Of a DNA stretch of 64,000 nucleotides, positions 1 to 64,000 are shown piece after piece. Below the pieces are notes generated by a model, which saw only the letters and a program-made list of their open reading frames with translations, was not told the DNA's origin and made no database searches. Every line of letters begins with the position of its first letter. The first letter of the stretch is position 1. The stretch comes from Thermoflavifilum sp. Its GTDB lineage: Bacteria; Bacteroidota; Bacteroidia; Chitinophagales; Chitinophagaceae. A program made the translations under genes and the position numbers. The DNA lies in the NCBI RefSeq assembly GCF_014961315.1, contig NZ_CP063141.1, positions 620,001 through 684,000 of the forward strand, given 5' to 3'.

Positions 1-586
1 TTCCCAAATAAATAAAAAAAGCAAACTTTTCTTTTAGAATAGCTTGCCAAGTCCTATCAAATGTTCCTACATAAATAGGCAAAAGCATTTGCTGATATGC
101 CTTTGCCTCAAGATAGAATAGACGAGAAGAGTCCTTAGGAATGGGAATTTGGAAGCAAATCTCTTTTTGAAGCAAGTTATTTTTACTATTCAACAGATAC
201 TCTCCTGAAGAGAATAATTCCCAGGATTTATGGGTAGGATCAGCTAAATACAAATCTACCTTTGCCAATAATGGATATGAAATCCGAATAAAAATGTGAA
301 ATTCATTCGTGCAATTCTTCAAAATAAATCTTGACCAAACATTTCCAGTAACTAATCCAAAATTAGGAACCTCATGATTGTTATAATATTTAAACTTTGA
401 GTTTAACTGCTGGATCTCATTTATATTTTTTGATGAGCTTGTATCAATGTAATATTGAAGCTCATGTCCTGAAATATAATCATAAGTATCTGAAAAGATG
501 CGTACTGTATCCTGCCCTGTACAAATTAAATAGGTTATGGAGAAGAAAAAAGTGAATAAGAAATATGTAAGCAAATGTTTAAACAT
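1..586 (-). CDS. 7TMR-DISM-type membrane sensor, N-terminal part (runs off left edge)
   Basis: An open frame starts at the ATG at 586-584 and stays open to base 1, so about 195 residues are visible and the C-terminus lies outside the window. It begins with a signal peptide (MFKHLLTYFLFTFFFSITYL...). The next ~150 residues look like the extracellular 7TMR-DISMED2 ligand-binding domain: a WSRFILKN segment, then ISYPLLAKVDLYL, then RLFYLEAKAYQQMLLPIYVG. In known proteins this domain precedes seven membrane helices and a histidine kinase, diguanylate cyclase or similar output, which cannot be seen here. The ATG overlaps the TAA stop of the upstream acyltransferase by one base (TAATG), so the two are probably translationally coupled. 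Domain identity is by pattern recognition; the output domain is unknown. Confidence 0.75.
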   Translation of the reverse strand, partial: MFKHLLTYFLFTFFFSITYLICTGQDTVRIFSDTYDYISGHELQYYIDTSSSKNINEIQQLNSKFKYYNNHEVPNFGLVTGNVWSRFILKNCTNEFHIFIRISYPLLAKVDLYLADPTHKSWELFSSGEYLLNSKNNLLQKEICFQIPIPKDSSRLFYLEAKAYQQMLLPIYVGTFDRTWQAILKEKFAFFIYLG

Positions 587-1287
587 TATGTTTGAAGTTC
601 TCTATTAAGTGTAAGATTATACTCAACTAAAATTTTTCCCCTTATTCCAGCTTCCTCGTATAACTGTATGGGTTTAGATCTAAGCTCAAATATCCTTATC
701 CTTTCTTCTTTAGAAGCGGATTCTAATTCAACTGGGTCATTTATCAATAAAACCCTCGACTTAAACTCCGGCGTTGGATAATAAAAAACACCTTCATTCT
801 TTAATTCCTCAACATGACGAAATCCAATTTTAAGACAATTTTTGTATATCGCAGGAGATATAAAAGCAATACACGAAGATGCCCCAACTATTGTTAATAA
901 GGCTATTCCCATTCTCATTAACAGCATGCTTCCAACTCCATAGCTAGCATATTTTTTTGAGCTCCATAATCCACAATACTCACAGATTGGCTGATATGAT
1001 TCCCTTCTAACTATTTCATGTATTCTTGGATCGATACTACCAATTGCCGATTCTACGGGAAGGGGAACATCGTCATGTAAGAATTGAAGTCTTCCTCCTG
1101 CAATAATCTCACCTGATTCTGATTCTTCCAGAATCATTATGAATACATCTGGATTCTTTAACCAAATAGGATCAATTGATGATATTTCATTGACCCCAAA
1201 AGACCTCAAGGTATTCAAATGTGCCTCGATATACCTTTTACAATCCTCTGGCCTGGTGTTTGCCCTGAATACATAAGCTTTTAGCAT
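586..1287 (-). CDS. GNAT-fold acyltransferase, similar to N-acyl amino acid / autoinducer synthases
   Basis: A 233-residue protein from the ATG at 1287; an in-frame TTG lies three codons upstream. The middle has features of the GNAT/LuxI-like fold used by acyl-homoserine-lactone and N-acyl-amino-acid synthases: IAGGRLQFL followed by an acidic, proline-rich loop (DDVPLP), then EYCGLWSSKKYASYGVGSML in the place of the usual acyl-donor-binding strand-loop-helix, and a late LKIGFRHVE strand. The substrate cannot be read from sequence. It lies 21 bases after the ThiF-like gene and overlaps the downstream DISM sensor gene by one base. Reading all three as one operon, a plausible job is making or modifying a small acylated signal that the sensor detects; that is inference. 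It could instead be a self-contained N-acyltransferase. Confidence 0.6.
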   Translation of the reverse strand: MLKAYVFRANTRPEDCKRYIEAHLNTLRSFGVNEISSIDPIWLKNPDVFIMILEESESGEIIAGGRLQFLHDDVPLPVESAIGSIDPRIHEIVRRESYQPICEYCGLWSSKKYASYGVGSMLLMRMGIALLTIVGASSCIAFISPAIYKNCLKIGFRHVEELKNEGVFYYPTPEFKSRVLLINDPVELESASKEERIRIFELRSKPIQLYEEAGIRGKILVEYNLTLNRELQT

Positions 1288-1308
1288 CTCCAACAAACAA
1301 TTAATTTT

Positions 1309-2499
1309 TCAATAAACCATCGTCCTTTCTTGTATACGGTCTTCAATATCAAAATACAACCTGAATGAATCGCGGATTCGTCCTAAAAGTATTAACCTGA
1401 TAATTGAAGCAAGATGTGCCCCTCCAGCTACTACTGATGAGGCCAGCTGTGGCCATGTATTTATTGTTTTACCTATCTGTCCAATCGACATTTTCATACG
1501 CTCAGATAAATGAGTGCCATCCACAATCCGCATCACCAATTGCATGCGCTGCTCAGGTGTAATCTTATCCCATGCTATTTGTTTCACCTCTTCCTCATCA
1601 ACAAGCCCATGCAAGATAGGTAACGCTTTATCTATATCAAATCGCTCCACATCAATCAACCCACGATCACTGGTTTCCATTACTACAGGTATGCCATACG
1701 CCTTTGCTTTCACACGGGCCTGTATCTTTATATCTACACTATCACATTCATCCACTAACAAATCCAGCTTGCCACCATCCAGAAGAAACTGATTGATATT
1801 ATTCAACGTTACACCATCGGGATAACAAACTATTTTAAGATAAGGATCTATCTCTTTAATTTCACGGGCAACAATAACTGTTTTTCTCAAACCTAAACTG
1901 GTAAGCGAAGTACGCAGTCGATTAAGATTGGTGATTTCCAGGCGGTCAAAATCTGCAATCCTTAATTCGCCAAAAGTCCGCTCCATCGCCAATGTGAGCG
2001 CCACAGATTGCCCCACCGATAAACCAATAATGCCAATTTTCTTCGTAGACAATATACGCTGTTCCTCGGGTGTGATTTTATACAAATTCCTGTTTGTTCT
2101 TACCTGAATAAACTCATCTTCATCCAGAATATGAATCAGACAATGCCTCCATGGATAATATACCCATACGCCATATTGGACTTCTGGTATATGATCCAGA
2201 TGTTTTTCAATGAGCTCTTCGATTTGTTGATCAGACAATCGTTCTGCAGGGTGTTGAATTTTCATCAATTCCTTAAGCTGATTGTGTAATGTATCCAGCA
2301 CAGCTACGTCTGGATGTGAAGATAACCATGCTTCAAATGCCCGTTGTTCTTCCGTGCTGGTTAACCGATACAGAATAGGTTCATATACATCAGCATCCAC
2401 TTGAATCCGTTGTGTGTTGCGGATTCTAGATTTCAATTGTTGCATCCAATTTTCCATGAGGAGAAGCGTTTGCTCTAATGCATAAACTGCATATTCCAC
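1309..2499 (-). CDS. ThiF/E1-like adenylating enzyme (Rv1355c-like), no nitroreductase domain
   Basis: 396 residues from a GTG start; an ATG at 2457 (MENWMQQL) is an equally plausible start. Residues ~1-150 are a family-specific N-terminal region. Residues ~154-300 form a ThiF/MoeB/E1 nucleotide-binding fold: KIGIIGLSVGQS (glycine-rich loop), RIADFDRLEITNLNRL (matches the E1 D-x-D/NLNR signature) and LLVDECDS (usual DxxDx). No CxxC zinc pairs are present, unlike MoeB or ThiF. E1-like enzymes activate a carboxylate with ATP. The arrangement resembles the Rv1355c family, whose longer members carry a C-terminal nitroreductase-like domain; here the protein stops near that boundary. First gene of an apparent operon with the acyltransferase and DISM sensor. 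Substrate unknown. Confidence 0.75.
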   Translation of the reverse strand: MEYAVYALEQTLLLMENWMQQLKSRIRNTQRIQVDADVYEPILYRLTSTEEQRAFEAWLSSHPDVAVLDTLHNQLKELMKIQHPAERLSDQQIEELIEKHLDHIPEVQYGVWVYYPWRHCLIHILDEDEFIQVRTNRNLYKITPEEQRILSTKKIGIIGLSVGQSVALTLAMERTFGELRIADFDRLEITNLNRLRTSLTSLGLRKTVIVAREIKEIDPYLKIVCYPDGVTLNNINQFLLDGGKLDLLVDECDSVDIKIQARVKAKAYGIPVVMETSDRGLIDVERFDIDKALPILHGLVDEEEVKQIAWDKITPEQRMQLVMRIVDGTHLSERMKMSIGQIGKTINTWPQLASSVVAGGAHLASIIRLILLGRIRDSFRLYFDIEDRIQERTMVY

Positions 2500-2555
2500 G
2501 TACTAATTTATACGTTTTTCCCAAACATTTCATTAACTTATCAAAAAGATTTTTG

Positions 2556-3347
2556 TTATTCCCTAAACAATCGATACATGGTCTGATCGAGCCAGGAAGA
2601 TGGTATCCAGCGGCTGAGCCAGTAATAGGCAGTAGAGATCCAGCCCGGCGTAATCATTTTCCTGCCACGCAACAAACCTTCTATGGCGACCCTTGCTACA
2701 TATTCGGGTTTGCTGTGGGCCGACCGAAATATCCAGCCATTGACCTTTTGATGCACCACCTGATCCTGCTTATGCGTAACGCCTCCCGGGCAAAGTACCG
2801 ACACATGAATGCCCTGCTGCTTCAGCTCCGTGCGTAATGCCCGGCTGAACGAATAAATATATGCCTTGGTGGCCGAATATACGGCCTTATAGGGTACATG
2901 CAAAAAACCTGCAGCACTGCCTACATTCAAAATATAAGCCGGACGATGGGCTTTTAATTCTTCAAGAAACAAACGTGTGAGCTGTGTGGTAACCTGAATA
3001 TTCAATCGAATCATCCGGGTGATTTGTTCCGGATCAAGGTCCTGAAAAAGATGCCTGCCGCCCAGACCAATATTATTGATGAGCATGCGCACGGCATAAT
3101 GCTTGTCCCTGCACCATTGCCATACCTGCATCACACTATCTTGCTGCAAAAAATCAATCTCCAGATAATCGGTACTGACGCCATATTCATCCTGGATTTC
3201 CTCGGCCAGCCTGGATAATCCCTCACCCGGTAAGGCCACCAGTAAAACGGGGATCTGCCTTCGTGCACATTCCTGGGCCAATGCTTTTCCTATACCAGCG
3301 CTGGCGCCTGTGATTAAAGCATAACAGAGAGTCGTATCGGCATGCAT
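2556..3347 (-). CDS. Short-chain dehydrogenase/reductase (classical SDR)
   Basis: 263 residues, ATG start. An NAD(P)-dependent oxidoreductase with the classical SDR plan: cofactor loop TGASAGIG at 13-20, the NNIG motif at ~91-94, and a catalytic Ser144, Tyr157 and Lys161 (YSATK). The active-site layout resembles the ketoacyl-reductase-like/DltE group acting on lipophilic ketones, but the substrate is not identifiable. The C-terminal ~40 residues are basic and aromatic and may associate with membrane. It lies ~100 bases from the neighbouring epimerase-like gene on the same strand and could share a transcript. Confidence 0.85.
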   Translation of the reverse strand: MHADTTLCYALITGASAGIGKALAQECARRQIPVLLVALPGEGLSRLAEEIQDEYGVSTDYLEIDFLQQDSVMQVWQWCRDKHYAVRMLINNIGLGGRHLFQDLDPEQITRMIRLNIQVTTQLTRLFLEELKAHRPAYILNVGSAAGFLHVPYKAVYSATKAYIYSFSRALRTELKQQGIHVSVLCPGGVTHKQDQVVHQKVNGWIFRSAHSKPEYVARVAIEGLLRGRKMITPGWISTAYYWLSRWIPSSWLDQTMYRLFRE

Positions 3348-3451
3348 GTTGGGTGCTTTATTTGAATATAAATGAAATTTAGCCTGAATGGAAGTATTGA
3401 TCTTGCCCTTTCAAAACAGATAAAATCCAAAAAATATCGTACCTCCATCGA

Positions 3452-4447
3452 TTATTTGTCATCGAATATTTCAACAGGATTGGCTTTCAACCAATGTAGC
3501 GTAAGCTGCATGCCTTCTTCCAGGCTGCGTGCACGGTATCCCAGCTCCTGACGGGCTTTTTCGCTGCTTTTGCTCCAATCATAGGGAATCTTGCGCACCC
3601 ACTCAGGTGTCAGCAAAGGTTTATATCCTAATTTCGCTTTCAACCACTCGACATACGTAATACCATAAATCAGCGGCACAGGCACATGAAACAAAGGATG
3701 ATAAACCTGACTGAGCTTTTTCAACAGCTCAAAGAAACGATTGTAGCTGGCTGGTTCTCCACCTAACACATATGCCTCTCCGGCACGCCCCTTTTCCATA
3801 ACCAGTTCTATACCCCGCGCTACATCTTCAACATACACATAATCCATGATTCCACTGCCATTGCCCGGGATGACATGCCATTTACCCGACAGATAATCGC
3901 GCATCATCAAAGTAGCGGAATTGCTCTCATCAATAGGGCCCGGGCCATATACTTTTGTGGGATAGACAATAACCAGTTCTACCTGCTGTTGATAGCTTCG
4001 AGCGATTTGTTCGCCCATCCATTTGGAGCGTTCATACGTGGTATGAAGTTCGGGACGTAACCGTGCTGTTTCATTTACCGGGATGCCATGCACAGCTGGT
4101 GGTAAAATGCCGGCCGTAGAAACCAGGCATACCCTTTTAACACCCTGTGCAATGGCGGCCTGCATGATGTTTTGTGTGCCCAGGGCATTTACCTGAAAGT
4201 AATATTGCTTGTCGCGATGCCAGGCTCTTGCATAACCTGCAAGATGATAAGCACGTTCACAACCCTGCATGGCTTTTTGTACTGCCTCAGCTGAAGTGAT
4301 ATCGCCTTCATAAAATTGCAACTGCGGCGAATCAGAGGCGTGAGACCCGCGCGATAACACATGCACTATATGATTGGCCGCGATCAATCGCTTTACCAGA
4401 TAGGCCCCGATAAAACCCGTTCCTCCGCTAACAAATATGTTTGCCAT
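3452..4447 (-). CDS. NAD-dependent epimerase/dehydratase family protein (extended SDR)
   Basis: 331 residues. An extended SDR: Rossmann cofactor loop SGGTGFIG at 7-14, a catalytic Ser110/Thr111, and Tyr138 with Lys142 (YERSK). The sequence after this (VYPTKVYGPG, then DYVYVEDVARG) is typical of the dihydroflavonol-reductase/HpnA-like branch that acts on sugar- or isoprenoid-type substrates. No substrate can be assigned. Transcribed away from fumC across a 220-base divergent gap. Confidence 0.85.
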   Translation of the reverse strand: MANIFVSGGTGFIGAYLVKRLIAANHIVHVLSRGSHASDSPQLQFYEGDITSAEAVQKAMQGCERAYHLAGYARAWHRDKQYYFQVNALGTQNIMQAAIAQGVKRVCLVSTAGILPPAVHGIPVNETARLRPELHTTYERSKWMGEQIARSYQQQVELVIVYPTKVYGPGPIDESNSATLMMRDYLSGKWHVIPGNGSGIMDYVYVEDVARGIELVMEKGRAGEAYVLGGEPASYNRFFELLKKLSQVYHPLFHVPVPLIYGITYVEWLKAKLGYKPLLTPEWVRKIPYDWSKSSEKARQELGYRARSLEEGMQLTLHWLKANPVEIFDDK

Positions 4448-4637
4448 AATACATCCATCCGTTCACCTTCCCATATCCAAATGCACAGTTGCCTGCAGAT
4501 AATTCAGCAGTGAATTTAGGTAAATATGGCGGGAACTCCGATATGCTGCTGGATAAAATCGTCTTGCATGAGGGTTGCATCCCTACGATATGCTCAACCC
4601 ATTCTACACATGCCATGTGATGCCGCTAAATATCGTG

Positions 4638-4645
4638 TAACTTTG
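4638..4645 (+). promoter_or_regulatory. Bacteroidota -7 box (TAACTTTG) for fumC
   Basis: Exact match to the TAnnTTTG element recognised by the Bacteroidota primary sigma factor, 23 bases before the fumC ATG, implying a very short leader. No clear -33 TTG was seen at the usual spacing. Confidence 0.55.
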
Positions 4646-4667
4646 AGTCGCTTAAAATGAACTGACC

Positions 4668-6065
4668 ATGGAATACCGCATTGAAAAAGACACGCTGGGT
4701 GAGGTAAAAGTGCCTGCAGATGTATACTGGGGTGCTCAAACCGAACGTTCGCTGGAAAATTTTCCAATTGCACGCGACATCAACCGAATGCCTGTTGAAA
4801 TCATTCGTGCATTTGCCTATCTGAAAAAAGCGGCTGCACTTACCAATGCCGACCTCGGCGTGTTGAGCCGTGAAAAAGCCGAGCTCATCGCCCGGGTATG
4901 CGATGAAATACTGGATGGAAAGCTCGATGATCAATTTCCACTGGTGGTCTGGCAAACCGGTTCGGGCACACAAACCAATATGAATGTGAACGAAGTCATT
5001 GCCAACCGGGCACATGTATTACAGGGAGGAAAGCTAACCGATTATCCCAAGGTACTTCATCCCAACGACGATGTAAACAAATCGCAATCATCCAATGATA
5101 CTTTTCCAACGGCTATGCATATTGCAGCCTATAAAATGCTGGTGGAATTGACCCTGCCAGGCATCGAAAAATTGCGGAATACATTAGCCGAAAAATCAAA
5201 AGCATTCTGGAAGATCGTGAAGATTGGACGTACGCATTTCATGGATGCAACACCGCTTACACTTGGACAGGAATTCAGTGGATATGTTTCGCAGCTCGAC
5301 CATGGCATCCGCGCTATTCAGCATACACTGCCTCATCTGGCCGAGCTTGCACTGGGCGGAACGGCCGTGGGCACGGGCATCAATACGCCTCCGGGTTATG
5401 CCGAAAAGGTAGCACAAAAAATTGCAACACTTACCGGCTTGCCTTTTGTAACCGCCGAAAATAAATTTGAATCACTGGCCGCGCACGATGCTATTGTAGA
5501 GGCACATGGTGCCCTGAAAACCGTAGCGGTGAGCCTGATGAAAATTGCCAATGATATCCGCATGCTCAGTTCAGGGCCACGTTGCGGCATCGGTGAAATT
5601 CATCTTCCGGAAAACGAACCCGGCTCTTCCATCATGCCCGGGAAAGTGAATCCCACCCAGTGCGAGGCCATGACCATGGTAGCCGCACAGGTGATGGGCA
5701 ATGATGTGGCTATTAACATCGGCGGCAGCAATGGACATTTTGAATTGAATGTGTTTAAACCCATGATCATTTACAATTTTCTCCATTCAGCCAAACTCAT
5801 CGGACAGGCCTGCCTGTCGTTCAACGACCACTGCGCGGTGGGCATTGAACCCATTCATGAAAATATCCAGCGGCATTTACAAAATTCATTGATGCTGGTA
5901 ACTGCGTTGAATCCGAAAATTGGTTATTACAAAGCCGCTGAAATCGCACAGAAAGCACATCGTGAACATAAAACCCTGAAGCAGGCCGCTGTGGAACTGG
6001 GATATGTGAAACCCGAAGAATTCGATGAGTGGGTTGATCCGATGAAAATGGTGGGCAATTTGTGA
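4668..6065 (+). CDS. fumC: Class II fumarate hydratase
   Basis: 465 residues, the normal length for iron-independent FumC. Catalyses reversible hydration of fumarate to (S)-malate in the citric-acid cycle. Visible signatures are [19 protein letters not shown] near residue 100 (substrate loop), [22 protein letters not shown] in the middle, and the superfamily signature [15 protein letters not shown] at 322-336 containing the catalytic serine loop. Monocistronic by appearance, with its own promoter just upstream. The C-terminal domain is complete (ends MKMVGNL). FumC is separated from aspartase by the overall fit to fumarase; confidence is high. Confidence 0.96.
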
Positions 6066-6250
6066 TGAGCTGGTCGGGAAGTCGGCCGCTCGATGGATAA
6101 CCACAGATCTGCCTGTTGAGTGTCAGATCCCTGCAGGTGTGTGCTTGCAATCATCAATCGTTATAGTCTTGCTTCTCTTTTCGAGCTTTCAAAATGATGG
6201 TCGACGCCACAAGCAACACTTGAGCGAAACCATGATCGAGATAGCATCAT

Positions 6251-6280
6251 AAAAAAAGTGCCCTTCACGAAGAAGGGCAC
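6251..6280 (-). terminator. Rho-independent terminator of the sus operon
   Basis: An 8-bp perfect stem (GTGCCCTT / AAGGGCAC) with a 7-base loop lies just past the susE stop and, read on the minus strand, is followed by a run of seven T. The rest of the 6066-6313 gap between fumC and susE shows no other feature. Confidence 0.85.
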
Positions 6281-6313
6281 CTCTACATAAAACCCATAAA
6301 CCAACGGAAACGA

Positions 6314-7429
6314 TTAATTCACTTTTTTCATGCTGAAGGTGTAATTGCCCGCCACACTCAGGTTCAGTGTAATCAGGTATTTACCGTCGCTGGGCACAGG
6401 AATATTGCTGCCGTTATAAGTCAACTGTCCATTATCGAAACCAAAATTGATGGTCCAATCATGGTTGGCGCGGAATTTAAATGAGCCGCTGCTCACCAGG
6501 TTCACCGTCACGCTCCAGGTCTGGGTAGTCGGGTCGAAGGTCATATCCGTATCGGTGCTCCAGCCCCCGGGTGTGGCATCGCCGATCACCGACCAGGCAG
6601 TGCGGGTAGCACTCCAGGTGAGGTTGTTGGTGTTGGCGATCAGTCGATAATAGCCTGTGCCGGGCACCTGTAAATTGCCAGCCGCCCCACTGGGGCTCAA
6701 GTTCCCAGAAGCCGTGCCGGCCGTGGCATCGAGGGTCATGTTGCCGCCATCGCCGTAGTTGATATGGTTCCAGTCGGGTGCACTGGTGAATTTAAACTGG
6801 AAGGTGCCCCCTGCAGGGAAATACACATATCCTTCATATACTCCATTAGCTTTTACAGAGGCCACTTTGGGCGCTGAAGCCGGACTCCATCCCTGATAGT
6901 CGCCTGGCACCCACAGTGAAGGATAATTGATGATGACCTGATAAGGCGTTACCTGCAGGGTAATGGGATCGGAATATACAGGCGGCACCTTTGAAGGATT
7001 GCCGTTAAACTGGTTGACATTCGAAACCAGCCGCACCACCACAGCACTGGCCTGTCCGAAAGGAAGGCCAAGACTCTGAATGGCCATCGTGTTCAAATCG
7101 GCCACCGTGATAGCCAGACTGGTTTTATTGATACCAACCGGGATGTTGATGGGGTCCTGAAAACTATCGGCCGGTATATCAAACTGCAGTGTGTAGGTCA
7201 CGTCGGCATTATAGCCATAGTTTACCGGCGCCCAGCTGAAGGTTACAGCCGTCTGGCTGGCCTGCGAGCTGTCGAGCACCAGCGTGGTAGCCGAACTCTG
7301 CAGCGCGGGTGGTGTTTTAGGCAACTGCAGCACGGCGCGGATTTCATCTTTTTTACAGGCTGTATAGCCCAGCACCATCAGCAGGGCGGCGCCGGTCATC
7401 AGCCATCGGCTCAACGATATGTTACGCAT
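6314..7429 (-). CDS. susE: SusE/SusF-like starch-binding outer-membrane lipoprotein
   Basis: 371 residues. An N-terminal lipoprotein signal with the lipobox cysteine at YTACKKDE is followed by an Ig-like SusE N-terminal domain (~40-165) and two beta-sandwich domains rich in Trp/Tyr (~170-270 and ~275-371; VPGDYQGWSPASAP, WSVIGDATPGGWSTDTDM), as expected for starch-binding modules exposed on the cell surface. It binds glycan and does not cleave it. Last gene of the amylase-susC-susD-susE operon; 31 bases after susD and closed by a strong terminator. SusE and SusF are hard to separate; it could be either. Confidence 0.85.
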   Translation of the reverse strand: MRNISLSRWLMTGAALLMVLGYTACKKDEIRAVLQLPKTPPALQSSATTLVLDSSQASQTAVTFSWAPVNYGYNADVTYTLQFDIPADSFQDPINIPVGINKTSLAITVADLNTMAIQSLGLPFGQASAVVVRLVSNVNQFNGNPSKVPPVYSDPITLQVTPYQVIINYPSLWVPGDYQGWSPASAPKVASVKANGVYEGYVYFPAGGTFQFKFTSAPDWNHINYGDGGNMTLDATAGTASGNLSPSGAAGNLQVPGTGYYRLIANTNNLTWSATRTAWSVIGDATPGGWSTDTDMTFDPTTQTWSVTVNLVSSGSFKFRANHDWTINFGFDNGQLTYNGSNIPVPSDGKYLITLNLSVAGNYTFSMKKVN

Positions 7430-7460
7430 AAGGTATTCGTTTTACATGTGAAACCATAAA

Positions 7461-9050
7461 TCAATAACCCGGATTCTGCTTGAGATGCGGGTTGGCAATG
7501 ATATCATCGGCAGAAATGGGATACAGATTGTAATGATCATCTACACCCTGTCCGTTCATCACGCCGCCTTTCCAGGGCCAGAGATAGCTGGCCGAGGTAA
7601 ACTTCCCAAAACGGACCAGGTCGGTACGGCGAATTGCTTCCCAGTACAGCTCACGCGCACGTTCATCCATAATGAAATTCAGTGTCAGGTCGCTGGATGT
7701 GATATCGCCACTGGTATTACGATAAGCTCTTTCGCGTAGCTGATTGATGTAATTCACTGCCGTATTGATATCACCTCCGCTGCCACCCCGCACAACGGCT
7801 TCAGCATACATCAGGTACACATCGGCCAGCCGGAAAAGCGGGAAGTCAAGGTCCGCAAACGTACCCGTGGGATCTGATCCCGGATTACCATGCGAATCAA
7901 CATTTTTAAATTTCGTAATGGTATAACCATTGCTGAAATCCTTGATATCGGCAATATCCAGCGTTTGACCATTGGTATAAAACATGGCTCGTTTATCCAA
8001 CGAACTATCGCCATTCGGGAAGAGATTCACCAGGGTTTTGGTCGTTCGCAATCCTGCCCAACCCTGGTTAATACCAAAATCACTGGCACGCATGTTACCG
8101 CCTACAGCCGCGTGTATCAGGAAGGTGGTGTTGCCATACGATTGCGAGGTCAGGCCATTAGCCCGCAAGGGAAAGATGATTTCGCCTGTCTGACGATTAT
8201 CCAGTTCAAATAACTGCGCATAGTTGCTGGCCAGGTGGTAAGCGCCCGACTGGATGATTTTATTACAGTAAGTGATACAATCCGTCCAGCGCGCCTGACC
8301 GGTATAGACCTGAGCATTTAAATACAGGCGGGCGAGCAAAAACCACGCGGCTCCCTTGTCGGCCCGGCCATATTCATTCTGTCCAGGATCTGGCAGCAGG
8401 TTCTGTACGTCGAGCAGTTCTTTTTCCACGTAATTGAACAGGTCGGTGCGACTGATCTGTGGCGGCAGGAATTTGCCCACCGGATCATTTTCGGTTGCAA
8501 ATGGTGTATTGCCAAAAAAGTCGAGTGCCACCCAGTATGCAAATGCCCGCAGGAAGCGTGCTTCTGCTTTGTAAGTGGCAAAATTGGTCGTATCCTGTGG
8601 GGAGAATTTCGACAGGTCGAGTTTCTCCATTTCACGGAGAAATTCATTACAGGCGGCCACTTCGAAAAACACCCGGTTGTACATGAGCTTTAAAAAACTC
8701 ATGTTAGCCGTCCAGTTCATCAGGTGATACTGTTGCAGGTCGGCATCATTCCACGAAATCACGGCTTCGTCGGTGGGCAATTCTTCGGCCTCCCAGAAGT
8801 TGCGGAAAAAAGTATTGGAGCCCACGTCTGATGCCTGAATATCGGGCAGGTTTGTACCATCCTGTCCGCTCAGCGTAAGGCCGGCGTAGAGCTTTGCCAG
8901 CGCTTCTTTGATGCTCTGCGGATTGCTGAACACAGTAGCCGATGTTACCTGAATATAAGGCAGCCGATTCAGGTCTTTGGTACAGGAATCCAGTCCCAAC
9001 AGGCCCAGGGTGAACAGCGTCAGCAGCAAATATTGCATGGAGCGTTTCAT
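7461..9050 (-). CDS. susD: SusD/RagB-type nutrient-binding outer-membrane lipoprotein
   Basis: 529 residues from the ATG at 9050; a TTG two codons earlier is unlikely. Lipoprotein signal with the cysteine in LLGLDSCTKD. The body is the TPR-like SusD fold: the helical region ~90-260 includes AEARFLRAFAYWVALDFFGNTPF, and the C-terminal half includes FPLFRLADVYLMYAEAVVRGG and the conserved INQLRERAY and MDERARELYWEAIRRTDLVRFGKF segments. SusD sits as a lid on the SusC transporter and captures maltooligosaccharides. It lies ~20 bases after susC. The family is unmistakable; starch as ligand is inferred from the amylase in the same operon. Confidence 0.95.
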   Translation of the reverse strand: MKRSMQYLLLTLFTLGLLGLDSCTKDLNRLPYIQVTSATVFSNPQSIKEALAKLYAGLTLSGQDGTNLPDIQASDVGSNTFFRNFWEAEELPTDEAVISWNDADLQQYHLMNWTANMSFLKLMYNRVFFEVAACNEFLREMEKLDLSKFSPQDTTNFATYKAEARFLRAFAYWVALDFFGNTPFATENDPVGKFLPPQISRTDLFNYVEKELLDVQNLLPDPGQNEYGRADKGAAWFLLARLYLNAQVYTGQARWTDCITYCNKIIQSGAYHLASNYAQLFELDNRQTGEIIFPLRANGLTSQSYGNTTFLIHAAVGGNMRASDFGINQGWAGLRTTKTLVNLFPNGDSSLDKRAMFYTNGQTLDIADIKDFSNGYTITKFKNVDSHGNPGSDPTGTFADLDFPLFRLADVYLMYAEAVVRGGSGGDINTAVNYINQLRERAYRNTSGDITSSDLTLNFIMDERARELYWEAIRRTDLVRFGKFTSASYLWPWKGGVMNGQGVDDHYNLYPISADDIIANPHLKQNPGY

Positions 9051-9069
9051 ATACAAATCGTTTGTTGGT

Positions 9070-12000
9070 TTAGAAATGAATATTCAATCCCAGCGCGTAC
9101 GTCCGGGGTATGGGATACACATTGTTATCGATACCGCCAAATACTTCCGGATTCAGGCCGCGGTATTTGGTGATCACAAAAGCATTCTGCACAAAAGCAT
9201 TGACGGCAAGCTGCACACGGCTATGGGCAATCCTGCCGAAATTATATCCGAGGGTGATATTATCCATTCGCAGGAACGAAGCATTCTCCACATAGTAATC
9301 CGAGAAATACTGGCTGTTCTGGAATTTGGTGAACAGGTAATCGGTCGATGCATTGCCAATATAGCCGAGTGAATTGGAGATGCTGTTATACGTATCCATC
9401 GTGGAAAGTACATTGTTGTACACATAATTCCCGATATCGGCACGGGCCACGAACGATAAAGTCCAATGTTGATAGCTGAACTGTGAACTGAAGCCCAGCG
9501 TTACTTTAGGATCGGGCGATTTGTACCGGTAAAACAAGTTATTCGGATCATTGTTCACATCTTCATACACGCCTTCTATGGGATGACCCGTAGGATCATA
9601 TACCTGCTTGTACACGTAAAACGTATAGGCCGGATAGCCTACGGTATTGATTTGAATGGTATTTCCCGTACCGCCGGCAATATGACCCACCAGCTGATTC
9701 TGTGCGGCCGAGTCAGCTGAATTGGAAAGTTTCAGGATTTTGTTTTGATTGTAGGCGATATTGAAATTCAGGTTCCAGGTAAACCGCTGTGTGGTAACGG
9801 GTGTGGCATTAACGCTAAACTCAATACCCCGGTCTTCCAGACTGCCGATATTGGTAAACACATGGTTGCTCAGGTTGCCCAGCGCCGGAGTGGTAATATC
9901 GGCCAGCAGGTTGGTTGTTTTCTTGTAATATACGTCCACACTACCATTGATGCGCTGATTTAAAAATCCAAAGTCAAGACCTACGTTATAGGTTGCCGTC
10001 TGTTCCCATTTGATGTTTTCATCATAGGCTTCAGCCCGGTAAGTGTAGTAAAAACTGTTACCGAAGGGATATTGACTGATGTTGCTGCTCAAGGTGTAAA
10101 TGGGCAGGTAGGGATAATCATTCCCGATTTCCTGTTGACCCGTAACACCGTAGCCGAGCCGCAGTTTCAAATCCGATACCGTGCGGGAATCTCGTAGAAA
10201 TCCTTCCTGGTTGATGCGCCAGGCCAGGGCCACAGAGGGGAAATTTCCCCAGCGGTTGGCCGGACTGAATCGGGAAGAGCCATCGCGACGAATGGTAGCG
10301 GTAAGCAGGTATTTATCGCGGAAGGCATAGTTCAACCGGGCATAAAATGAAACCAGGGTATGTCGTGATGAATCGGGCAGAGGCGTGCCCGGAAGGGTAT
10401 CGCCTTTTTCATTCAGGTTGGGAAAAGATGGGCTACCCCGGAAAAAGTCTTGATACTCATAACCGGCCGTCACATCAAAATGGCTTTTCAGCCCAGGCAA
10501 GGTATGGGCATAATTCAAATAGAAATCAAACAACTCGTTGCGGTTATATTGCTGATAGTGACTGCGAAAGCCCCCCTGTAGATAATCCATTGCAGCGATA
10601 GCCGGTATCACTACATTGCCTTCACCTTTAGAAATATCGTATCCCGCATTCACGTGCGCCTTGAGATCGGGTAGGGCCGGCAAGGTATAATCTAACTCGA
10701 TATTCCCGATGCTGCGTTTGACGGTGCTTTTATCAGACCGTAACATCAGGTCGGCCACCGGGTTGCGGGTAGCCTGTGTATTGGGATCACCGGTGTTGGT
10801 GGTCCATTCGAAATAGCCACCAAATTTACTGTTGGGATCATATACCGGCTGGGTGGGATCCATCCGCAAGGCATCACCGATAGCGGCCTGGTTGGCAAAC
10901 CGATTGTTATTGTAAGCACCTTTCAGGTTGATGGTTGCCTTCAGGCTGTGGTTAAAAAAGCTGGGCGTGAGACTCAAATCTACGCTGGTACGTTTTAAAT
11001 AGCCCGTCTTCAGGATGCCGTTCTGATCCAGATAACCCACCGATAAGCGGTAAGGCAATTGAGGAATGCCGCCCGTAAAACTGATGTTGTTGTCAGTACT
11101 GAATGCGGTCTGATAGATTTCATCTTGCCAGTTGGTATTGGCGTTGCCCAGCAGCGCTTTCTGCTGTGCGGTACCCTGTTGATTGATGATGTCGCGGAGC
11201 TGCTGTGCGCTGAGCACACTCACTTCCTTGGTTTTGGTCGATAGCGAGTTTACCGTGTTTAAATTCACCGAAAGCTTTCCACCGGCCGTACCTTTTTTGG
11301 TGGTGATGATGATCACCCCATTGGACGCCCGGTTACCATAGATGGCCGCTGCAGAGGCATCTTTCAGTACGGTAATCGACTCAATATCTTCCGGATTAAT
11401 CAGCGTAAGCGGGTTTGGTGAGCCTGCAATACCACTATTGGCCAGAGGCACGCCATCGATCACAATCAGGGGATCGTTGCTGGCATTGAGTGAAGCTCCT
11501 CCCCGGATGCGAATCACCCCTCCTGCTCCGGGCATGCCACTGCTGGGTGTAATGACCACACCGGGAATCTTGCCCTGAATAAGCTGATCGGGTGTGGAAA
11601 TCACGCCCTGCTGAAAATCCCCGGCATTCACCGTGGCAATGGAGCCGGTCAGGTCTTTCTTTTGCTGGGTACCATATCCGATAACCACCAGCTCATTCAA
11701 CGAAGCAGCCGATTGCTGCATGGTAATTTGCAGCAAAGCATTGCTGCCTACCGGAACTACCTGCCGGGCATAACCCACGTAGCTGATGATAAGCGTGTCG
11801 TGGTCGGGCGGAAGGTTAAGATGAAACACGCCCTGGTCATTGGTAATGGTGCCCGATGCGGTACCCTGAATCTGTACCGAGACACCCGGAAGTGGCTGGC
11901 CTGTTTTGCCATCCTTCACTACTCCTTCAATGGTTCTGCCCTGCCCATGGGCGCCGCCAGCAGCCAGGCCTAACCCTATGGCCAGCAACCCAAGCATCTT

Positions 12001-12126
12001 CCAGCTCCATTTCCCCGGCATTCGGGAGTCTCGCTTGCCCGCTCCACCAGCTGAATGTGCCGGACAGGCGCTTAGCCTGAACGAGGAGAAAAATTTCGGC
12101 ATACGCATATGTATTGGTTTTAACAT
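9070..12126 (-). CDS. susC: SusC/RagA-type TonB-dependent transporter
   Basis: 1018 residues. A long N-terminus (~60 residues) leads to the hydrophobic stretch of the signal region (MLGLLAIGLGLAAGGAHGQ); the true start may be the internal Met at residue 36. Then a carboxypeptidase-D-regulatory-like domain (IEGVVKDGKTGQPLPGVSV), a TonB-box region, a plug (DQLIQGKIPGV...RIRGGASLNASNDPLIVIDGVP, VLKDASAAAIYGNRASNGVI) and a 22-strand barrel ending at LGLNIHF. Imports oligosaccharides across the outer membrane using TonB energy, with SusD as partner. Second gene of the operon, 17 bases after the amylase gene. Confidence 0.95.
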   Translation of the reverse strand: MLKPIHMRMPKFFSSFRLSACPAHSAGGAGKRDSRMPGKWSWKMLGLLAIGLGLAAGGAHGQGRTIEGVVKDGKTGQPLPGVSVQIQGTASGTITNDQGVFHLNLPPDHDTLIISYVGYARQVVPVGSNALLQITMQQSAASLNELVVIGYGTQQKKDLTGSIATVNAGDFQQGVISTPDQLIQGKIPGVVITPSSGMPGAGGVIRIRGGASLNASNDPLIVIDGVPLANSGIAGSPNPLTLINPEDIESITVLKDASAAAIYGNRASNGVIIITTKKGTAGGKLSVNLNTVNSLSTKTKEVSVLSAQQLRDIINQQGTAQQKALLGNANTNWQDEIYQTAFSTDNNISFTGGIPQLPYRLSVGYLDQNGILKTGYLKRTSVDLSLTPSFFNHSLKATINLKGAYNNNRFANQAAIGDALRMDPTQPVYDPNSKFGGYFEWTTNTGDPNTQATRNPVADLMLRSDKSTVKRSIGNIELDYTLPALPDLKAHVNAGYDISKGEGNVVIPAIAAMDYLQGGFRSHYQQYNRNELFDFYLNYAHTLPGLKSHFDVTAGYEYQDFFRGSPSFPNLNEKGDTLPGTPLPDSSRHTLVSFYARLNYAFRDKYLLTATIRRDGSSRFSPANRWGNFPSVALAWRINQEGFLRDSRTVSDLKLRLGYGVTGQQEIGNDYPYLPIYTLSSNISQYPFGNSFYYTYRAEAYDENIKWEQTATYNVGLDFGFLNQRINGSVDVYYKKTTNLLADITTPALGNLSNHVFTNIGSLEDRGIEFSVNATPVTTQRFTWNLNFNIAYNQNKILKLSNSADSAAQNQLVGHIAGGTGNTIQINTVGYPAYTFYVYKQVYDPTGHPIEGVYEDVNNDPNNLFYRYKSPDPKVTLGFSSQFSYQHWTLSFVARADIGNYVYNNVLSTMDTYNSISNSLGYIGNASTDYLFTKFQNSQYFSDYYVENASFLRMDNITLGYNFGRIAHSRVQLAVNAFVQNAFVITKYRGLNPEVFGGIDNNVYPIPRTYALGLNIHF

Positions 12127-12143
12127 GTTGAATAATAAACGTA

Positions 12144-15098
12144 TTATGGAATGATCAATTTTTGGGTTATCGATCCGTAATGGCGGGCAGAGAGTTGTAC
12201 GACATACATGCCTCCTTCTGCACTGAGTCGGTTGCCAAAGGGCCAGCTGATGACATAATTCCCGGCATATTGAAACCCATGATACAACGTAGCCACTACC
12301 TCCCCTCGAGCATTCACCAATCGCAGCTGGATATAATCATTTCCGGGTAAATAATAGTTGAATTGCAGGGTTTGTTGCCGGGGGGCAGGATTGGGGAATA
12401 CTTTCAAAGCGAGCTGATTTCCCGTGCCGGGCAGCCAGATGGGTGCTTTCTGCTGACCGGTATCGGAGGAAACATCATCCACATTGCGATCTACAAACAC
12501 ATGATATTCGCCGGGCGAAAGGGCCAGTGTGAGCTGCGATTGTTGTAGCTGAAATGCGCTGTCGGGTTTGTTTTGCAGGGAAACATAATCGTACCATGTG
12601 CCTGCATGTGAAAAGCTTACCGTAGCGCCATGCGGTACCACATCAAAATTGCCGACCACCACCACATCGAGCGAATCGCCTGTCAGTGTCATGGTCTTCA
12701 CGGCGCCGCTCAAATCATATTGCACCTGCCCCTGGGTGAAGGTGGAAACATAAGCCGGAATCTGCCGTAAGTGCAACAATCGCTGATAAACCTGAAATAA
12801 CCCCCGACGCCGACTATCGTTCAAATAATCCCAGCGAATGGGTTTATCGGCCAGTCTGCACGCCCCACTGGGATCTACAGTACCGTTGGTGCAGGTATTG
12901 ATGGAATAATCATAACCTAATTCCCCAAATTGCCACATCATTTTAGGGCCGGGCATCATAGCCCAGAATGCCGCGGTCATGGCATTGCGTTTCAACCCCG
13001 TAGCCGTGTCTTTAATCCTGTACGAACCACTGCTATTTCCATATTGCTCGTTTTTATACATCAGCCTTTCCTCGTCGTGGCTTTCCTGATAGGTCACCAG
13101 GTTGGGCTGCGACCAGCCGCGGGCGGTGTAAAGTCCCCAGCTGAAATCCCAGGTATTCCCCGAAGGCGAGGGGCTGCTATAGCCCATAGTAGCCTGATTG
13201 AAGGCATCGTTCAAATTGCCCCAGAGCATCATGCCCTGCGCGGCATACACTTTTTCTTCACTATTATCGGCAAACATCTCAAGGATACAATAACTGCCGG
13301 GTTTGATCTGCTGTTGTTGCCGATAAATGGTGTCCCAGATGGCCACGCGTGAGGAATCATAAGCATTCCACAACGCCACACTACAGTTGTTGCCCGTGCT
13401 GTCGCACGAACGCTTCTGGGTGAATCCTTTGGCCAGATCAAACCGAAAACCGTCGAGATGATATTCCGTAAGCCAGTATTGCATCACCCGGTAGGTGAAA
13501 ACTTTGGTAGCCGGACTTTCATGGTTAAACTGATATCCCACATTAAAGGGATGGGTAGGCACAGGATTAAACCAGGGATTATCGGCAGCAGGTCGCTGAT
13601 TAGCTTTATCCCAGTACATCTGCACCATCGGGCATTCTTCAAATGCATGATTCAAAACCAGATCCATGATCACGGCAATGCCCTGCTGATGACAGGCGTC
13701 GATGAACTGTTTCAAGGCGATGGCCGTGCCGTAATATTTATCGGGCGCAAAGAAGAAATCAGGATTATATCCCCAGCTGTCATTCCCCTCAAACTCGGTA
13801 AACGGCATAACCTCGATGGCGTTTATCCCCAGCCGTTTCAAATATCCCAGCGTATCCATCAGGGTTTGCCAGTCGTGTGCAGCAATGAAATCGCGTACCA
13901 GCAATTCGTAGATAAGCAGGTTGTGCTGATCAGGCCGCTGAAAGGCGCTGTCGTGCCATACATACGGTGTTTGACCGGTTTGTAGCACACTCACGATACC
14001 CGTAGTTTTCCCCGTGGGATAGGGTTTTAAATTGGGATAAACGGAAGCCGGAATACCTGAATCGTAATCGGGATCCAGGATCAAATGGGCGTTATAATCA
14101 GCCACCTTGATGGTGTCATCGATGACATATTGATAAGCATACTGTTGCTGGGGTGTAAGTCCGGTAATCCGAATCCAGAAATAATTGCTGTCGGGCGTTT
14201 GATGCATCTGATAAGCCGGTAACTGTTGCCAGTTGTTGAAATCACCGATGACTACAATATGATGTTTATGCGGCGCATAAAGCACCAGCACCACCGAAGT
14301 ATCACCGGGTTCATCATTGATACCTTCGGAAACGCCTGAGGGGAGCGGTAACATCGTGGTAGGTGGAGCGATATAAAAGCTAAAGGTATCTGCAGCCTGT
14401 TGTATGCCATAATTGCTCTGTGCGACCAGCACCTGATTGCCGGAATCGGCCAGTACAACAGCTGTGGTTAGACTGTCAGACAAGGTGCTGTCGACCAGCT
14501 TTCCATTGTAAAATAACTTCAGTCTGCTCACGCGACTTGCTACCACCTGCACAGGCAGCGTATCGCCCTGCTGAAGATGAAGAGGCTCGGGAATGGGAAC
14601 ATACCTGGGTTGGCGGTAGGGATAGCTGATGCGAACATGAAAACCCGTATCATACACGGGAATGTACATATCGCTGCCATCGGCATTGCGCAGCGCCTGA
14701 CTGCCACTGCCATTGCGAAATAAAATGGCGATCTGCTGGATATGTTCCGAAGTATCGGTAATACCAAAATAACTCCGTAAATCTTGATGGATGCTATAGG
14801 TCCAACGACTATTGCCGGCATAACTGCATTGATAGGCGGGATCGGTGGTACCCCATTGTGAATGCACATATCGCCAATCAGTTGCACTTGTGCTTTTGTT
14901 GGTGATCACCCCGATATGCACGTACACATCCGATGTGGGCGTATAATTGAGTAAACCCTGATTGCCAAAATGTGCGTCAGCGGTAATCTGTACAGAAGTA
15001 TCGGCTTCGGTGGGAAAGGCCGGGTCAGTAGAAAGCAATTGCCCGCTTACGGAGTAAGAGAACAATAATATGACGCAAAAAGTGTAAAGCTGCTTCAT
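12144..15098 (-). CDS. Secreted GH13 alpha-amylase with CBM48-like domain and T9SS sorting domain
   Basis: 984 residues with a signal peptide (ends SVSGQ). Residues ~25-245 are beta-rich accessory domains; ~265-345 resembles a CBM48/E-set (VVIGDFNNW); ~390-770 is the GH13 barrel. Catalytic residues: nucleophile Asp554 (GFRFDLAKG), acid/base Glu607 (ILEMFAD), transition-state stabiliser Asp675 (ESHDEE, where most amylases have NHD). The C-terminal ~85 residues (VFPNPAPRQQTL ... YVVQLSARHYGSITQKLIIP) are a type IX secretion sorting domain, so the enzyme is exported and probably cell-attached. First gene of the sus operon, so its dose is tied to the transporter. Exact specificity (amylase, pullulanase, neopullulanase) cannot be fixed. 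Confidence 0.92.
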   Translation of the reverse strand: MKQLYTFCVILLFSYSVSGQLLSTDPAFPTEADTSVQITADAHFGNQGLLNYTPTSDVYVHIGVITNKSTSATDWRYVHSQWGTTDPAYQCSYAGNSRWTYSIHQDLRSYFGITDTSEHIQQIAILFRNGSGSQALRNADGSDMYIPVYDTGFHVRISYPYRQPRYVPIPEPLHLQQGDTLPVQVVASRVSRLKLFYNGKLVDSTLSDSLTTAVVLADSGNQVLVAQSNYGIQQAADTFSFYIAPPTTMLPLPSGVSEGINDEPGDTSVVLVLYAPHKHHIVVIGDFNNWQQLPAYQMHQTPDSNYFWIRITGLTPQQQYAYQYVIDDTIKVADYNAHLILDPDYDSGIPASVYPNLKPYPTGKTTGIVSVLQTGQTPYVWHDSAFQRPDQHNLLIYELLVRDFIAAHDWQTLMDTLGYLKRLGINAIEVMPFTEFEGNDSWGYNPDFFFAPDKYYGTAIALKQFIDACHQQGIAVIMDLVLNHAFEECPMVQMYWDKANQRPAADNPWFNPVPTHPFNVGYQFNHESPATKVFTYRVMQYWLTEYHLDGFRFDLAKGFTQKRSCDSTGNNCSVALWNAYDSSRVAIWDTIYRQQQQIKPGSYCILEMFADNSEEKVYAAQGMMLWGNLNDAFNQATMGYSSPSPSGNTWDFSWGLYTARGWSQPNLVTYQESHDEERLMYKNEQYGNSSGSYRIKDTATGLKRNAMTAAFWAMMPGPKMMWQFGELGYDYSINTCTNGTVDPSGACRLADKPIRWDYLNDSRRRGLFQVYQRLLHLRQIPAYVSTFTQGQVQYDLSGAVKTMTLTGDSLDVVVVGNFDVVPHGATVSFSHAGTWYDYVSLQNKPDSAFQLQQSQLTLALSPGEYHVFVDRNVDDVSSDTGQQKAPIWLPGTGNQLALKVFPNPAPRQQTLQFNYYLPGNDYIQLRLVNARGEVVATLYHGFQYAGNYVISWPFGNRLSAEGGMYVVQLSARHYGSITQKLIIP

Positions 15099-15212
15099 GG
15101 TAGGGGCAAATGCAACCTATTTTTATGTTTACCAGCCCATTCGCTCACATACCCTTCAGGCCGCTTATTTCAGCATAAACCCGGGTATGGATATGTTTGC
15201 GTAATTCATACG

Positions 15213-15244
15213 CAAAGTATTGTGAATTTTTGATTAAAACAAAA
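15213..15244 (-). promoter_or_regulatory. Promoter of the amylase-sus operon
   Basis: On the minus strand TTTTG is followed after 20 bases by TACTTTG, a near-consensus Bacteroidota -33/-7 pair (consensus TTTG, ~19-21 bases, TAnnTTTG; here one base short). The leader would be ~110 bases. It is the only convincing promoter within the 249-base gap before the operon. No regulator gene of SusR or HTCS type is adjacent. Confidence 0.6.
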
Positions 15245-15328
15245 TTTTTTCAACGAACGTCCACATTTTACATGAGTGGTTTTTAAGCTTGCGGGTAAAG
15301 GGAGAAATCTTGCTTTTGGTGGTTGTTC

Positions 15329-15347
15329 AGCCGGGTAAGGCCCGGCT
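15329..15347 (-). terminator. Hairpin after the amidohydrolase gene
   Basis: A perfect 7-bp GC-rich stem (AGCCGGG / CCCGGCT) with a 5-base loop directly follows the amidohydrolase stop. No T-run follows on the minus strand, so it is at best a weak terminator. Confidence 0.4.
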
Positions 15348-16682
15348 TTATTGGGGTTTACGGTAAATGATCCCGTCTTTCATCACCAGTTGTACCTGGC
15401 GAATATCCTGTATATGCTCGGCGGGATTGCCTTTTACCGCCACCAGATCGGCCAGCAGGCCCGGGCGTATGCGCCCCACTCGATCGGCGATATGGAACAC
15501 ATCGGCATTTACTGAGGTAGCACTACGCAATACATCAAGCGGCGACATGCCATAAGCCACCATATCTTCCATTTCCCGTGCATTATCGCCATGCGGAAAC
15601 ACGCCTACGTCGCCGCCCATGCAGATGGTCACACCGGCATCGAGTGCCGCGCGGAAGCTTTTTTTCTTGGCCGCCACCCGCGGCGGATCGGGATCCTGAC
15701 CTTTCCGCCAGCCCTGATAGCCGGCTATAGCCTCTACGGCGGCTATGGTGGGACAGAGGGCGATGCCTCTTTCCTTCATCATCCGGAAAAGCTCGGGGGT
15801 GCCGTAATCTCCATGTTCAATGGTGTTCACACCGGCCAGTATAGCCCTGCGCATGCCCTCGGGCGTGACGGTATGCACGGCCACGATACGGCCGCTGCTG
15901 TGAGCTACTTCCACGGCAGCCTTCAACTCTTCGAGGGTAAACGTAGGCTCGTTTTCACCATTCGGCCCCCAGCGATAGTCTGCATAAATTTTGATGACAT
16001 CCGCCCCCTGCTTGATTTGCTGACGCACGGCCAGCATGATACCATCGATGCCCGATGCTTCCTGTGCACCCTGCGGCACCGGCCAGTCGGGCCGAAATCC
16101 TCTCGGAGCATAAGAACCGGTGGCTACAATGGCCCGGGTAGCACATAAGATACGGGGACCGGGAATCACGCCCTTCTCAATCGCCTGTTTAAGTCCCACA
16201 TCGGCATCGTCAGCGCCCTCGGTGCCCAGGTCACGTTCGGTGGTGAAGCCGGCCATCAACGTGGCCCGGGCATGCACGACGGCACGGGCCACCCGCTCAG
16301 CCAGCGACTCACACAATACCTGATCATCCCATGGGGTTTCATTATAGGGATGTAAAAATAAATGTCCATGCCCTTCGATGAAGCCGGGTAACAGCGTCAT
16401 TCCTCGCAATGCAATGATGGTGGCCTGCCCGGGAACTTGCATCTGTGCGGAGTCGCCTGCCGCCACAATCCGATTACCCTTCACCACCACCCACCAGCCG
16501 GTATGCATCCGCTCTCCATCGAATACCCGATCGGGTTCAAGCACATAAACCAGATTCGAAGCAGAAACCGGCATCTGACTGTAGCTGATAAAAGGCAACC
16601 CGAATATACTGAGTAAAAAGAAAAAAGATTTGACCGGAAACATAACTGCTGCCTTGATAAATGAAAATACCACTTTCTTCAT
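15348..16682 (-). CDS. Secreted amidohydrolase (imidazolonepropionase/prolidase-like)
   Basis: 444 residues. The first ATG gives a 13-residue extension; the Met at residue 14 (MFPVKSFFFLLSIFGLPFISYSQ) starts a clear signal peptide and is the likelier start. A metal-dependent hydrolase of the amidohydrolase superfamily: HGH metal motif in LPGFIEGHGHLFLH, likely bridging lysine in DVIKIYADY, metal His residues in VAVHTVTPEG and NTIEHGDY, Asp in MGGDVGVFPHGDN, and the C-terminal beta domain GRIRPGLLADLVAVKGNP. Relatives cleave cyclic amides or Xaa-Pro dipeptides; the substrate is not known. Its 5' end overlaps the promoter region of the divergent SIMPL gene. It precedes the amylase operon but a hairpin and separate promoter lie between. 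Confidence 0.85.
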   Translation of the reverse strand: MKKVVFSFIKAAVMFPVKSFFFLLSIFGLPFISYSQMPVSASNLVYVLEPDRVFDGERMHTGWWVVVKGNRIVAAGDSAQMQVPGQATIIALRGMTLLPGFIEGHGHLFLHPYNETPWDDQVLCESLAERVARAVVHARATLMAGFTTERDLGTEGADDADVGLKQAIEKGVIPGPRILCATRAIVATGSYAPRGFRPDWPVPQGAQEASGIDGIMLAVRQQIKQGADVIKIYADYRWGPNGENEPTFTLEELKAAVEVAHSSGRIVAVHTVTPEGMRRAILAGVNTIEHGDYGTPELFRMMKERGIALCPTIAAVEAIAGYQGWRKGQDPDPPRVAAKKKSFRAALDAGVTICMGGDVGVFPHGDNAREMEDMVAYGMSPLDVLRSATSVNADVFHIADRVGRIRPGLLADLVAVKGNPAEHIQDIRQVQLVMKDGIIYRKPQ

Positions 16683-16746
16683 TCCCGATCAAATTCATGT
16701 TTTTTAATCATCCCCACCGATTTCTTTTTCCTTCCTGCAAATGGCA

Positions 16747-16754
16747 TAAATTTG
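16747..16754 (+). promoter_or_regulatory. Bacteroidota -7 box (TAAATTTG) for the SIMPL gene
   Basis: Exact TAnnTTTG match 30 bases before the ATG at 16784. It lies downstream of the in-frame start at 16661, which argues against that long start; no TTG is seen at -33. Confidence 0.5.
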
Positions 16755-16783
16755 GCGAAATGCGCACACAAAATTCTTCTATC

Positions 16784-17500
16784 ATGATTCACCGCTTATG
16801 TATCTTTCCCGCTCTCGGTTTATTGTGCCTGTTTTCAACACAGGTATTGTTTGCACAAAACAAAAACTTCCTGGATCAACCTTACCTGGAAGTAACCGGT
16901 ACTGCCGATACCCTGGTTACACCCGACGAAATTTATTTGCAAATCCAAATTTCTGAAGCAGATACAAAAGGAAAAATTTCGATCGATGAACTCGAACAAA
17001 AAATGGTGGATGCCCTGAAAGCACTGGGTATAGATCCAGAAAAAAACCTGACTGCTCGCGACCTGACCAGCAATTTTCAATCGTATTTCCTGCGTGGCAA
17101 ACAGGTGCTCAAATCAAAGACCTATATCCTGAAAGTGGCTTCGGCCGTGCAGGCTACACAGGTGCTCATACGCCTGGGCGATCTGGGTATTTCAAACATT
17201 TCATTAGACCGGGTTGATTATTCACGCATGAAACAGGTCAGAAACATGATGCTCAATCGGGCCGTGCAGGATGCTCATGCCAAAGCCGTGGCCATGGTAC
17301 AGCCTCTGCACCAGACACTGGGCAAAGCCCTGCATATGGTAGAAACCCAGGTCTATCCCATCCGGCCGCTGCAGGTGAATACATTCAACATGAAGCTAAG
17401 CAACAACAGCCAGGGAAATCAACAGGAATCCCTACCGGAAATTGAGTTTGAAAAAATCAAAATTGAATCCTCAGTGAACGTGGTATTTGCGCTGGAATAA
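16784..17500 (+). CDS. SIMPL-domain (DUF541) exported protein
   Basis: 238 residues from the ATG at 16784 (MIHRLCIFPALGLLC...VLFAQ, a good signal peptide). Starts further upstream are rejected because they lack a signal and run across the promoter. The remainder is one SIMPL domain: LEVTGTADTLVTPDEIYLQIQI, then a long helix, YILKVASAVQATQVLIRLGDLGI, and NRAVQDAHAKAVAMVQPL near the end. These periplasmic or envelope proteins are widespread; no molecular function is settled. It is 15 bases before the polysaccharide deacetylase gene, so probably cotranscribed with it and tatD. Confidence 0.85.
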   Translation: MIHRLCIFPALGLLCLFSTQVLFAQNKNFLDQPYLEVTGTADTLVTPDEIYLQIQISEADTKGKISIDELEQKMVDALKALGIDPEKNLTARDLTSNFQSYFLRGKQVLKSKTYILKVASAVQATQVLIRLGDLGISNISLDRVDYSRMKQVRNMMLNRAVQDAHAKAVAMVQPLHQTLGKALHMVETQVYPIRPLQVNTFNMKLSNNSQGNQQESLPEIEFEKIKIESSVNVVFALE

Positions 17501-17515
17501 ATTTATCGACCAACC

Positions 17516-18157
17516 ATGAATTACTGGACACGTACACCACGATGGATGAAAGCACTATTTCCCGCTTTTGTATGGGAAAAACAGGATGTCAATCCTGCTG
17601 TTTACCTCACATTCGACGACGGCCCGCATCCGGAAATCACACCATCTGTGCTTGAGCAACTCCGGCATCATCATGCGCATGCTACTTTTTTCTGTATCGG
17701 TCATCGTGTCGTCCAGTATCCTGATATCTATCAACAAATATTTATTGAACAACATGGCATTGGCAATCATACGTATGATCATCTGGACGGATGGAAAGTG
17801 CCTTCACATAAATATGTAGATAACGTCATGCTGGCGGCTGTACATATCAACAGTCATCTGTTTCGACCTCCTTACGGGCATATCACACCCTGGTTATATC
17901 GTAAAATCAAGCAAAACATACCCGAAATGCAGGTGGTGATGTGGGATGTATTGAGCGGCGATTTTGATACCTCGCTTTCTCCCCAAAGTTGTTTAGAAAT
18001 TGTGTTGTTTAAGGCAAGACCGGGTTCGATAATCGTATTTCACGATAGTGAAAAAGCGCGTCCCCGGATGGAATACGCACTGCCAAGGGTTTTAGCTTAT
18101 TTTGAAAAAAAAGGATGGGAAATGAAAGCTTTGCCTTATCAAAAAATAAGTCATTAA
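17516..18157 (+). CDS. Polysaccharide deacetylase (NodB-like, CE4)
   Basis: 213 residues. Removes N- or O-acetyl groups from glycans, probably at the cell surface, although no signal peptide is visible. CE4 motifs: TFDDGP at 32-37 (catalytic base Asp34, metal Asp35), HTYDH at 85-89 (metal His85 and His89), RPPYG at ~118, and a late FHDS. Sits between the SIMPL gene (15 bases) and tatD (zero gap), so a three-gene unit. Substrate (peptidoglycan, chitooligosaccharide or capsule) cannot be decided. Confidence 0.9.
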   Translation: MNYWTRTPRWMKALFPAFVWEKQDVNPAVYLTFDDGPHPEITPSVLEQLRHHHAHATFFCIGHRVVQYPDIYQQIFIEQHGIGNHTYDHLDGWKVPSHKYVDNVMLAAVHINSHLFRPPYGHITPWLYRKIKQNIPEMQVVMWDVLSGDFDTSLSPQSCLEIVLFKARPGSIIVFHDSEKARPRMEYALPRVLAYFEKKGWEMKALPYQKISH

Positions 18158-18952
18158 ATGGAATGGATAGATACACATACCCATCTTTTTCTTGCAGAAT
18201 TCGATGCCGATCGTGATGAGGTGATACAAAGGGCTTTGCAAGCCGGCGTGCGGTATATGTTATTACCCAATATTGATGAAAACAGCCTGCAGGCTTTATA
18301 TGCCTGCACACAACAATACGCATATTGCTGCAGGGCTATGTTAGGCCTGCATCCCTGTTCGGTACATGAAAATGTAACCGGGCAGTTGCAAATCATTGCA
18401 CGAGCATTTAACGAAAAAAAGTTTGTTGCCATCGGTGAAATAGGACTGGATTATTACTGGGATACCCGTTATCGTGAACAACAATTGCAAGCCTTTCGCA
18501 CCCAATTGCAATGGGCCGCTGAATGGCAATTGCCGGTTTCTATCCACAGCCGCTCGGCGCTGGATGATTGCATTCAAGAAATCAAACAACTGCAACGAGG
18601 ACAGTTAACAGGTGTTTTTCATTGTTTCACCGGTACCCTTCAACAGGCACGACAAATTATTGACCTGGGATTTGCCCTCGGCATCGGCGGTGTAATTACC
18701 TTTCAAAAAAGCACGGCATTACGAGAAACCATCAGCCAGATTTCATTGCAGCACATCGTGCTGGAAACCGATGCTCCTTATTTATCGCCCGTACCCTTTC
18801 GTGGAAAAAGAAATGAAAGCAGCCGTATTCCCTGTATTGCGCAAACACTTGCTTCCCTGTTTCATTGCGAAGAACAGGAAATCGCTCGCATCACCACGGC
18901 TAATGCCCTGCGCATATTTCCCACGCTGGTAGAAGATATGCAGCACAAATAA
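18158..18952 (+). CDS. TatD-family metal-dependent hydrolase
   Basis: 264 residues. A TIM-barrel metal-dependent nuclease-type hydrolase. Visible motifs in order are DTHTHLF (metal His pair), GEIGLDYYWD (metal Glu), HSRSALDD, FHCFTGTLQQAR and ETDAPYLSP (metal Asp). Relatives act as 3'-5' exonucleases or D-aminoacyl-tRNA deacylases. The start directly abuts the deacetylase stop, so translation is likely coupled. Expected cytoplasmic. Confidence 0.93.
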   Translation: MEWIDTHTHLFLAEFDADRDEVIQRALQAGVRYMLLPNIDENSLQALYACTQQYAYCCRAMLGLHPCSVHENVTGQLQIIARAFNEKKFVAIGEIGLDYYWDTRYREQQLQAFRTQLQWAAEWQLPVSIHSRSALDDCIQEIKQLQRGQLTGVFHCFTGTLQQARQIIDLGFALGIGGVITFQKSTALRETISQISLQHIVLETDAPYLSPVPFRGKRNESSRIPCIAQTLASLFHCEEQEIARITTANALRIFPTLVEDMQHK

Positions 18953-19039
18953 ATCGATGTTATCTTCTCAAAACTCCGTAGCAGAGAAAATGTTCTATCC
19001 TGGTTGCTTTGCAAAGTAAATGGTTATCTTATCTGTGCT

Positions 19040-19047
19040 TAGCTTTG
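19040..19047 (+). promoter_or_regulatory. Bacteroidota -7 box (TAGCTTTG) for the cysteine desulfurase gene
   Basis: Exact TAnnTTTG match 46 bases before the ATG. A TTTG lies upstream at 19008-19011, but the 28-base gap is longer than usual. Confidence 0.5.
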
Positions 19048-19093
19048 TAAATCATCTGTATATTTTTACGATGCAAATCGATACAAATATTGC

Positions 19094-20275
19094 ATGATGA
19101 CGAGTCGTAAACCGATTTATTTAGATTATTGTGCAACCACTCCTTGCGATCCGGCCGTGGTGGAAGCCATGCAACCCTTTTTCACCACTTATTTTGGAAA
19201 TGCTTCCTCGGCCAGCCATATTTTTGGATGGCAAGCCGCCGAAGCTGTACAGATCGCGCGTGAACAAATAGCACAGCTTATTCATGCATCTCCCGACGAG
19301 ATCATATTTACCAGTGGAGCCACAGAAGCTTTAAATCTGGCTATTCAGGGCATATATGCCTATTATGGTGGAATTAGCAATCACCTGATCAGCTGTACTA
19401 CCGAGCACCATGCCGTGCTGGATACCCTGCAATTCCTGGAACAGCATCGGGGAGCAAGGGTTACGTATTTACCGGTAGATAGCGGTGGAAAAATCGATCT
19501 GGATGAGCTTGAAAATGCAATCACCGATAAAACCATCCTCATCTGCCTGATGTATGCCAATAACGAAACGGGTGTTTTGCACCCGGTAAAAGCCATTGCT
19601 GAAATTGCACACCGCCATGGTATTCCTTTTCTCACGGATGCTACACAGGCCGCAGGCATTCTGCCCGTGGATGTGGAAACCGACGGTATCGACCTGATGG
19701 CCATGAGTGCCCATAAGATGTATGGTCCGAAAGGAATTGGTGCATTATTCATCCGCAAACGTTTTCAGGGACGCAAATTGCAACTCATCCCCCTGCTTCA
19801 TGGTGGTGGTCAGGAAAAGGGCTGGCGATCGGGTACCCTGAATGTGCCGGCAATTGTAGGTTTTGGAAAGGCAGCCGAACTGGCCATGCAGTCGCGTGAA
19901 ATAACGGCCATGCAACTGAAAAAACTGCGCGATGCATTAGAAAGTGCACTGTCTGAGGCTGGATGCATCATTCATGCCTACGACGAACCCCGCCTTCCGC
20001 ACGTAAGCCACGTATATACTCCTGGCGTACCTTCCCGAATCTTAATTCCTGCACTCGCCACGGAACTGGCGCTCTCGGCCGGCTCTGCCTGCAGCAGTGC
20101 AACAGGTAAGCCCAGCCATGTGTTGAAAGCCATGGGCATGAGCGACGAAGAAGCTTTCAGCAGCCTGCGCATCAGCCTGGGACGCTTCACCACTGCCGAA
20201 GATGTACAGCTAGCAGCGAATATGCTGATACAGGCTATACACAAACTACGCAAGCAGATGACTGAAAATCCCTGA
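19094..20275 (+). CDS. Cysteine desulfurase (NifS/IscS type)
   Basis: 393 residues. A PLP enzyme that takes sulfur from cysteine for Fe-S clusters and thio-cofactors. YLDYCATTPCDPAV starts the fold; SAHKMYGPKGIGAL carries the PLP lysine Lys208; the loop SAGSACSSATGKPSH carries the active-site Cys333 and fits the class I (IscS/NifS) group better than SufS. No iscU, sufB or other cluster genes are nearby, so the partner is unknown. Its end lies 3 bases from the convergent cytochrome c gene. Confidence 0.9.
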   Translation: MMTSRKPIYLDYCATTPCDPAVVEAMQPFFTTYFGNASSASHIFGWQAAEAVQIAREQIAQLIHASPDEIIFTSGATEALNLAIQGIYAYYGGISNHLISCTTEHHAVLDTLQFLEQHRGARVTYLPVDSGGKIDLDELENAITDKTILICLMYANNETGVLHPVKAIAEIAHRHGIPFLTDATQAAGILPVDVETDGIDLMAMSAHKMYGPKGIGALFIRKRFQGRKLQLIPLLHGGGQEKGWRSGTLNVPAIVGFGKAAELAMQSREITAMQLKKLRDALESALSEAGCIIHAYDEPRLPHVSHVYTPGVPSRILIPALATELALSAGSACSSATGKPSHVLKAMGMSDEEAFSSLRISLGRFTTAEDVQLAANMLIQAIHKLRKQMTENP

Positions 20276-20278
20276 CGA

Positions 20279-20740
20279 TCACTGCTGCCCGGATTGCGAA
20301 TCAATGTAGGCCAGGATATTGTCAATATCCTCATTGGACAGCTGCGGGAAGGGAGTCATCTGCACCTGATTGTATTCTTTGTACAGGTTAATAGCCGCCG
20401 TATCTCCGCTATTGATCACGGCTTGAGAATTGCGAATCCAGTTGTAGAGCCACTCTTTGCTTCTGATTTTGGTAACTCCGGCAAGTGGGGGACCGATGAG
20501 CTTTTCATGAATACGATGACAGGCCGAACAATTGGCCTGAAACAACTCCTGCCCTTTTTCCACGGCATTACTGGCCGAAGAGGCCGTGCTGCTCGACGCC
20601 GCGGCAGGTGCTGACGCCGGAGAAGTGGCATTGCTGACAGGTCCTGATGCACTGGACGACTGATTGCTGTTGCCGCCTCCACAGGCTGCAAACAAGCCCA
20701 GTAATGCAACTGCAGTACCCGTCCACAAAATTTTTTTCAT
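20279..20740 (-). CDS. Monohaem c-type cytochrome, lipoprotein
   Basis: 153 residues from the ATG at 20740 (a TTG two codons upstream is not favoured). Lipoprotein signal with the cysteine at residue 20 (LFAACGGG). A 40-residue Ser/Ala/Pro linker follows, then a class I cytochrome c domain: haem motif CSACH at 71-75, IGPPLAGV, and a late Met (QMTPFPQLS) as likely sixth ligand. Membrane-anchored electron carrier at the outer side of the inner membrane or on the outer membrane. It stands alone; no oxidase genes are adjacent. Confidence 0.88.
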   Translation of the reverse strand: MKKILWTGTAVALLGLFAACGGGNSNQSSSASGPVSNATSPASAPAAASSSTASSASNAVEKGQELFQANCSACHRIHEKLIGPPLAGVTKIRSKEWLYNWIRNSQAVINSGDTAAINLYKEYNQVQMTPFPQLSNEDIDNILAYIDSQSGQQ

Positions 20741-20883
20741 GATCAAGCGATTTAGTGTGGTAGCAAAAATAGCATGTTCATGTGTTATCGAAGCAATCTT
20801 TTCCTGTTGCTGATTTGTGAAAATGACAGAAAACAGATAAGCAAAACTGCATAAATCTTATCTTGCATGGCTGTTTTAGCGCT

Positions 20884-21627
20884 ATGCGAGCCATTCTGGT
20901 CAAAGAAATCAACCAGTTTTTAAGCCATCTGGTCGGTTATATTTCGCTGATCATCTTCTGGGTGGTATGTACACTGTTTTTATTCATATTTCCCGACACC
21001 AGTCTGCTGAATGCAGGCTACGCCACACTGGATGAACTGTTCATCCTGGCGCCCTGGTTTTTTTTGTTTTTCATACCTGCACTCACCATGCGCAGCTTTG
21101 CAGAAGAATATCGGAGTGGCACCATGGAATTGCTGTTCACCAAACCGCTCACCCATGCGCAAATCATCCTGGGTAAATACCTGGCCTGTGTGGTGCTGAT
21201 GATCATCGCGCTCTTGCCCACGCTCATGTATGCCTTCACCATCAGGCATTTTACTGATCCGGGCGTTTCACTCGACTGGGGCGGCATTGTGGGTTCATAT
21301 ATTGGATTGATTTTGCTGGGTAGCGCCTTCACCGCAATCGGAATCTGGACTTCATCACTTACGGCTAATACAGTGGTGGCTTTTCTGCTGGCTTTATTTG
21401 TAGGTTTCTTGTTTTATTTCGGCTTCGATGCACTCAGCCGTTTGCCGGCCTGGCAGGGTACACTGGATTATTATGTGCAGATGATCGGTATTCAATTTCA
21501 TTACCAATCCATCAGTCGGGGCGTTGTCGATACCCGTGATGTGATCTATTTTCTCAGTGTGATTTTCTTTTTTTTATACCTGACCGCACTGAATCTGAAA
21601 TATCGATTCACGGAATTGCATGGATGA
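20884..21627 (+). CDS. gldF: Gliding-motility ABC transporter permease GldF
   Basis: 247 residues from the ATG at 20884 (MRAILVKEINQF); a TTG seven codons upstream is not used. ABC-2-type permease with six hydrophobic segments (SHLVGYISLIIFWVVCTLFLF, LAPWFFLFFIPALTMRSFAEE, YLACVVLMIIALLPTLMY and others). It is followed 16 bases on by gldG, the classical pair. With the ATPase GldA they form a transporter linked to gliding in Bacteroidota; gldA is not in the window. Supports a gliding-lineage host; does not by itself prove motility. Confidence 0.93.
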   Translation: MRAILVKEINQFLSHLVGYISLIIFWVVCTLFLFIFPDTSLLNAGYATLDELFILAPWFFLFFIPALTMRSFAEEYRSGTMELLFTKPLTHAQIILGKYLACVVLMIIALLPTLMYAFTIRHFTDPGVSLDWGGIVGSYIGLILLGSAFTAIGIWTSSLTANTVVAFLLALFVGFLFYFGFDALSRLPAWQGTLDYYVQMIGIQFHYQSISRGVVDTRDVIYFLSVIFFFLYLTALNLKYRFTELHG

Positions 21628-21643
21628 TTGAAAAGATTGATAG

Positions 21644-23362
21644 ATGCAAAAAACATCTTCATCGCCGATCTGGAAAAAATATCTGATAAGGGCTGCCGGC
21701 GTGCTGCTGTTGCTTGTAATCCTGAATGTAGCATCGGCTTATATCCACACACGCTGGGATTTAACAGCCGAAAAACGATTCACCCTTTCGCCGTCAACCA
21801 TACAACTGCTGAAGCATGTGCACGAACCTATCCAGATTCAGATTTACCTGAGTGGCAAACTGCCTGCAGGCTTTCGTCATCTGGCAGAAAGTATCCGCGA
21901 TTTGTTAAATAATTTTCGTAACTACGCCGGTCCTTATATTCAATTTCGCTTCATTGATCCCGCGTCGTTTCCGGATTCTGCCCGATCGAAATTATACGAT
22001 TCGTTGGTTGCCAGGGGCATCCATCCCTATAACCTGCAGGTACAGCTCAGCGCCGCGGAAGGATATTCAGAAAAGCTCATTTTCCCGGGTGCTATTGTGA
22101 AAAATAATCGTCAGGAGCGAACAATCGATCTGCTCGAAAGCAAAATGTCGGATAATACGCTCGCTTCTTTGAATAATGCCGAGGCATTGCTGGAGTACAA
22201 ATTTGCAAATGCTATTTATCACCTGCAACAAACACATCCGCCGTTGATCGGTTACATGCTGGGCAATGGCGAACCACTCGACCCCCGCGTGAATGATGCC
22301 CTCAGCATTTTATCAAGAAATTATCTCATTGATACCATACCCCTGGATCGCTATCCCTATATTCCACAGGACTTTAAAGCCGTCGTATTCATTAAACCTG
22401 AGCTACCCTTTACCACGCAGGAAAAACTGAAGATTGACCAGTATCTGATGCATGGCGGTAAAATACTCTGGTTCCTGGATGATTTAAATGCATCGATGGA
22501 CAGTCTGACCAACAAGAATAGCTTTATCGCTTTTGATAAAAATCTGCATCTGGAAGATTTATTGTTTACTTACGGTGTACGTATAAATCCCGATCTGATA
22601 CAGGACCTGCAATGTGATATGATTCCGCTGGTGGTGGGGAGTGCGGGTAATCAGCCGCAAATACAGCTGGTGCCCTGGCCTTATTTTCCTTTGCTCACGC
22701 CCACAGAAAATAGTCCTATCGTAAAAAATATCAATCCTGTGCTGGGGCATTTTGTGAATAGCCTGGATACAGTAGGCACGCCGGGTATACGCAAAACCAT
22801 TTTACTTACTTCATCGGCTTACAGTCGCATCACAGGCTCACCGGTAAAGGTTTCCTGGAACGATGCGCGCATCAAGCCTGATCCTGCTTTATTCCAGCAT
22901 CCGTTTATACCCGCCGCCGTGCTGTTGGAGGGCCGTTTTCGATCGATGTTTATGAATCGTCTTGATCAGCAAACCATAGATAGCCTGAACCGGGTGTTTC
23001 CGCAACCCATAGCCGACAGCAGTGTACCCACGGCCATGATTGTGGTAAGTGATGGTGATATAGCCATGAATGCGATTTCGGCTAAAGAAGGACCACTGCC
23101 CATGGGCAACAACGCATATACACATGTGCAATATGCCAATCCACAGTTTTTTGCCAATTGCCTGGAATACCTTACCGATACCAGCGGCATCATGCAAAGC
23201 CGGAATAAAACATTCATACTCCGCCAGATGAATACCACACGCATTGAACAACAAAAAAACCTCTGGCAGCTACTTAATTTGATTATCCCTGTTGCTTTTG
23301 GGGTTTTAATGGGATGGATATTTCAGATATTTCGGAAAAAATCTTACTTCACAAGCATCTGA
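21644..23362 (+). CDS. gldG: Gliding-motility ABC transporter auxiliary protein GldG
   Basis: 572 residues. One N-terminal membrane segment (AAGVLLLLVILNVASAYIHT), a large periplasmic ABC-type uncharacterised/GldG domain (DLTAEKRFTLSPSTIQLLKHV starts it), and a second membrane segment at the end (LLNLIIPVAFGVLMGWIFQIF). Normal length for GldG. Encoded immediately after gldF. Accessory subunit of the GldAFG transporter. Confidence 0.93.
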   Translation: MQKTSSSPIWKKYLIRAAGVLLLLVILNVASAYIHTRWDLTAEKRFTLSPSTIQLLKHVHEPIQIQIYLSGKLPAGFRHLAESIRDLLNNFRNYAGPYIQFRFIDPASFPDSARSKLYDSLVARGIHPYNLQVQLSAAEGYSEKLIFPGAIVKNNRQERTIDLLESKMSDNTLASLNNAEALLEYKFANAIYHLQQTHPPLIGYMLGNGEPLDPRVNDALSILSRNYLIDTIPLDRYPYIPQDFKAVVFIKPELPFTTQEKLKIDQYLMHGGKILWFLDDLNASMDSLTNKNSFIAFDKNLHLEDLLFTYGVRINPDLIQDLQCDMIPLVVGSAGNQPQIQLVPWPYFPLLTPTENSPIVKNINPVLGHFVNSLDTVGTPGIRKTILLTSSAYSRITGSPVKVSWNDARIKPDPALFQHPFIPAAVLLEGRFRSMFMNRLDQQTIDSLNRVFPQPIADSSVPTAMIVVSDGDIAMNAISAKEGPLPMGNNAYTHVQYANPQFFANCLEYLTDTSGIMQSRNKTFILRQMNTTRIEQQKNLWQLLNLIIPVAFGVLMGWIFQIFRKKSYFTSI

Positions 23363-23364
23363 TT

Positions 23365-23372
23365 TATCTTTG
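23365..23372 (+). promoter_or_regulatory. Bacteroidota -7 box (TATCTTTG) for the terC-like gene
   Basis: Exact TAnnTTTG match starting 2 bases after the gldG stop and 32 bases before the next ATG. It suggests the terC-like gene has its own start of transcription. Confidence 0.55.
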
Positions 23373-23403
23373 AATAAAATCAATCTACCTTAAACACATA
23401 CGT

Positions 23404-24336
23404 ATGTCGCATACTTTCATCACGTATCTGCTGTTTGCTATTGTGCTGCTTTTTGCATTGATCTTTGACCTCGGATTGATTAACAAAAAAGGAAAAAAAG
23501 TTACACTGCGGATGGCTGTATGGCAAACGGTTTTATGGGTAAGCCTGTCTATACTTTTCGGCGTATGGGTATGGTTTGAAAACGGCCATGAGCTGAGTAT
23601 TGAATATTATAGCGCTTATTTGATGGAATGGTCGTTATCGGTTGACAATATTTTTGTATTCATTCTCATCTTCGCTGCATTCGATATCGATGAAAAATAT
23701 TATGGTCGTGTGTTAATCGTGGGCATTTTAATGGCAATTATCCTGCGCATACTTTTCATTTTTGTGGGTATCAGCCTGGTAAGTCGCTTCCACTGGATAC
23801 TGTATTTGTTTGGTGCTTTTCTGGTATATACCGGCCTGCAGATGTTTTTATCCAGAGAAGATAAAGCATTTAATGCGGATGAAAACCGTATCTATCGTTT
23901 TCTGAAATCGTATTTTCCTGTAAGTGATCGGGTCGATGAAAAAGGTAATTTTTTCATACGAGAATCGGGAAAACGAAAATTATCGCGCCTGGGCGTGGTG
24001 GTGGGAATTCTGGCCGGTACGGATGTGGTCTTTGCTGTTGATTCCATACCGGCTGTGCTGGCCATTTCTCAGGACAAACTGGTCGTTTACACCTCGAATA
24101 TTTTCGCCGTATTGGGATTGCGTTCTCTTTTCTTTTTGTTACAGGGTGCGGTAAATCGTTTCACCTATTTACAGCAGGGCGTATCGGTAATCCTGGTATT
24201 TATCGGTTTAAAGATGCTGGTGGGTTTATTGGATATTCATATCCCCACTTATGTTTCGCTTCTGGTGATTGTATTGTGTATCAGCATCAGCATAGGATTA
24301 TCGATGCTGATTGCCAGACGACATAAGCAAATCTAA
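23404..24336 (+). CDS. TerC/Alx-family integral membrane protein
   Basis: 310 residues with about nine hydrophobic segments. Typical TerC landmarks: the segment MEWSLSVDNIFVFILIF and the later AGTDVVFAVDSIPAVLAISQD, each with a membrane-embedded acidic residue. Family members are implicated in manganese export and metal or tellurite tolerance; the transported ion is inferred from relatives. The central cytoplasmic loop (AFNADENRIYRFLKSYFPV) is normal for the Alx branch. Six bases before murF-alr; the two are possibly cotranscribed. Confidence 0.9.
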   Translation: MSHTFITYLLFAIVLLFALIFDLGLINKKGKKVTLRMAVWQTVLWVSLSILFGVWVWFENGHELSIEYYSAYLMEWSLSVDNIFVFILIFAAFDIDEKYYGRVLIVGILMAIILRILFIFVGISLVSRFHWILYLFGAFLVYTGLQMFLSREDKAFNADENRIYRFLKSYFPVSDRVDEKGNFFIRESGKRKLSRLGVVVGILAGTDVVFAVDSIPAVLAISQDKLVVYTSNIFAVLGLRSLFFLLQGAVNRFTYLQQGVSVILVFIGLKMLVGLLDIHIPTYVSLLVIVLCISISIGLSMLIARRHKQI

Positions 24337-24341
24337 AGATT

Positions 24342-26849
24342 ATGCCTGCTTATTCACTCGAGCAAATCGCAGCAATTACTGGCGGGACATGCATCGGTCA
24401 GACTGATGCCCGTAACCTCATTACCCGATTATGCATAGACAGCCGGAGCATTGTCGATGCAGCACATGCATTATTCATCGCACTTAAGGGAATAACACGC
24501 GATGGACATGATTTTATAGATGAGGCTTACAGCAAGGGTATCCGGTATTTTTTAATCAGCAAGGCTATATCATCAGCAAGATTTCCGGATGCAACATTTG
24601 TTCAGGTAACGGATACATTGTTAGCCTTACAACAACTGGCTGCCTATCATCGCAGTCGGTTTCAGATTCCCGTAATCGGCATCACGGGTAGCAACGGGAA
24701 AACGATTGTAAAAGAATGGCTATTCCAGTTGCTGGCAAAAGACTATTATATTGTTCGGAGTCCGAAGAGCTATAATTCACAGATTGGCGTGCCGCTTTCA
24801 GTGTGGCAAATGGAAGATATGCACCAACTGGCCATTTTCGAAGCAGGCATCTCCCGCAAGGGTGAAATGGAAAAGCTGGCTTCCATTATTCGGCCCACCA
24901 TGGGCATTTTTACCAATATCGGCGACGCCCATCAGGAAGGGTTTTCCAGCATCGAGCAAAAAGTGGAGGAGAAGATGTTGTTGTTCACAGATGTGCAATT
25001 GTTGATTTATCGGAAGGATTATCCATGGATTCGGCAGGCGGTTATAGATTTACAGAAACGCCGAAAAGCAGCTCAAAAACCTATTGAAATATTTGACTGG
25101 TCGACACATGAAGAAGCGCGATTACAGGTGATTGCCATATCAAGACGTCAGACCCATATCCAGGTGGACATCCGCTATCAACAAAGCATCCATGCACTGC
25201 AAATACCGTTTACCGACGAGGGTTCGTTTGAGAACGTCCTCCATGGCGTATGCCTGATGTGCTGGATGGGATATGATTGGGATACTATACAGGAGCGCGT
25301 TTCCCGCCTGCAGCCCGTTGAAATGCGGCTTTCCCTGAAACACGGCATACATGGATGCATCGTCATCAACGACAGCTACAATAGTGACCTGCACTCGCTG
25401 ACAATAGCGCTGGATTTTTTACAACAGCAATCAACCGGATTAAAAAAAACGCTCATACTGAGCGATGTACTGCAAAGCGGGCGTAGCGAACAGGACCTCT
25501 ATCAACAGATAGCCGATCTGATACGGCAAAAGGGCGTGGAAAGATTTATCGGGATTGGTCCACAACTGATGAAGAACCAACATTTTTTTGAAGGCATACC
25601 CGGCCTCAGATGTCGCTTTTATCCCGGTACTGCTGCATTCATGAAAGATTTTTCGCCCGACGATTTCCAACAAGAAGCTGTTCTGCTGAAAGGCGCCAGA
25701 ATATTTGCTTTCGAACAAATTAGTCGTCTGCTGGAACAACGGCTGCACGAAACCATTCTTGAAATCAACCTGCAGGCCATTGTGCATAACCTCAAATTGT
25801 TTCAACGCTTGCTGAAGCCCGGTGTGCAGATGATGGCGGTGGTGAAGGCCTTTTCCTACGGCAGCGGCAGTGTGGAAATTGCCAGTCTGCTGGCTTATCA
25901 TGGGGTGCATTACCTGGCCGTAGCCTATGCCGATGAAGGTATTGCGCTGCGCAAGGGTGGCATTCGATTACCCATTCTGGTCATGAATCCCGAGCCGGGA
26001 AGTTTTCAGGCTATGATTCAATGGTACCTGGAACCCGAAATTTTCACGCTTGCGCAGTTCAGGCAATTCGTCCGTGAAGTGCAACAGGCCGGCAAATCCG
26101 AATTTCCTATTCATCTGAAACTCGATACCGGAATGCACAGGCTGGGGTTTGAGCAAGCCCAGCTGCCCGGACTCATCGATGCATTACAGCAGGCACATCC
26201 ATATATCCGGGTGGCCAGCATTTTCAGCCATTTTGCGGCCAGCGAAGATCCGGCGCACGACAGCTTCACCGCCCTGCAGGCCAGCTTATTTGAATCCATG
26301 AGCCGGCAACTCATGCAGGCCCTGCCCTATCGCGTAAAACGGCATATCGGCAACAGTGCCGCCATCCACCGCCATCCGCAGTGGCAATATGATATGGTGC
26401 GACTGGGCATAGGGCTATACGGTGTGGACGGCGATCCTGAAATCCAGCATCAACTGCAGCCAGTAGCAACCCTTAAAACCACCATAGCCCAGATTAAACA
26501 CCTCATGCCGGGCGAATCGGTTGGCTATGGCAGGGCGGCGAAGGTGCAAAAACCCACTACCATTGCCACTGTACGCATTGGTTATGCCGATGGCTATCCG
26601 CGTCGTCTGAGCCATGGCCGTGCGTGGATGCTTGTCCACGGCCAGCCCGCACCAACTATCGGCTGGATCTGTATGGACATGTTGATGCTCGATATCACGG
26701 CCATACCCAACGCCAAAGAAGGTGATGAAGTGATTGTGTTCGGCGAAGACCTGCCGATTCAACAGGTGGCTCGATGGGCGGATACCATTCCTTACGAAAT
26801 CATGACCACCATATCGCAACGCGTCAAAAGGGTATATTATCAGGAATAA
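24342..26849 (+). CDS. murF-alr: Fused MurF ligase / alanine racemase
   Basis: 835 residues. N-terminal half (~1-465) is MurF, adding D-Ala-D-Ala to UDP-MurNAc-tripeptide: ATP loop GITGSNGKT at 113-121 with Lys120, then YNSQIGVPLSV and IVINDSYNSDLHS. C-terminal half (~468-835) is a PLP alanine racemase making D-alanine: Lys502 in VVKAFSYGSG (most racemases have VKANAYGHG), HLKLDTGMHRLGF, and the catalytic Tyr region SVGYGRAAKV...RIGYADGYPRRLS. Fusing producer and user of D-alanine is known in Bacteroidota. Essential cytoplasmic cell-wall enzyme. Ends base-to-base with the convergent gene at 26850. Confidence 0.95.
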   Translation: MPAYSLEQIAAITGGTCIGQTDARNLITRLCIDSRSIVDAAHALFIALKGITRDGHDFIDEAYSKGIRYFLISKAISSARFPDATFVQVTDTLLALQQLAAYHRSRFQIPVIGITGSNGKTIVKEWLFQLLAKDYYIVRSPKSYNSQIGVPLSVWQMEDMHQLAIFEAGISRKGEMEKLASIIRPTMGIFTNIGDAHQEGFSSIEQKVEEKMLLFTDVQLLIYRKDYPWIRQAVIDLQKRRKAAQKPIEIFDWSTHEEARLQVIAISRRQTHIQVDIRYQQSIHALQIPFTDEGSFENVLHGVCLMCWMGYDWDTIQERVSRLQPVEMRLSLKHGIHGCIVINDSYNSDLHSLTIALDFLQQQSTGLKKTLILSDVLQSGRSEQDLYQQIADLIRQKGVERFIGIGPQLMKNQHFFEGIPGLRCRFYPGTAAFMKDFSPDDFQQEAVLLKGARIFAFEQISRLLEQRLHETILEINLQAIVHNLKLFQRLLKPGVQMMAVVKAFSYGSGSVEIASLLAYHGVHYLAVAYADEGIALRKGGIRLPILVMNPEPGSFQAMIQWYLEPEIFTLAQFRQFVREVQQAGKSEFPIHLKLDTGMHRLGFEQAQLPGLIDALQQAHPYIRVASIFSHFAASEDPAHDSFTALQASLFESMSRQLMQALPYRVKRHIGNSAAIHRHPQWQYDMVRLGIGLYGVDGDPEIQHQLQPVATLKTTIAQIKHLMPGESVGYGRAAKVQKPTTIATVRIGYADGYPRRLSHGRAWMLVHGQPAPTIGWICMDMLMLDITAIPNAKEGDEVIVFGEDLPIQQVARWADTIPYEIMTTISQRVKRVYYQE

Positions 26850-27485
26850 TCACAATCGATAGGTGGTGTCGTTGACCTTGGCAAATCGAAGCATGGCGGA
26901 GCCTCCACCCTTTTTATCATTCACCTGAAAAAAATAAATGCCTGGTGTAAGATGTTTTAAATCAGTGGCAAACAAATTATTGCCCTGTTTTAAATTTACA
27001 AGATAGGACTGCCATATTTTACCATTCAGGTCCACCAGCGTGATATTGGCAATGGAAGGCTGCGGCGAAATGACGGCAAAATGTACCTGACGACTGCTAT
27101 CGATATACAAATTACCGATCGTCAATGCCGTCACGGGCCTGGAAATTGCGGCAGCAGCAGTATAGTAAAGCTTGCCAGCAGCATCCTGTTCGGCAATGCG
27201 ATAGTAAATTGTGCTGCCGATGGGCCTGGGATCGTCAAAATAATAATGTTGCACGGATTGCGCGCTCATGCTGGTTGTTTGGCCTATGTTCAAAAAGTGA
27301 ACACTATCCAGTGAACGCTGGATAATAAATTTCTCACCAGAAGGGGCGTTGCGCGTGGTCCAGTGCAGGTGCACCACTTCCTGCGCGGCATTGTACTCAG
27401 CTGAAAAGCTGATGATGGTTGGAGGTTTTAGATGCCCAACCATCGCTATTCCCCATCCTATGATGCAGGCTAAAAGCATATCCAT
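26850..27485 (-). CDS. Exported protein with fibronectin-like and T9SS-sorting-like domain
   Basis: 211 residues, ATG start. A short hydrophobic N-terminus (MLLACIIGWGIAMVG) is a possible signal. Residues ~20-115 look like a beta-sandwich with the motif HLHWTTRNAPSGEKFIIQRSLDSVHF, common in Bacteroidota surface proteins. Residues ~120-205 (ANITLVDLNGKIWQSYLVNLKQGNNLFATDLKHLTPGIYFFQV) resemble a T9SS C-terminal sorting domain, but the protein then runs on with a short tail, so sorting is unproven. No enzyme motif seen. Divergent from acs. Confidence 0.65.
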   Translation of the reverse strand: MDMLLACIIGWGIAMVGHLKPPTIISFSAEYNAAQEVVHLHWTTRNAPSGEKFIIQRSLDSVHFLNIGQTTSMSAQSVQHYYFDDPRPIGSTIYYRIAEQDAAGKLYYTAAAAISRPVTALTIGNLYIDSSRQVHFAVISPQPSIANITLVDLNGKIWQSYLVNLKQGNNLFATDLKHLTPGIYFFQVNDKKGGGSAMLRFAKVNDTTYRL

Positions 27486-27489
27486 GGCG

Positions 27490-27505
27490 CAAAGCTACAG
27501 CTTTG
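27490..27505. promoter_or_regulatory. Palindrome containing a -7 box, between 27485 and acs
   Basis: CAAAGCT-AC-AGCTTTG is a perfect 7-bp inverted repeat. Its left part with the next base is a TAGCTTTG box on the minus strand, just 4 bases from the minus-strand ATG, implying a leaderless message or a later start. It sits in the divergent gap with acs, where TAAATTTA at ~27533 is a weak -7 for acs. Confidence 0.4.
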
Positions 27506-27582
27506 TGATTTTTCATTTTTGCTGAAAAAGGTTAAATTTATCCCGCTAATTCAAACCACATTCTTCTAAAAACCTTTGCCAC

Positions 27583-29511
27583 ATGTCATACCCCTACCAG
27601 ATTCAGACATTTGAAGCCTATCAGGAAGCTTATCGGAAAAGTATACAGGATCCCGAAGGATTCTGGGCAAGCATTGCAGAACATTTTACCTGGCATAAAA
27701 AATGGGATCGGGTGCTGGAATGGGACTTTAAGGGGCCCGGCGCACCCGTGGTGAAATGGTTTATCAACGGCAAGCTCAATATTACCGAGAATTGTTTAGA
27801 TCGGCACCTTCCTACCCGGGGTGAGCAACCAGCCATCATCTGGGAGCCCAACGACCCGGAAGAACATTATCGCATCCTCACCTACAGGCAACTGCACCAG
27901 AAGGTTTGCCAGTTTGCCCAGGTATTGAAAAACAATGGCGTAAAAAAAGGCGATCGGGTGTGTATTTATATGGGCATGATACCGGAATTGCCTATTGCCA
28001 TGCTGGCCTGTGCCCGTATTGGCGCCATCCATTCCGTAGTATTCGGCGGCTTTTCGGCTCAATCCATTGCCGATCGCATTAACGACGCTCAGTGCACGGT
28101 GGTGATTACCTGCGATGGAGCCTTCAGGGGTAACAAAGATGTGCCATTGAAATCCATTGTTGATGATGCACTGGTACAATGCCCGACCGTAAAACGCGTC
28201 ATTGTGTACACGCGCACCCGTACACCGGTGTCCATGATTAAAGGCCGCGATGTATGGTGGGAAGATGAATTGAAAATCGTGGAAACCCAGGGTAATCCCG
28301 ACTGTCCCGCTGAAGTGATGGATGCCGAAGACCCGCTGTATATTCTCTATACCTCTGGTTCAACCGGCAAGCCCAAAGGCGTATTGCATACAACAGGCGG
28401 CTATATGGTGTATGTGAATTATACCTTCGTCAATGTATTCAATTATCAACCCGGAGAAATTTATTTCTGTACAGCCGATATCGGTTGGGTCACCGGCCAT
28501 AGCTATATCCTGTACGGCCCGCTTTCAGCAGGGGCTACCACACTGATGTTTGAAGGAATTCCCACCTGGCCCGATGCTGGCCGTTTCTGGGATATTGTGG
28601 ATAAACACAAGGTAAATATCCTGTACACGGCTCCTACAGCCATCCGCTCGTTGATGGCACATGGACTGGATTTTGTAAAAAATAAAAAACTCGACACCCT
28701 GCGGGTACTGGGTAGCGTGGGCGAACCCATCAACGAAGAAGCCTGGGAATGGTTTTATGAACATATCGGTAAAAAACGCTGCCCCATTGTCGATACCTGG
28801 TGGCAAACCGAAACCGGTGGTATAATGATTTCCCCTATCGCCACCGTAACACCCCTGCGCCCTTCTTACGCCACGCTTCCCTTACCCGGCGTGCAACCGG
28901 CCGTGATGGATGAAAAAGGACAGGAAATCACCCAAACCGAAGCCACCGGCAATCTTTGCATCAAGTTCCCATGGCCCGGCATGTTCCGCACCACCTGGGG
29001 CGACCACGAACGCTGCCGCAAAACCTATTTCGACGCCTATCCGGGCTATTATTTTACCGGCGACGGCTGCATTCGTGAGAAAGATGGCTATTATCGCATC
29101 ACCGGCCGTGTGGACGATGTGTTGAACGTAAGCGGCCATCGTATCGGTACAGCCGAAGTAGAAAATGCCATCAACATGCATAGTGATGTGGTGGAAAGTG
29201 CTGTGGTGGGTTTCCCACATCCCATCAAAGGACAGGGCATTTACGCTTTTGTGATCTGTACACACCTCGAAGATCCTGAACTCACCCGAAAAGATATTCT
29301 GGAAACCGTTTCACGCGTGATTGGACCTATTGCCAAACCCGATAAAATTCAATTCGTAAAGAATCTCCCTAAAACCCGAAGCGGCAAGATCATGCGTCGT
29401 ATTCTGCGAAAAATTGCAGAAGGTGAAATGGAAAACTTCGGGGATACCACATCCCTGCTCGATCCTTCCGTGGTGGAAGAAATCAAACAAGGACGCATGG
29501 CTATGAGCTGA
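27583..29511 (+). CDS. acs: Acetyl-CoA synthetase (AMP-forming)
   Basis: 642 residues, standard length. Makes acetyl-CoA from acetate, ATP and CoA via acetyl-AMP. Signatures: the ATP-binding loop YTSGSTGKPKGV, then TADIGWVTGHSYILYGPL, DTWWQTETGG (adenine and acetate pocket), TGRVDDVLNVSGHRIGT, and the C-terminal PKTRSGKIMRR with the conserved Lys602, a known target of regulatory acetylation in the family. No acetyltransferase or deacetylase gene is adjacent. Cytoplasmic; single gene. Confidence 0.97.
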   Translation: MSYPYQIQTFEAYQEAYRKSIQDPEGFWASIAEHFTWHKKWDRVLEWDFKGPGAPVVKWFINGKLNITENCLDRHLPTRGEQPAIIWEPNDPEEHYRILTYRQLHQKVCQFAQVLKNNGVKKGDRVCIYMGMIPELPIAMLACARIGAIHSVVFGGFSAQSIADRINDAQCTVVITCDGAFRGNKDVPLKSIVDDALVQCPTVKRVIVYTRTRTPVSMIKGRDVWWEDELKIVETQGNPDCPAEVMDAEDPLYILYTSGSTGKPKGVLHTTGGYMVYVNYTFVNVFNYQPGEIYFCTADIGWVTGHSYILYGPLSAGATTLMFEGIPTWPDAGRFWDIVDKHKVNILYTAPTAIRSLMAHGLDFVKNKKLDTLRVLGSVGEPINEEAWEWFYEHIGKKRCPIVDTWWQTETGGIMISPIATVTPLRPSYATLPLPGVQPAVMDEKGQEITQTEATGNLCIKFPWPGMFRTTWGDHERCRKTYFDAYPGYYFTGDGCIREKDGYYRITGRVDDVLNVSGHRIGTAEVENAINMHSDVVESAVVGFPHPIKGQGIYAFVICTHLEDPELTRKDILETVSRVIGPIAKPDKIQFVKNLPKTRSGKIMRRILRKIAEGEMENFGDTTSLLDPSVVEEIKQGRMAMS

Positions 29512-29684
29512 TAAGCGATGGATGAGATACCCTGGCTCAGACCATTCCGGCACATGCAGGGGCCTACTGCCCAATAACCAGCTTGCGTTTGCCCACAATA
29601 CATCGGGAGTTTTTTCGTTTGCAAGACTGAAACATCCTGCTGCAGCAAGTTTTCGTTTCATCGAGGCAAATGCGGGATAATACT

Positions 29685-29691
29685 TACTTTG
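29685..29691 (+). promoter_or_regulatory. Near-consensus -7 box (TACTTTG) for the protease gene
   Basis: Same one-base-short variant as at the sus operon. It supports the ATG at 29711 as the protease start, not the GTG at 29693, because transcription would start around 29698. Confidence 0.45.
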
Positions 29692-29710
29692 TGTGGCAAA
29701 AACAGGGAAT

Positions 29711-31405
29711 ATGAAGTTCCGAAGCAAGAGGTGGAGCATGCTCTGTGCTGGTTTGTTGATAGGCTTGACAGGCCTGGGTATCTGGGCGATGCGCAATGAC
29801 GATAAATATTTTGAAATCATCAAAAGTCTGGACATTTATGCCAGTGTACTCCGCGATTTGAATACGTATTATGTAGACAGCCTCTCACCGTTTGCCCTGA
29901 TGCGTACCAGTGTGGATGCCATGACAAACTCATTAGACCCCTATACCACCTTTTATACGCAGGAAAATCTAGGTGATCTTACTTTTCAAACAACCGGAAA
30001 ATATGGAGGCACCGGCATTGCCATTCGCCGGGATGATGATCATGTGATCATTTTCGATGTATTGCAGGATAGCCCTGCCGGCCTGGCGGGATTAAGGCCT
30101 GGCGACCGCATTGAACGTATCGACGACAAGGATGTAGATAGCCTCAGCGAAGATGCGGTGAGCGATTTGCTTCGGGGTGAGCCGGGCACCACCGTGGTGC
30201 TGGGTATTTACCGACCTTATTTGCAACAGCGATTTACCGTAAAACTCATCCGGGCTGAAGTGGGCCTCAGCAGCGTGCCTTACGCATTCCGGCTTCAGGA
30301 TGGAACAGGCTATATTCGTTTGCAGCAATTCACAGAAGGTTGTAGCCTTCAGGTAAAACGCGCACTGGATTCATTGAAAAGTTTGCCCGGCGGCATTCAG
30401 GGACTTATCCTCGATCTGCGGGGTAATCCCGGCGGACTTTTAGAAGAAGCCGTGAAAACAGCTAATTTATTCGTCGATCCCGGACAGACGATTGTGAGCC
30501 TTCGCGGCCGTGTGCAGGCCTGGAATCAGATATACCGCACCACCGAACGCGCCGACGACGATACTATTCCACTGGCCATCCTCATCAACCATCAATCGGC
30601 CTCAGCCGCCGAAATCCTGGCTGGTGCTCTACAGGACCTGGATAGAGCCGTAATCATCGGTCAGCGGTCCTACGGCAAAGGATTGGTACAAACCACACAC
30701 GATTTGCCTTACGACACCAGAATCAAGATTACAACAGCCCGCTATTACACGCCCAGCGGCCGTTGCATCCAGGCCATCACCTATGCTCATCAGGGTGATT
30801 TCCTGCAACAAAATTTTATTCCCGATTCGTTACGACAAACGTACACCACCGCACATGGCCGTATCGTGAAAGGCGGGGGCGGTATTGAACCGGATGTGCC
30901 CGTCAGGACCGAACATGTTAGTGAAATAGCACAGGATTTGCTCATCCACCACATGATTTTCGACTATGCCACACGTTATTTTTATGAACATCCTAAACCA
31001 GCATCACCGGATGATTTCATGTTCACTGATCAGGATTATACCTCTTTTCTAAACTTCTTAGAAGAAAAACATTATCATTTTCAATCAGACGCTTCTCAAC
31101 TGCTGGCACAATTTACCGATCAGGTTCAACAGGAGGGCTGGTGGGAACAACTACGCCAGCAAACAGATTCGCTTCGTCGTGCTCTGGCGGAAATCGAAGC
31201 CCGACAACTGCTTACCCATCGCAAAGAAATCATGCAATTATTAAAAGCTGAAATCGCCGATCGCTACTGGCCACAGCAGGGAGAATGGCTGGTGGCCCTC
31301 CAAACCGACGAAGCCATACGCCGAACCAGGCATATTTTACACGATACAAAAATGTATCGATCATTGCTATCCTCAACAACAGCTCAACATGCATCTGTTC
31401 GTTAG
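29711..31405 (+). CDS. C-terminal processing protease, S41 family with PDZ domain
   Basis: 564 residues from ATG 29711. A GTG at 29693 would add 6 residues but sits too close to the promoter box. One N-terminal membrane anchor (SMLCAGLLIGLTGLGIWAM), a PDZ domain (~85-180; GGTGIAIRRDDDHVIIFDVLQDSPAGLAGLRPGDRI), then the tail-specific protease core. Catalytic Ser298 (HQSASAAEI) and Lys323 (SYGKG) are 25 apart, the same spacing as in E. coli Prc. A ~130-residue C-terminal helical extension follows (~430-564). Cuts periplasmic proteins at their C-terminus. Confidence 0.93.
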   Translation: MKFRSKRWSMLCAGLLIGLTGLGIWAMRNDDKYFEIIKSLDIYASVLRDLNTYYVDSLSPFALMRTSVDAMTNSLDPYTTFYTQENLGDLTFQTTGKYGGTGIAIRRDDDHVIIFDVLQDSPAGLAGLRPGDRIERIDDKDVDSLSEDAVSDLLRGEPGTTVVLGIYRPYLQQRFTVKLIRAEVGLSSVPYAFRLQDGTGYIRLQQFTEGCSLQVKRALDSLKSLPGGIQGLILDLRGNPGGLLEEAVKTANLFVDPGQTIVSLRGRVQAWNQIYRTTERADDDTIPLAILINHQSASAAEILAGALQDLDRAVIIGQRSYGKGLVQTTHDLPYDTRIKITTARYYTPSGRCIQAITYAHQGDFLQQNFIPDSLRQTYTTAHGRIVKGGGGIEPDVPVRTEHVSEIAQDLLIHHMIFDYATRYFYEHPKPASPDDFMFTDQDYTSFLNFLEEKHYHFQSDASQLLAQFTDQVQQEGWWEQLRQQTDSLRRALAEIEARQLLTHRKEIMQLLKAEIADRYWPQQGEWLVALQTDEAIRRTRHILHDTKMYRSLLSSTTAQHASVR

Positions 31406-31503
31406 TACTACACAGGATCGGTAATTGTATTTCACCTGACAAACAAAAGAAGAAAGCTCACTTAAAATTGAAAGTGCTATTCAGCTTATCGGGCCATGGT
31501 GTT

Positions 31504-31511
31504 TATCTTTG
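31504..31511 (+). promoter_or_regulatory. Bacteroidota -7 box (TATCTTTG) for the amidase gene
   Basis: Exact match only 4 bases before the amidase ATG, suggesting a nearly leaderless mRNA. Confidence 0.5.
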
Positions 31512-31515
31512 AACA

Positions 31516-33297
31516 ATGAAACGCATATCGATTGCTTTTTTCACACCTGAAAAATGTTTCCGGGATCCCATCTTTCATGCTGCTGTGGGTGCGCTGGTAG
31601 GTTGTTGCATTACGTTTTCATCATTTGCACAGCGGCCTTTTATTCGGTTGCAACAACCTGTACAAACTTCGCTCACGGTACATGATAGTGTGCAATATAT
31701 TTCAGGTGCTACCTGTAAAACCTGCAGACTCACCCTTCAGGATACACCCATCAAGGTGTATGCTACAGGCGGATTTGCTGCTCGCGTGATTTTGCATGCC
31801 GGCGATAATCTCATTGTACTGCAGGCCCATAGTCCCGATGGGCAGTTTCATAAACTCCAGCTGGCCTATCGCTACGAACTGCCTCAACCACTTGTGGTCA
31901 ACAACTTTGCAATCGCTCGCATGTATTTGCATCCGGATGCCACCAGCTGGTTGCAACCCGGCGATCTGATCCATATTAAACTGCTTGCGCAGGCCGGCTG
32001 TAAGGCCTTCTGGATACATCATTTACCTTTAACGGAAATGGTTGATCAGGAAGATAGCCTGGTAGGCATTTATGAAGGCATGTACCGCATATCGGATACC
32101 GATCACCTGAACGGCCCTATCCCGATAACATTGCAGAATGCTGCAGGAGAAACAATTACGGCTTACACGCCCTATGCATTTTACAACTGGCCCGCAAACC
32201 CGGTAATCGGAAAAACAATAGGCGAACGGCCTTTTATGCAATATAGCCTGGGAACGGATCGCCTGGGCGCAGCTAAACGCAGTTATCTGGACACAGGGAT
32301 TCAAATGCAGGTCGATGGCCAATTCGGTAATTTCTATCGGGTAAAACTCGCCCCCGATCAGCATGCTTATGTACCGGTCGAAAATCTTGAATTACTTCCC
32401 GACGGCACACCCGTACCTCATGCCGTGCTGGGCAACTGGAAAGTATGGGGCGACAGCCTGTTTGATTATGTGCAGATTCAGGTAGGTAAGCCCTTGCCTT
32501 ATGATGTACATCTGTACGATCATCCGGGGCAAATCGTTATTCGATTATATGGAGCGGTTTCGAATACCAACTGGATATCCCAATTTCTATCAGCCGAAGA
32601 AATCAAAGATGTGCAAATCCATACCCTGTCCGACGACGTGGTGGAAGTGCGCATCAGCCTACGACATGCGCAACCCTGGGGATGCACGCTGCATTATGCG
32701 GGTTCGGCTTTACTCGTGCGGGTGAAGCGCCAGCCGAAAATTTTAAACTTAACGCATCTGCGCATAGCCATTGATGCCGGCCATGGCGGAAACAACCCCG
32801 GGGCCACAGGCCCTACCGGAACCAAAGAAAAGAATCTTACCCTGATGCTGGCAGAAGAACTCCAGCAAGCACTGCATCGCCTGGGTGTGCATACCATCAT
32901 GACCCGCACAAACGATACCAGCCTCACCATGCTGGATCGAGAAAATGATCTACGTCAGGCCGATCCCGACCTGCTTCTCAGCATTCACCTCAATTCTTCA
33001 AACAACCCCGTGGATATCTCCGGCACCAGCACCTATTACCACGAACCCGGATTCCGTCCGTTAAGCCTGGCCATTTACAAACGGCTGGTAGCAACCGGCT
33101 TACAGGAGTTTGGTAACGTTGGCAATTTTAATTTTGCGCTCAATGGAATGACCGATTTCCCGAATGCCCTGATCGAAGTAGCCTTCATCTCCAATCCTGC
33201 GGATGAGGCGCGTATCCTGGATTCCGCATTCCGGGAAAAAATCATCCACGCCATGGTTTCCGGATTGAAAGATTTTCTGGAGCAATGCAAAAAGTAA
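31516..33297 (+). CDS. N-acetylmuramoyl-L-alanine amidase (Amidase_3) with long N-terminal region
   Basis: 593 residues. Signal-like N-terminus followed by ~390 residues of beta-rich sequence; parts (SH3-like YRVKLAPDQHAYVPVENLELL, and an AMIN-like stretch IQVGKPLPYDVHLYDHPGQIVIRLYG) suggest cell-wall or lipid-binding modules. The C-terminal zinc amidase starts at LRIAIDAGHGGNNPGATG (first His), has a Glu in GTKEKNLTLMLA, LLLSIHLNSSNN (second His) and LIEVAFISNPADE (catalytic Glu). It splits stem peptide from glycan. Usual AmiC relatives are ~400 residues, so the extended front is notable. Periplasmic. Confidence 0.9.
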   Translation: MKRISIAFFTPEKCFRDPIFHAAVGALVGCCITFSSFAQRPFIRLQQPVQTSLTVHDSVQYISGATCKTCRLTLQDTPIKVYATGGFAARVILHAGDNLIVLQAHSPDGQFHKLQLAYRYELPQPLVVNNFAIARMYLHPDATSWLQPGDLIHIKLLAQAGCKAFWIHHLPLTEMVDQEDSLVGIYEGMYRISDTDHLNGPIPITLQNAAGETITAYTPYAFYNWPANPVIGKTIGERPFMQYSLGTDRLGAAKRSYLDTGIQMQVDGQFGNFYRVKLAPDQHAYVPVENLELLPDGTPVPHAVLGNWKVWGDSLFDYVQIQVGKPLPYDVHLYDHPGQIVIRLYGAVSNTNWISQFLSAEEIKDVQIHTLSDDVVEVRISLRHAQPWGCTLHYAGSALLVRVKRQPKILNLTHLRIAIDAGHGGNNPGATGPTGTKEKNLTLMLAEELQQALHRLGVHTIMTRTNDTSLTMLDRENDLRQADPDLLLSIHLNSSNNPVDISGTSTYYHEPGFRPLSLAIYKRLVATGLQEFGNVGNFNFALNGMTDFPNALIEVAFISNPADEARILDSAFREKIIHAMVSGLKDFLEQCKK

Positions 33298-33319
33298 GTC
33301 GTCCGTAAAAATTCCGGTA

Positions 33320-33360
33320 TTTGTCCACCATTTCGATGGACAATCCCTTAACTTTGTCCA
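33320..33360. promoter_or_regulatory. Three TTTGTCCA-type sites over the AhpD-like gene promoter
   Basis: TTTGTCCA at 33320-33327, its inverse TGGACAA at 33337-33343, and TTTGTCCA again at 33353-33360, overlapping the exact -7 box TAACTTTG at 33349-33356. The outer copies are 33 bp apart, three helical turns. Looks like a regulator site; no regulator is recognised. Confidence 0.45.
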
Positions 33361-33375
33361 AATTGCCTCTCAGGT

Positions 33376-33717
33376 ATGCATCCCGATGTAGAAGCTTTTC
33401 ATACATACCGGCAACAGATGAATGAGCTCATCCTGAGCAAACAAAATAAAGTCATCAATCGGCTGTTTAACCTGGATACAAACACTTATCAGGATGGAGC
33501 GCTGCCGGCAAAGGTTAAAGAAATGCTGGGCTTAGTGGCCAGTATGGTATTGCGATGCGATGATTGTATTAAATATCATCTTGGCAAATGCAAAGAACTG
33601 GGGGTGACTACGGAAGAGATGTATGAAATATTTGCTGTGGCTAATATTGTTGGAGGTACCATCGTCATTCCACATACACGTCGGGCCGCGGAATACTGGG
33701 AAGCGCTGCAACAATAA
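33376..33717 (+). CDS. AhpD-like (carboxymuconolactone decarboxylase fold) protein
   Basis: 113 residues, all-helical. Residues Cys61 and Cys64 in the motif CDDCIKYH with His68 form the AhpD-type redox site CxxCxxxH. AhpD-like proteins reduce peroxiredoxins or act as small thiol peroxidases. Other CMLD members are decarboxylases, but the CxxC form favours the redox role. Transcribed just before the ferredoxin oxidoreductase beta subunit, 62 bases apart, so a link to oxygen defence of that oxygen-sensitive enzyme is plausible but not shown. Confidence 0.88.
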   Translation: MHPDVEAFHTYRQQMNELILSKQNKVINRLFNLDTNTYQDGALPAKVKEMLGLVASMVLRCDDCIKYHLGKCKELGVTTEEMYEIFAVANIVGGTIVIPHTRRAAEYWEALQQ

Positions 33718-33779
33718 ACACATGACGTAAAATATTCCCTGATACCAAACGTTTTTTTCATGACTAATTTTCAACCATT

Positions 33780-34817
33780 ATGGATACGACAGCTGTGCAG
33801 ACTTCGCAATCCCTGACTCCGAAAGATTTTGCTACCGATCAGGAAGTACGCTGGTGCCCGGGTTGCGGCGATTATTCGATCCTGAAACAGGTCCAAACTG
33901 TTATGCCTACCCTGGGTATCCCGAGAGAAAATATTGTGATTATTTCGGGTATTGGGTGTTCTTCACGTTTCCCCTATTACATGAACACGTATGGCATGCA
34001 CTCCATTCATGGCCGTGCCACGGCAATTGCATCAGGATTGAAAGCATGCAGGCCCGAACTGAGCGTATGGATCGTTACCGGCGATGGTGACGGGCTTTCC
34101 ATCGGTGCTGGACATATGGTACACATCCTGCGTCGAAATTTCGATGTGAACATCCTGTTGTTCAACAATCAGATTTATGGGCTGACCAAAGGGCAATATT
34201 CACCCACCTCAGAAGAAAACAAAATCACCAAGTCAACGCCCTACGGCAGCATCGACCATCCCTTTAACCCGCTATCGCTGGCCCTGGGTGCTGATGGCAG
34301 CTTTATTGCCCGTAGCATGGATCGCGATCCCAGGCATCTGCAAGAAATGCTGAAACGCGCACACGCACACAAGGGAACTTCTTTCCTGGAAATCTATCAA
34401 AATTGCAATATTTTCAACGATGGAGCTTTTGAAATATTTACCGAAAAAGCAACTAAAGCCGATGAAACCATTTTTCTGGAACATGGTAAACCCTTGATTT
34501 TTGGTGCTCAGCGTAATAAAGGTATTCGTCTGGATGGTCTCAAGCCTGTTGTGGTAAGTCTTGATGATGGCTATTCAGCCGATGATCTCTGGATTCACGA
34601 TGAACATGATCTGTACAAAGCCCAGATTCTTGTTCGCTTCTTTGATGATCCTGCCGTAGAAGGACATTTACCCAGACCCTTTGGTGTGTTTTATGAATCC
34701 CAGCGACCCACATACGAAGACCTGCTGCAACAACAAATTGAAATGGCAAAGGGCAAATATGGTGTGGGCGATCTGGATAAATTGCTTGCTGGAAGTGAAA
34801 CCTGGACCATCAATTAA
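33780..34817 (+). CDS. korB: 2-oxoacid:ferredoxin oxidoreductase, beta subunit
   Basis: 345 residues. The thiamine-diphosphate subunit that binds 2-oxoacid: WCPGCGDYSIL (C26, C29; the only CxxC), GIGCSSRFPYYM, TGDGDGLSIGAGHMV (ThDP/Mg loop), NNQIYGLTKGQYSPTSE. Oxidises 2-oxoglutarate or pyruvate and reduces ferredoxin. The usual alpha subunit gene is not next to it and not elsewhere in the window, although KorAB are normally adjacent; the partner must be elsewhere or lost. Followed by a strong terminator. Confidence 0.92.
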   Translation: MDTTAVQTSQSLTPKDFATDQEVRWCPGCGDYSILKQVQTVMPTLGIPRENIVIISGIGCSSRFPYYMNTYGMHSIHGRATAIASGLKACRPELSVWIVTGDGDGLSIGAGHMVHILRRNFDVNILLFNNQIYGLTKGQYSPTSEENKITKSTPYGSIDHPFNPLSLALGADGSFIARSMDRDPRHLQEMLKRAHAHKGTSFLEIYQNCNIFNDGAFEIFTEKATKADETIFLEHGKPLIFGAQRNKGIRLDGLKPVVVSLDDGYSADDLWIHDEHDLYKAQILVRFFDDPAVEGHLPRPFGVFYESQRPTYEDLLQQQIEMAKGKYGVGDLDKLLAGSETWTIN

Positions 34818-34834
34818 GCTTACCCTACAAGATA

Positions 34835-34872
34835 AAATCAGGCGCACAGGTTTTAGCTTGTGCGCCTGATTT
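34835..34872. terminator. Strong bidirectional terminator
   Basis: A perfect 14-bp stem (AAATCAGGCGCACA / TGTGCGCCTGATTT) with a 10-base loop, followed by TTT-rich bases on plus. It separates korB (plus) from the convergent TonB-type gene (minus). Confidence 0.93.
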
Positions 34873-34900
34873 GTTTTGAAAGAATCGAAATCTACAGCCA

Positions 34901-37819
34901 TCAATCATCGGGCGGGCGCATGATCATCCCACCGCCCGGAGGAGGCCCTCCACCAGGAGGCCTCCCGGGGAACATAAAGAACCGACGATCATTACCCGGT
35001 TGCGGTATATTTGCACCTTTGAAATTGCGCAGATTGTAGGTAAATGTTACAAGAAAATACTGTTGTAATACACTGGTGGTGCTATTTTCAATATAGGTTT
35101 CGGTTACATTACGATTGATGCTGCGATTTTGTTTTAATAAATCAAACACAGTCAACTGCAATTCCCCGTTTTGTTTCTTAAAGAAATGCTTACCAATGCT
35201 GGCATTCCACAACAAATAAGGCTTATCATAAGTCGCACCCAGTCCACTGTATTTCTGATAGGTAACATTATTATCCAGTTCAAATCCTTTCCAGAAAATC
35301 CAGTTGATTCTTGCACTGGCACTGTTGGAGAAATAATTGCTGTTTAAATTCGGTTGAATAGAGTTCTTTACGATGTTATAATTGGGGGTGTAGGATAACG
35401 TGAAATCGAGATTCTCGCTGATGTTACTGCTGATTACAATGGGAAAACTGATTCCGAAGTTATTGGAAAAGTTTTTCACATGATTCACCAGTCCGGGTGA
35501 ACGGCTATAATTAACCCCTCCGCTCAGATTCAAATTCGACTTCATAAACTTTAAAGGCAATCCCAGTGTAGCGAACGAACGTATGCTCCAAGCCCCGTTC
35601 AGGTTTACCGGGTAAGTAAGCTGCGAGCCTTTGTTGAGTACGACACCATGTGCCAGCACACTATCCTGCATGGCCGTGATGGTGGCATTTGTAATAGCAT
35701 TCTGGCTCTGCTGAATACCCAGAAAAGCAAAGAACATTTTGTTCTTATCGGTATTCACCGATGAATAGCGTACAAATACAGATTGTGTGGTTTGCTGTTT
35801 CAGATCCGGATTTCCTGTACTCAATTGCAATGGATTGGAATTATCCACCACATCCTGCAACTGGCTGATGGAAGGAGCATTGGTGGATGTACGGAAAAAG
35901 ATTCTCAGGTTACGGGTGTTACCCATTCTATATCGCAACATGGCATTTCCCAGTACATTATAAAATGTTCGCTTCACTGTAAAATCCATGGGAAATACCC
36001 GGTCGCCCTCCAGATTCGCAATCTGATACGATAATCCGGCAGTGAAAAACAAATTGTTGTTTGCACGATACCGATAGCTTGCACCGAGTTGATTGGAGGT
36101 ATAATAACTCTTGTAATCATTTGTCAAACCCGTATCCAGCTGGGAAAACTGTTGCTTGACAGGATCAAACTGAAAAGTGTTCTTATTGGAATAACCGCTG
36201 GTATAAGAAGTATTATAAGTCAGCAACAACTGGCTCTTCTGGCCAAGGGGTTCCGTATAGTCGAGTGTAGCAGCAAGCTGATTGGTATGAGAATTTAAGA
36301 CGGATTGCTGATAGGTTGTATCGAAACTATTGCCTGGATCTTTAAAATAGCCGTTTGTAGCCTGTAGTAAGTTTGTACCATTTTTTTCATTGAATTCAGT
36401 ATGAATATTCAATGAAATCGTTCTTCCTTTCTTATTGAATGCATGACGCCATAACAAATCATCAGCAAAATTATATCCATTGTTATGTGAATTTCGCTGG
36501 GTATTTGTCTGGCTTACCAGCGCACTATCGGTTGTAAAATATGCACCATCGACCGTGCTGGAACTATTGTAAGTCTGTGTGTTAAACCGTGGGGTAAAAA
36601 TAATCGAGTTCTTATCATTGATTTGATACTCAAGTCGCAGGTTAAAACGATGATTGTAATTGGTTGCATTGGACAGATCATTCTCGTGATACAGCTGATT
36701 GGCATTTTGCGAAACAAAATAAGTACGATCGAGTATTTGATGATTATTATTGTTGGTGGTGTTAAAGAAATAGCTACCCGTAACCGTAATCTTTTTACCC
36801 CAGTCATCGGAATAATTCAGTCCGATGGAATTTGTAGTCACAATTCCATTTTGCTGGCCAACGAGAAAATTACCGATTCCTCCTCCCCGGAAACCACCGC
36901 CGCCACCTCCAAATCCGCCACCACCGCCGGTTACACCCAGTAAATCCTGAAATGCAAAATTTTGCTGATTCACATTATTGCTCATCCCGATCAATGATAT
37001 GCGCCGGCTGCCATTGAAGAAGTTGATATTTCCACCAAGCGAATAACGCCCGTCGGTGCCATATCCTGCATAGATTTTTCCAAACTGTCCGTTACGGCGA
37101 TCGGCACGGGTTACGATATTGATGGTTTTTTGAGAGTTACCATCATCAAATCCGGTAAATTGAGCCTGATCGCTCATCTTGTCGAACACTTCCACTTTAT
37201 CTACAATCTCTGCTGGCAGGTTGCGTAAAGCTGTTGTGGGATCATCTCCAAAGAAAGGTTTGCCATCTACCAGTACTTTCTGTACGGTTTCACCATGAGC
37301 TGTTACGGAGCCATCTTTATTTACAATAATACCCGGCATTTTACCCACCAGGTCTTCGGCCGTAGCATTAGGATTGGTTTTATAGGCCTGAGCATTATAC
37401 TCCACCGTATCACCTTTCATCTGGCTCGGAGGCACCTGTCCAATCACCTTCACTTCCTGCAGCATGGTTTTGGTGGGTTGCAGGTATAGCACGCCCAGAT
37501 TCAATGATTGATTTTTTTCTATGGAAATGGTACGCTGCAGGGATTGATATCCTAAATAAGAAATATTGAGCCGATAATTACCATTTGTGAGGTGCGTGAT
37601 TTGAAAATGTCCTTGAGTATCCGTGAGTCCAAATAGTTTTCTGGACGTATCCTGCTGAGCAGTAATCATCACTGTGGCCCCGATCAAGGGCGTACGGGTC
37701 TGGTTATCCAGCAGTGTCCCGCTCACTGAGACTTCCTGAGCCCGGAGTATACCCATGCTCAGGGAGATCAACACCAGTGTTATCATCCATTTTTTCATGG
37801 ATGTATATTTTATTTTCAT
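34901..37819 (-). CDS. TonB-dependent-receptor-like outer-membrane protein (beta-barrel family)
   Basis: 972 residues; ATG at 37819, or Met8 at 37798. Signal peptide (MKKWMITLVLISLSMGILRAQ), a carboxypeptidase-regulatory-like domain (~28-110; VSGTLLDNQTRTPLIGATVMITA), a TonB-plug (~120-225; AEDLVGKMPGIIVNKDGSVTAHGETVQKVLVDG), then a barrel of the outer-membrane-beta-barrel-3 type. A Gly-run (GGGGGFGGGGGGFRGGG) sits near residue 300. After the barrel the protein ends in a Pro/Gly-rich tail (PGRPPGGGPPPGGGM). Relatives are mostly unassigned or siderophore/peptide transporters. No SusD is adjacent. A small Spy-like gene lies upstream. Confidence 0.88.
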   Translation of the reverse strand: MKIKYTSMKKWMITLVLISLSMGILRAQEVSVSGTLLDNQTRTPLIGATVMITAQQDTSRKLFGLTDTQGHFQITHLTNGNYRLNISYLGYQSLQRTISIEKNQSLNLGVLYLQPTKTMLQEVKVIGQVPPSQMKGDTVEYNAQAYKTNPNATAEDLVGKMPGIIVNKDGSVTAHGETVQKVLVDGKPFFGDDPTTALRNLPAEIVDKVEVFDKMSDQAQFTGFDDGNSQKTINIVTRADRRNGQFGKIYAGYGTDGRYSLGGNINFFNGSRRISLIGMSNNVNQQNFAFQDLLGVTGGGGGFGGGGGGFRGGGIGNFLVGQQNGIVTTNSIGLNYSDDWGKKITVTGSYFFNTTNNNNHQILDRTYFVSQNANQLYHENDLSNATNYNHRFNLRLEYQINDKNSIIFTPRFNTQTYNSSSTVDGAYFTTDSALVSQTNTQRNSHNNGYNFADDLLWRHAFNKKGRTISLNIHTEFNEKNGTNLLQATNGYFKDPGNSFDTTYQQSVLNSHTNQLAATLDYTEPLGQKSQLLLTYNTSYTSGYSNKNTFQFDPVKQQFSQLDTGLTNDYKSYYTSNQLGASYRYRANNNLFFTAGLSYQIANLEGDRVFPMDFTVKRTFYNVLGNAMLRYRMGNTRNLRIFFRTSTNAPSISQLQDVVDNSNPLQLSTGNPDLKQQTTQSVFVRYSSVNTDKNKMFFAFLGIQQSQNAITNATITAMQDSVLAHGVVLNKGSQLTYPVNLNGAWSIRSFATLGLPLKFMKSNLNLSGGVNYSRSPGLVNHVKNFSNNFGISFPIVISSNISENLDFTLSYTPNYNIVKNSIQPNLNSNYFSNSASARINWIFWKGFELDNNVTYQKYSGLGATYDKPYLLWNASIGKHFFKKQNGELQLTVFDLLKQNRSINRNVTETYIENSTTSVLQQYFLVTFTYNLRNFKGANIPQPGNDRRFFMFPGRPPGGGPPPGGGMIMRPPDD

Positions 37820-37873
37820 AGAAAATCAATTTTATTTATCAACTCACGTATACGCTGATCAGAAAAGATAGCA

Positions 37874-37887
37874 GGGGTAGAAACCCC
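37874..37887 (-). terminator. Short hairpin after the Spy-like gene
   Basis: Stem GGGGT/ACCCC with a 4-base loop and a few T after it on the minus strand. Weak; could equally be a stem in the TonB-type gene leader. Confidence 0.3.
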
Positions 37888-37938
37888 CGCCGATGATACC
37901 AAATGAAACATGAAACTTGTATCCTCATTACCCATACG

Positions 37939-38325
37939 TTAGCGATTGCCACCACCGCCATTATTTCCTCTAAAATTGCGACGCATGTTTTGCATCATGT
38001 CCTGATACTGTTTGTATTGATCATCATTCAGGACGGCCTTCAAGCGTTCATCACGTTGTTGTTGCAGGCTTTGCATAGCCGAACGCATGGCATCGCGATC
38101 GCCCTGATTTTGTTCAAAAGCGGCCTGCATAGCTCTGGAAATGTCGAGATTAATGGCTTCAATGGAATCTTTTTGTTGATCGGTGAGTCCACTGATCTGC
38201 TGCTCCATCCGCTGGGAAAACATTTTGGCACGATCTTCCGGGCTCATGCGGCCCTGAGCATGCAGTTGCAGCCCTGCAAAAGCTAACACAATGCAAGTGA
38301 TGAACATGAACATTTGCTTTTTCAT
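37939..38325 (-). CDS. Small exported helical protein, Spy/LTXXQ-like
   Basis: 128 residues from ATG 38325 (MKKQMFMFITCIVLAFAGLQLHAQ signal; the ATG at 38346 adds 7 residues without a signal). The mature part is two or three helices with LTDQQKDSIEAINLDISRAM and QQQRDERLKAVLNDDQYKQYQDM, which match the LTXXQ pattern of periplasmic Spy/CpxP chaperone-type proteins. The tail is Arg/Asn/Gly-rich (MRRNFRGNNGGGGNR), echoing the glycine-rich ends of the downstream TonB-type protein. Function unknown; a periplasmic stress chaperone is plausible. Confidence 0.7.
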   Translation of the reverse strand: MKKQMFMFITCIVLAFAGLQLHAQGRMSPEDRAKMFSQRMEQQISGLTDQQKDSIEAINLDISRAMQAAFEQNQGDRDAMRSAMQSLQQQRDERLKAVLNDDQYKQYQDMMQNMRRNFRGNNGGGGNR

Positions 38326-38344
38326 ATCTATGTGTTTTGATGAC

Positions 38345-38384
38345 ATGGTAAAACCATCGGTTTTGCTTAATTCGATGGTAAAAC
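38345..38384. promoter_or_regulatory. Repeated ATGGTAAAAC element between the Spy-like and LytS-like genes
   Basis: Direct repeats at 38345-38354 and 38375-38384, 30 bp apart (near three turns), with an internal AAAACC/GGTTTT inverted repeat at 38350-38364. Located in the divergent gap beside a LytTR regulator, whose family binds paired repeats, so a regulatory site is possible. Confidence 0.4.
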
Positions 38385-38528
38385 TATAAAGAGGTTTAGG
38401 TGTGCAGAAAAATATTCAATGTATGAACGGAATTTGCCAATTAAATATGAAATGGATTCAACCAGTTACCTGATACCTGTCGAGCCTACACTTCCAGGAC
38501 ATTTGCAGAAGAATCGTCGGCTTTGATC

Positions 38529-39671
38529 ATGAATACCCGTATGTTGATTGAAATTTGCAAATCATCCGCTGCCGATTACCTTATTTTTGCTGTTATGGCA
38601 ACAAGCAAATGGTGGATCCCGAACCGACAAACAAGGACGGTGCTGCTGCATGTGCTGGTATGGCTGGCATACGGTACGGTGCTGATGAACTGGCTTACAT
38701 TTGGTTATTTTTATGTAGCCGCCATTCCACTCGTCATGCGTACATTAATCATTCAGGCCGGTATTTTTTACCTGAATACAGGGATTCTATTACCCCGTCT
38801 GATGGAGCGGAACCGTTTTTTAGCATACATCCTGTCGGTTATCCTACTGGTCGTAGGAGCCAGTCTTTTATATGAGTTTACAAACGACTGGCCTTTTATT
38901 CGCAATGCTTTTATAGCCTTGCGGCCGCCACACCGCCCTCGCTTCCCCCATGGTCATCGACCCATCTGGGGACCCTGGTTTATTACCAATATGTTTTCCT
39001 CACTTGCCATTCTGTTTGTCAGTACCACCTACTGGGCTATTACTCAGGCCAGAAAAAGGCTACAGTGGGAATTCTCCATGAAAAATGAAAACCTGCAAAC
39101 CGAGTTGAAATTTCTTAAGTCACAAATCAATCCACATTTTTTGTTCAATGCATTGAATAACATCTATTCGCTTTCTTATACGCACTCCGAAAAAACACCG
39201 GAGATGATTATGAAACTCTCCAATATGCTCCGGTATATGCTGTATGAAAACAATGAACGAAAAGTTAGCCTGCGGGAAGAGATTACCTATATTCGCCACT
39301 ACATTGATTTTCAGCTCCTGAAAATTGAGGGAAGTCCTCGTTTGGAAATTGACATGGATCAGGCCGATGGTAGCCTGATGATTGAACCCATGCTTTTTAT
39401 ACCTTTCATTGAAAACAGCTTTAAACACAGCAATATTGAAGACACCAAACATGGCTGGATTAAATTGCAATTAAGAACAGAGGGGAAAAAAGTGTATTTT
39501 CATATCAGCAACAGTATCCCGGCTCGAACCTATACCAAAGATGTGGTGGGCGGCATTGGCCTGCAGAATATTCGCAAACGACTCGAATTGTTATATCCCG
39601 GTAAGCATCAGCTGAACATCACATCACATGACCAGGTGTTTGAAGTAGATTTGCAGATTGATACCCAATAA
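38529..39671 (+). CDS. LytS-like sensor histidine kinase (His_kinase, PF06580 type)
   Basis: 380 residues from ATG 38529; a TTG two codons earlier is not favoured, and Met at 38595 (MATSKWW) is possible. Four N-terminal membrane helices (VLLHVLVWLAYGTVLM, ...), no extracellular sensor of note. H-box KSQINPHFLFNALNNIYSLS, N-box IPFIENSFKHSN, G-box GGIGLQNIRKRLELLYPG. Forms a pair with the LytTR regulator 3 bases downstream. It sits next to the TonB-type/Spy-like genes and is divergent from them. Confidence 0.9.
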   Translation: MNTRMLIEICKSSAADYLIFAVMATSKWWIPNRQTRTVLLHVLVWLAYGTVLMNWLTFGYFYVAAIPLVMRTLIIQAGIFYLNTGILLPRLMERNRFLAYILSVILLVVGASLLYEFTNDWPFIRNAFIALRPPHRPRFPHGHRPIWGPWFITNMFSSLAILFVSTTYWAITQARKRLQWEFSMKNENLQTELKFLKSQINPHFLFNALNNIYSLSYTHSEKTPEMIMKLSNMLRYMLYENNERKVSLREEITYIRHYIDFQLLKIEGSPRLEIDMDQADGSLMIEPMLFIPFIENSFKHSNIEDTKHGWIKLQLRTEGKKVYFHISNSIPARTYTKDVVGGIGLQNIRKRLELLYPGKHQLNITSHDQVFEVDLQIDTQ

Positions 39672-39674
39672 CAC

Positions 39675-40394
39675 ATGTTGCTTAAATGCATGATTATTGA
39701 TGATGAATATCCAGCAAGGGTATTGCTGAATGATTATGCAAGCAAGTTGCCCCTGCTACAGGTGGTGGCTTCGTGCAAAACAGCACTTGAAGCGATGGCC
39801 GTGTTGCGCGAACAAACGGTAGACCTGATTTTTCTGGATATTCAGATGCCCGAACTCACGGGATTGGAATTCTTGCAAAGCCTCACGCATCCGCCGCTTG
39901 TGATCTTTACCACAGCTTATGCCGACTATGCATTAAAAGGATATGAACTCAACGTGGTGGATTATCTGCTGAAACCTTTTTCGTTTGAACGATTTGTACA
40001 GGCCGTGAATAAAGCCGCGGAGCGTTTTCAACTTACCCAATCCACCCCGTCTGCAACCCCTTCACCCATCATACAGTCTGAACAAAAGTCGTTTATTGTG
40101 GTAAAAGCCGACCACAAGCTGCATCGTATCGCCTATGAAGATATCCTGTTTATTGAAGGGCTGCGGGAATATGTAGCTTTTCATACCGTATCAGGAAAGG
40201 TCATCACCCTGGAATCGTTAAAAAAACTGGAAGAAATGCTGCCAGCCGAAACTTTTATTCGGGTGCATAAATCTTATATCGTGAATAAGAAAAAGGTAAA
40301 ATCGCTATATGGCAATCAGCTCGATATTGCAGGCCACTGGATTCCTATCGGTAAACTTTATCGTGACGAAGTGGTAAAACATCTTTTCAGCTGA
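39675..40394 (+). CDS. LytTR-family response regulator
   Basis: 239 residues. N-terminal receiver (IDDEYPAR; phospho-acceptor Asp in LIFLDIQMPELTG; YADYALKGYELNVVDYLLKPF), then a LytTR DNA-binding domain (~135-235; VKADHKLHRIAYEDILFIEG...ETFIRVHKSYIVNKKKV). Three bases after the kinase, so a two-component pair. Targets are unknown; the repeat element upstream of the Spy-like gene is a candidate. Confidence 0.93.
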   Translation: MLLKCMIIDDEYPARVLLNDYASKLPLLQVVASCKTALEAMAVLREQTVDLIFLDIQMPELTGLEFLQSLTHPPLVIFTTAYADYALKGYELNVVDYLLKPFSFERFVQAVNKAAERFQLTQSTPSATPSPIIQSEQKSFIVVKADHKLHRIAYEDILFIEGLREYVAFHTVSGKVITLESLKKLEEMLPAETFIRVHKSYIVNKKKVKSLYGNQLDIAGHWIPIGKLYRDEVVKHLFS

Positions 40395-40455
40395 AATTGC
40401 TGGCTTGCAGGATTATATTGAAATCCTTACTTTCACTCCATATTTTATCAGGACT

Positions 40456-41235
40456 ATGGCTTACCAGACGCTGCAGACCGAGGTTAGGGATCGCATCATG
40501 CTGATTACCATTAACCGTCCAGAAAAATTAAATGCCCTGAACAATACGGTGATGGAAGAACTGGATCTTGCCATTGAAGAAGTATTAAGCCGCGATGATA
40601 TAGCTGGGGCTATTGTAACCGGTAGTGGCGACAAGGCTTTTGTGGCCGGAGCCGATATTGCAGGTTTTCAGCAGTTAAGCGTTGATGAAGCACGAGCGTT
40701 ATCTATCAAAGGACAGGCATTATTTGCCAGCATTGAACAGGCTTCCAAACCGTTTCTGGCTGCTGTGAACGGGTTTGCACTGGGAGGGGGCTGTGAACTG
40801 GCCATGGCCTGCCATTTGCGTATGGCCAGCACCCGGGCACGCTTCGGCCAGCCCGAAATCAATCTGGGTTTGATTCCTGGCTACGGCGGCACCCAGCGCC
40901 TGCCCCGGCTGGTGGGGCTTACCCGCGCCCTGCATTTGATGCTTACCGGCGAAATGATCACAGCCGAACAGGCAAAAGCATACGGATTGGTATGGGATGT
41001 GGTAGCCCCCGAAGAGCTGCTGCCTGCAAGCATGACGCTCATGCAAAAAATTGTTTCCGGACCGCCACACGCCATTCGTCATATTCTGCATTGCGCTTAT
41101 CTTTTCGATGCCGGACAGCAGGCGGGTTACGCCGCCGAGGCACAGGCCTTTAGCGAATGTTTCGCCACAGCCGATGCCCGTGAAGGCATCCAGGCCTTTC
41201 TGGAAAAACGCAAACCTCGTTTTCAGGGAAAATAA
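40456..41235 (+). CDS. Enoyl-CoA hydratase/isomerase family protein
   Basis: 259 residues from ATG 40456 (MAYQTLQTEVRDR); the longer frame from 40405 is not a normal start. A crotonase: VAGADIAGF (oxyanion hole), FALGGGCELAMACHLRMA (first catalytic Glu), GQPEINLGLIPGYGGTQRLPRLVG (second Glu). Hydrates enoyl-CoA in fatty-acid breakdown or a related pathway. No neighbouring beta-oxidation genes. Ends just before gltX. Confidence 0.92.
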   Translation: MAYQTLQTEVRDRIMLITINRPEKLNALNNTVMEELDLAIEEVLSRDDIAGAIVTGSGDKAFVAGADIAGFQQLSVDEARALSIKGQALFASIEQASKPFLAAVNGFALGGGCELAMACHLRMASTRARFGQPEINLGLIPGYGGTQRLPRLVGLTRALHLMLTGEMITAEQAKAYGLVWDVVAPEELLPASMTLMQKIVSGPPHAIRHILHCAYLFDAGQQAGYAAEAQAFSECFATADAREGIQAFLEKRKPRFQGK

Positions 41236-41279
41236 GCCCCCTGCGACTAAATACCGAGGGGTAGACAGGTTGCATACCG

Positions 41280-41287
41280 TATCTTTG
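41280..41287 (+). promoter_or_regulatory. Bacteroidota -7 box (TATCTTTG) for gltX
   Basis: Exact match 44 bases before the gltX ATG; no TTG at the usual -33 distance. Confidence 0.5.
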
Positions 41288-41331
41288 TCCTGCACATCCA
41301 TATTTTTTTAACCCATCACATCAATCTGATT

Positions 41332-42846
41332 ATGGCCCATTCTCAAGTACGCGTTCGCTTTGCACCAAGTCCAACCGGAGGCCTTCACCTGGGTGGGGTC
41401 CGCACCGTGTTGTTTAATTATCTTTTTGCCAGACAGCATGGCGGCACTTTTATCCTGCGTATTGAAGATACCGATCAAACCCGCTATGTGCCTGGCGCAG
41501 AAGCATATATCATCCAGTGTCTGGAATGGTGTGGATTGCTTCCCGACGAAGGCCCTCATGTGGGCGGCCCTTTTGGTCCATATCGGCAAAGTGAACGCAA
41601 AAACATATACCGCCGCTATGCCCTTCAACTGGTTGAACAGGGACATGCGTATTATGCTTTTGATACACCGGAAGAGCTGGAACAACGGCGCAGCCAGCAG
41701 CCTAACTTTCAATATGACGTGCACACGCGCGGGCAAATGAGAAACTCGTTGACCCTTCCAGCCAAACAGGTCCAGGAACTGTTACAACAGGGACACCCCT
41801 ATGTGATTCGCATGAAGATGCCCGAAAATACTATGCTGCGGATGCACGATTTAATCCGGGGTGAAGTGGAATTTCACAGCGAACAGGTTGACGATAAAGT
41901 GTTGTTGAAAGCCGACGGAATGCCTACCTATCACCTGGCCGTAGTAGTTGATGATTATTTGATGCAAATCAGCCATGTATTTCGAGGAGAAGAATGGCTG
42001 CCCAGCACACCCGTGCATCTGCTGTTATGGGAATACCTGTTTGGCAAAGCCCACATGCCGCAATGGGCGCACCTTCCCCTGATTCTACGCCCCGACGGCC
42101 ATGGCAAGCTCAGCAAACGCGATGGTGATAAACTGGGCTTTCCAGTATATGCGATGGACTGGACCGACCCTTTTACAGGCGAAACTACCCATGGCTTCCG
42201 TGAAATGGGCTTTCTACCCGAAGCTTTCGTAAATATGCTGGCGCTGCTGGGATGGAACGATGGCAGCGGACAGGAAATTTTTACCCTCGACGAACTCATC
42301 GCACGTTTTTCCATCGAACGTATTCATAAGGCCGGAGCCCGATTCGATTTTGAAAAAGCAAAATGGTTTAACCATGAATGGATCAAACGCTTACCCGCCA
42401 GCCATTTTGCAACAGAAGTGAAAAAAATCTTTGACCGGCATCATATTTCCATTGACGATGAAAAAAGTTTTGTGCAGATACTGGAGTTAGTAAAAGAGCG
42501 TTGCCATTTGCTTACCGATTTTGTTACGCAAGCCGGATTTTTCTTTCAGCCCCCCACCAGCTACGATCGTGCGACGATAGAAAAAAAATGGACGCCTCAG
42601 ATGAAAGCCTGTTTTGAGCAGTGGCTCGCCGGGTTTGATGACATCAAAACCTGGGAAGCCGCTGCCATAGAGCATTCCCTGCAGGCCACGGCCGAAACGC
42701 AGGGATTGAAAAAAAACGATATGCTGTTGCCTTTACGCATCATGCTGGTGGGCGGAAAGTTTGGCCCACCTGTATTTCAGATTGCTGAGCTATTGGGAAA
42801 AATGCAAACCCGGCAGCGCATTGAACGGGCTTTGCAACACCTGTAA
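41332..42846 (+). CDS. gltX: Glutamyl-tRNA synthetase
   Basis: 504 residues, standard length. Charges tRNA-Glu. APSPTGGLHLGG (HIGH-type signature near residue 19) and KLSKRDG at 259-265 (KMSKS-type loop) bind ATP; the C-terminal helical anticodon domain is complete. Because glnS is also in this window, the enzyme probably only makes Glu-tRNA-Glu. Followed by the DUF72 gene 6 bases on. Confidence 0.97.
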   Translation: MAHSQVRVRFAPSPTGGLHLGGVRTVLFNYLFARQHGGTFILRIEDTDQTRYVPGAEAYIIQCLEWCGLLPDEGPHVGGPFGPYRQSERKNIYRRYALQLVEQGHAYYAFDTPEELEQRRSQQPNFQYDVHTRGQMRNSLTLPAKQVQELLQQGHPYVIRMKMPENTMLRMHDLIRGEVEFHSEQVDDKVLLKADGMPTYHLAVVVDDYLMQISHVFRGEEWLPSTPVHLLLWEYLFGKAHMPQWAHLPLILRPDGHGKLSKRDGDKLGFPVYAMDWTDPFTGETTHGFREMGFLPEAFVNMLALLGWNDGSGQEIFTLDELIARFSIERIHKAGARFDFEKAKWFNHEWIKRLPASHFATEVKKIFDRHHISIDDEKSFVQILELVKERCHLLTDFVTQAGFFFQPPTSYDRATIEKKWTPQMKACFEQWLAGFDDIKTWEAAAIEHSLQATAETQGLKKNDMLLPLRIMLVGGKFGPPVFQIAELLGKMQTRQRIERALQHL

Positions 42847-42852
42847 CAACGC

Positions 42853-43614
42853 ATGGCTCAATTTTTCATCGGTACATCGGGTTTTGCTTATCGGTCGTGG
42901 ATCGGAAAATTTTACCCCGTATCCATCGCCCATGATGAGCTTTTGCCCTATTATGCCCGACATTTCCCGGCCGTAGAAATTAATTCCACCTTTTACCATA
43001 TCCCCCGCATCACCACCATTGAAAAATGGATGGCTCAAACCCCGGCAGATTTCAGTTTTTCATTCAAACTACCTCGACTGATTACCCATATTCAGCGTCT
43101 TCAAACAGATACCCAATCGTTGACCAGATGCTTTGATCCTCTTACACCGTGTAGTAAGAAGACTCAACCTGTAGTGGTGTTGATCCAGACGCCGGCAAGC
43201 CTGAAAGCAGATGCTACCCTGCTTACACAATTTCTGAAACAGTTACCCGGAAGCTATCGATATGCAATGGAATTCCGCCATGATAGCTGGTTTCGACCCG
43301 ATATCTATCAAATCCTGCAATCCTTCAATACCGCGCTGGTGCTTTCCGATAGCCCGATAACGGCTACGGGAAAACGTAAATGGCCATGGGCTGATGAAGA
43401 AACCGCCTCATTCGCCTATATGCGGTTTCATGGGTCCAGGGTATTATTCACATCTTCCTATACGGAAGAAGAGCTACAGGCCTATGCCGGACTGATCAGG
43501 CAAAAACTTGGTAAAGGCCTGGATGTGTATGCATTTTTCAATAACGACGCTGCCGGACACGCCGTTCCTAACGCCCGTCAATTACAGCGCCTGGTAAGTC
43601 AAACCCATACCTAA
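42853..43614 (+). CDS. DUF72 family protein
   Basis: 253 residues. TIM-barrel DUF72: starts FFIGTSGFAYRSWIGKFYP, then LLPYYARHFPAVEINSTFYHIP, later EFRHDSWF and YMRFHGSR, ending with DVYAFFNNDAAGHAVPNA. Function unknown in general; a metal- or nucleotide-linked barrel is suspected for the family. It probably shares the gltX transcript (6-base gap). Converges on glnS with 9 bases between. Confidence 0.92.
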   Translation: MAQFFIGTSGFAYRSWIGKFYPVSIAHDELLPYYARHFPAVEINSTFYHIPRITTIEKWMAQTPADFSFSFKLPRLITHIQRLQTDTQSLTRCFDPLTPCSKKTQPVVVLIQTPASLKADATLLTQFLKQLPGSYRYAMEFRHDSWFRPDIYQILQSFNTALVLSDSPITATGKRKWPWADEETASFAYMRFHGSRVLFTSSYTEEELQAYAGLIRQKLGKGLDVYAFFNNDAAGHAVPNARQLQRLVSQTHT

Positions 43615-43623
43615 CGCAATGAT

Positions 43624-45294
43624 TCAGATGCTTTCTTTTTTCATTTCTTTAGCCCAGGTATCTTTCAGGGTGACGGTACGATTGAAGATAAGATGAGTGG
43701 GTGTACTGTCAGTATCCACGCAGAAATAGCCTTTACGCAGAAACTGAAAACGATCCTCGGGACGGGCCTGCACGAGCGACGGCTCGGCCCAGGCACGGGG
43801 AATAATCTGTAAGGAATCCGGGTTGATATAATCCGTAAACTCTCCGGGCTGCTCATCGGGATTTTCTACCCGGAAAAGCCGATCATACAGGCGTACCTCC
43901 ACGGGATGTGCGTGTGCGATGCTCACCCAGTGAATCGTGCCCTTTACCTTCAAGCCCGACTGATCGTGTCCGCTGCGGGATTGAGGCTGATATTCAGCAT
44001 AAACGGTGGTGATTTCGCCCTGTTCATTCTTTTCAAAACCCGTACAGGTAATAATGTAGGCACTCTTCAATCGAACCGACATACCGGGCGCCAGACGGAA
44101 ATATTTTTTGGGTGGATTTTCCATAAAATCTTCCCGCTCTATCCACAGTTCACGACTGAAGGGTACTTCCCGCATACCTGCAGCAGGGTCTTCAGGATTA
44201 TTCTCTGTGGGCAACCATTCCACCTGTGCTTCGGGATAATTGGTGAGCACCAGTTTCACCGGGTCGAGCACCACCATGACTCTTCGGGCGACCTTGTTCA
44301 GATGTTCACGGATACAGAATTCCAGCAGACTAACATCGATAATGGTTTCACGTTTCTGTACACCGATGCGTTCACAGAAATCACGGATACTTTCGGGTGT
44401 ATAGCCTCTGCGGCGCAGGCCGCGAATCGTGGGCATGCGCGGGTCGTCCCATCCATTCACATAGCCTTTCTGTACCAGCTGTAACAGCTTGCGTTTGCTC
44501 ATCACCGTATAGGTAAGATTCAATCTTGCAAACTCAAATTGTCGGGAAGGGAAAATTTCCAGTTGCTGAATAAACCAGTCGTACAACGGCCGATGATCCA
44601 CAAATTCCAGTGTACAGATGGAATGCGTAACATGTTCAATGCTATCGCTCTGTCCGTGTGCAAAATCGTACATGGGATAGATACACCAGGTATTACCCGT
44701 GCGATGGTGGGGCACATGCTTGATGCGATACATGATGGGATCACGCATATGCATGTTGGGGCTTGCCATGTCGATTTTAGCCCGTAAAACTTTTTCTCCG
44801 TCACGATATTTGCCTTCCCGCATTTCCTGGAATAGACGAAGATTTTCTTCTACCGAGCGATTCCGATAGGGACTCTCAATGCCTGGCTCCGTGGGCGTAC
44901 CTTTCATGCGGGCGATTTCTTCGGAGGTGGAATCATCCACATAGGCCAATCCTTTGCGGATCAGTTGAATGGCAAATGCATAGAGTTGCTCAAAATAATC
45001 CGAAGCATACCGCTCTCGCGCCCACTGAAAGCCCAGCCAGCGAATATCTTCCTTGATGGCTTCCACATATTCGGTTTCTTCCGTTTCCGGATTGGTATCA
45101 TCGAAACGCAAATTGGTTTCACCACCATATTTTTCAGCAATGCCAAAATTCAGGCAGATGGATTTGGCATGGCCAATGTGCAGGTAGCCATTGGGTTCCG
45201 GCGGAAAGCGGGTAAGCACGGATTGGCATCGCCCCGTGCGAAGGTCTTCTTCTACGATTTCTTCGATGAAATTACTGGCCTTTACTTCTTCCAT
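43624..45294 (-). CDS. glnS: Glutaminyl-tRNA synthetase
   Basis: 556 residues from ATG 45294 (MEEVKASNF); the longer frame to 45366 carries 24 residues that do not fit the family. Charges tRNA-Gln directly. Signatures: [15 protein letters not shown] (HIGH), [11 protein letters not shown] (KMSKS), and the two-barrel anticodon-binding domain (~340-556). Presence of both GlnRS and GluRS means the cell need not rely on the transamidation route for Gln-tRNA. Confidence 0.96.
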
Positions 45295-45387
45295 GGCTTG
45301 TCCCGAAAAGTAAGCAAAGGTAAGCGAAGAAATGCATTGGCCAAGCACCGTTGTCGATAGCTTCAAGCCATAAGCCGGCTGATGTGA

Positions 45388-46656
45388 TCAATAAAATTTT
45401 CTTTTCACGAACCAGAGGTCGCGAAGAATAATACCCATGTGCAGCCTGACGTAGTTTTCATTGATCAGTGTGGAATTGCTTCCCGGGCCGCCCTGCTGGC
45501 CAATTTCCACGCCCAGATTCAGGTTCAGCGTGTGCGGTGCATTGTAGAGGCCAAGCCCCAGCGATACATTGATATCCCTGAGCTGCTGGTTATTAATCTG
45601 CAGATAGCTATTGGTATAATTAAACGCCCCCATCGCCACAATGCGATGCAACCAGTCGCGCGCATATACGGAATAATTTTGCTCGGGTTCATATTTGATA
45701 CCTGCACCATAGCGCGTGCTGTTTACCATCTGTACCGCATTTACAGCGGTAGTTGCATGGCCCCAATCTTCATAAGCATAATCCAGCAGAAAACTCAAAC
45801 TATGCTGATAAGTGAATGCAATTCCTCCCCGATATTGATCGGGCAACCTGAAATCAGCCATCGGTGCTTTTCCGAAAGCAAGCGTATCAACACCGCTGAT
45901 AACGGTCATCTGACGCTGAGCATGCAGATATTGATGAGGAGCGTAAGTGCCCGCCAGTACATATTCCCAGCTGGAACCCAGTTTTCCAAAAACCTGGGCA
46001 GCATAGCTGATATGCACATTTTGATAATAATCTTGCTCGCTGGAATTCAGTAAAGGCGTGTTCACATCATACCCTGCAATTTCGCTCCGGGTAATATTGC
46101 CGAAGATATACGATAATTTCAGTCCTGCCGAAAAATGATTGCCAATCTTCCATCCGTTTCCCCAGTACACTTCATTTAATCCACCTGTACCCTGAATGAT
46201 CGTTGAAATAGATTGCGTGCCTCCGTTGTAAGTTTGATTTTGCACAATCTGATATTGTACCGTGCTCAATGGTTTCAATCCGAATCCTGAGCCCCACCAG
46301 TTGTTAAATTTAAAAGCCATATCGAACCGGTCTATGCTGAAATAACTGGCACTGGCGGAGCTATTGTTGTCTTTGAAACTGGCACTGGTACCCGTGGCAC
46401 CGGCTTCCAGCAAAACTAACTGACGTTGTAATCCGCTCAATGAAGCCACATTCGCATTATTGGGATATTGATCACTTCGCACGGCCGAGGTGGCATTACC
46501 TAATCCAGAAAGCATGCCTTCAGCATTGTAATTGATTTCACCAATACCCAGCGAAGAATACGGAAAATTGGGCCTTACCTGCGCATACGAGGCGGATATG
46601 TGTATGGTACAGATGCCAGCGATGAACAACATGGCTATAATGCTACGAATCATCAT
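45388..46656 (-). CDS. Predicted outer-membrane beta-barrel protein
   Basis: 422 residues. Signal peptide (MLFIAGICTIHISASYAQ), then a repetitive beta-strand pattern, e.g. MAFKFNNWWGSGFGLKPLSTVQYQI, SAGLKLSYIFGNI, RGGIAFTYQHSLSFLLDYAYEDWGHA, ending ...IILRDLWFVKRKFY. It resembles FadL/OMPP1-type or PorV-like barrels of Bacteroidota without matching a named one. Preceded by the DUF4270 gene (12-base gap), so probably a surface pair. Confidence 0.7.
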   Translation of the reverse strand: MMIRSIIAMLFIAGICTIHISASYAQVRPNFPYSSLGIGEINYNAEGMLSGLGNATSAVRSDQYPNNANVASLSGLQRQLVLLEAGATGTSASFKDNNSSASASYFSIDRFDMAFKFNNWWGSGFGLKPLSTVQYQIVQNQTYNGGTQSISTIIQGTGGLNEVYWGNGWKIGNHFSAGLKLSYIFGNITRSEIAGYDVNTPLLNSSEQDYYQNVHISYAAQVFGKLGSSWEYVLAGTYAPHQYLHAQRQMTVISGVDTLAFGKAPMADFRLPDQYRGGIAFTYQHSLSFLLDYAYEDWGHATTAVNAVQMVNSTRYGAGIKYEPEQNYSVYARDWLHRIVAMGAFNYTNSYLQINNQQLRDINVSLGLGLYNAPHTLNLNLGVEIGQQGGPGSNSTLINENYVRLHMGIILRDLWFVKRKFY

Positions 46657-46668
46657 GCCCTTGCGGAT

Positions 46669-48009
46669 TTATCGGATCGTATAGATAAGCATTTGAATAC
46701 TGACCTGCATGGGATCGTTAACGGCCTGGCGATCGTTCACAAGCAGTCGTTGAAATGTGGTGTTGAATGCAGGACGTGGAATGATCAACATCAGCCGGGT
46801 GCGCAGATTCAGATTCGAAATATTCAACTGATTAACCAGATAAGGTGTAATATCATACGTGTAATACGAATTACCGAAGGCAAAATCCTGCACGAGATCC
46901 CCGTGTTGATAATTACCACTGGAATTAAACAGGCTATCCTGAATGGTATAATAATCCGTAACCTCGGTAAGTGTTACCATGGGTGGTAATGGATTACCAG
47001 GCGCATAAGTACCTCGCAACGGCCTGACCAGTAATTTTGCCTGCAATATGCGTGAATAGGTTCCTATCTGTTTTAAATTGTCCATACCCGGAAAACTAAT
47101 TCTTACGGCCGTTCCCGCGAGCGGTTGAAGAATAGCATAATGATATGTTTCAGCACTGTTGATGAGTTTATGCTGGCTATTTATCCCTGCAAAAGGCGTC
47201 TGACTTTTATCTACATCGACATGATTAAACTGCAGACCTGTTTGCGTAATCTGAAAATCGTTATAGAGCGGGGTCTTTGCATCAACCTGATTGTGATAAT
47301 ACATACGAATATAGGTGGATGAATCCTTTGCTCCAAAACCCACAATGAGCTGATTATTCCATCCTTTGACCAGCAGACCGGGCAAATAGTTATTGATAAA
47401 AGCATTGTCCGTGGAAATAGAAGAAGGATTGTTGATGATGGCATCCAGCCAGTTTTTGCCGATTTGATCCGGTAAACGGATTAACACCGAATCAGTGCGA
47501 TTGGGATATACTTTTCCCGACCAGCTGGCCAGTGGCGTGGGTTGATAAGGAAAAACAGTGGTGTTATAGAATGCAGTATGTGTGCCCAGATCGAGCGGGC
47601 GCGTTAATGCATATACATTGAGATGAAAAACAGAATTGGTATCGCCCAGGTAATAACGGTTGGGCTTCAATATCAGACAGAGCGAATCAAAGACTACTTT
47701 GTTGGTGATGCTTTTCACGGAAGGAGCGCCAATGGCAAAATAGCTATAACTATCGATGGTACCTGAAACCGTGTCGCTGTATGTACCTATCAGCGAAACG
47801 CCCGTACCTGATGTGGGAATGGAATCCAGAAAAACCGTTTCCACCAGCGGCGTCAGTGTATCGATCTGCAACACATTGGTGTGTGCGGGAAAAAACGTGC
47901 CGCCCAGTGCAGAGCTATCATTCTTACAGGAATTGAAATAGCATAAGCCATTAAAGCCAATGGCAAGCATGCATATCCAGCGAAAAACAAAACCGCGTGT
48001 TGACTTCAT
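46669..48009 (-). CDS. DUF4270-family lipoprotein
   Basis: 446 residues. Lipoprotein signal with the cysteine in YFNSCKNDS; body of DUF4270 type: TLTPLVETVFLDSIPTSGTGVSLIGTYSDTVSGTIDSYSYFAIGAP, later VRPLRGTYAPGNPLPPMVTLTEVTDY. Such proteins are found in Bacteroidota alongside Kelch and DUF4907 proteins, as here across a divergent gap. Molecular role unknown; cell-surface location inferred from the lipid anchor. Confidence 0.72.
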   Translation of the reverse strand: MKSTRGFVFRWICMLAIGFNGLCYFNSCKNDSSALGGTFFPAHTNVLQIDTLTPLVETVFLDSIPTSGTGVSLIGTYSDTVSGTIDSYSYFAIGAPSVKSITNKVVFDSLCLILKPNRYYLGDTNSVFHLNVYALTRPLDLGTHTAFYNTTVFPYQPTPLASWSGKVYPNRTDSVLIRLPDQIGKNWLDAIINNPSSISTDNAFINNYLPGLLVKGWNNQLIVGFGAKDSSTYIRMYYHNQVDAKTPLYNDFQITQTGLQFNHVDVDKSQTPFAGINSQHKLINSAETYHYAILQPLAGTAVRISFPGMDNLKQIGTYSRILQAKLLVRPLRGTYAPGNPLPPMVTLTEVTDYYTIQDSLFNSSGNYQHGDLVQDFAFGNSYYTYDITPYLVNQLNISNLNLRTRLMLIIPRPAFNTTFQRLLVNDRQAVNDPMQVSIQMLIYTIR

Positions 48010-48026
48010 ACATGTTTACAATGGTG

Positions 48027-48034
48027 CAAAAGTA
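48027..48034 (-). promoter_or_regulatory. Bacteroidota -7 box (TACTTTTG) for the DUF4270-barrel operon
   Basis: On the minus strand TACTTTTG matches TAnnTTTG exactly, 17 bases before the ATG at 48009. No clear -33 partner. Confidence 0.5.
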
Positions 48035-48448
48035 ACAAAATACCATTCAAGCACCGGCTGTCTATTCTGCATGTGTTTCATGCCATCTTTCAGTTGATGC
48101 ACAATTTTTATGCTACCCGTACAGGACTCCTGCGCAGCAATGCGATGCTCATGCTTCAGCACAAGGCACTTGTATGAACTATTGCTAAATAAGAACTTTC
48201 CTGGATAAGCTTTCGTGGCCTTGAAAAGGAAATTTAACAATTTCTAAACAAGCATGGGAAATTTTTGCGAAAATCTTTTCCAAAACCGCACAGCACTTCA
48301 CCTCTGCAGATGCTTAAGAAGCCTTGATTTATTTTTATGAAGCGAAAATCATTTCCGGATAGATAACAACATGTTTTTTTAGTATTATTGCGCCTGATTT
48401 TTGTGAACATGCATTTCAGGGTCATAATCAAAAAATTAACAACCGCAT

Positions 48449-48502
48449 ATGCAACGTTTCCTCGCAGGAATCGTTCTTGTTTCAGTAATGGTACTTGCTT
48501 AG
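48449..48502 (+). other. Tiny frame encoding a hydrophobic 17-residue peptide
   Basis: ATG to TAG, MQRFLAGIVLVSVMVLA. It looks like a bare signal or membrane helix, upstream of the Kelch gene. It could be a leader peptide, a remnant signal sequence, or chance. Confidence 0.2.
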
Positions 48503-48555
48503 CTGTTTTATTTTGCATGCTTGTTTATTCGGTACAATCATAAATTCATTCATTC

Positions 48556-49590
48556 ATGAAGTCAACCTTCTTGTACGGATATTTTGTTTTAGCAGGGGCA
48601 ATGCTCGTAGCAGGCTGTCACAGCAGTTCTTCATCTACCACTACATTGGGCAACTGGATTCGCCGTTCCGACTTCAATGGTGTGGCTCGAAGTGGCGCCG
48701 TGTGTTTTGTAATTGGTGATACGGCTTATGTAGGGACCGGATTTGATGGTACCAATCGGTTGTCTGATTTCTGGAAATTCGATCCCACGGTAAATGGCGG
48801 CTACGGCGGCTGGATACAGATTGCAGATTTTCCCGGCGTTGCCCGTAATGGTGCCGTAGGCTTTGGTGTGAATGGAAAAGGATATGTCACCACCGGGTAT
48901 GACGGCAATAATTACCTGAACGATTGCTGGATGTACGATCCGAGCACCAATAGCTGGACCCAGAAGGCCAGCATGCCCACCAACGGTCGTTTCGGCGCCG
49001 TGGCTTTTGCACTCGACGGCAAGGGATATGTGACCACCGGCTACGATGGCAATTACCTGAAAGATTTCTGGGAATATGATCCTGCGACTGATCAGTGGAC
49101 ACTCAAACCCAACAGTCTGGGAGGTACTAAGCGCATGTACGCCATGAGTTTTGTGATTAACGATACGGCTTATGTGGTGGGTGGAGTGAATAATGGTTCG
49201 CTGGTGGCAGATTTCTGGGCCTATGATCCTTCACATGATACCTGGATACGCAAGCGCGATATCGCTAATACCAGTTCGGCTTCTTACGACGACAACTATA
49301 CCTCGATTGAAAGGCAACAGGGTGCAGCATTCGTCATTAATGATACGGCCTACATCGCCACGGGTATGGCAGGTTCCAACCTGAACACAACCTGGCAATA
49401 TGATCCTAAAGTGGATCTATGGACCCAGCGTACCAATATTGAATTTCAGACCCGGGTGGGCGCCGTGGGTTTCAGCGTGAAAAACCGTGGTTTTATTGCG
49501 TTGGGAACCCCGTCGCAGGGCAGCTTAATTGAATATGACGATTTACGTGAGTTCCAGCCTAATGTACCTGATAACACAACTGACGACTGA
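48556..49590 (+). CDS. Kelch-repeat lipoprotein
   Basis: 344 residues. Lipoprotein signal (cysteine in VAGCHSSSS), then about six Kelch blades, each with the pattern (V/I)N(D/G)xxYVxTGYDG...DFWxYDPxxxxWxxK, e.g. GYVTTGYDGNNYLNDCWMYDPSTNSWTQK and TAYVVGGVNNGSLVADFWAYDPSHDTWIRK. A surface beta-propeller, probably binding. The stop overlaps the next ATG by one base (TGATG). Nothing catalytic seen. Confidence 0.85.
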   Translation: MKSTFLYGYFVLAGAMLVAGCHSSSSSTTTLGNWIRRSDFNGVARSGAVCFVIGDTAYVGTGFDGTNRLSDFWKFDPTVNGGYGGWIQIADFPGVARNGAVGFGVNGKGYVTTGYDGNNYLNDCWMYDPSTNSWTQKASMPTNGRFGAVAFALDGKGYVTTGYDGNYLKDFWEYDPATDQWTLKPNSLGGTKRMYAMSFVINDTAYVVGGVNNGSLVADFWAYDPSHDTWIRKRDIANTSSASYDDNYTSIERQQGAAFVINDTAYIATGMAGSNLNTTWQYDPKVDLWTQRTNIEFQTRVGAVGFSVKNRGFIALGTPSQGSLIEYDDLREFQPNVPDNTTDD

Positions 49591-49979
49591 TGATGGAGGG
49601 AAAGGAATCATTTTTCCGTTCCACCAATAAATACCGCTTGATTACATGCTCAGGAGCCATCCTGCTGATTGTATTGCTTATCATTTACATGCATACCCTG
49701 GCACCTTCCCCGAACAGGAGTACTGCCCAGGATTCGCTTACCGTACAGGTGATTACCATGCGCGTTGATTCTGGATGGGGATATCAGATCTGGATTAATC
49801 AACATCCCTTCATTTACCAGAATCAAATACCCGCCATCCCGGGCCATCATGTGTTTCATAGCCGGGCAGAAGCGATGCGGGTAGGATCGTGCGTGGCCAG
49901 TAAAATTCTCCGGCATGAATCGCCTACGATTACCGTTGCAGAGCTGCAACAACTGGGAATAGCAGAAGCTAACCGCTGA
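49590..49979 (+). CDS. DUF4907-family membrane-anchored protein
   Basis: 129 residues. One N-terminal membrane helix (CSGAILLIVLLIIYMH), then a small domain with GWGYQIWINQHPFIYQNQIPAIPGHHVFHSRAEAMRVGSCVASKI, the DUF4907 pattern. Function unknown. Translation is coupled to the Kelch gene, and the DUF4270 gene is divergent nearby, an association typical of Bacteroidota surface systems. Confidence 0.78.
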   Translation: MMEGKESFFRSTNKYRLITCSGAILLIVLLIIYMHTLAPSPNRSTAQDSLTVQVITMRVDSGWGYQIWINQHPFIYQNQIPAIPGHHVFHSRAEAMRVGSCVASKILRHESPTITVAELQQLGIAEANR

Positions 49980-50087
49980 TTTAGCAATTCTCTATTTTTC
50001 CGGCCTGATGATGATTGCATCATACAAAGAATGTAAAGAAAATTTGCATTTCTCCTAATCATAAAATCAGCAATTTTACTGCCTGTC

Positions 50088-51164
50088 ATGACCAAATTGA
50101 TGATTATCTATACAGGCGGTACGGTGGGCATGATCTACGATGAAAAAAGTAGATCGTTGCGACCCATTAGTTTTGGAGAAATCCGAGACCATCTGCCGGA
50201 GTTATACAGACTGGGATATCATTTTTTTGTTCACCCGTTTAAGCCTCCGATTGATTCATCGAATATGCATCCCGACCGCTGGGTGGAATTGGTGGAAATC
50301 ATCGAACAGCATTATCATTACTACGATGGTTTTGTGATTTTACACGGCTCGGATACCATGGCCTTTACTGCATCGGCCCTCAGCTTTATGCTGGAAAACC
50401 TCGGTAAGCCTGTGGTGCTGACGGGTTCTCAGCTTCCGATCGGCCAGATTCGTACTGATGCCAAGGAAAATATCATCACGGCACTTGAAATTGCAGCCAC
50501 CCGTATCAATGGCCATGCAGCCGTTCCGGAAGTATGCATCTACTTCGATTTTCAGCTATTTCGTGGTAATCGTACCAAAAAATATAATGCAGAAAAATTC
50601 GAGGCGTTTTATTCCATGAACTATCCACCGCTGGCCGAAGCCGGAATTAATATCAAATATCATCACCCCTTCATTTTACCTCCACCCACGGCGCCCATCC
50701 GCATCCATAAAAAACTTGACCCTCATGTGAGCGTACTGAAAATATTCCCCGGCATTACACCGGAAACCGTGGATGCAATATTGAATACACCCCACACGCG
50801 GGCGATTATTTTAGAAACTTTCGGCAGCGGGAATGCACCCACTGCACCCTGGTTTATTAGAAGTCTGGAGAGAGCCATCAAAAAAGGCAAAATTATACTC
50901 AATATCACCCAGTGTGATGGAGGCTCTGTGGAACTGGGCCGTTATGAAACCAGCGAAAAACTGCTTGAAATCGGAGTGGTGAGTGGTTACGATATGACTT
51001 TCGAAGCAGCAATCACCAAAACGATGTTTTTGTTAGGACAGGACCTGAGTAAAGATGAAATCATTTGCCTCCTGCAAAAGCCCCTACGGGGCGAACTCAC
51101 TTTGCCGGAAAGCACCAATAGCAAAGCGATACACAACTACTGGACGAATAGCCCGCTTTCCTGA
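50088..51164 (+). CDS. ansA: Type I (cytoplasmic) L-asparaginase
   Basis: 358 residues, no signal peptide. Hydrolyses asparagine to aspartate and ammonia. Nucleophile Thr12 in YTGGTVGM; second motif LHGSDTMAFTASALSFML; GSQLPIGQIRTDAKENI carries the catalytic Lys. A cytoplasmic AnsA-like member by lack of a signal. Ends 1 base from the convergent DGQHR gene. Confidence 0.92.
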   Translation: MTKLMIIYTGGTVGMIYDEKSRSLRPISFGEIRDHLPELYRLGYHFFVHPFKPPIDSSNMHPDRWVELVEIIEQHYHYYDGFVILHGSDTMAFTASALSFMLENLGKPVVLTGSQLPIGQIRTDAKENIITALEIAATRINGHAAVPEVCIYFDFQLFRGNRTKKYNAEKFEAFYSMNYPPLAEAGINIKYHHPFILPPPTAPIRIHKKLDPHVSVLKIFPGITPETVDAILNTPHTRAIILETFGSGNAPTAPWFIRSLERAIKKGKIILNITQCDGGSVELGRYETSEKLLEIGVVSGYDMTFEAAITKTMFLLGQDLSKDEIICLLQKPLRGELTLPESTNSKAIHNYWTNSPLS

Positions 51165-51165
51165 A

Positions 51166-52275
51166 TCAATTTTCCAGCCGCAGCAAACGCCATAACTCAG
51201 TGAATACGCGATGGATACGTTCAACCTGTCCGCGTGCGGCAAAACGTTCGTAGAATCCCGCCATCTGAAATTTTTGTTTTTCACTCGCCCAGGGTTGCAA
51301 CATATGCATCCATCGTTCTACCCTGCCCTCTTCAGGCTCCGTCTTATTCTTTTTGTCGAGCTCGGCCGCCACCCTGATCATGGCTTTCAGGGTCACCGGC
51401 CGGGTGATCATATACCGTTCATTACCCCAGGCATCGCCCCATACGCCCGACGCCGCCTTTAAAAAATCCCGGACAATGCGATATCTCCGTTCGGCTTCTT
51501 TTCTTATATCCGCTCCGCTTCCCCGCCAGTCTTTTAACCAGCGCATCAGTTCATTGAACAACTCGGCTTGAAGCAACCATTTTTTCTGCCGGCTACGGGT
51601 GCCCAGCCGGTTGATTTTATATTGTAATGGGCTATCGTCACGTTCATACAACCATTTTGATATCAAAGCCGCCATTTGCTTATCGGGCGTGGTCCAGGTG
51701 ATTTTTTCGTATAAATCCACCAGATGGCTTTTGTTGATCCGGGTGGGCGTGCTGTTGATAACCACAAACATTTCAATGGCAAAATCCTGTGTATTACCAT
51801 CAAAGATCACACAGGGCACGTCCATCCGGGCGTCTTCGGGATGCTTTTTTAAATAAAAATGCAGGGCGGCAAGCCTGTGCTGCCCGTCAATGATCAGAAA
51901 AGGTTCATGGGGCTCGTGCAGATTACCCATGTGTTCGAAGCCGGCAATGGGTTCAAACTGAAGCTTTTCCCGGCTGAACAACAAAATCGTACCCGGTATG
52001 GGAGGCTGACTTTCTGCGGTTTCATAGAAATTCTCAATTTCTTTCAGCTTTCTAACGGAAATTTCGCGTTGAAACGCATGGTCTTTACGCTCAATGCGGG
52101 CAATAAACTGGCCGATTTCATCTCCCTGATCAATCGCCTGTCGGGGTGCTGCAGTTTCGTGTGGATGTTCCTGATAAAAACGGGTAACGAATTGGATGCG
52201 ACGCAACAAATCTTCTGCAGGATAGGCTACAAAATAAAATGAATTGCTTTTCTGGCAGATCTGCGTAGCTAACAT
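51166..52275 (-). CDS. Solitary DGQHR-domain protein
   Basis: 369 residues. The signature IIDGQHRLAALHFYLKK has DGQHR at residues 130-134; NSTPTRINKSHLVDLYEK follows, as in the DGQHR/DndB-like ParB-related family. The C-terminal ~170 residues are helical and charged. Known relatives include DndB, the regulator of DNA phosphorothioation, and phage- or mobile-element-borne proteins. No dnd, restriction or integrase genes are present, so the role is unknown. A 9-bp inverted repeat lies just upstream. Confidence 0.8.
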   Translation of the reverse strand: MLATQICQKSNSFYFVAYPAEDLLRRIQFVTRFYQEHPHETAAPRQAIDQGDEIGQFIARIERKDHAFQREISVRKLKEIENFYETAESQPPIPGTILLFSREKLQFEPIAGFEHMGNLHEPHEPFLIIDGQHRLAALHFYLKKHPEDARMDVPCVIFDGNTQDFAIEMFVVINSTPTRINKSHLVDLYEKITWTTPDKQMAALISKWLYERDDSPLQYKINRLGTRSRQKKWLLQAELFNELMRWLKDWRGSGADIRKEAERRYRIVRDFLKAASGVWGDAWGNERYMITRPVTLKAMIRVAAELDKKNKTEPEEGRVERWMHMLQPWASEKQKFQMAGFYERFAARGQVERIHRVFTELWRLLRLEN

Positions 52276-52299
52276 GGATAAAATGGATTAAAGATTGTT

Positions 52300-52333
52300 A
52301 ATCGAAGGGCAAACTATAAAATCTCCTTCGATT
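52300..52333. promoter_or_regulatory. 9-bp inverted repeat upstream of the DGQHR gene
   Basis: AATCGAAGG (52300-52308) and CCTTCGATT (52325-52333), a perfect pair 16 bases apart, flanking CAAACTAT, a weak -7-like sequence on the minus strand. A possible operator or leader stem. Confidence 0.45.
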
Positions 52334-52388
52334 TGACAACCTTTCCGCCAGCCGTGCCGGTCGTGTAAGAATCAAGCGATATGCTCAC

Positions 52389-53927
52389 TCAACTGGCACA
52401 GCAACTGAGCTTATGTACATCTTTTGAGAATGCAAGGGCGGCCAGTTTGATGCCCTCCTGCAGGGTGAGATAAGGGAACAACTGAGCAGCCAGCTCCTGT
52501 ACGGGAATATGATATTTCATAGCCAGGCTCAGCGTCATGATCAGTTCACCGCCTTCGGGGGCTACCACCCTTGCGCCGAGCAACTCATCGGTTTCGGCAT
52601 GGCGGATGAGTTTGATGAAACCGCGGGTATCGCGGGCTGCCAGCGCTCGGGGAATTTCCGATAAGGGCAGCTTACTCACTTCCACCGGTATATCCCGTTC
52701 GCCGGCCTGTTGTTCATCGATACCCACACCAGCCACCTGCGGATCGGTAAAAATCACCCAGGGCAACACGCGATAATCGATAGCCTCCCGACTACCGGCA
52801 AAAGCATGATTGACGGCTATTTTGGCTTCATAAGCGGCTGTGTACACATACGCCGGGGTATTGGCCACATCTCCAGCCGCATAGATATGCGACACCGAGG
52901 TTTGCATCCAGGAGTTCACGGCAATATGGCCGTTAGGGGCAAGCGTCACGCCTACCCTGTCCAGCCCCAATCCTTCCACATTAGGCTGAATACCGGTGGC
53001 GACCACCACATAACCGGGTTCCAGAAAAGTATGCTGGCGTCCGTCAGGGAACCGTCCAACGATATGGATGATACCTGCTGCATCTCGTTCCAGTCGCTGT
53101 GCCCGGAAATTGGGCCATATTTCAATGCCCTCAGCCTCCATGTATCGGGCGAGCTCCTCGCTGATGTCGGGCGTCTGGCTGCGCAGGATACGGTCGGTAA
53201 ACTCTATGATGCGCACCTTCACGCCCAGCCGCCGATAAGCCATGGCGATTTCGCAGCCCACATAGCCTGCACCCATAATGGTCAGGCTCTCGGGCTTCTC
53301 GGAGAGCTCAAACAGGCTGCGATTGGTCAGATACCCCACTTCTTGCAGACCGGGAATCGATGGGATGCGCGGACGGGCCCCGGTGGCCAACAGGATGATT
53401 TCGGCCGTATACCGTTGGTCTTCATCGACCTCAACGGTATGGGCATCTACCAGCCGGGCATGCCCATTCACGATCTGCAACTGTTCAAAATCGCTGACTA
53501 CGTTCAGGTATTTTTGCTGCCTGAGCGTTTCCACCAACGCTTGTTTGTCGTGTATGACCCGTGGAAAGTCGATGTCGGCTCCCCGGGGCCTGACAGCATC
53601 GAAAAAGCTGTGCCGGGCGTGATAGGCGGCTTCCGCTGTGCGGATCAATGTTTTCGAAGGCACGCAGCCCACGTTCACACAGGTGCCCCCGATGGGCAGG
53701 CCATCGTTGACCATCAAGGTTTTCAAGCCCAACTCCTCCGCCCGGATGGCGGCCGCAAAAGCCGCCGACCCACCGCCTATGATAATCAGCCGATAATCAT
53801 ATCCCTTGCCTTCCCGGGGAATAGCCGACGATACGATATCCATCCGGCTCACCCGATAGGTGGGGGTCTGGTCGATCGCCTGCTGGATTTGTTCGGGCCG
53901 AATTTTCGTTGGGTCAAATGCTACCAT
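52389..53927 (-). CDS. merA: Mercuric reductase, catalytic core
   Basis: 512 residues from the internal ATG at 53927. Flavoprotein disulfide reductase that turns Hg(II) into Hg(0) with NADPH. FAD motif YRLIIIGGGSAAFAAAIRA; redox pair GGTCVNVGCVPSK; NADPH-binding SLTIMGAGYVGCEIAMAYRRLG; FAD-binding SHIYAAGDVANTP; the C-terminal vicinal cysteines KLSCCAS that bind Hg(II) and mark MerA. The N-terminal MVAFDPTKIRPEQIQQAI is really the tail of an HMA domain, whose first half lies in the next frame upstream (53914-54075). Cytoplasmic. Part of the mer operon, downstream of the merP-like gene. Confidence 0.95.
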   Translation of the reverse strand: MVAFDPTKIRPEQIQQAIDQTPTYRVSRMDIVSSAIPREGKGYDYRLIIIGGGSAAFAAAIRAEELGLKTLMVNDGLPIGGTCVNVGCVPSKTLIRTAEAAYHARHSFFDAVRPRGADIDFPRVIHDKQALVETLRQQKYLNVVSDFEQLQIVNGHARLVDAHTVEVDEDQRYTAEIILLATGARPRIPSIPGLQEVGYLTNRSLFELSEKPESLTIMGAGYVGCEIAMAYRRLGVKVRIIEFTDRILRSQTPDISEELARYMEAEGIEIWPNFRAQRLERDAAGIIHIVGRFPDGRQHTFLEPGYVVVATGIQPNVEGLGLDRVGVTLAPNGHIAVNSWMQTSVSHIYAAGDVANTPAYVYTAAYEAKIAVNHAFAGSREAIDYRVLPWVIFTDPQVAGVGIDEQQAGERDIPVEVSKLPLSEIPRALAARDTRGFIKLIRHAETDELLGARVVAPEGGELIMTLSLAMKYHIPVQELAAQLFPYLTLQEGIKLAALAFSKDVHKLSCCAS

Positions 53928-54075
53928 ACCCTTGCCGGTGGCATAATCTACTGCGTGCCGCTTTCACGCCGGGCTGACGCAAAAGCAGTCGCTGGATGGT
54001 CACTGCACAATGCGTGCAGGTCATGCCGGTAATATCCAGTTGTGCGGTTTGATCCTGTATTTCGGATTGAGCCAT
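53914..54075 (-). pseudogene. merA: N-terminal HMA half of merA, split by a one-base frameshift
   Basis: From the ATG at 54075 a frame reads LDITGMTCTHCAVTIQRLLLRQPGV (HMA with CxxC), then VKAAR, and ends at a TGA at 53914. Adding or removing one base near 53952 joins it to VDYATGKGMVAFDP, the expected continuation into the catalytic frame, giving a normal ~560-residue MerA. So the frame is broken by a single base. Either a real mutation (the core can restart at its own ATG inside this region) or a base-calling error in a short GC-rich patch. The two frames overlap by 14 bases. Confidence 0.9.
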
Positions 54076-54087
54076 GGTGAATATCGT

Positions 54088-54480
54088 TTAATGTTTTTCT
54101 GTACAAGAAATTAAGGTGGCGGTATAGCCTAATTGCCGGATGGCCTGGATCATTTGTGGCGGCTTGATGCGGGTTTTATCGAACTGAATAACCGCCCGAT
54201 CGCCGGGATATTTGACTTCATCGGCATATACGCCGGCCATCTTACTCAGGGTATGGTGGATCATCGAAGCACAACCCGCACAATCCATCCCATGGATCTG
54301 CAGAACGGCAATGGTGGTATCAATTGCCGGGTTCATCGCCTGATCAAGCTTTCCCGGCGATAAGACCGGGCTTTGGGAAGCCGATACCTGCGAACCGGCA
54401 CAACGGGCATCCTGACAGACTCGTGGAGCTGCCCACAGCAGGGAACCGGATAAAATAACGGGAATGAGCAATGTTTTCAT
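54088..54480 (-). CDS. merP: MerP-like periplasmic mercury-binding protein
   Basis: 130 residues. Signal peptide-like start (MKTLLIPVILSGSLLWA), a Ser/Pro-rich linker, and one HMA domain with GMDCAGC (Cys67, Cys70). Binds Hg(II) and passes it to the transporter. Longer than the usual ~90-residue MerP because of the linker (~20-55), which carries two extra cysteines (Cys22, Cys27). Lies between the merT-like gene (35-base gap) and merA. Confidence 0.85.
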   Translation of the reverse strand: MKTLLIPVILSGSLLWAAPRVCQDARCAGSQVSASQSPVLSPGKLDQAMNPAIDTTIAVLQIHGMDCAGCASMIHHTLSKMAGVYADEVKYPGDRAVIQFDKTRIKPPQMIQAIRQLGYTATLISCTEKH

Positions 54481-54515
54481 GTCAAATCAATTTAAAAATG
54501 AAACCATAAAGCGCT

Positions 54516-55196
54516 TCATCGCGTAACGACTTCTTGCTTTTCTACCGGATAACCGGTGGCATTAATGACTGAATCCAGTTGAGTTAAACCGGTCAGTCGG
54601 GGATCGAAATCAATCCAGGCTTTCTTTTCTGGATAGCTTACCCTTGCCTGTAATACGCCGGGCACCTGCTTCACTTCATACGCAATACCTTTGGCACAGG
54701 CTTCACAATCCATGGAAGGTATCCACATCACCACATGTTGCACCTGAGCCGTATCACGGGCCACAGCGACTAAAGCCCCCTGACTGGATGGCGATGCAGG
54801 CCGGCGAGGCAATAAATCACCTCCATAATATGGAAAAGTCAGGGCCAGCGCGGCAAACAGGGTGATAAGCACCAGAAAAGAAGTGGATTGGAGAAAAGAG
54901 CTACGGCCCGGCGTTTCGCAGGCACAATCCACATCGCCAGGCGTGACGGCGGTTTCTCCGGTCATGAAGCCGGCACGCCTGCCGCCTTTCTTGCGAAGAT
55001 GCTGATACCAGGCCAGCCCCAGAACAACAACTGTGAGTCCAATCAAATAAGGCCGGGCCGGAGCCAGCCACGAAAAGGTAGAAGCCAGTCCAGCACTACC
55101 GGCTACAATAGCCAGAATTGGCGTGATACAACACAGTGATGCGGCTATAGCCGACAATACCGTGAGTCCAACCAGTGATCTTTTTACGTTTTTCAT
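54516..55196 (-). CDS. merT: MerT-type mercuric transporter fused to an HMA domain
   Basis: 226 residues. Three membrane helices: ~9-32 (LTVLSAIAASLCCITPILAIV with the paired Cys22-Cys23 of MerT), ~47-65, ~105-125. The loop between helices 2 and 3 carries Cys91 and Cys93 (DCACE), as in the second cysteine pair of MerT. The C-terminal HMA domain (~155-226) has SMDCEAC, Cys164/Cys167. Hands Hg(II) from periplasm to cytoplasm. The start overlaps the regulator stop by 4 bases (ATGA). Confidence 0.9.
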   Translation of the reverse strand: MKNVKRSLVGLTVLSAIAASLCCITPILAIVAGSAGLASTFSWLAPARPYLIGLTVVVLGLAWYQHLRKKGGRRAGFMTGETAVTPGDVDCACETPGRSSFLQSTSFLVLITLFAALALTFPYYGGDLLPRRPASPSSQGALVAVARDTAQVQHVVMWIPSMDCEACAKGIAYEVKQVPGVLQARVSYPEKKAWIDFDPRLTGLTQLDSVINATGYPVEKQEVVTR

Positions 55197-55582
55197 GGCA
55201 AGACTTGTTGCGTGTCAGGAATGGATGTGTTTTCGAGATAGGCGAAAAAAGGCTGCAAAAGCGGCATATGCTCCGGTGCAATCCGATAAAAAATGGTCTG
55301 TGCTGCTCTCCGGGTGAGCACCAGGCCGGCATCTTTCAGCTTGCGCAAATGTTGCGATACCGCTGGAATGCTCATTCCCAGCATATCGCTCAGATCACAG
55401 GGACAAAGCTGTTCTTCCACATAAAGCAAGTACAGGATCTGTAGCCTTACTTCATTGCCGCATAGATTCAACAAACGACTTAAGGTAAACACGGCACCAG
55501 CAACAGCTTTCAGCTTTTGCTTTCCATCGGCAATCTGCCGTGGGTCTGCATATACCCGAATGCAAGTATTTTTCTTTTCCAT
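55193..55582 (-). CDS. ArsR/SmtB-family metal-sensing repressor
   Basis: 129 residues. Winged-helix ArsR fold: LCGNEVRLQILYLLYVEEQLCPCDLSDMLGMSIPAVSQHLRKLKDAGLVLTRRAAQTIFYRI. Candidate metal ligands are Cys41, Cys60 and Cys62 (CPC before the recognition helix). First gene of the operon, so it probably represses it until metal binds. Most mer operons use MerR; an ArsR-type mercury sensor is known in some other bacteria. It overlaps merT by 4 bases. Confidence 0.88.
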   Translation of the reverse strand: MEKKNTCIRVYADPRQIADGKQKLKAVAGAVFTLSRLLNLCGNEVRLQILYLLYVEEQLCPCDLSDMLGMSIPAVSQHLRKLKDAGLVLTRRAAQTIFYRIAPEHMPLLQPFFAYLENTSIPDTQQVLP

Positions 55583-55677
55583 GAGAAATTCTATAGTGTT
55601 TATGCAAAATTCGTATTTTTCTTATTTAAGCAATAAATTAAATAACAAAATAACCAATCATTAACCTTTAAAATAAG

Positions 55678-55710
55678 AACAGGACATCCCTATTGTAGGA
55701 ATGCCCTGTT
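55678..55710 (-). terminator. Terminator after the 980-residue protein gene
   Basis: An imperfect stem (AACAGGACATCC / GGAATGCCCTGTT) with a short loop, followed on the minus strand by TTCTTATTTT. It insulates the mer regulator from the gene at 55754. Confidence 0.7.
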
Positions 55711-55753
55711 TGTTGTAAACCACCTGAACTATTTTACCCTGATTAAAAGCCTT

Positions 55754-58696
55754 TTATTCTTTTTGTTGTTGTCTTAAGTCCTGAAGAATTTGTAATGCTT
55801 TACCCTGGGTTGTCTGGCTCTTACCAGCCGGAATATCAAAATATCCGCATACCGTTTTCTGGCATATCCTGCAATTCACATCCTTGACTTCCACAAGCAA
55901 GCAGAAATATACCCTGCCTGTGCAGCACGGAATCTGCAACATGGAGGGAAGCACCAGTGAAAATGGAATATTCACTCCAGCGTTCAGCGTAGTTGGACTA
56001 CCCAGCATCCAGTCGAGTTGATGATTCACAAAAGGTGGATTGGGGTTTTGCAATACCAGTGGCCCACCGCTACTGCCCGTCAGGTTTGTCAGGGGAGAAC
56101 TGAGGTGCATCAGGTAATTGCCCATCTGTGGGGGCTTACAATCAGGATAGTTATATTGGACATGATAATCCAGCAAACTGATATGAAGTTCCTGTATGGG
56201 CAAATTTCCGGCAACTACATGCAGGTTAAAATTCGCCAGGGTAGAGCTAAATCCGGCGTTTTGCAACTGCACTTGTAGTGTTTCTAATGCACAGCATAGA
56301 CTAAGCTTCACACACACGGGCCCATCTTCATCCTGAATGGTCTGTGCCACGGCATCCGTTGTCGTGCCCATCCCACGCGCCAACGGATTGCAACACTGGG
56401 CAGACGTATCCTGTGGATGGCGTTTCACATTCAGCACCAGCACCGCACATTCACCCGGCAGGATGGTCAGCGAAGCAGGGAAATTGAAATTGGGTGCCGT
56501 GCAGCTAATGCCCGTTACCGGCTGCTGACCCGACGCTGTTTGTATATATCCGCTGCAATTCTGCAGCTGTACACAAGAAGGCAAAACATCCTGCACCTGC
56601 AAATTCTTCAATGCCACGCTGCCCACATTGCACAACGTAATTTGATACTGGAAGTTCTGACCGGGATTCACAAAGCCCGTAGTACCCCATTGCCCGTTTA
56701 CGCCCACTTTTTTGCTCACATCGATTCTGGCTAAGCGCAACACATTATAGGGCACACTGGAAGAAATATTCCAGCCACTACCGGTAAGCGTGGCCGTGTT
56801 CGTATAATTGCCGAACGACTGGGGCAGGACCACCGCATCAAACTGGATAACCAGATAATAAGCGCTGTCCAGCTCACAACTCCCGGGCATGCCGTTGATG
56901 GTCCAGCTCAGGTTTTGATTTCCGCTGCCGGTGTAATTCACCCAGCTGGGCTGTGTATTATCAGGCTGAGACCAGATGGGCGAGCAGGTCCACGGATAAT
57001 AAATGTTGAAGGCTCCCATACCATGCTGATATTGAATGCTGCCCGGCACCAGTTGCAGGTTCTGCGGACTGCCCAGTAAATCCTGCACATTCACCGGCCC
57101 TAAGGGCGCCTGGCCATGGTTGATGATGACGATCTGGAAAGGAATTACATCACCCACATTGAAACTCGACTGCCCGTTGCGGATGCATTTTTGAATAAAT
57201 GGAACGGCCTGCGCCGGACGTACAGTGAAGGTATCGCACGAGGTGGCGCTTCCCTGATAACTGCCTCCAGGTATGGGAACACCGCATTTGTTGAAGGTAT
57301 CCGGGAAACTCGCATTGGTATAATTCAAATGCGCACAATTTTGAATCAACGTACCGGCAGGAGCCGTAATCTTAAACTTCACACGAATCGTCACGCAGTG
57401 ATTGAATAAATATTGACCCGGTGTGGTACTGAACACAAATCCCGATGGTGGCGAGGTGAAGGGATAAGTTTGCGAACCTCCGGCAAATGCATAACTCGAA
57501 CTCCCTACCTGCAGCGTTCCACTGAGGGGGGAGATAACAGTGATATCGGTAACCTGAATGCCCGCAGGAAAATTATCCTGAATGACCAGGGAATCGAGCG
57601 GCACATTGGTGCCACAATTTCCACAGGCCGAAATTTCGTAAAATCCTTCACAACCCTGCGCCCAGTTAATGTAGCTGGCGTGCGGTCTGGACTTACCAAA
57701 GCAAACCCCGTAATTGGGTTCTTTTACCAGCGTCACCGTATCACAAGCCTGACCCGCATCGGAAGCGCAACAAAGCGGGATAGGCTGGGGTAGTGCAACG
57801 CCACCGGCAACCCGCTGGGTACTCAGGCTTCCTCCCTTCCCGACAGGTTTCCCCAGGCAAAAGTTATATTTCACACAGTTCTGCACCAGGGTGCCCGCCG
57901 GATCACACATTTTCGTCCACACATCATACATGACATAGGTGCTGTACACGGAGATGGTACCGGTATTCCAGCTGGCGGTGGATGTACCCAGGCCCGTTAC
58001 GCCTGAAGCTCCGGAAACACTGCTGATGATATTGCTACCCGTGATTTGATCCGTAATAGAACCGCTGTAAATATTCAAATCGCCGATACCCGGATTGGGA
58101 TTCGTGTTCTGGATCACAATCCGCCACAACACATATCCGCCCGACAGATTGCCCCATATCTTTTGCTTGCTTACCTTCCAGTAATTCTTAGCAATGGCTT
58201 TCAGCGATACATTCAACACACAACTATCGGTGGTATTCCCACAGGTGGTTTTAATGACGATTTTAAACGTCCCCAGCTCACCATTGCAGGTCGTTCCAGA
58301 CAAAAAATGAAAGGGGATATTAAGCCCATATCCATTGGTGGTGGGGATGGGTGACGCATTGCTGAACACGGGCGGATTGGAAGATGTTTGTACAAACGGA
58401 TACTGCGTGGAAGCCGGCTGGGTGCCTAAAGTCAGGTTATTGGAAGTCTGAATCTGCACCACATATCCGGAACAGTTTTGATTGCCCATGCCAGGAAGCG
58501 TGATGTTCAGGTTAAAATCTTTCCCTGATTCAATGCTATCTAAGGGGTTACCCGAACTACTTACCAGGCTTACATACACGGGATAATTGGGCAGTATATT
58601 ACAGGTAGCCTGCCATTGTGCCTGCACAACTGCGGGTAAACAACTGGCTATCAACAAGCTCATCCATGAAACATAAAATAACCTGATTCCTTTCAT
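55754..58696 (-). CDS. Large cysteine-rich secreted protein with DUF11-like repeats
   Basis: 980 residues. Signal peptide (MSLLIASCLPAVVQAQ). The body is a chain of beta-sandwich segments with scattered cysteines, several of conserved-repeat/DUF11 type: IPFQIVIINHGQAPLGPVNVQDLL and FQYQITLCNVGSVALKNLQVQDVLP. Residues ~830-960 form a C-terminal module ending CCTGRVYFCLLVEVKDVNCRICQKTVCGYF, close to the end of the next protein. No enzyme motif and no clear T9SS domain. Likely surface or secreted structural protein. Three bases after the 738-residue gene; same operon. Confidence 0.7.
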   Translation of the reverse strand: MKGIRLFYVSWMSLLIASCLPAVVQAQWQATCNILPNYPVYVSLVSSSGNPLDSIESGKDFNLNITLPGMGNQNCSGYVVQIQTSNNLTLGTQPASTQYPFVQTSSNPPVFSNASPIPTTNGYGLNIPFHFLSGTTCNGELGTFKIVIKTTCGNTTDSCVLNVSLKAIAKNYWKVSKQKIWGNLSGGYVLWRIVIQNTNPNPGIGDLNIYSGSITDQITGSNIISSVSGASGVTGLGTSTASWNTGTISVYSTYVMYDVWTKMCDPAGTLVQNCVKYNFCLGKPVGKGGSLSTQRVAGGVALPQPIPLCCASDAGQACDTVTLVKEPNYGVCFGKSRPHASYINWAQGCEGFYEISACGNCGTNVPLDSLVIQDNFPAGIQVTDITVISPLSGTLQVGSSSYAFAGGSQTYPFTSPPSGFVFSTTPGQYLFNHCVTIRVKFKITAPAGTLIQNCAHLNYTNASFPDTFNKCGVPIPGGSYQGSATSCDTFTVRPAQAVPFIQKCIRNGQSSFNVGDVIPFQIVIINHGQAPLGPVNVQDLLGSPQNLQLVPGSIQYQHGMGAFNIYYPWTCSPIWSQPDNTQPSWVNYTGSGNQNLSWTINGMPGSCELDSAYYLVIQFDAVVLPQSFGNYTNTATLTGSGWNISSSVPYNVLRLARIDVSKKVGVNGQWGTTGFVNPGQNFQYQITLCNVGSVALKNLQVQDVLPSCVQLQNCSGYIQTASGQQPVTGISCTAPNFNFPASLTILPGECAVLVLNVKRHPQDTSAQCCNPLARGMGTTTDAVAQTIQDEDGPVCVKLSLCCALETLQVQLQNAGFSSTLANFNLHVVAGNLPIQELHISLLDYHVQYNYPDCKPPQMGNYLMHLSSPLTNLTGSSGGPLVLQNPNPPFVNHQLDWMLGSPTTLNAGVNIPFSLVLPSMLQIPCCTGRVYFCLLVEVKDVNCRICQKTVCGYFDIPAGKSQTTQGKALQILQDLRQQQKE

Positions 58697-58699
58697 AGC

Positions 58700-60916
58700 T
58701 TATGGCTTTTGGGTAGTATTGGAAAATTGCAGGCAAATTGTTTTCGTACAATATCTGCAAGCATCATAGTACACTTTAACCTGCAAGCACAGCCGGTAAT
58801 CAATCCTACAACAGGATGGATCTATACCCCCACTCGCCGCAGGCAATCCAATGACTAAATCAAAGGGAATAGATGTACCAGCAGGTACCGGTGAAGAACT
58901 AATCCATTTAATGAGCTTGAAGATATTCGGATTGCCTGTAGGTGCATTACCAAATACCAATCCGGCATTGCTTCCATTTACGGTAGTGCCGTTGCTCACC
59001 AACATGCCGTCGTGTTCAAGGCTATCGACTCCAGCACAGCCTCCGGGTGTAGCAGTAAAAGAAAATGATTGTACGGAGAATTCGATGGCATAAACCGATT
59101 GTGGATTGACCTGCACGGCCCCCGTTATATCGAATAGATGGGGATCTGCCGACTGCATCTGCACCTGCGGATTCAGCATCTGGATGTTCATGCTGTCGCA
59201 ATCCCTGCAAATGCACGATGGTAAAGAATCCGTGCTGAGGACATTTGCTGTATTGTGTAATGCATCATTCCAATTACCGAAAGTTGTAAACGAGGCTGTC
59301 GTCTGACTCAGGCTGGCGGGAATATAGGTAAAGGTAATACAGAAATGCGCATACGGTCCGATACTCACCGGTAAAACATTTATGTTGCTGATGGTACCCC
59401 CGGAATTCGAACTAATGCTTGTATAACTCACAGCACAACCTGATGTAGCGCTTATGGGATTGTTAGTTAAACAAATCTTTACCTGATATTTGGGTAAACC
59501 CGATTGTACATCCCAGCCATCGCATTCAATGTGTATCGAATCGGTTACTGTTCCACAGCTGGCGCTACCAGACACGGAGTATTGGGGTTGTCCGGAGGAT
59601 GTACCTGTTGTAGTTTCGGTAACCTTCCAGCTATAATATGTAGTTTGTGGAATATTAGCCAAACGCGCCTTCTCTTCTGCAGGCAAACGATAAGGCTCGC
59701 CGGGAACAACCGATGCACTGGCTACCTGACGGACAATATTTCCTCGATCATTTAATTGAAATACTTCCAACCGGTATTGTGCATCAGCAGGCGGCTCTCC
59801 TACCACATGCCAGCGGAAAGCAGGCACCTCATCTACGCTGCGAAATACCGCATGGGGCCGCGGTTGATCCAGAACAATCTGGAATCCCTGTTTCGCCTGT
59901 CGTTCATAGGTGACAGGAAATTCCACCACGGGTGGCGAGCTCTTCGTCTTAATCACCAGCCTTTCATTCTTTGGTTGCTCCACTCGAGGTGGTGAACTTT
60001 TGGTTTTAATGACCAGCGATAAGCCAATATGCCCCTCGAAAAAACCATGAGGTATGGCATAAGATTTCTCAACAAAAGGTGCAATTTGTGGATTACTCAG
60101 CTGATAACGAATTTCATCGGGCGATAAGTTGAAGTTCACTTTCGAAATATCCCTTTCTCTCACCTGAAATGTGTAGGGCTGTTGCCATATATAACCCGCT
60201 TCTGCATAAAACCCTATGGGCCCTCGTTGAAAAGGGAACCAGTGAAATCGGATATGACCCTGAGCGCCAAAGCGCAACTTGTGAAATCCAGCAGGGACTA
60301 CATAATTCTGATACAACACACTTTGCCCGGGATCCCCCTGCTGAAATTGAGCCGGCTGGTTTTGCACCAGTGAAGGACCGATGTTTATGCCTGTATACCA
60401 TTTTTCCCCACCCACGCGCCATTCAGGTGCAACATGCAACATATAAAGCGTCCAGTTTTTACGGGTATTTTCCGTAACCGCAAAACTGCTCACCTGTTGC
60501 TCATGACCATCCAGCAAGTGATGTGGAGTAAAAGACAATAGATTACCCTGAACATTAAGAGCCCAGGTTGATTTTTTTATTTGATTGCTCCTGGCCGCAT
60601 CGGCTTTGGTAAGCTTCACATTTCTGGCAAAAGGAATAGAAACGCCAATTTCCGGTTGCCAGACGGTGGCTTTTTGCATGTCTGCTATGCCTATCGGATA
60701 TCCAAGCGGCGTGAAATATGGTGTGATAAGGCTATTCGAAACAGAAGTACCTGGCTTCGCAATCACCATGCCCGTTTTGCTATCTTGTTTCGCAATGCCC
60801 TGCATGGTCGATTGTGCAGATACGAAAAGGGGAGTAACAAACAATAGATGATAAAGGCAGAAAAAAATACGGACATACACGTGCGGCCTGACATGAGTCT
60901 TCTTGTATAGTTTCAT
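58700..60916 (-). CDS. Outer-membrane-barrel-like protein with cysteine-rich C-terminal module
   Basis: 738 residues from ATG 60916 (a TTG two codons upstream is rejected). Signal peptide (IFFCLYHLLFVTPLFVSAQ). Residues ~90-305 alternate like a small outer-membrane barrel (GINIGPSLVQNQ, IGFYAEAGYIW, GFFEGHIGLSLVIK). Next a 19-residue tandem repeat (LVIKTKSSPPRVEQ... and LVIKTKSSPPVVEF...), an Ig-like domain (~345-440), then a cysteine-rich part ending CCRIDYRLCLQVKVYYDACRYCTKTICLQF, matching the end of the 980-residue protein. Function unknown. First gene of the pair. A LytTR/sensor pair precedes it on the same strand. Confidence 0.7.
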   Translation of the reverse strand: MKLYKKTHVRPHVYVRIFFCLYHLLFVTPLFVSAQSTMQGIAKQDSKTGMVIAKPGTSVSNSLITPYFTPLGYPIGIADMQKATVWQPEIGVSIPFARNVKLTKADAARSNQIKKSTWALNVQGNLLSFTPHHLLDGHEQQVSSFAVTENTRKNWTLYMLHVAPEWRVGGEKWYTGINIGPSLVQNQPAQFQQGDPGQSVLYQNYVVPAGFHKLRFGAQGHIRFHWFPFQRGPIGFYAEAGYIWQQPYTFQVRERDISKVNFNLSPDEIRYQLSNPQIAPFVEKSYAIPHGFFEGHIGLSLVIKTKSSPPRVEQPKNERLVIKTKSSPPVVEFPVTYERQAKQGFQIVLDQPRPHAVFRSVDEVPAFRWHVVGEPPADAQYRLEVFQLNDRGNIVRQVASASVVPGEPYRLPAEEKARLANIPQTTYYSWKVTETTTGTSSGQPQYSVSGSASCGTVTDSIHIECDGWDVQSGLPKYQVKICLTNNPISATSGCAVSYTSISSNSGGTISNINVLPVSIGPYAHFCITFTYIPASLSQTTASFTTFGNWNDALHNTANVLSTDSLPSCICRDCDSMNIQMLNPQVQMQSADPHLFDITGAVQVNPQSVYAIEFSVQSFSFTATPGGCAGVDSLEHDGMLVSNGTTVNGSNAGLVFGNAPTGNPNIFKLIKWISSSPVPAGTSIPFDLVIGLPAASGGIDPSCCRIDYRLCLQVKVYYDACRYCTKTICLQFSNTTQKP

Positions 60917-61035
60917 AGGCAATGATTATCCTGAAGAATAAAACCAGCTTAAATTTAGCTAAGCGCGTGTACCCTCAGATGTGCAACTGTACAACTGGCA
61001 AAAAATATTGTATATCCGGAAAATGATCGGCACAT

Positions 61036-61791
61036 TCAGGAATGGAAAAGCATCTGAATGCAGTCAAAAAAGTGCTTTTTCTGTCTTCTGGACACAGGTA
61101 ATCGAATCCCATTCGACATTTTCACTTCAACAGATAATCCCGTCGTATAACTGATGACATGGTAAAGGTTAATCAGGTATTGATGATGAATTCTGCAAAA
61201 AACAGATGAAGGAAGTTCCTGCTGAATCTTACCCAGTTGTTTACAGATAACTTGCTGACGGCCATCCAGGAGATATATTCGCGTATAATTACCCTGACTT
61301 TCGGCAAATACAATACGGTTTACATCCACTAATGCACTTACCTTACCATCATGTAATGTGAGTTTTAAATTTACATCAGTGAGAAATAAAGAAGATGATT
61401 TTTGAAGATTATGCTGTTTTCTCAACTGAATATGCTCAATTGCTCGACTAACACAGGAAATAAACTTATCGGTTTGTATGGGTTTGGTGAGATAACCAAT
61501 CGCATGCACATCAAATGCACGAAGGGCATATTCCTGATAAGCTGTGATAAATATAACTTCCGAAATATCATGTGGAAGAGCCTCCAGAAAAGAGAAGCCA
61601 TCCATCTCGGGTAGATGAATATCTAAAAACAACAAGTCGGGTATGAATTGCTTGAGCTGTACGAGTGCCGATCGAGGATCGGTATGTGTACCTATCACGC
61701 TTATTTCTGGAAAATAATCTTTCAGCATGGATTCAATCAGACGAATACTTCGAAATTCGTCGTCTATGATATAGCAATGGATGGCCGACAT
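61036..61791 (-). CDS. LytTR-family response regulator
   Basis: 251 residues. Receiver domain (IIDDEFRSIRLIE; Asp in LLFLDIHLPEMDGFSF; YALRAFDVHAIGYLTKPI), then a LytTR DNA-binding domain (~140-245; VNLKLTLHDGKVSALVDVNRIVFAE...SVFCRIHHQYLINL). Its start overlaps the kinase end by 28 bases. Probable output partner of that kinase; likely controls the two large surface-protein genes just downstream. Confidence 0.92.
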   Translation of the reverse strand: MSAIHCYIIDDEFRSIRLIESMLKDYFPEISVIGTHTDPRSALVQLKQFIPDLLFLDIHLPEMDGFSFLEALPHDISEVIFITAYQEYALRAFDVHAIGYLTKPIQTDKFISCVSRAIEHIQLRKQHNLQKSSSLFLTDVNLKLTLHDGKVSALVDVNRIVFAESQGNYTRIYLLDGRQQVICKQLGKIQQELPSSVFCRIHHQYLINLYHVISYTTGLSVEVKMSNGIRLPVSRRQKKHFFDCIQMLFHS

Positions 61792-64000
61792 AAGGAAACG
61801 GTGTATTGAATGGGTATTTCGAAAATCGCTACGGTGAATGCCTGATCATCGCATGTTATGCGTTGCAAATCAAATCGAATATGATACCACTCCGCCCGTT
61901 TTCGGGTAATTTCCAGGCCCTTTCCCTTCATCGAACTTTCTTGCGGGGATATGCCCGGCCCATTGTCCATGACTTCTATTCGACAAATTTGTTCATGCAT
62001 CGAAATATGGATTTGAATGCAACCACGTCGATTTTTTAATTTTCGAATACCATGTTTCACGGCATTTTCCACAACAGGCTGTAAAATCATGGCCGGGATA
62101 ATCACATTCAAGATTTCTTCCTGATCGGGTATGTTCATGTGGTACTCAAATTGATTTCCGAATCGAAGCTTTTCCAGTTCAAGGTACTGCGATAGATACG
62201 TCAATTCCTGATGCAGGGGAATCATATCATCCTGCCGGGTGTAAAGCGTTGTGCGCAGCAATGCACTGAATTTATCCAGATAAGCATTCGCCTCGTGGAT
62301 TTCTTTTTCATATATCATTTGCTTGATAGCATTTAATGTGTTGAATATGAAATGAGGACTGATTTGCGCACGAAACATCTGCATCTCTAATTCCATAATT
62401 TTCTTTTCCTGTTCAAGCCGGTCCAATCGTTGCTTTTGTTTTTTACGATACATGCGCAAAAACAAAAATGTGGTTATACCCAGAGTAAATAAGATTAAGC
62501 TAAACCAGAACAATGGCTTTACAAAAAAAGGAGCTTTTATTTCAAACGTGGAGGTGGCTGTTATTGTTGATGGCAATCCGTCTCTACGAATAGCCTGTAC
62601 ATCAAGCTTATATGATCCGGGTGGTAATTCATTTAAATAAATGACCGGCGTTTTTGTAAATATCCATCGATGGTTATTTAACCGGTATCGAAACCATATC
62701 TCGGGAAGTCCTGAGTAATCTACTGCAGATAGATTGAAACGGATAAAATTCTCTTTGTAAGACAGTTGAACCGGTTTTGATAAATCGGCATATTCATGCC
62801 TGTTCGTTTGCAGGGTCATGATATAAACCGGAATATCGCTAGCTGGAATGGTGAATGATACAGGAAAATAACTGATTCCACCGGATGTGGCTACATATAG
62901 ATTCTGACCATAACGTTTGATATCATTTACCTGCTCACCGGCTAAACCATCGTTTACAGAGAAAAAAGTGGTTTCGATGTGAAGTTGGGGTAACAGATGA
63001 ATTTGAATTTTACCCAGACAATTATTGGTTCCAACCCATAAATTTTTTCCATCAGCATATAAACATTTGATAATGCTGCCGGGAAAATGTTCACCCGTTT
63101 TCATCAAACATTTGATCTCTTGATGTTGGAATGCAAGCAAAGAATCGCCGCCGTAGGCAACCCAGACCCACCCACGCGCATCACGGACCAGCGCCTGTAC
63201 CTTTTGTTGGCCAATCTTACCCTGCAGGTTTACCTTATACATATTGCCTTGTTCAAAATGATACAACCCATCATTACTTCCAACATAACATTCTTGCGCT
63301 GATACAGGAGCAATGGCCGTAACTCTTTTGCCCGCGTATGCAAGCCGTACATCATAATGCCGGTGACGAAATCTACAGAGAAATAAATATCCATGTGTGC
63401 CCAACCAGTATGTACTATCATCAATCGCTTCAGCTACCTTAAAACCATAATATTGCGGAAATATTTGTACAGGATTTTTTCCAGCCTCTAATTGATATAA
63501 ACCCATCTGGGATACCATAAGAAAATAAGGTTCATTGTAAAATATCGTTCTAATCCAGGCGTCGAGGTTAGGACGACTGGTCACACTTTTTATTGCTACA
63601 TGTTGTGGCGACCAGAAAATGCATTCGCCGCGATTATTACCGGCCACCAGACCATCTGCAACTGGCAACAAACAATTGATGTTCGAAACATGGTAAGCGG
63701 ATTTTTGTAAAACCGATTGTATATACTGGTAGCGTAATTGAATTAACCCTTCCTCTTTCGTGCATATCCATAGCAATCCATTGCCCGGGTCATATACTTC
63801 ATTTGCAGAAGCATTCTGCCATATTTTTCTCTGTATCTGTAATGTGCCTGGATGTATCAAATAAATTTCTCCCTGTAATGTTGTGGCATATACACCATCA
63901 GGTGCAGCATCTAACTGGCGGATGGCGAAAGGCATTGTTTTTCGGAAAATGATTTTTCCCGTCTGGATGTCAATCTTGAATAATGATGAATCCATTCCAC
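61764..64000 (-). CDS. Propeller-type sensor histidine kinase (Reg_prop, Y_Y_Y, LytS-like), N-terminus outside window
   Basis: The frame is open at the right edge, so the true start is outside; the first visible Met has no signal peptide. ~430 residues of beta-propeller repeats (GLYQLEAGK, LWICTKEEGLIQLRY, YVGSNDGLYHFEQG, LWVGTNNCLGKI), a Y_Y_Y domain (FNLSAVDYSGLPEIWFRYRLNNHRWI), one membrane helix (WFSLILFTLGITTFLFL), and a PF06580 kinase: QISPHFIFNTLNAIKQ, LQPVVENAVKHG, KGKGLEITRKRAEWY. Senses an extracellular cue through the propeller, signalling to the LytTR regulator downstream. Confidence 0.92.
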   Translation of the reverse strand, partial: GMDSSLFKIDIQTGKIIFRKTMPFAIRQLDAAPDGVYATTLQGEIYLIHPGTLQIQRKIWQNASANEVYDPGNGLLWICTKEEGLIQLRYQYIQSVLQKSAYHVSNINCLLPVADGLVAGNNRGECIFWSPQHVAIKSVTSRPNLDAWIRTIFYNEPYFLMVSQMGLYQLEAGKNPVQIFPQYYGFKVAEAIDDSTYWLGTHGYLFLCRFRHRHYDVRLAYAGKRVTAIAPVSAQECYVGSNDGLYHFEQGNMYKVNLQGKIGQQKVQALVRDARGWVWVAYGGDSLLAFQHQEIKCLMKTGEHFPGSIIKCLYADGKNLWVGTNNCLGKIQIHLLPQLHIETTFFSVNDGLAGEQVNDIKRYGQNLYVATSGGISYFPVSFTIPASDIPVYIMTLQTNRHEYADLSKPVQLSYKENFIRFNLSAVDYSGLPEIWFRYRLNNHRWIFTKTPVIYLNELPPGSYKLDVQAIRRDGLPSTITATSTFEIKAPFFVKPLFWFSLILFTLGITTFLFLRMYRKKQKQRLDRLEQEKKIMELEMQMFRAQISPHFIFNTLNAIKQMIYEKEIHEANAYLDKFSALLRTTLYTRQDDMIPLHQELTYLSQYLELEKLRFGNQFEYHMNIPDQEEILNVIIPAMILQPVVENAVKHGIRKLKNRRGCIQIHISMHEQICRIEVMDNGPGISPQESSMKGKGLEITRKRAEWYHIRFDLQRITCDDQAFTVAIFEIPIQYTVSLCRPSIAIS

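Follow-up and report, generated by a model that had tools for sequence, protein, structure and literature searches.

We consider it reasonably likely that a four-gene operon in the Thermoflavifilum genome analysed here constitutes a self-contained module for signalling by acyl amino acids, whose ligand is probably of the oxazolone type, and that the neighbouring kinase is its receptor. More generally, in some Bacteroidota a small set of genes probably makes a fatty-acylated amino-acid signal, which is sensed by an adjoining membrane receptor. The constant pair of this arrangement is an acyltransferase and a receptor histidine kinase, and the E1-like (ThiF) enzyme is the commonest of several tailoring enzymes. 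In one genus, the synthase genes and the input half of the receptor appear to have been exchanged jointly, as a matching pair of alleles would be.

Organisation of the operon

The window, i.e. the whole stretch of DNA that was analysed, comprises 64,000 nucleotides (positions 620001-684000 of a single-contig genome of 2.83 Mb). The sequence-only reading had placed three minus-strand genes with junctions of 21 and -1 bases (TAATG) at its beginning, and the corresponding frames were found there, followed outside the window by a fourth gene:

1309..2499, minus strand: E1-like (ThiF) enzyme, 396 aa from GTG (Pfam ThiF, E 1e-16)
586..1296, minus strand: predicted N-acyl amino acid synthase-like acyltransferase of the GNAT/LuxI fold, 236 aa from TTG
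1..586, minus strand: N-terminal 195 aa of a 7TMR-DISM histidine kinase (Pfam 7TMR-DISMED2, E 1.6e-21)
outside the window, 3 bases after the receptor gene: REC-HisKA-HATPase protein, 373 aa

The true start of ThiF is probably the ATG at 2457, because the same-genus orthologue at locus L057 starts there. For the acyltransferase, the alternative start ATG at 1287 yields the 21-base gap to ThiF, and its stop codon overlaps by 1 base with the receptor ATG at 586. The part of the receptor that lies inside the window consists of the signal region, the DISMED2 sensor and the beginning of the 7TM region, after which the gene exits the window. The complete protein is a histidine kinase of 743 aa (L002:10356-12587) with DISMED2, 7TMR-DISM_7TM (E 2.2e-43), HisKA and HATPase_c domains, all four above the Pfam cut-offs, which supplies the output domain that could not be seen from the window. 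Wntless was also matched by the receptor model, but with an E-value of 2.4e-5 and TM-scores of about 0.3 this likeness was too weak to be used.

The operon thus comprises ThiF, the acyltransferase, the 7TMR-DISM histidine kinase and the REC-histidine kinase, and the next gene after the REC-kinase is peptidase-like (called by eye). Neither an export gene nor a DNA-binding regulator was identified within the operon. In many loci a single-domain response regulator of about 154 aa is encoded divergently upstream (L060:7302-7766, L065:11804-12268 and L066:8282-8746 among them). It shares 43-54% identity with the REC domain found in the operon REC-kinase and is a possible downstream partner; beside the window operon it was not seen.

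The acyltransferase adopts a GNAT/LuxI fold

In Pfam and NCBIfam nothing above the cut-off was found for the acyltransferase, or for one relative, and PDB sequences gave no match. The AlphaFold2 model (pLDDT 90.8) has a GNAT/LuxI fold, as had been proposed from the sequence. FeeM was the best PDB match to the model in Foldseek (2g0b, E 7.6e-8) and also headed the VIA-align results (Z 16.8, 176 residues, rmsd 2.7), where, however, its lead was no more than one Z unit and amounted to a tie with two general GNATs (Z 16.2 over 146 residues, Z 16.0 over 145) and with an acyl-homoserine lactone synthase (Z 15.8 over 190 residues). TyzA, the tyrazolone acyltransferase, was likewise matched to FeeM in the published work (PMC10404671). 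On the basis of the model, the protein is predicted to be an N-acyl amino acid synthase-like enzyme of the FeeM/TyzA kind. A sequence link to TrzA was sought via plasmid relatives, but the acyltransferase had no plasmid match, and no profile match to it was found among the neighbours of two actinobacterial ThiFs; these neighbours may themselves not be acyltransferases. One locus (L156) harbors two tandem acyltransferase genes between a ThiF-oxidase and the receptor.

ThiF corresponds to the cyclase half of the Rv1355c/TrzS family

The Pfam assignment of ThiF agrees with the E1-like enzyme of the sequence-only reading. Its strongest relation was to NF005901, the Rv1355c family, which it matched over positions 7-341 of 722 with an E-value of 1.1e-126. 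The score of 423.9 bits is below the whole-protein cut-off of 476, and the flavin oxidase (nitroreductase) half is absent. Identity to actinobacterial Rv1355c-family proteins is 38-39%, and the columns that we take to be the nucleotide site are invariant in the alignment with these relatives. Asp217 of TrzS has a candidate counterpart in D253 (202 and 200 in two plasmid relatives). The closest PDB relatives by sequence are TcdA proteins, which are ATP-dependent cyclising dehydratases. Judged by its sequence, ThiF represents the cyclase half of Rv1355c/TrzS proteins, with the oxidase half missing.

A fused ThiF-oxidase relative of 770 aa (L060) exceeds the NF005901 cut-off across its full length (789.6 bits), and its oxidase half was used as query for a missing oxidase, so that unrelated nitroreductases lay outside this search. 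No homologue of this half was found in the window genome, also at E<=10, nor at E<=0.001 in any of eight genomes with ThiF-only operons, and all four fusion genomes that served as positive controls were detected. An oxidase of this kind encoded elsewhere in the genome was therefore dismissed.

Rv1355c is TrzS, which together with TrzA gives N-acyl tryptazolones; according to PMC12856293, TrzS cyclises N-acyl-Trp, its R540A variant or oxygen limitation leads to a build-up of a cyclised, non-desaturated intermediate, actinobacterial tryptazolones are enriched in cells, and oxazolones do not survive acid or methanol. Since ThiF belongs to the cyclase half of a family that converts N-acyl amino acids to oxazolones, the chemistry would be of a known kind, and since the flavin oxidase half is without a homologue in the genome, the product is predicted to be a saturated cyclised N-acyl amino acid. 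The sequence-only reading had proposed a small acylated or adenylated molecule and could not name the combination. The biosynthetic half can be named, as it belongs with the oxazolone pathways OxzAB, TyzACB and TrzAS (PMC12856293, PMC10404671), and this kinship makes a cyclised N-acyl amino acid more likely than an adenylated product.

Streptomyces plasmids carry ThiF proteins of the same type, one beside a GNAT gene that follows a MerR regulator (L164:5926-7724) and one beside a beta-ketoacyl-ACP synthase 3 gene (L166:5170-8084); both loci are possibly further members of the same chemistry.

An alternative is that the E1-like enzyme targets a peptide or a whole protein, as E1 enzymes do in the ubiquitin-like conjugation and defence systems of bacteria, and weak PADLOC E1-E2 matches (best E 3.5e-9) point in this direction. 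The match to the Rv1355c/TrzS family is far better, and none of the four operon genes encodes an E2, a JAB protease or a ubiquitin-like protein. We regard this explanation as very improbable, and a ubiquitin-like or defence system was rejected.

The acyltransferase and the receptor kinase form the constant pair

The acyltransferase was present in 23 of 99 genomes, its own included, and in 12 of the 296 genomes of a phylum sample. A scan of a species-genome collection gave 458 acyltransferase relatives, and the analysis covered the 80 with the best matches. In 98 of the 99 distinct loci examined, the receptor kinase lies downstream of the acyltransferase on the same strand, separated from it by at most a tailoring gene and, in L120, additionally by a small frame; the one exception (L149) stops at a contig edge. 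Because the two genes recur together in this number of distinct loci, the arrangement is not due to chance. The same was seen, from coordinates, in all 12 carriers of the phylum sample, where the kinase follows on the same strand at a distance of no more than 1.4 kb; ten of these carriers had not been used in model building. An acyltransferase without the receptor, which would have spoken against the sequence-only reading, was thus encountered, in the loci examined, only at a contig edge.

The tailoring gene is less constant. ThiF was found in 85 of 99 loci, 43 times fused to an oxidase and 42 times unfused, and the REC-kinase in 88 of 99. Another middle enzyme is present in nine of the 14 loci without ThiF, two have none (L072, L076) and three end at a contig edge (L059, L079, L085). 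A methyltransferase replaces ThiF in four loci (L063, L126, L140, L157), and a FAD_binding_4-type protein does so in five, four of them recognised by Pfam and one (L141) by size and position:

L116:1205-2830, L122:10683-12299, L129:8219-9922 and L159:10688-12295: FAD_binding_4 protein between acyltransferase and receptor

The protein of L159 is GlcD-like, and FAD_binding_4 proteins in place of ThiF suggest another tailoring chemistry. The trio as a fixed unit had to be given up; what stands of that claim is the pair of acyltransferase and receptor.

When kinase matches were ranked in the set of 99 genomes, the top 23 (>=485 bits; next 336 bits) were exactly those of the 23 carriers, an agreement that is partly circular because the model was built from these carriers. 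In the phylum sample, where up to five candidates were scored per genome, the eleven best matches (>=341 bits) were all in carriers, and the kinase of the twelfth carrier (323 bits) ranked amid unlinked kinases. In G004, one of five genomes of the genus, the acyltransferase was not found; this absence is uncertain because the draft is 89% complete.

An allelic island within the genus

The operon was compared at one syntenic site in four genomes of the genus (G000-G003); L080, also from a Thermoflavifilum sp., duplicates the G003 locus. Between G000 and G001, identity was 49% for ThiF, 33% for the acyltransferase, 22% for the sensor and 43% for the 7TM region, and rose to 87% for the kinase half and 92% for the REC-kinase. 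The divergent island ends near the 7TM/kinase boundary and its nearest flanks are 80-96% identical. On the ThiF side these are a 444-aa gene (96%), an epimerase-like gene (80%) and an SDR gene (81%); on the REC-kinase side a peptidase-like (84%) and a PLP-enzyme-like gene (95%) are followed by a 105-aa frame (47%) and a dehydrogenase-like gene (87%), with gene names on both sides assigned by eye. A 515-aa frame further out is also divergent (44%). In its flanking genes G000 is closer to G001/G002 than to G003, and within the island it is closer to G003 (acyltransferase 56, ThiF 75, 7TM 67, sensor 39). G001/G002 also differ in gene order, with ThiF and acyltransferase inverted.

As controls, two further DISM proteins from the genus were compared in five pairings, none of which showed a contrast between input, 7TM and output regions as large as in the operon kinase, where it is 22/43/87 (73/78/77 for L161-L171, 58/70/55 for L161-L172, 52/69/57 for L161-L170, 78/60/84 for L162-L174 and 55/50/66 for L162-L173). 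In these controls, input ranged from 52 to 78%, 7TM from 50 to 78% and output from 55 to 84%. In quick trees of 77 loci, the genus formed one clade for the kinase half and for the REC-kinase (support 100). A genus clade was rejected in the acyltransferase tree (AU p 0.0038); in the 7TM tree the genus was split with borderline significance (AU p 0.049), and for ThiF a genus clade was not rejected (AU p 0.52). Among 122 close pairs (kinase identity >0.75) the acyltransferase was commonly more conserved than the kinase, and its lowest identities, 31-33%, belonged to the four cross-group pairs of the genus, the next being 44%. It dropped this far only in genus pairs whose 7TM region dropped to 38-44%. 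At one and the same site, the synthase and sensor half thus vary and the adjoining kinase half is conserved, an arrangement that resembles peptide pherotypes.

Co-divergence of synthase and receptor and the contribution of linkage

For 28 disjoint close pairs (kinase identity >0.70), the partial rank correlation between acyltransferase and 7TM region, given kinase and REC-kinase, was 0.67 (permutation p 0.0002). The corresponding value for the kinase half, controlled for 7TM and REC-kinase, was 0.06. The partial correlation was weak when all 2926 pairs were included (sensor 0.12, 7TM 0.21), so that the signal is confined to close pairs. The extracellular sensor diverges fast even beside a conserved acyltransferase. 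In loci with the order acyltransferase-ThiF-kinase (8-10 disjoint pairs), acyltransferase and 7TM showed no such correlation (-0.09 to -0.38); here it was ThiF, the gene next to the kinase, that correlated with the 7TM region (about 0.6). With the order ThiF-acyltransferase-kinase and kinase identity >0.75 (14 pairs), the contrast was nearly closed (7TM 0.53 versus kinase half 0.44). Physical linkage therefore accounts for part of the co-divergence.

This leads to the explanation that hitch-hiking is all there is: neighbouring segments recombine together, a fast-evolving sensor adds to the effect, and a match of ligand and receptor is absent. The kinase-adjacent gene indeed had the best correlation with the 7TM region in both gene orders. 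Left unexplained, however, are the position of the acyltransferase before this kinase in nearly every locus and its drop in identity only where the 7TM region drops as well, and we judge hitch-hiking alone to be improbable.

The tailoring class of 93 loci was also compared with the trees. It required nine changes on that of the 7TM region, 13 on that of the acyltransferase and 16 on that of the kinase, and the methyltransferase loci formed a single clade only on the 7TM tree (98). This bears on a further explanation, in which the operon is biosynthetic with a local regulator: the product would be a membrane lipid or an antibiotic, and the kinase would sense envelope state, stress or a competitor and control production, not sense the product. 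Sensor kinases are common in biosynthetic clusters, and the best match for the periplasmic domain of the receptor is RetS, which is thought to sense glycans or kin lysis. According to PMC12856293, actinobacterial tryptazolones are moreover associated with the cells, and what oxazolones do is an open question. A stress sensor, however, need not swap together with biosynthetic genes; the tailoring class follows the 7TM region better than it follows the kinase half, and the genus island stops near the boundary of the two. We therefore hold a local regulator to be unlikely, albeit less so than hitch-hiking alone.

Discussion

In the signalling module that we favour, the acyltransferase would acylate an amino acid at its amino group. 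The carboxylate of the resulting N-acyl amino acid would then be adenylated by the ThiF-like enzyme and ring closure would give a 5(4H)-oxazolone or a similar cyclised compound, which would stay saturated, unlike tyrazolone or tryptazolone. This lipophilic product may be bound by the neighbouring histidine kinase, most likely at the 7TM region and/or the periplasmic DISMED2 domain, and the kinase may signal onward through a phosphorelay to the REC-histidine kinase, in an autocrine or a cell-to-cell role. The synthase genes and the receptor input half would form one exchangeable specificity cassette on a conserved output half. The earlier idea that one unit makes and detects an acylated molecule has held up in the fold of the acyltransferase and in its linkage to the receptor; detection of the product by the receptor is suggested on genomic grounds.

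Several known systems share parts of this arrangement. As in TrzAS, OxzAB and TyzACB, an acyltransferase gene adjoins an E1-like cyclase of the Rv1355c family, and the acyltransferase model is FeeM-like, as is TyzA; the operon described here differs in that it is without the flavin oxidase half and includes two kinases, the 7TM receptor kinase and the REC-kinase. The terms 'histidine kinase', 'two-component' and 'receptor' are not used anywhere in the main text of PMC12856293 or of PMC10404671. In the stieleriacine, thalassotalic acid and kyonggic acid clusters, ThiF and a nitroreductase, in some cases also a methyltransferase, likewise accompany an N-acyl amino acid synthase, but no receptor kinase is named and 'histidine kinase' does not occur in the text of PMC12479983.

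A synthase of LuxI-like fold is shared with the acyl-homoserine lactone systems of the LuxI type and with LuxM-LuxN, in which a membrane histidine kinase perceives the acyl signal. Here, in contrast, a FeeM-like synthase is combined with an E1-like cyclase and a 7TMR-DISM receptor. In the ComQXPA and Agr pherotypes, the signal-making genes and the kinase input half co-vary and the kinase output half is conserved. The same pattern of variable synthase and input half with a conserved output half was found here, whereas the predicted signal is a small acylated metabolite and not a peptide, and a REC-kinase takes the place of a DNA-binding response regulator. A description of the link between synthase and receptor was not found in the open-licence literature searched. 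The biosynthetic half would thus be a variant of the known oxazolone pathway, and the dedicated receptor, co-exchanged in one genus, is apparently the new part.

The authors of the TrzAS study name the physiological role of oxazolones as a major open question and point out that these compounds resemble cell-cell signals (PMC12856293). The constant association of synthase and receptor kinase in Bacteroidota makes this question directly testable. The operon offers a candidate acyl-type signalling system for Bacteroidota and candidate ligands for a 7TMR-DISM receptor, and the divergence pattern supplies pairs of cognate and non-cognate alleles for specificity experiments. More tentatively, these loci may belong to a widespread, undescribed form of cell-cell communication in Bacteroidota, in which modified N-acyl amino acids (oxazolones, with esters or oxidised products as possible variants) are read by a dedicated 7TM histidine kinase and the cassettes are exchanged between species as pherotypes. 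If this is true, it would give acyl-oxazolones a physiological role.
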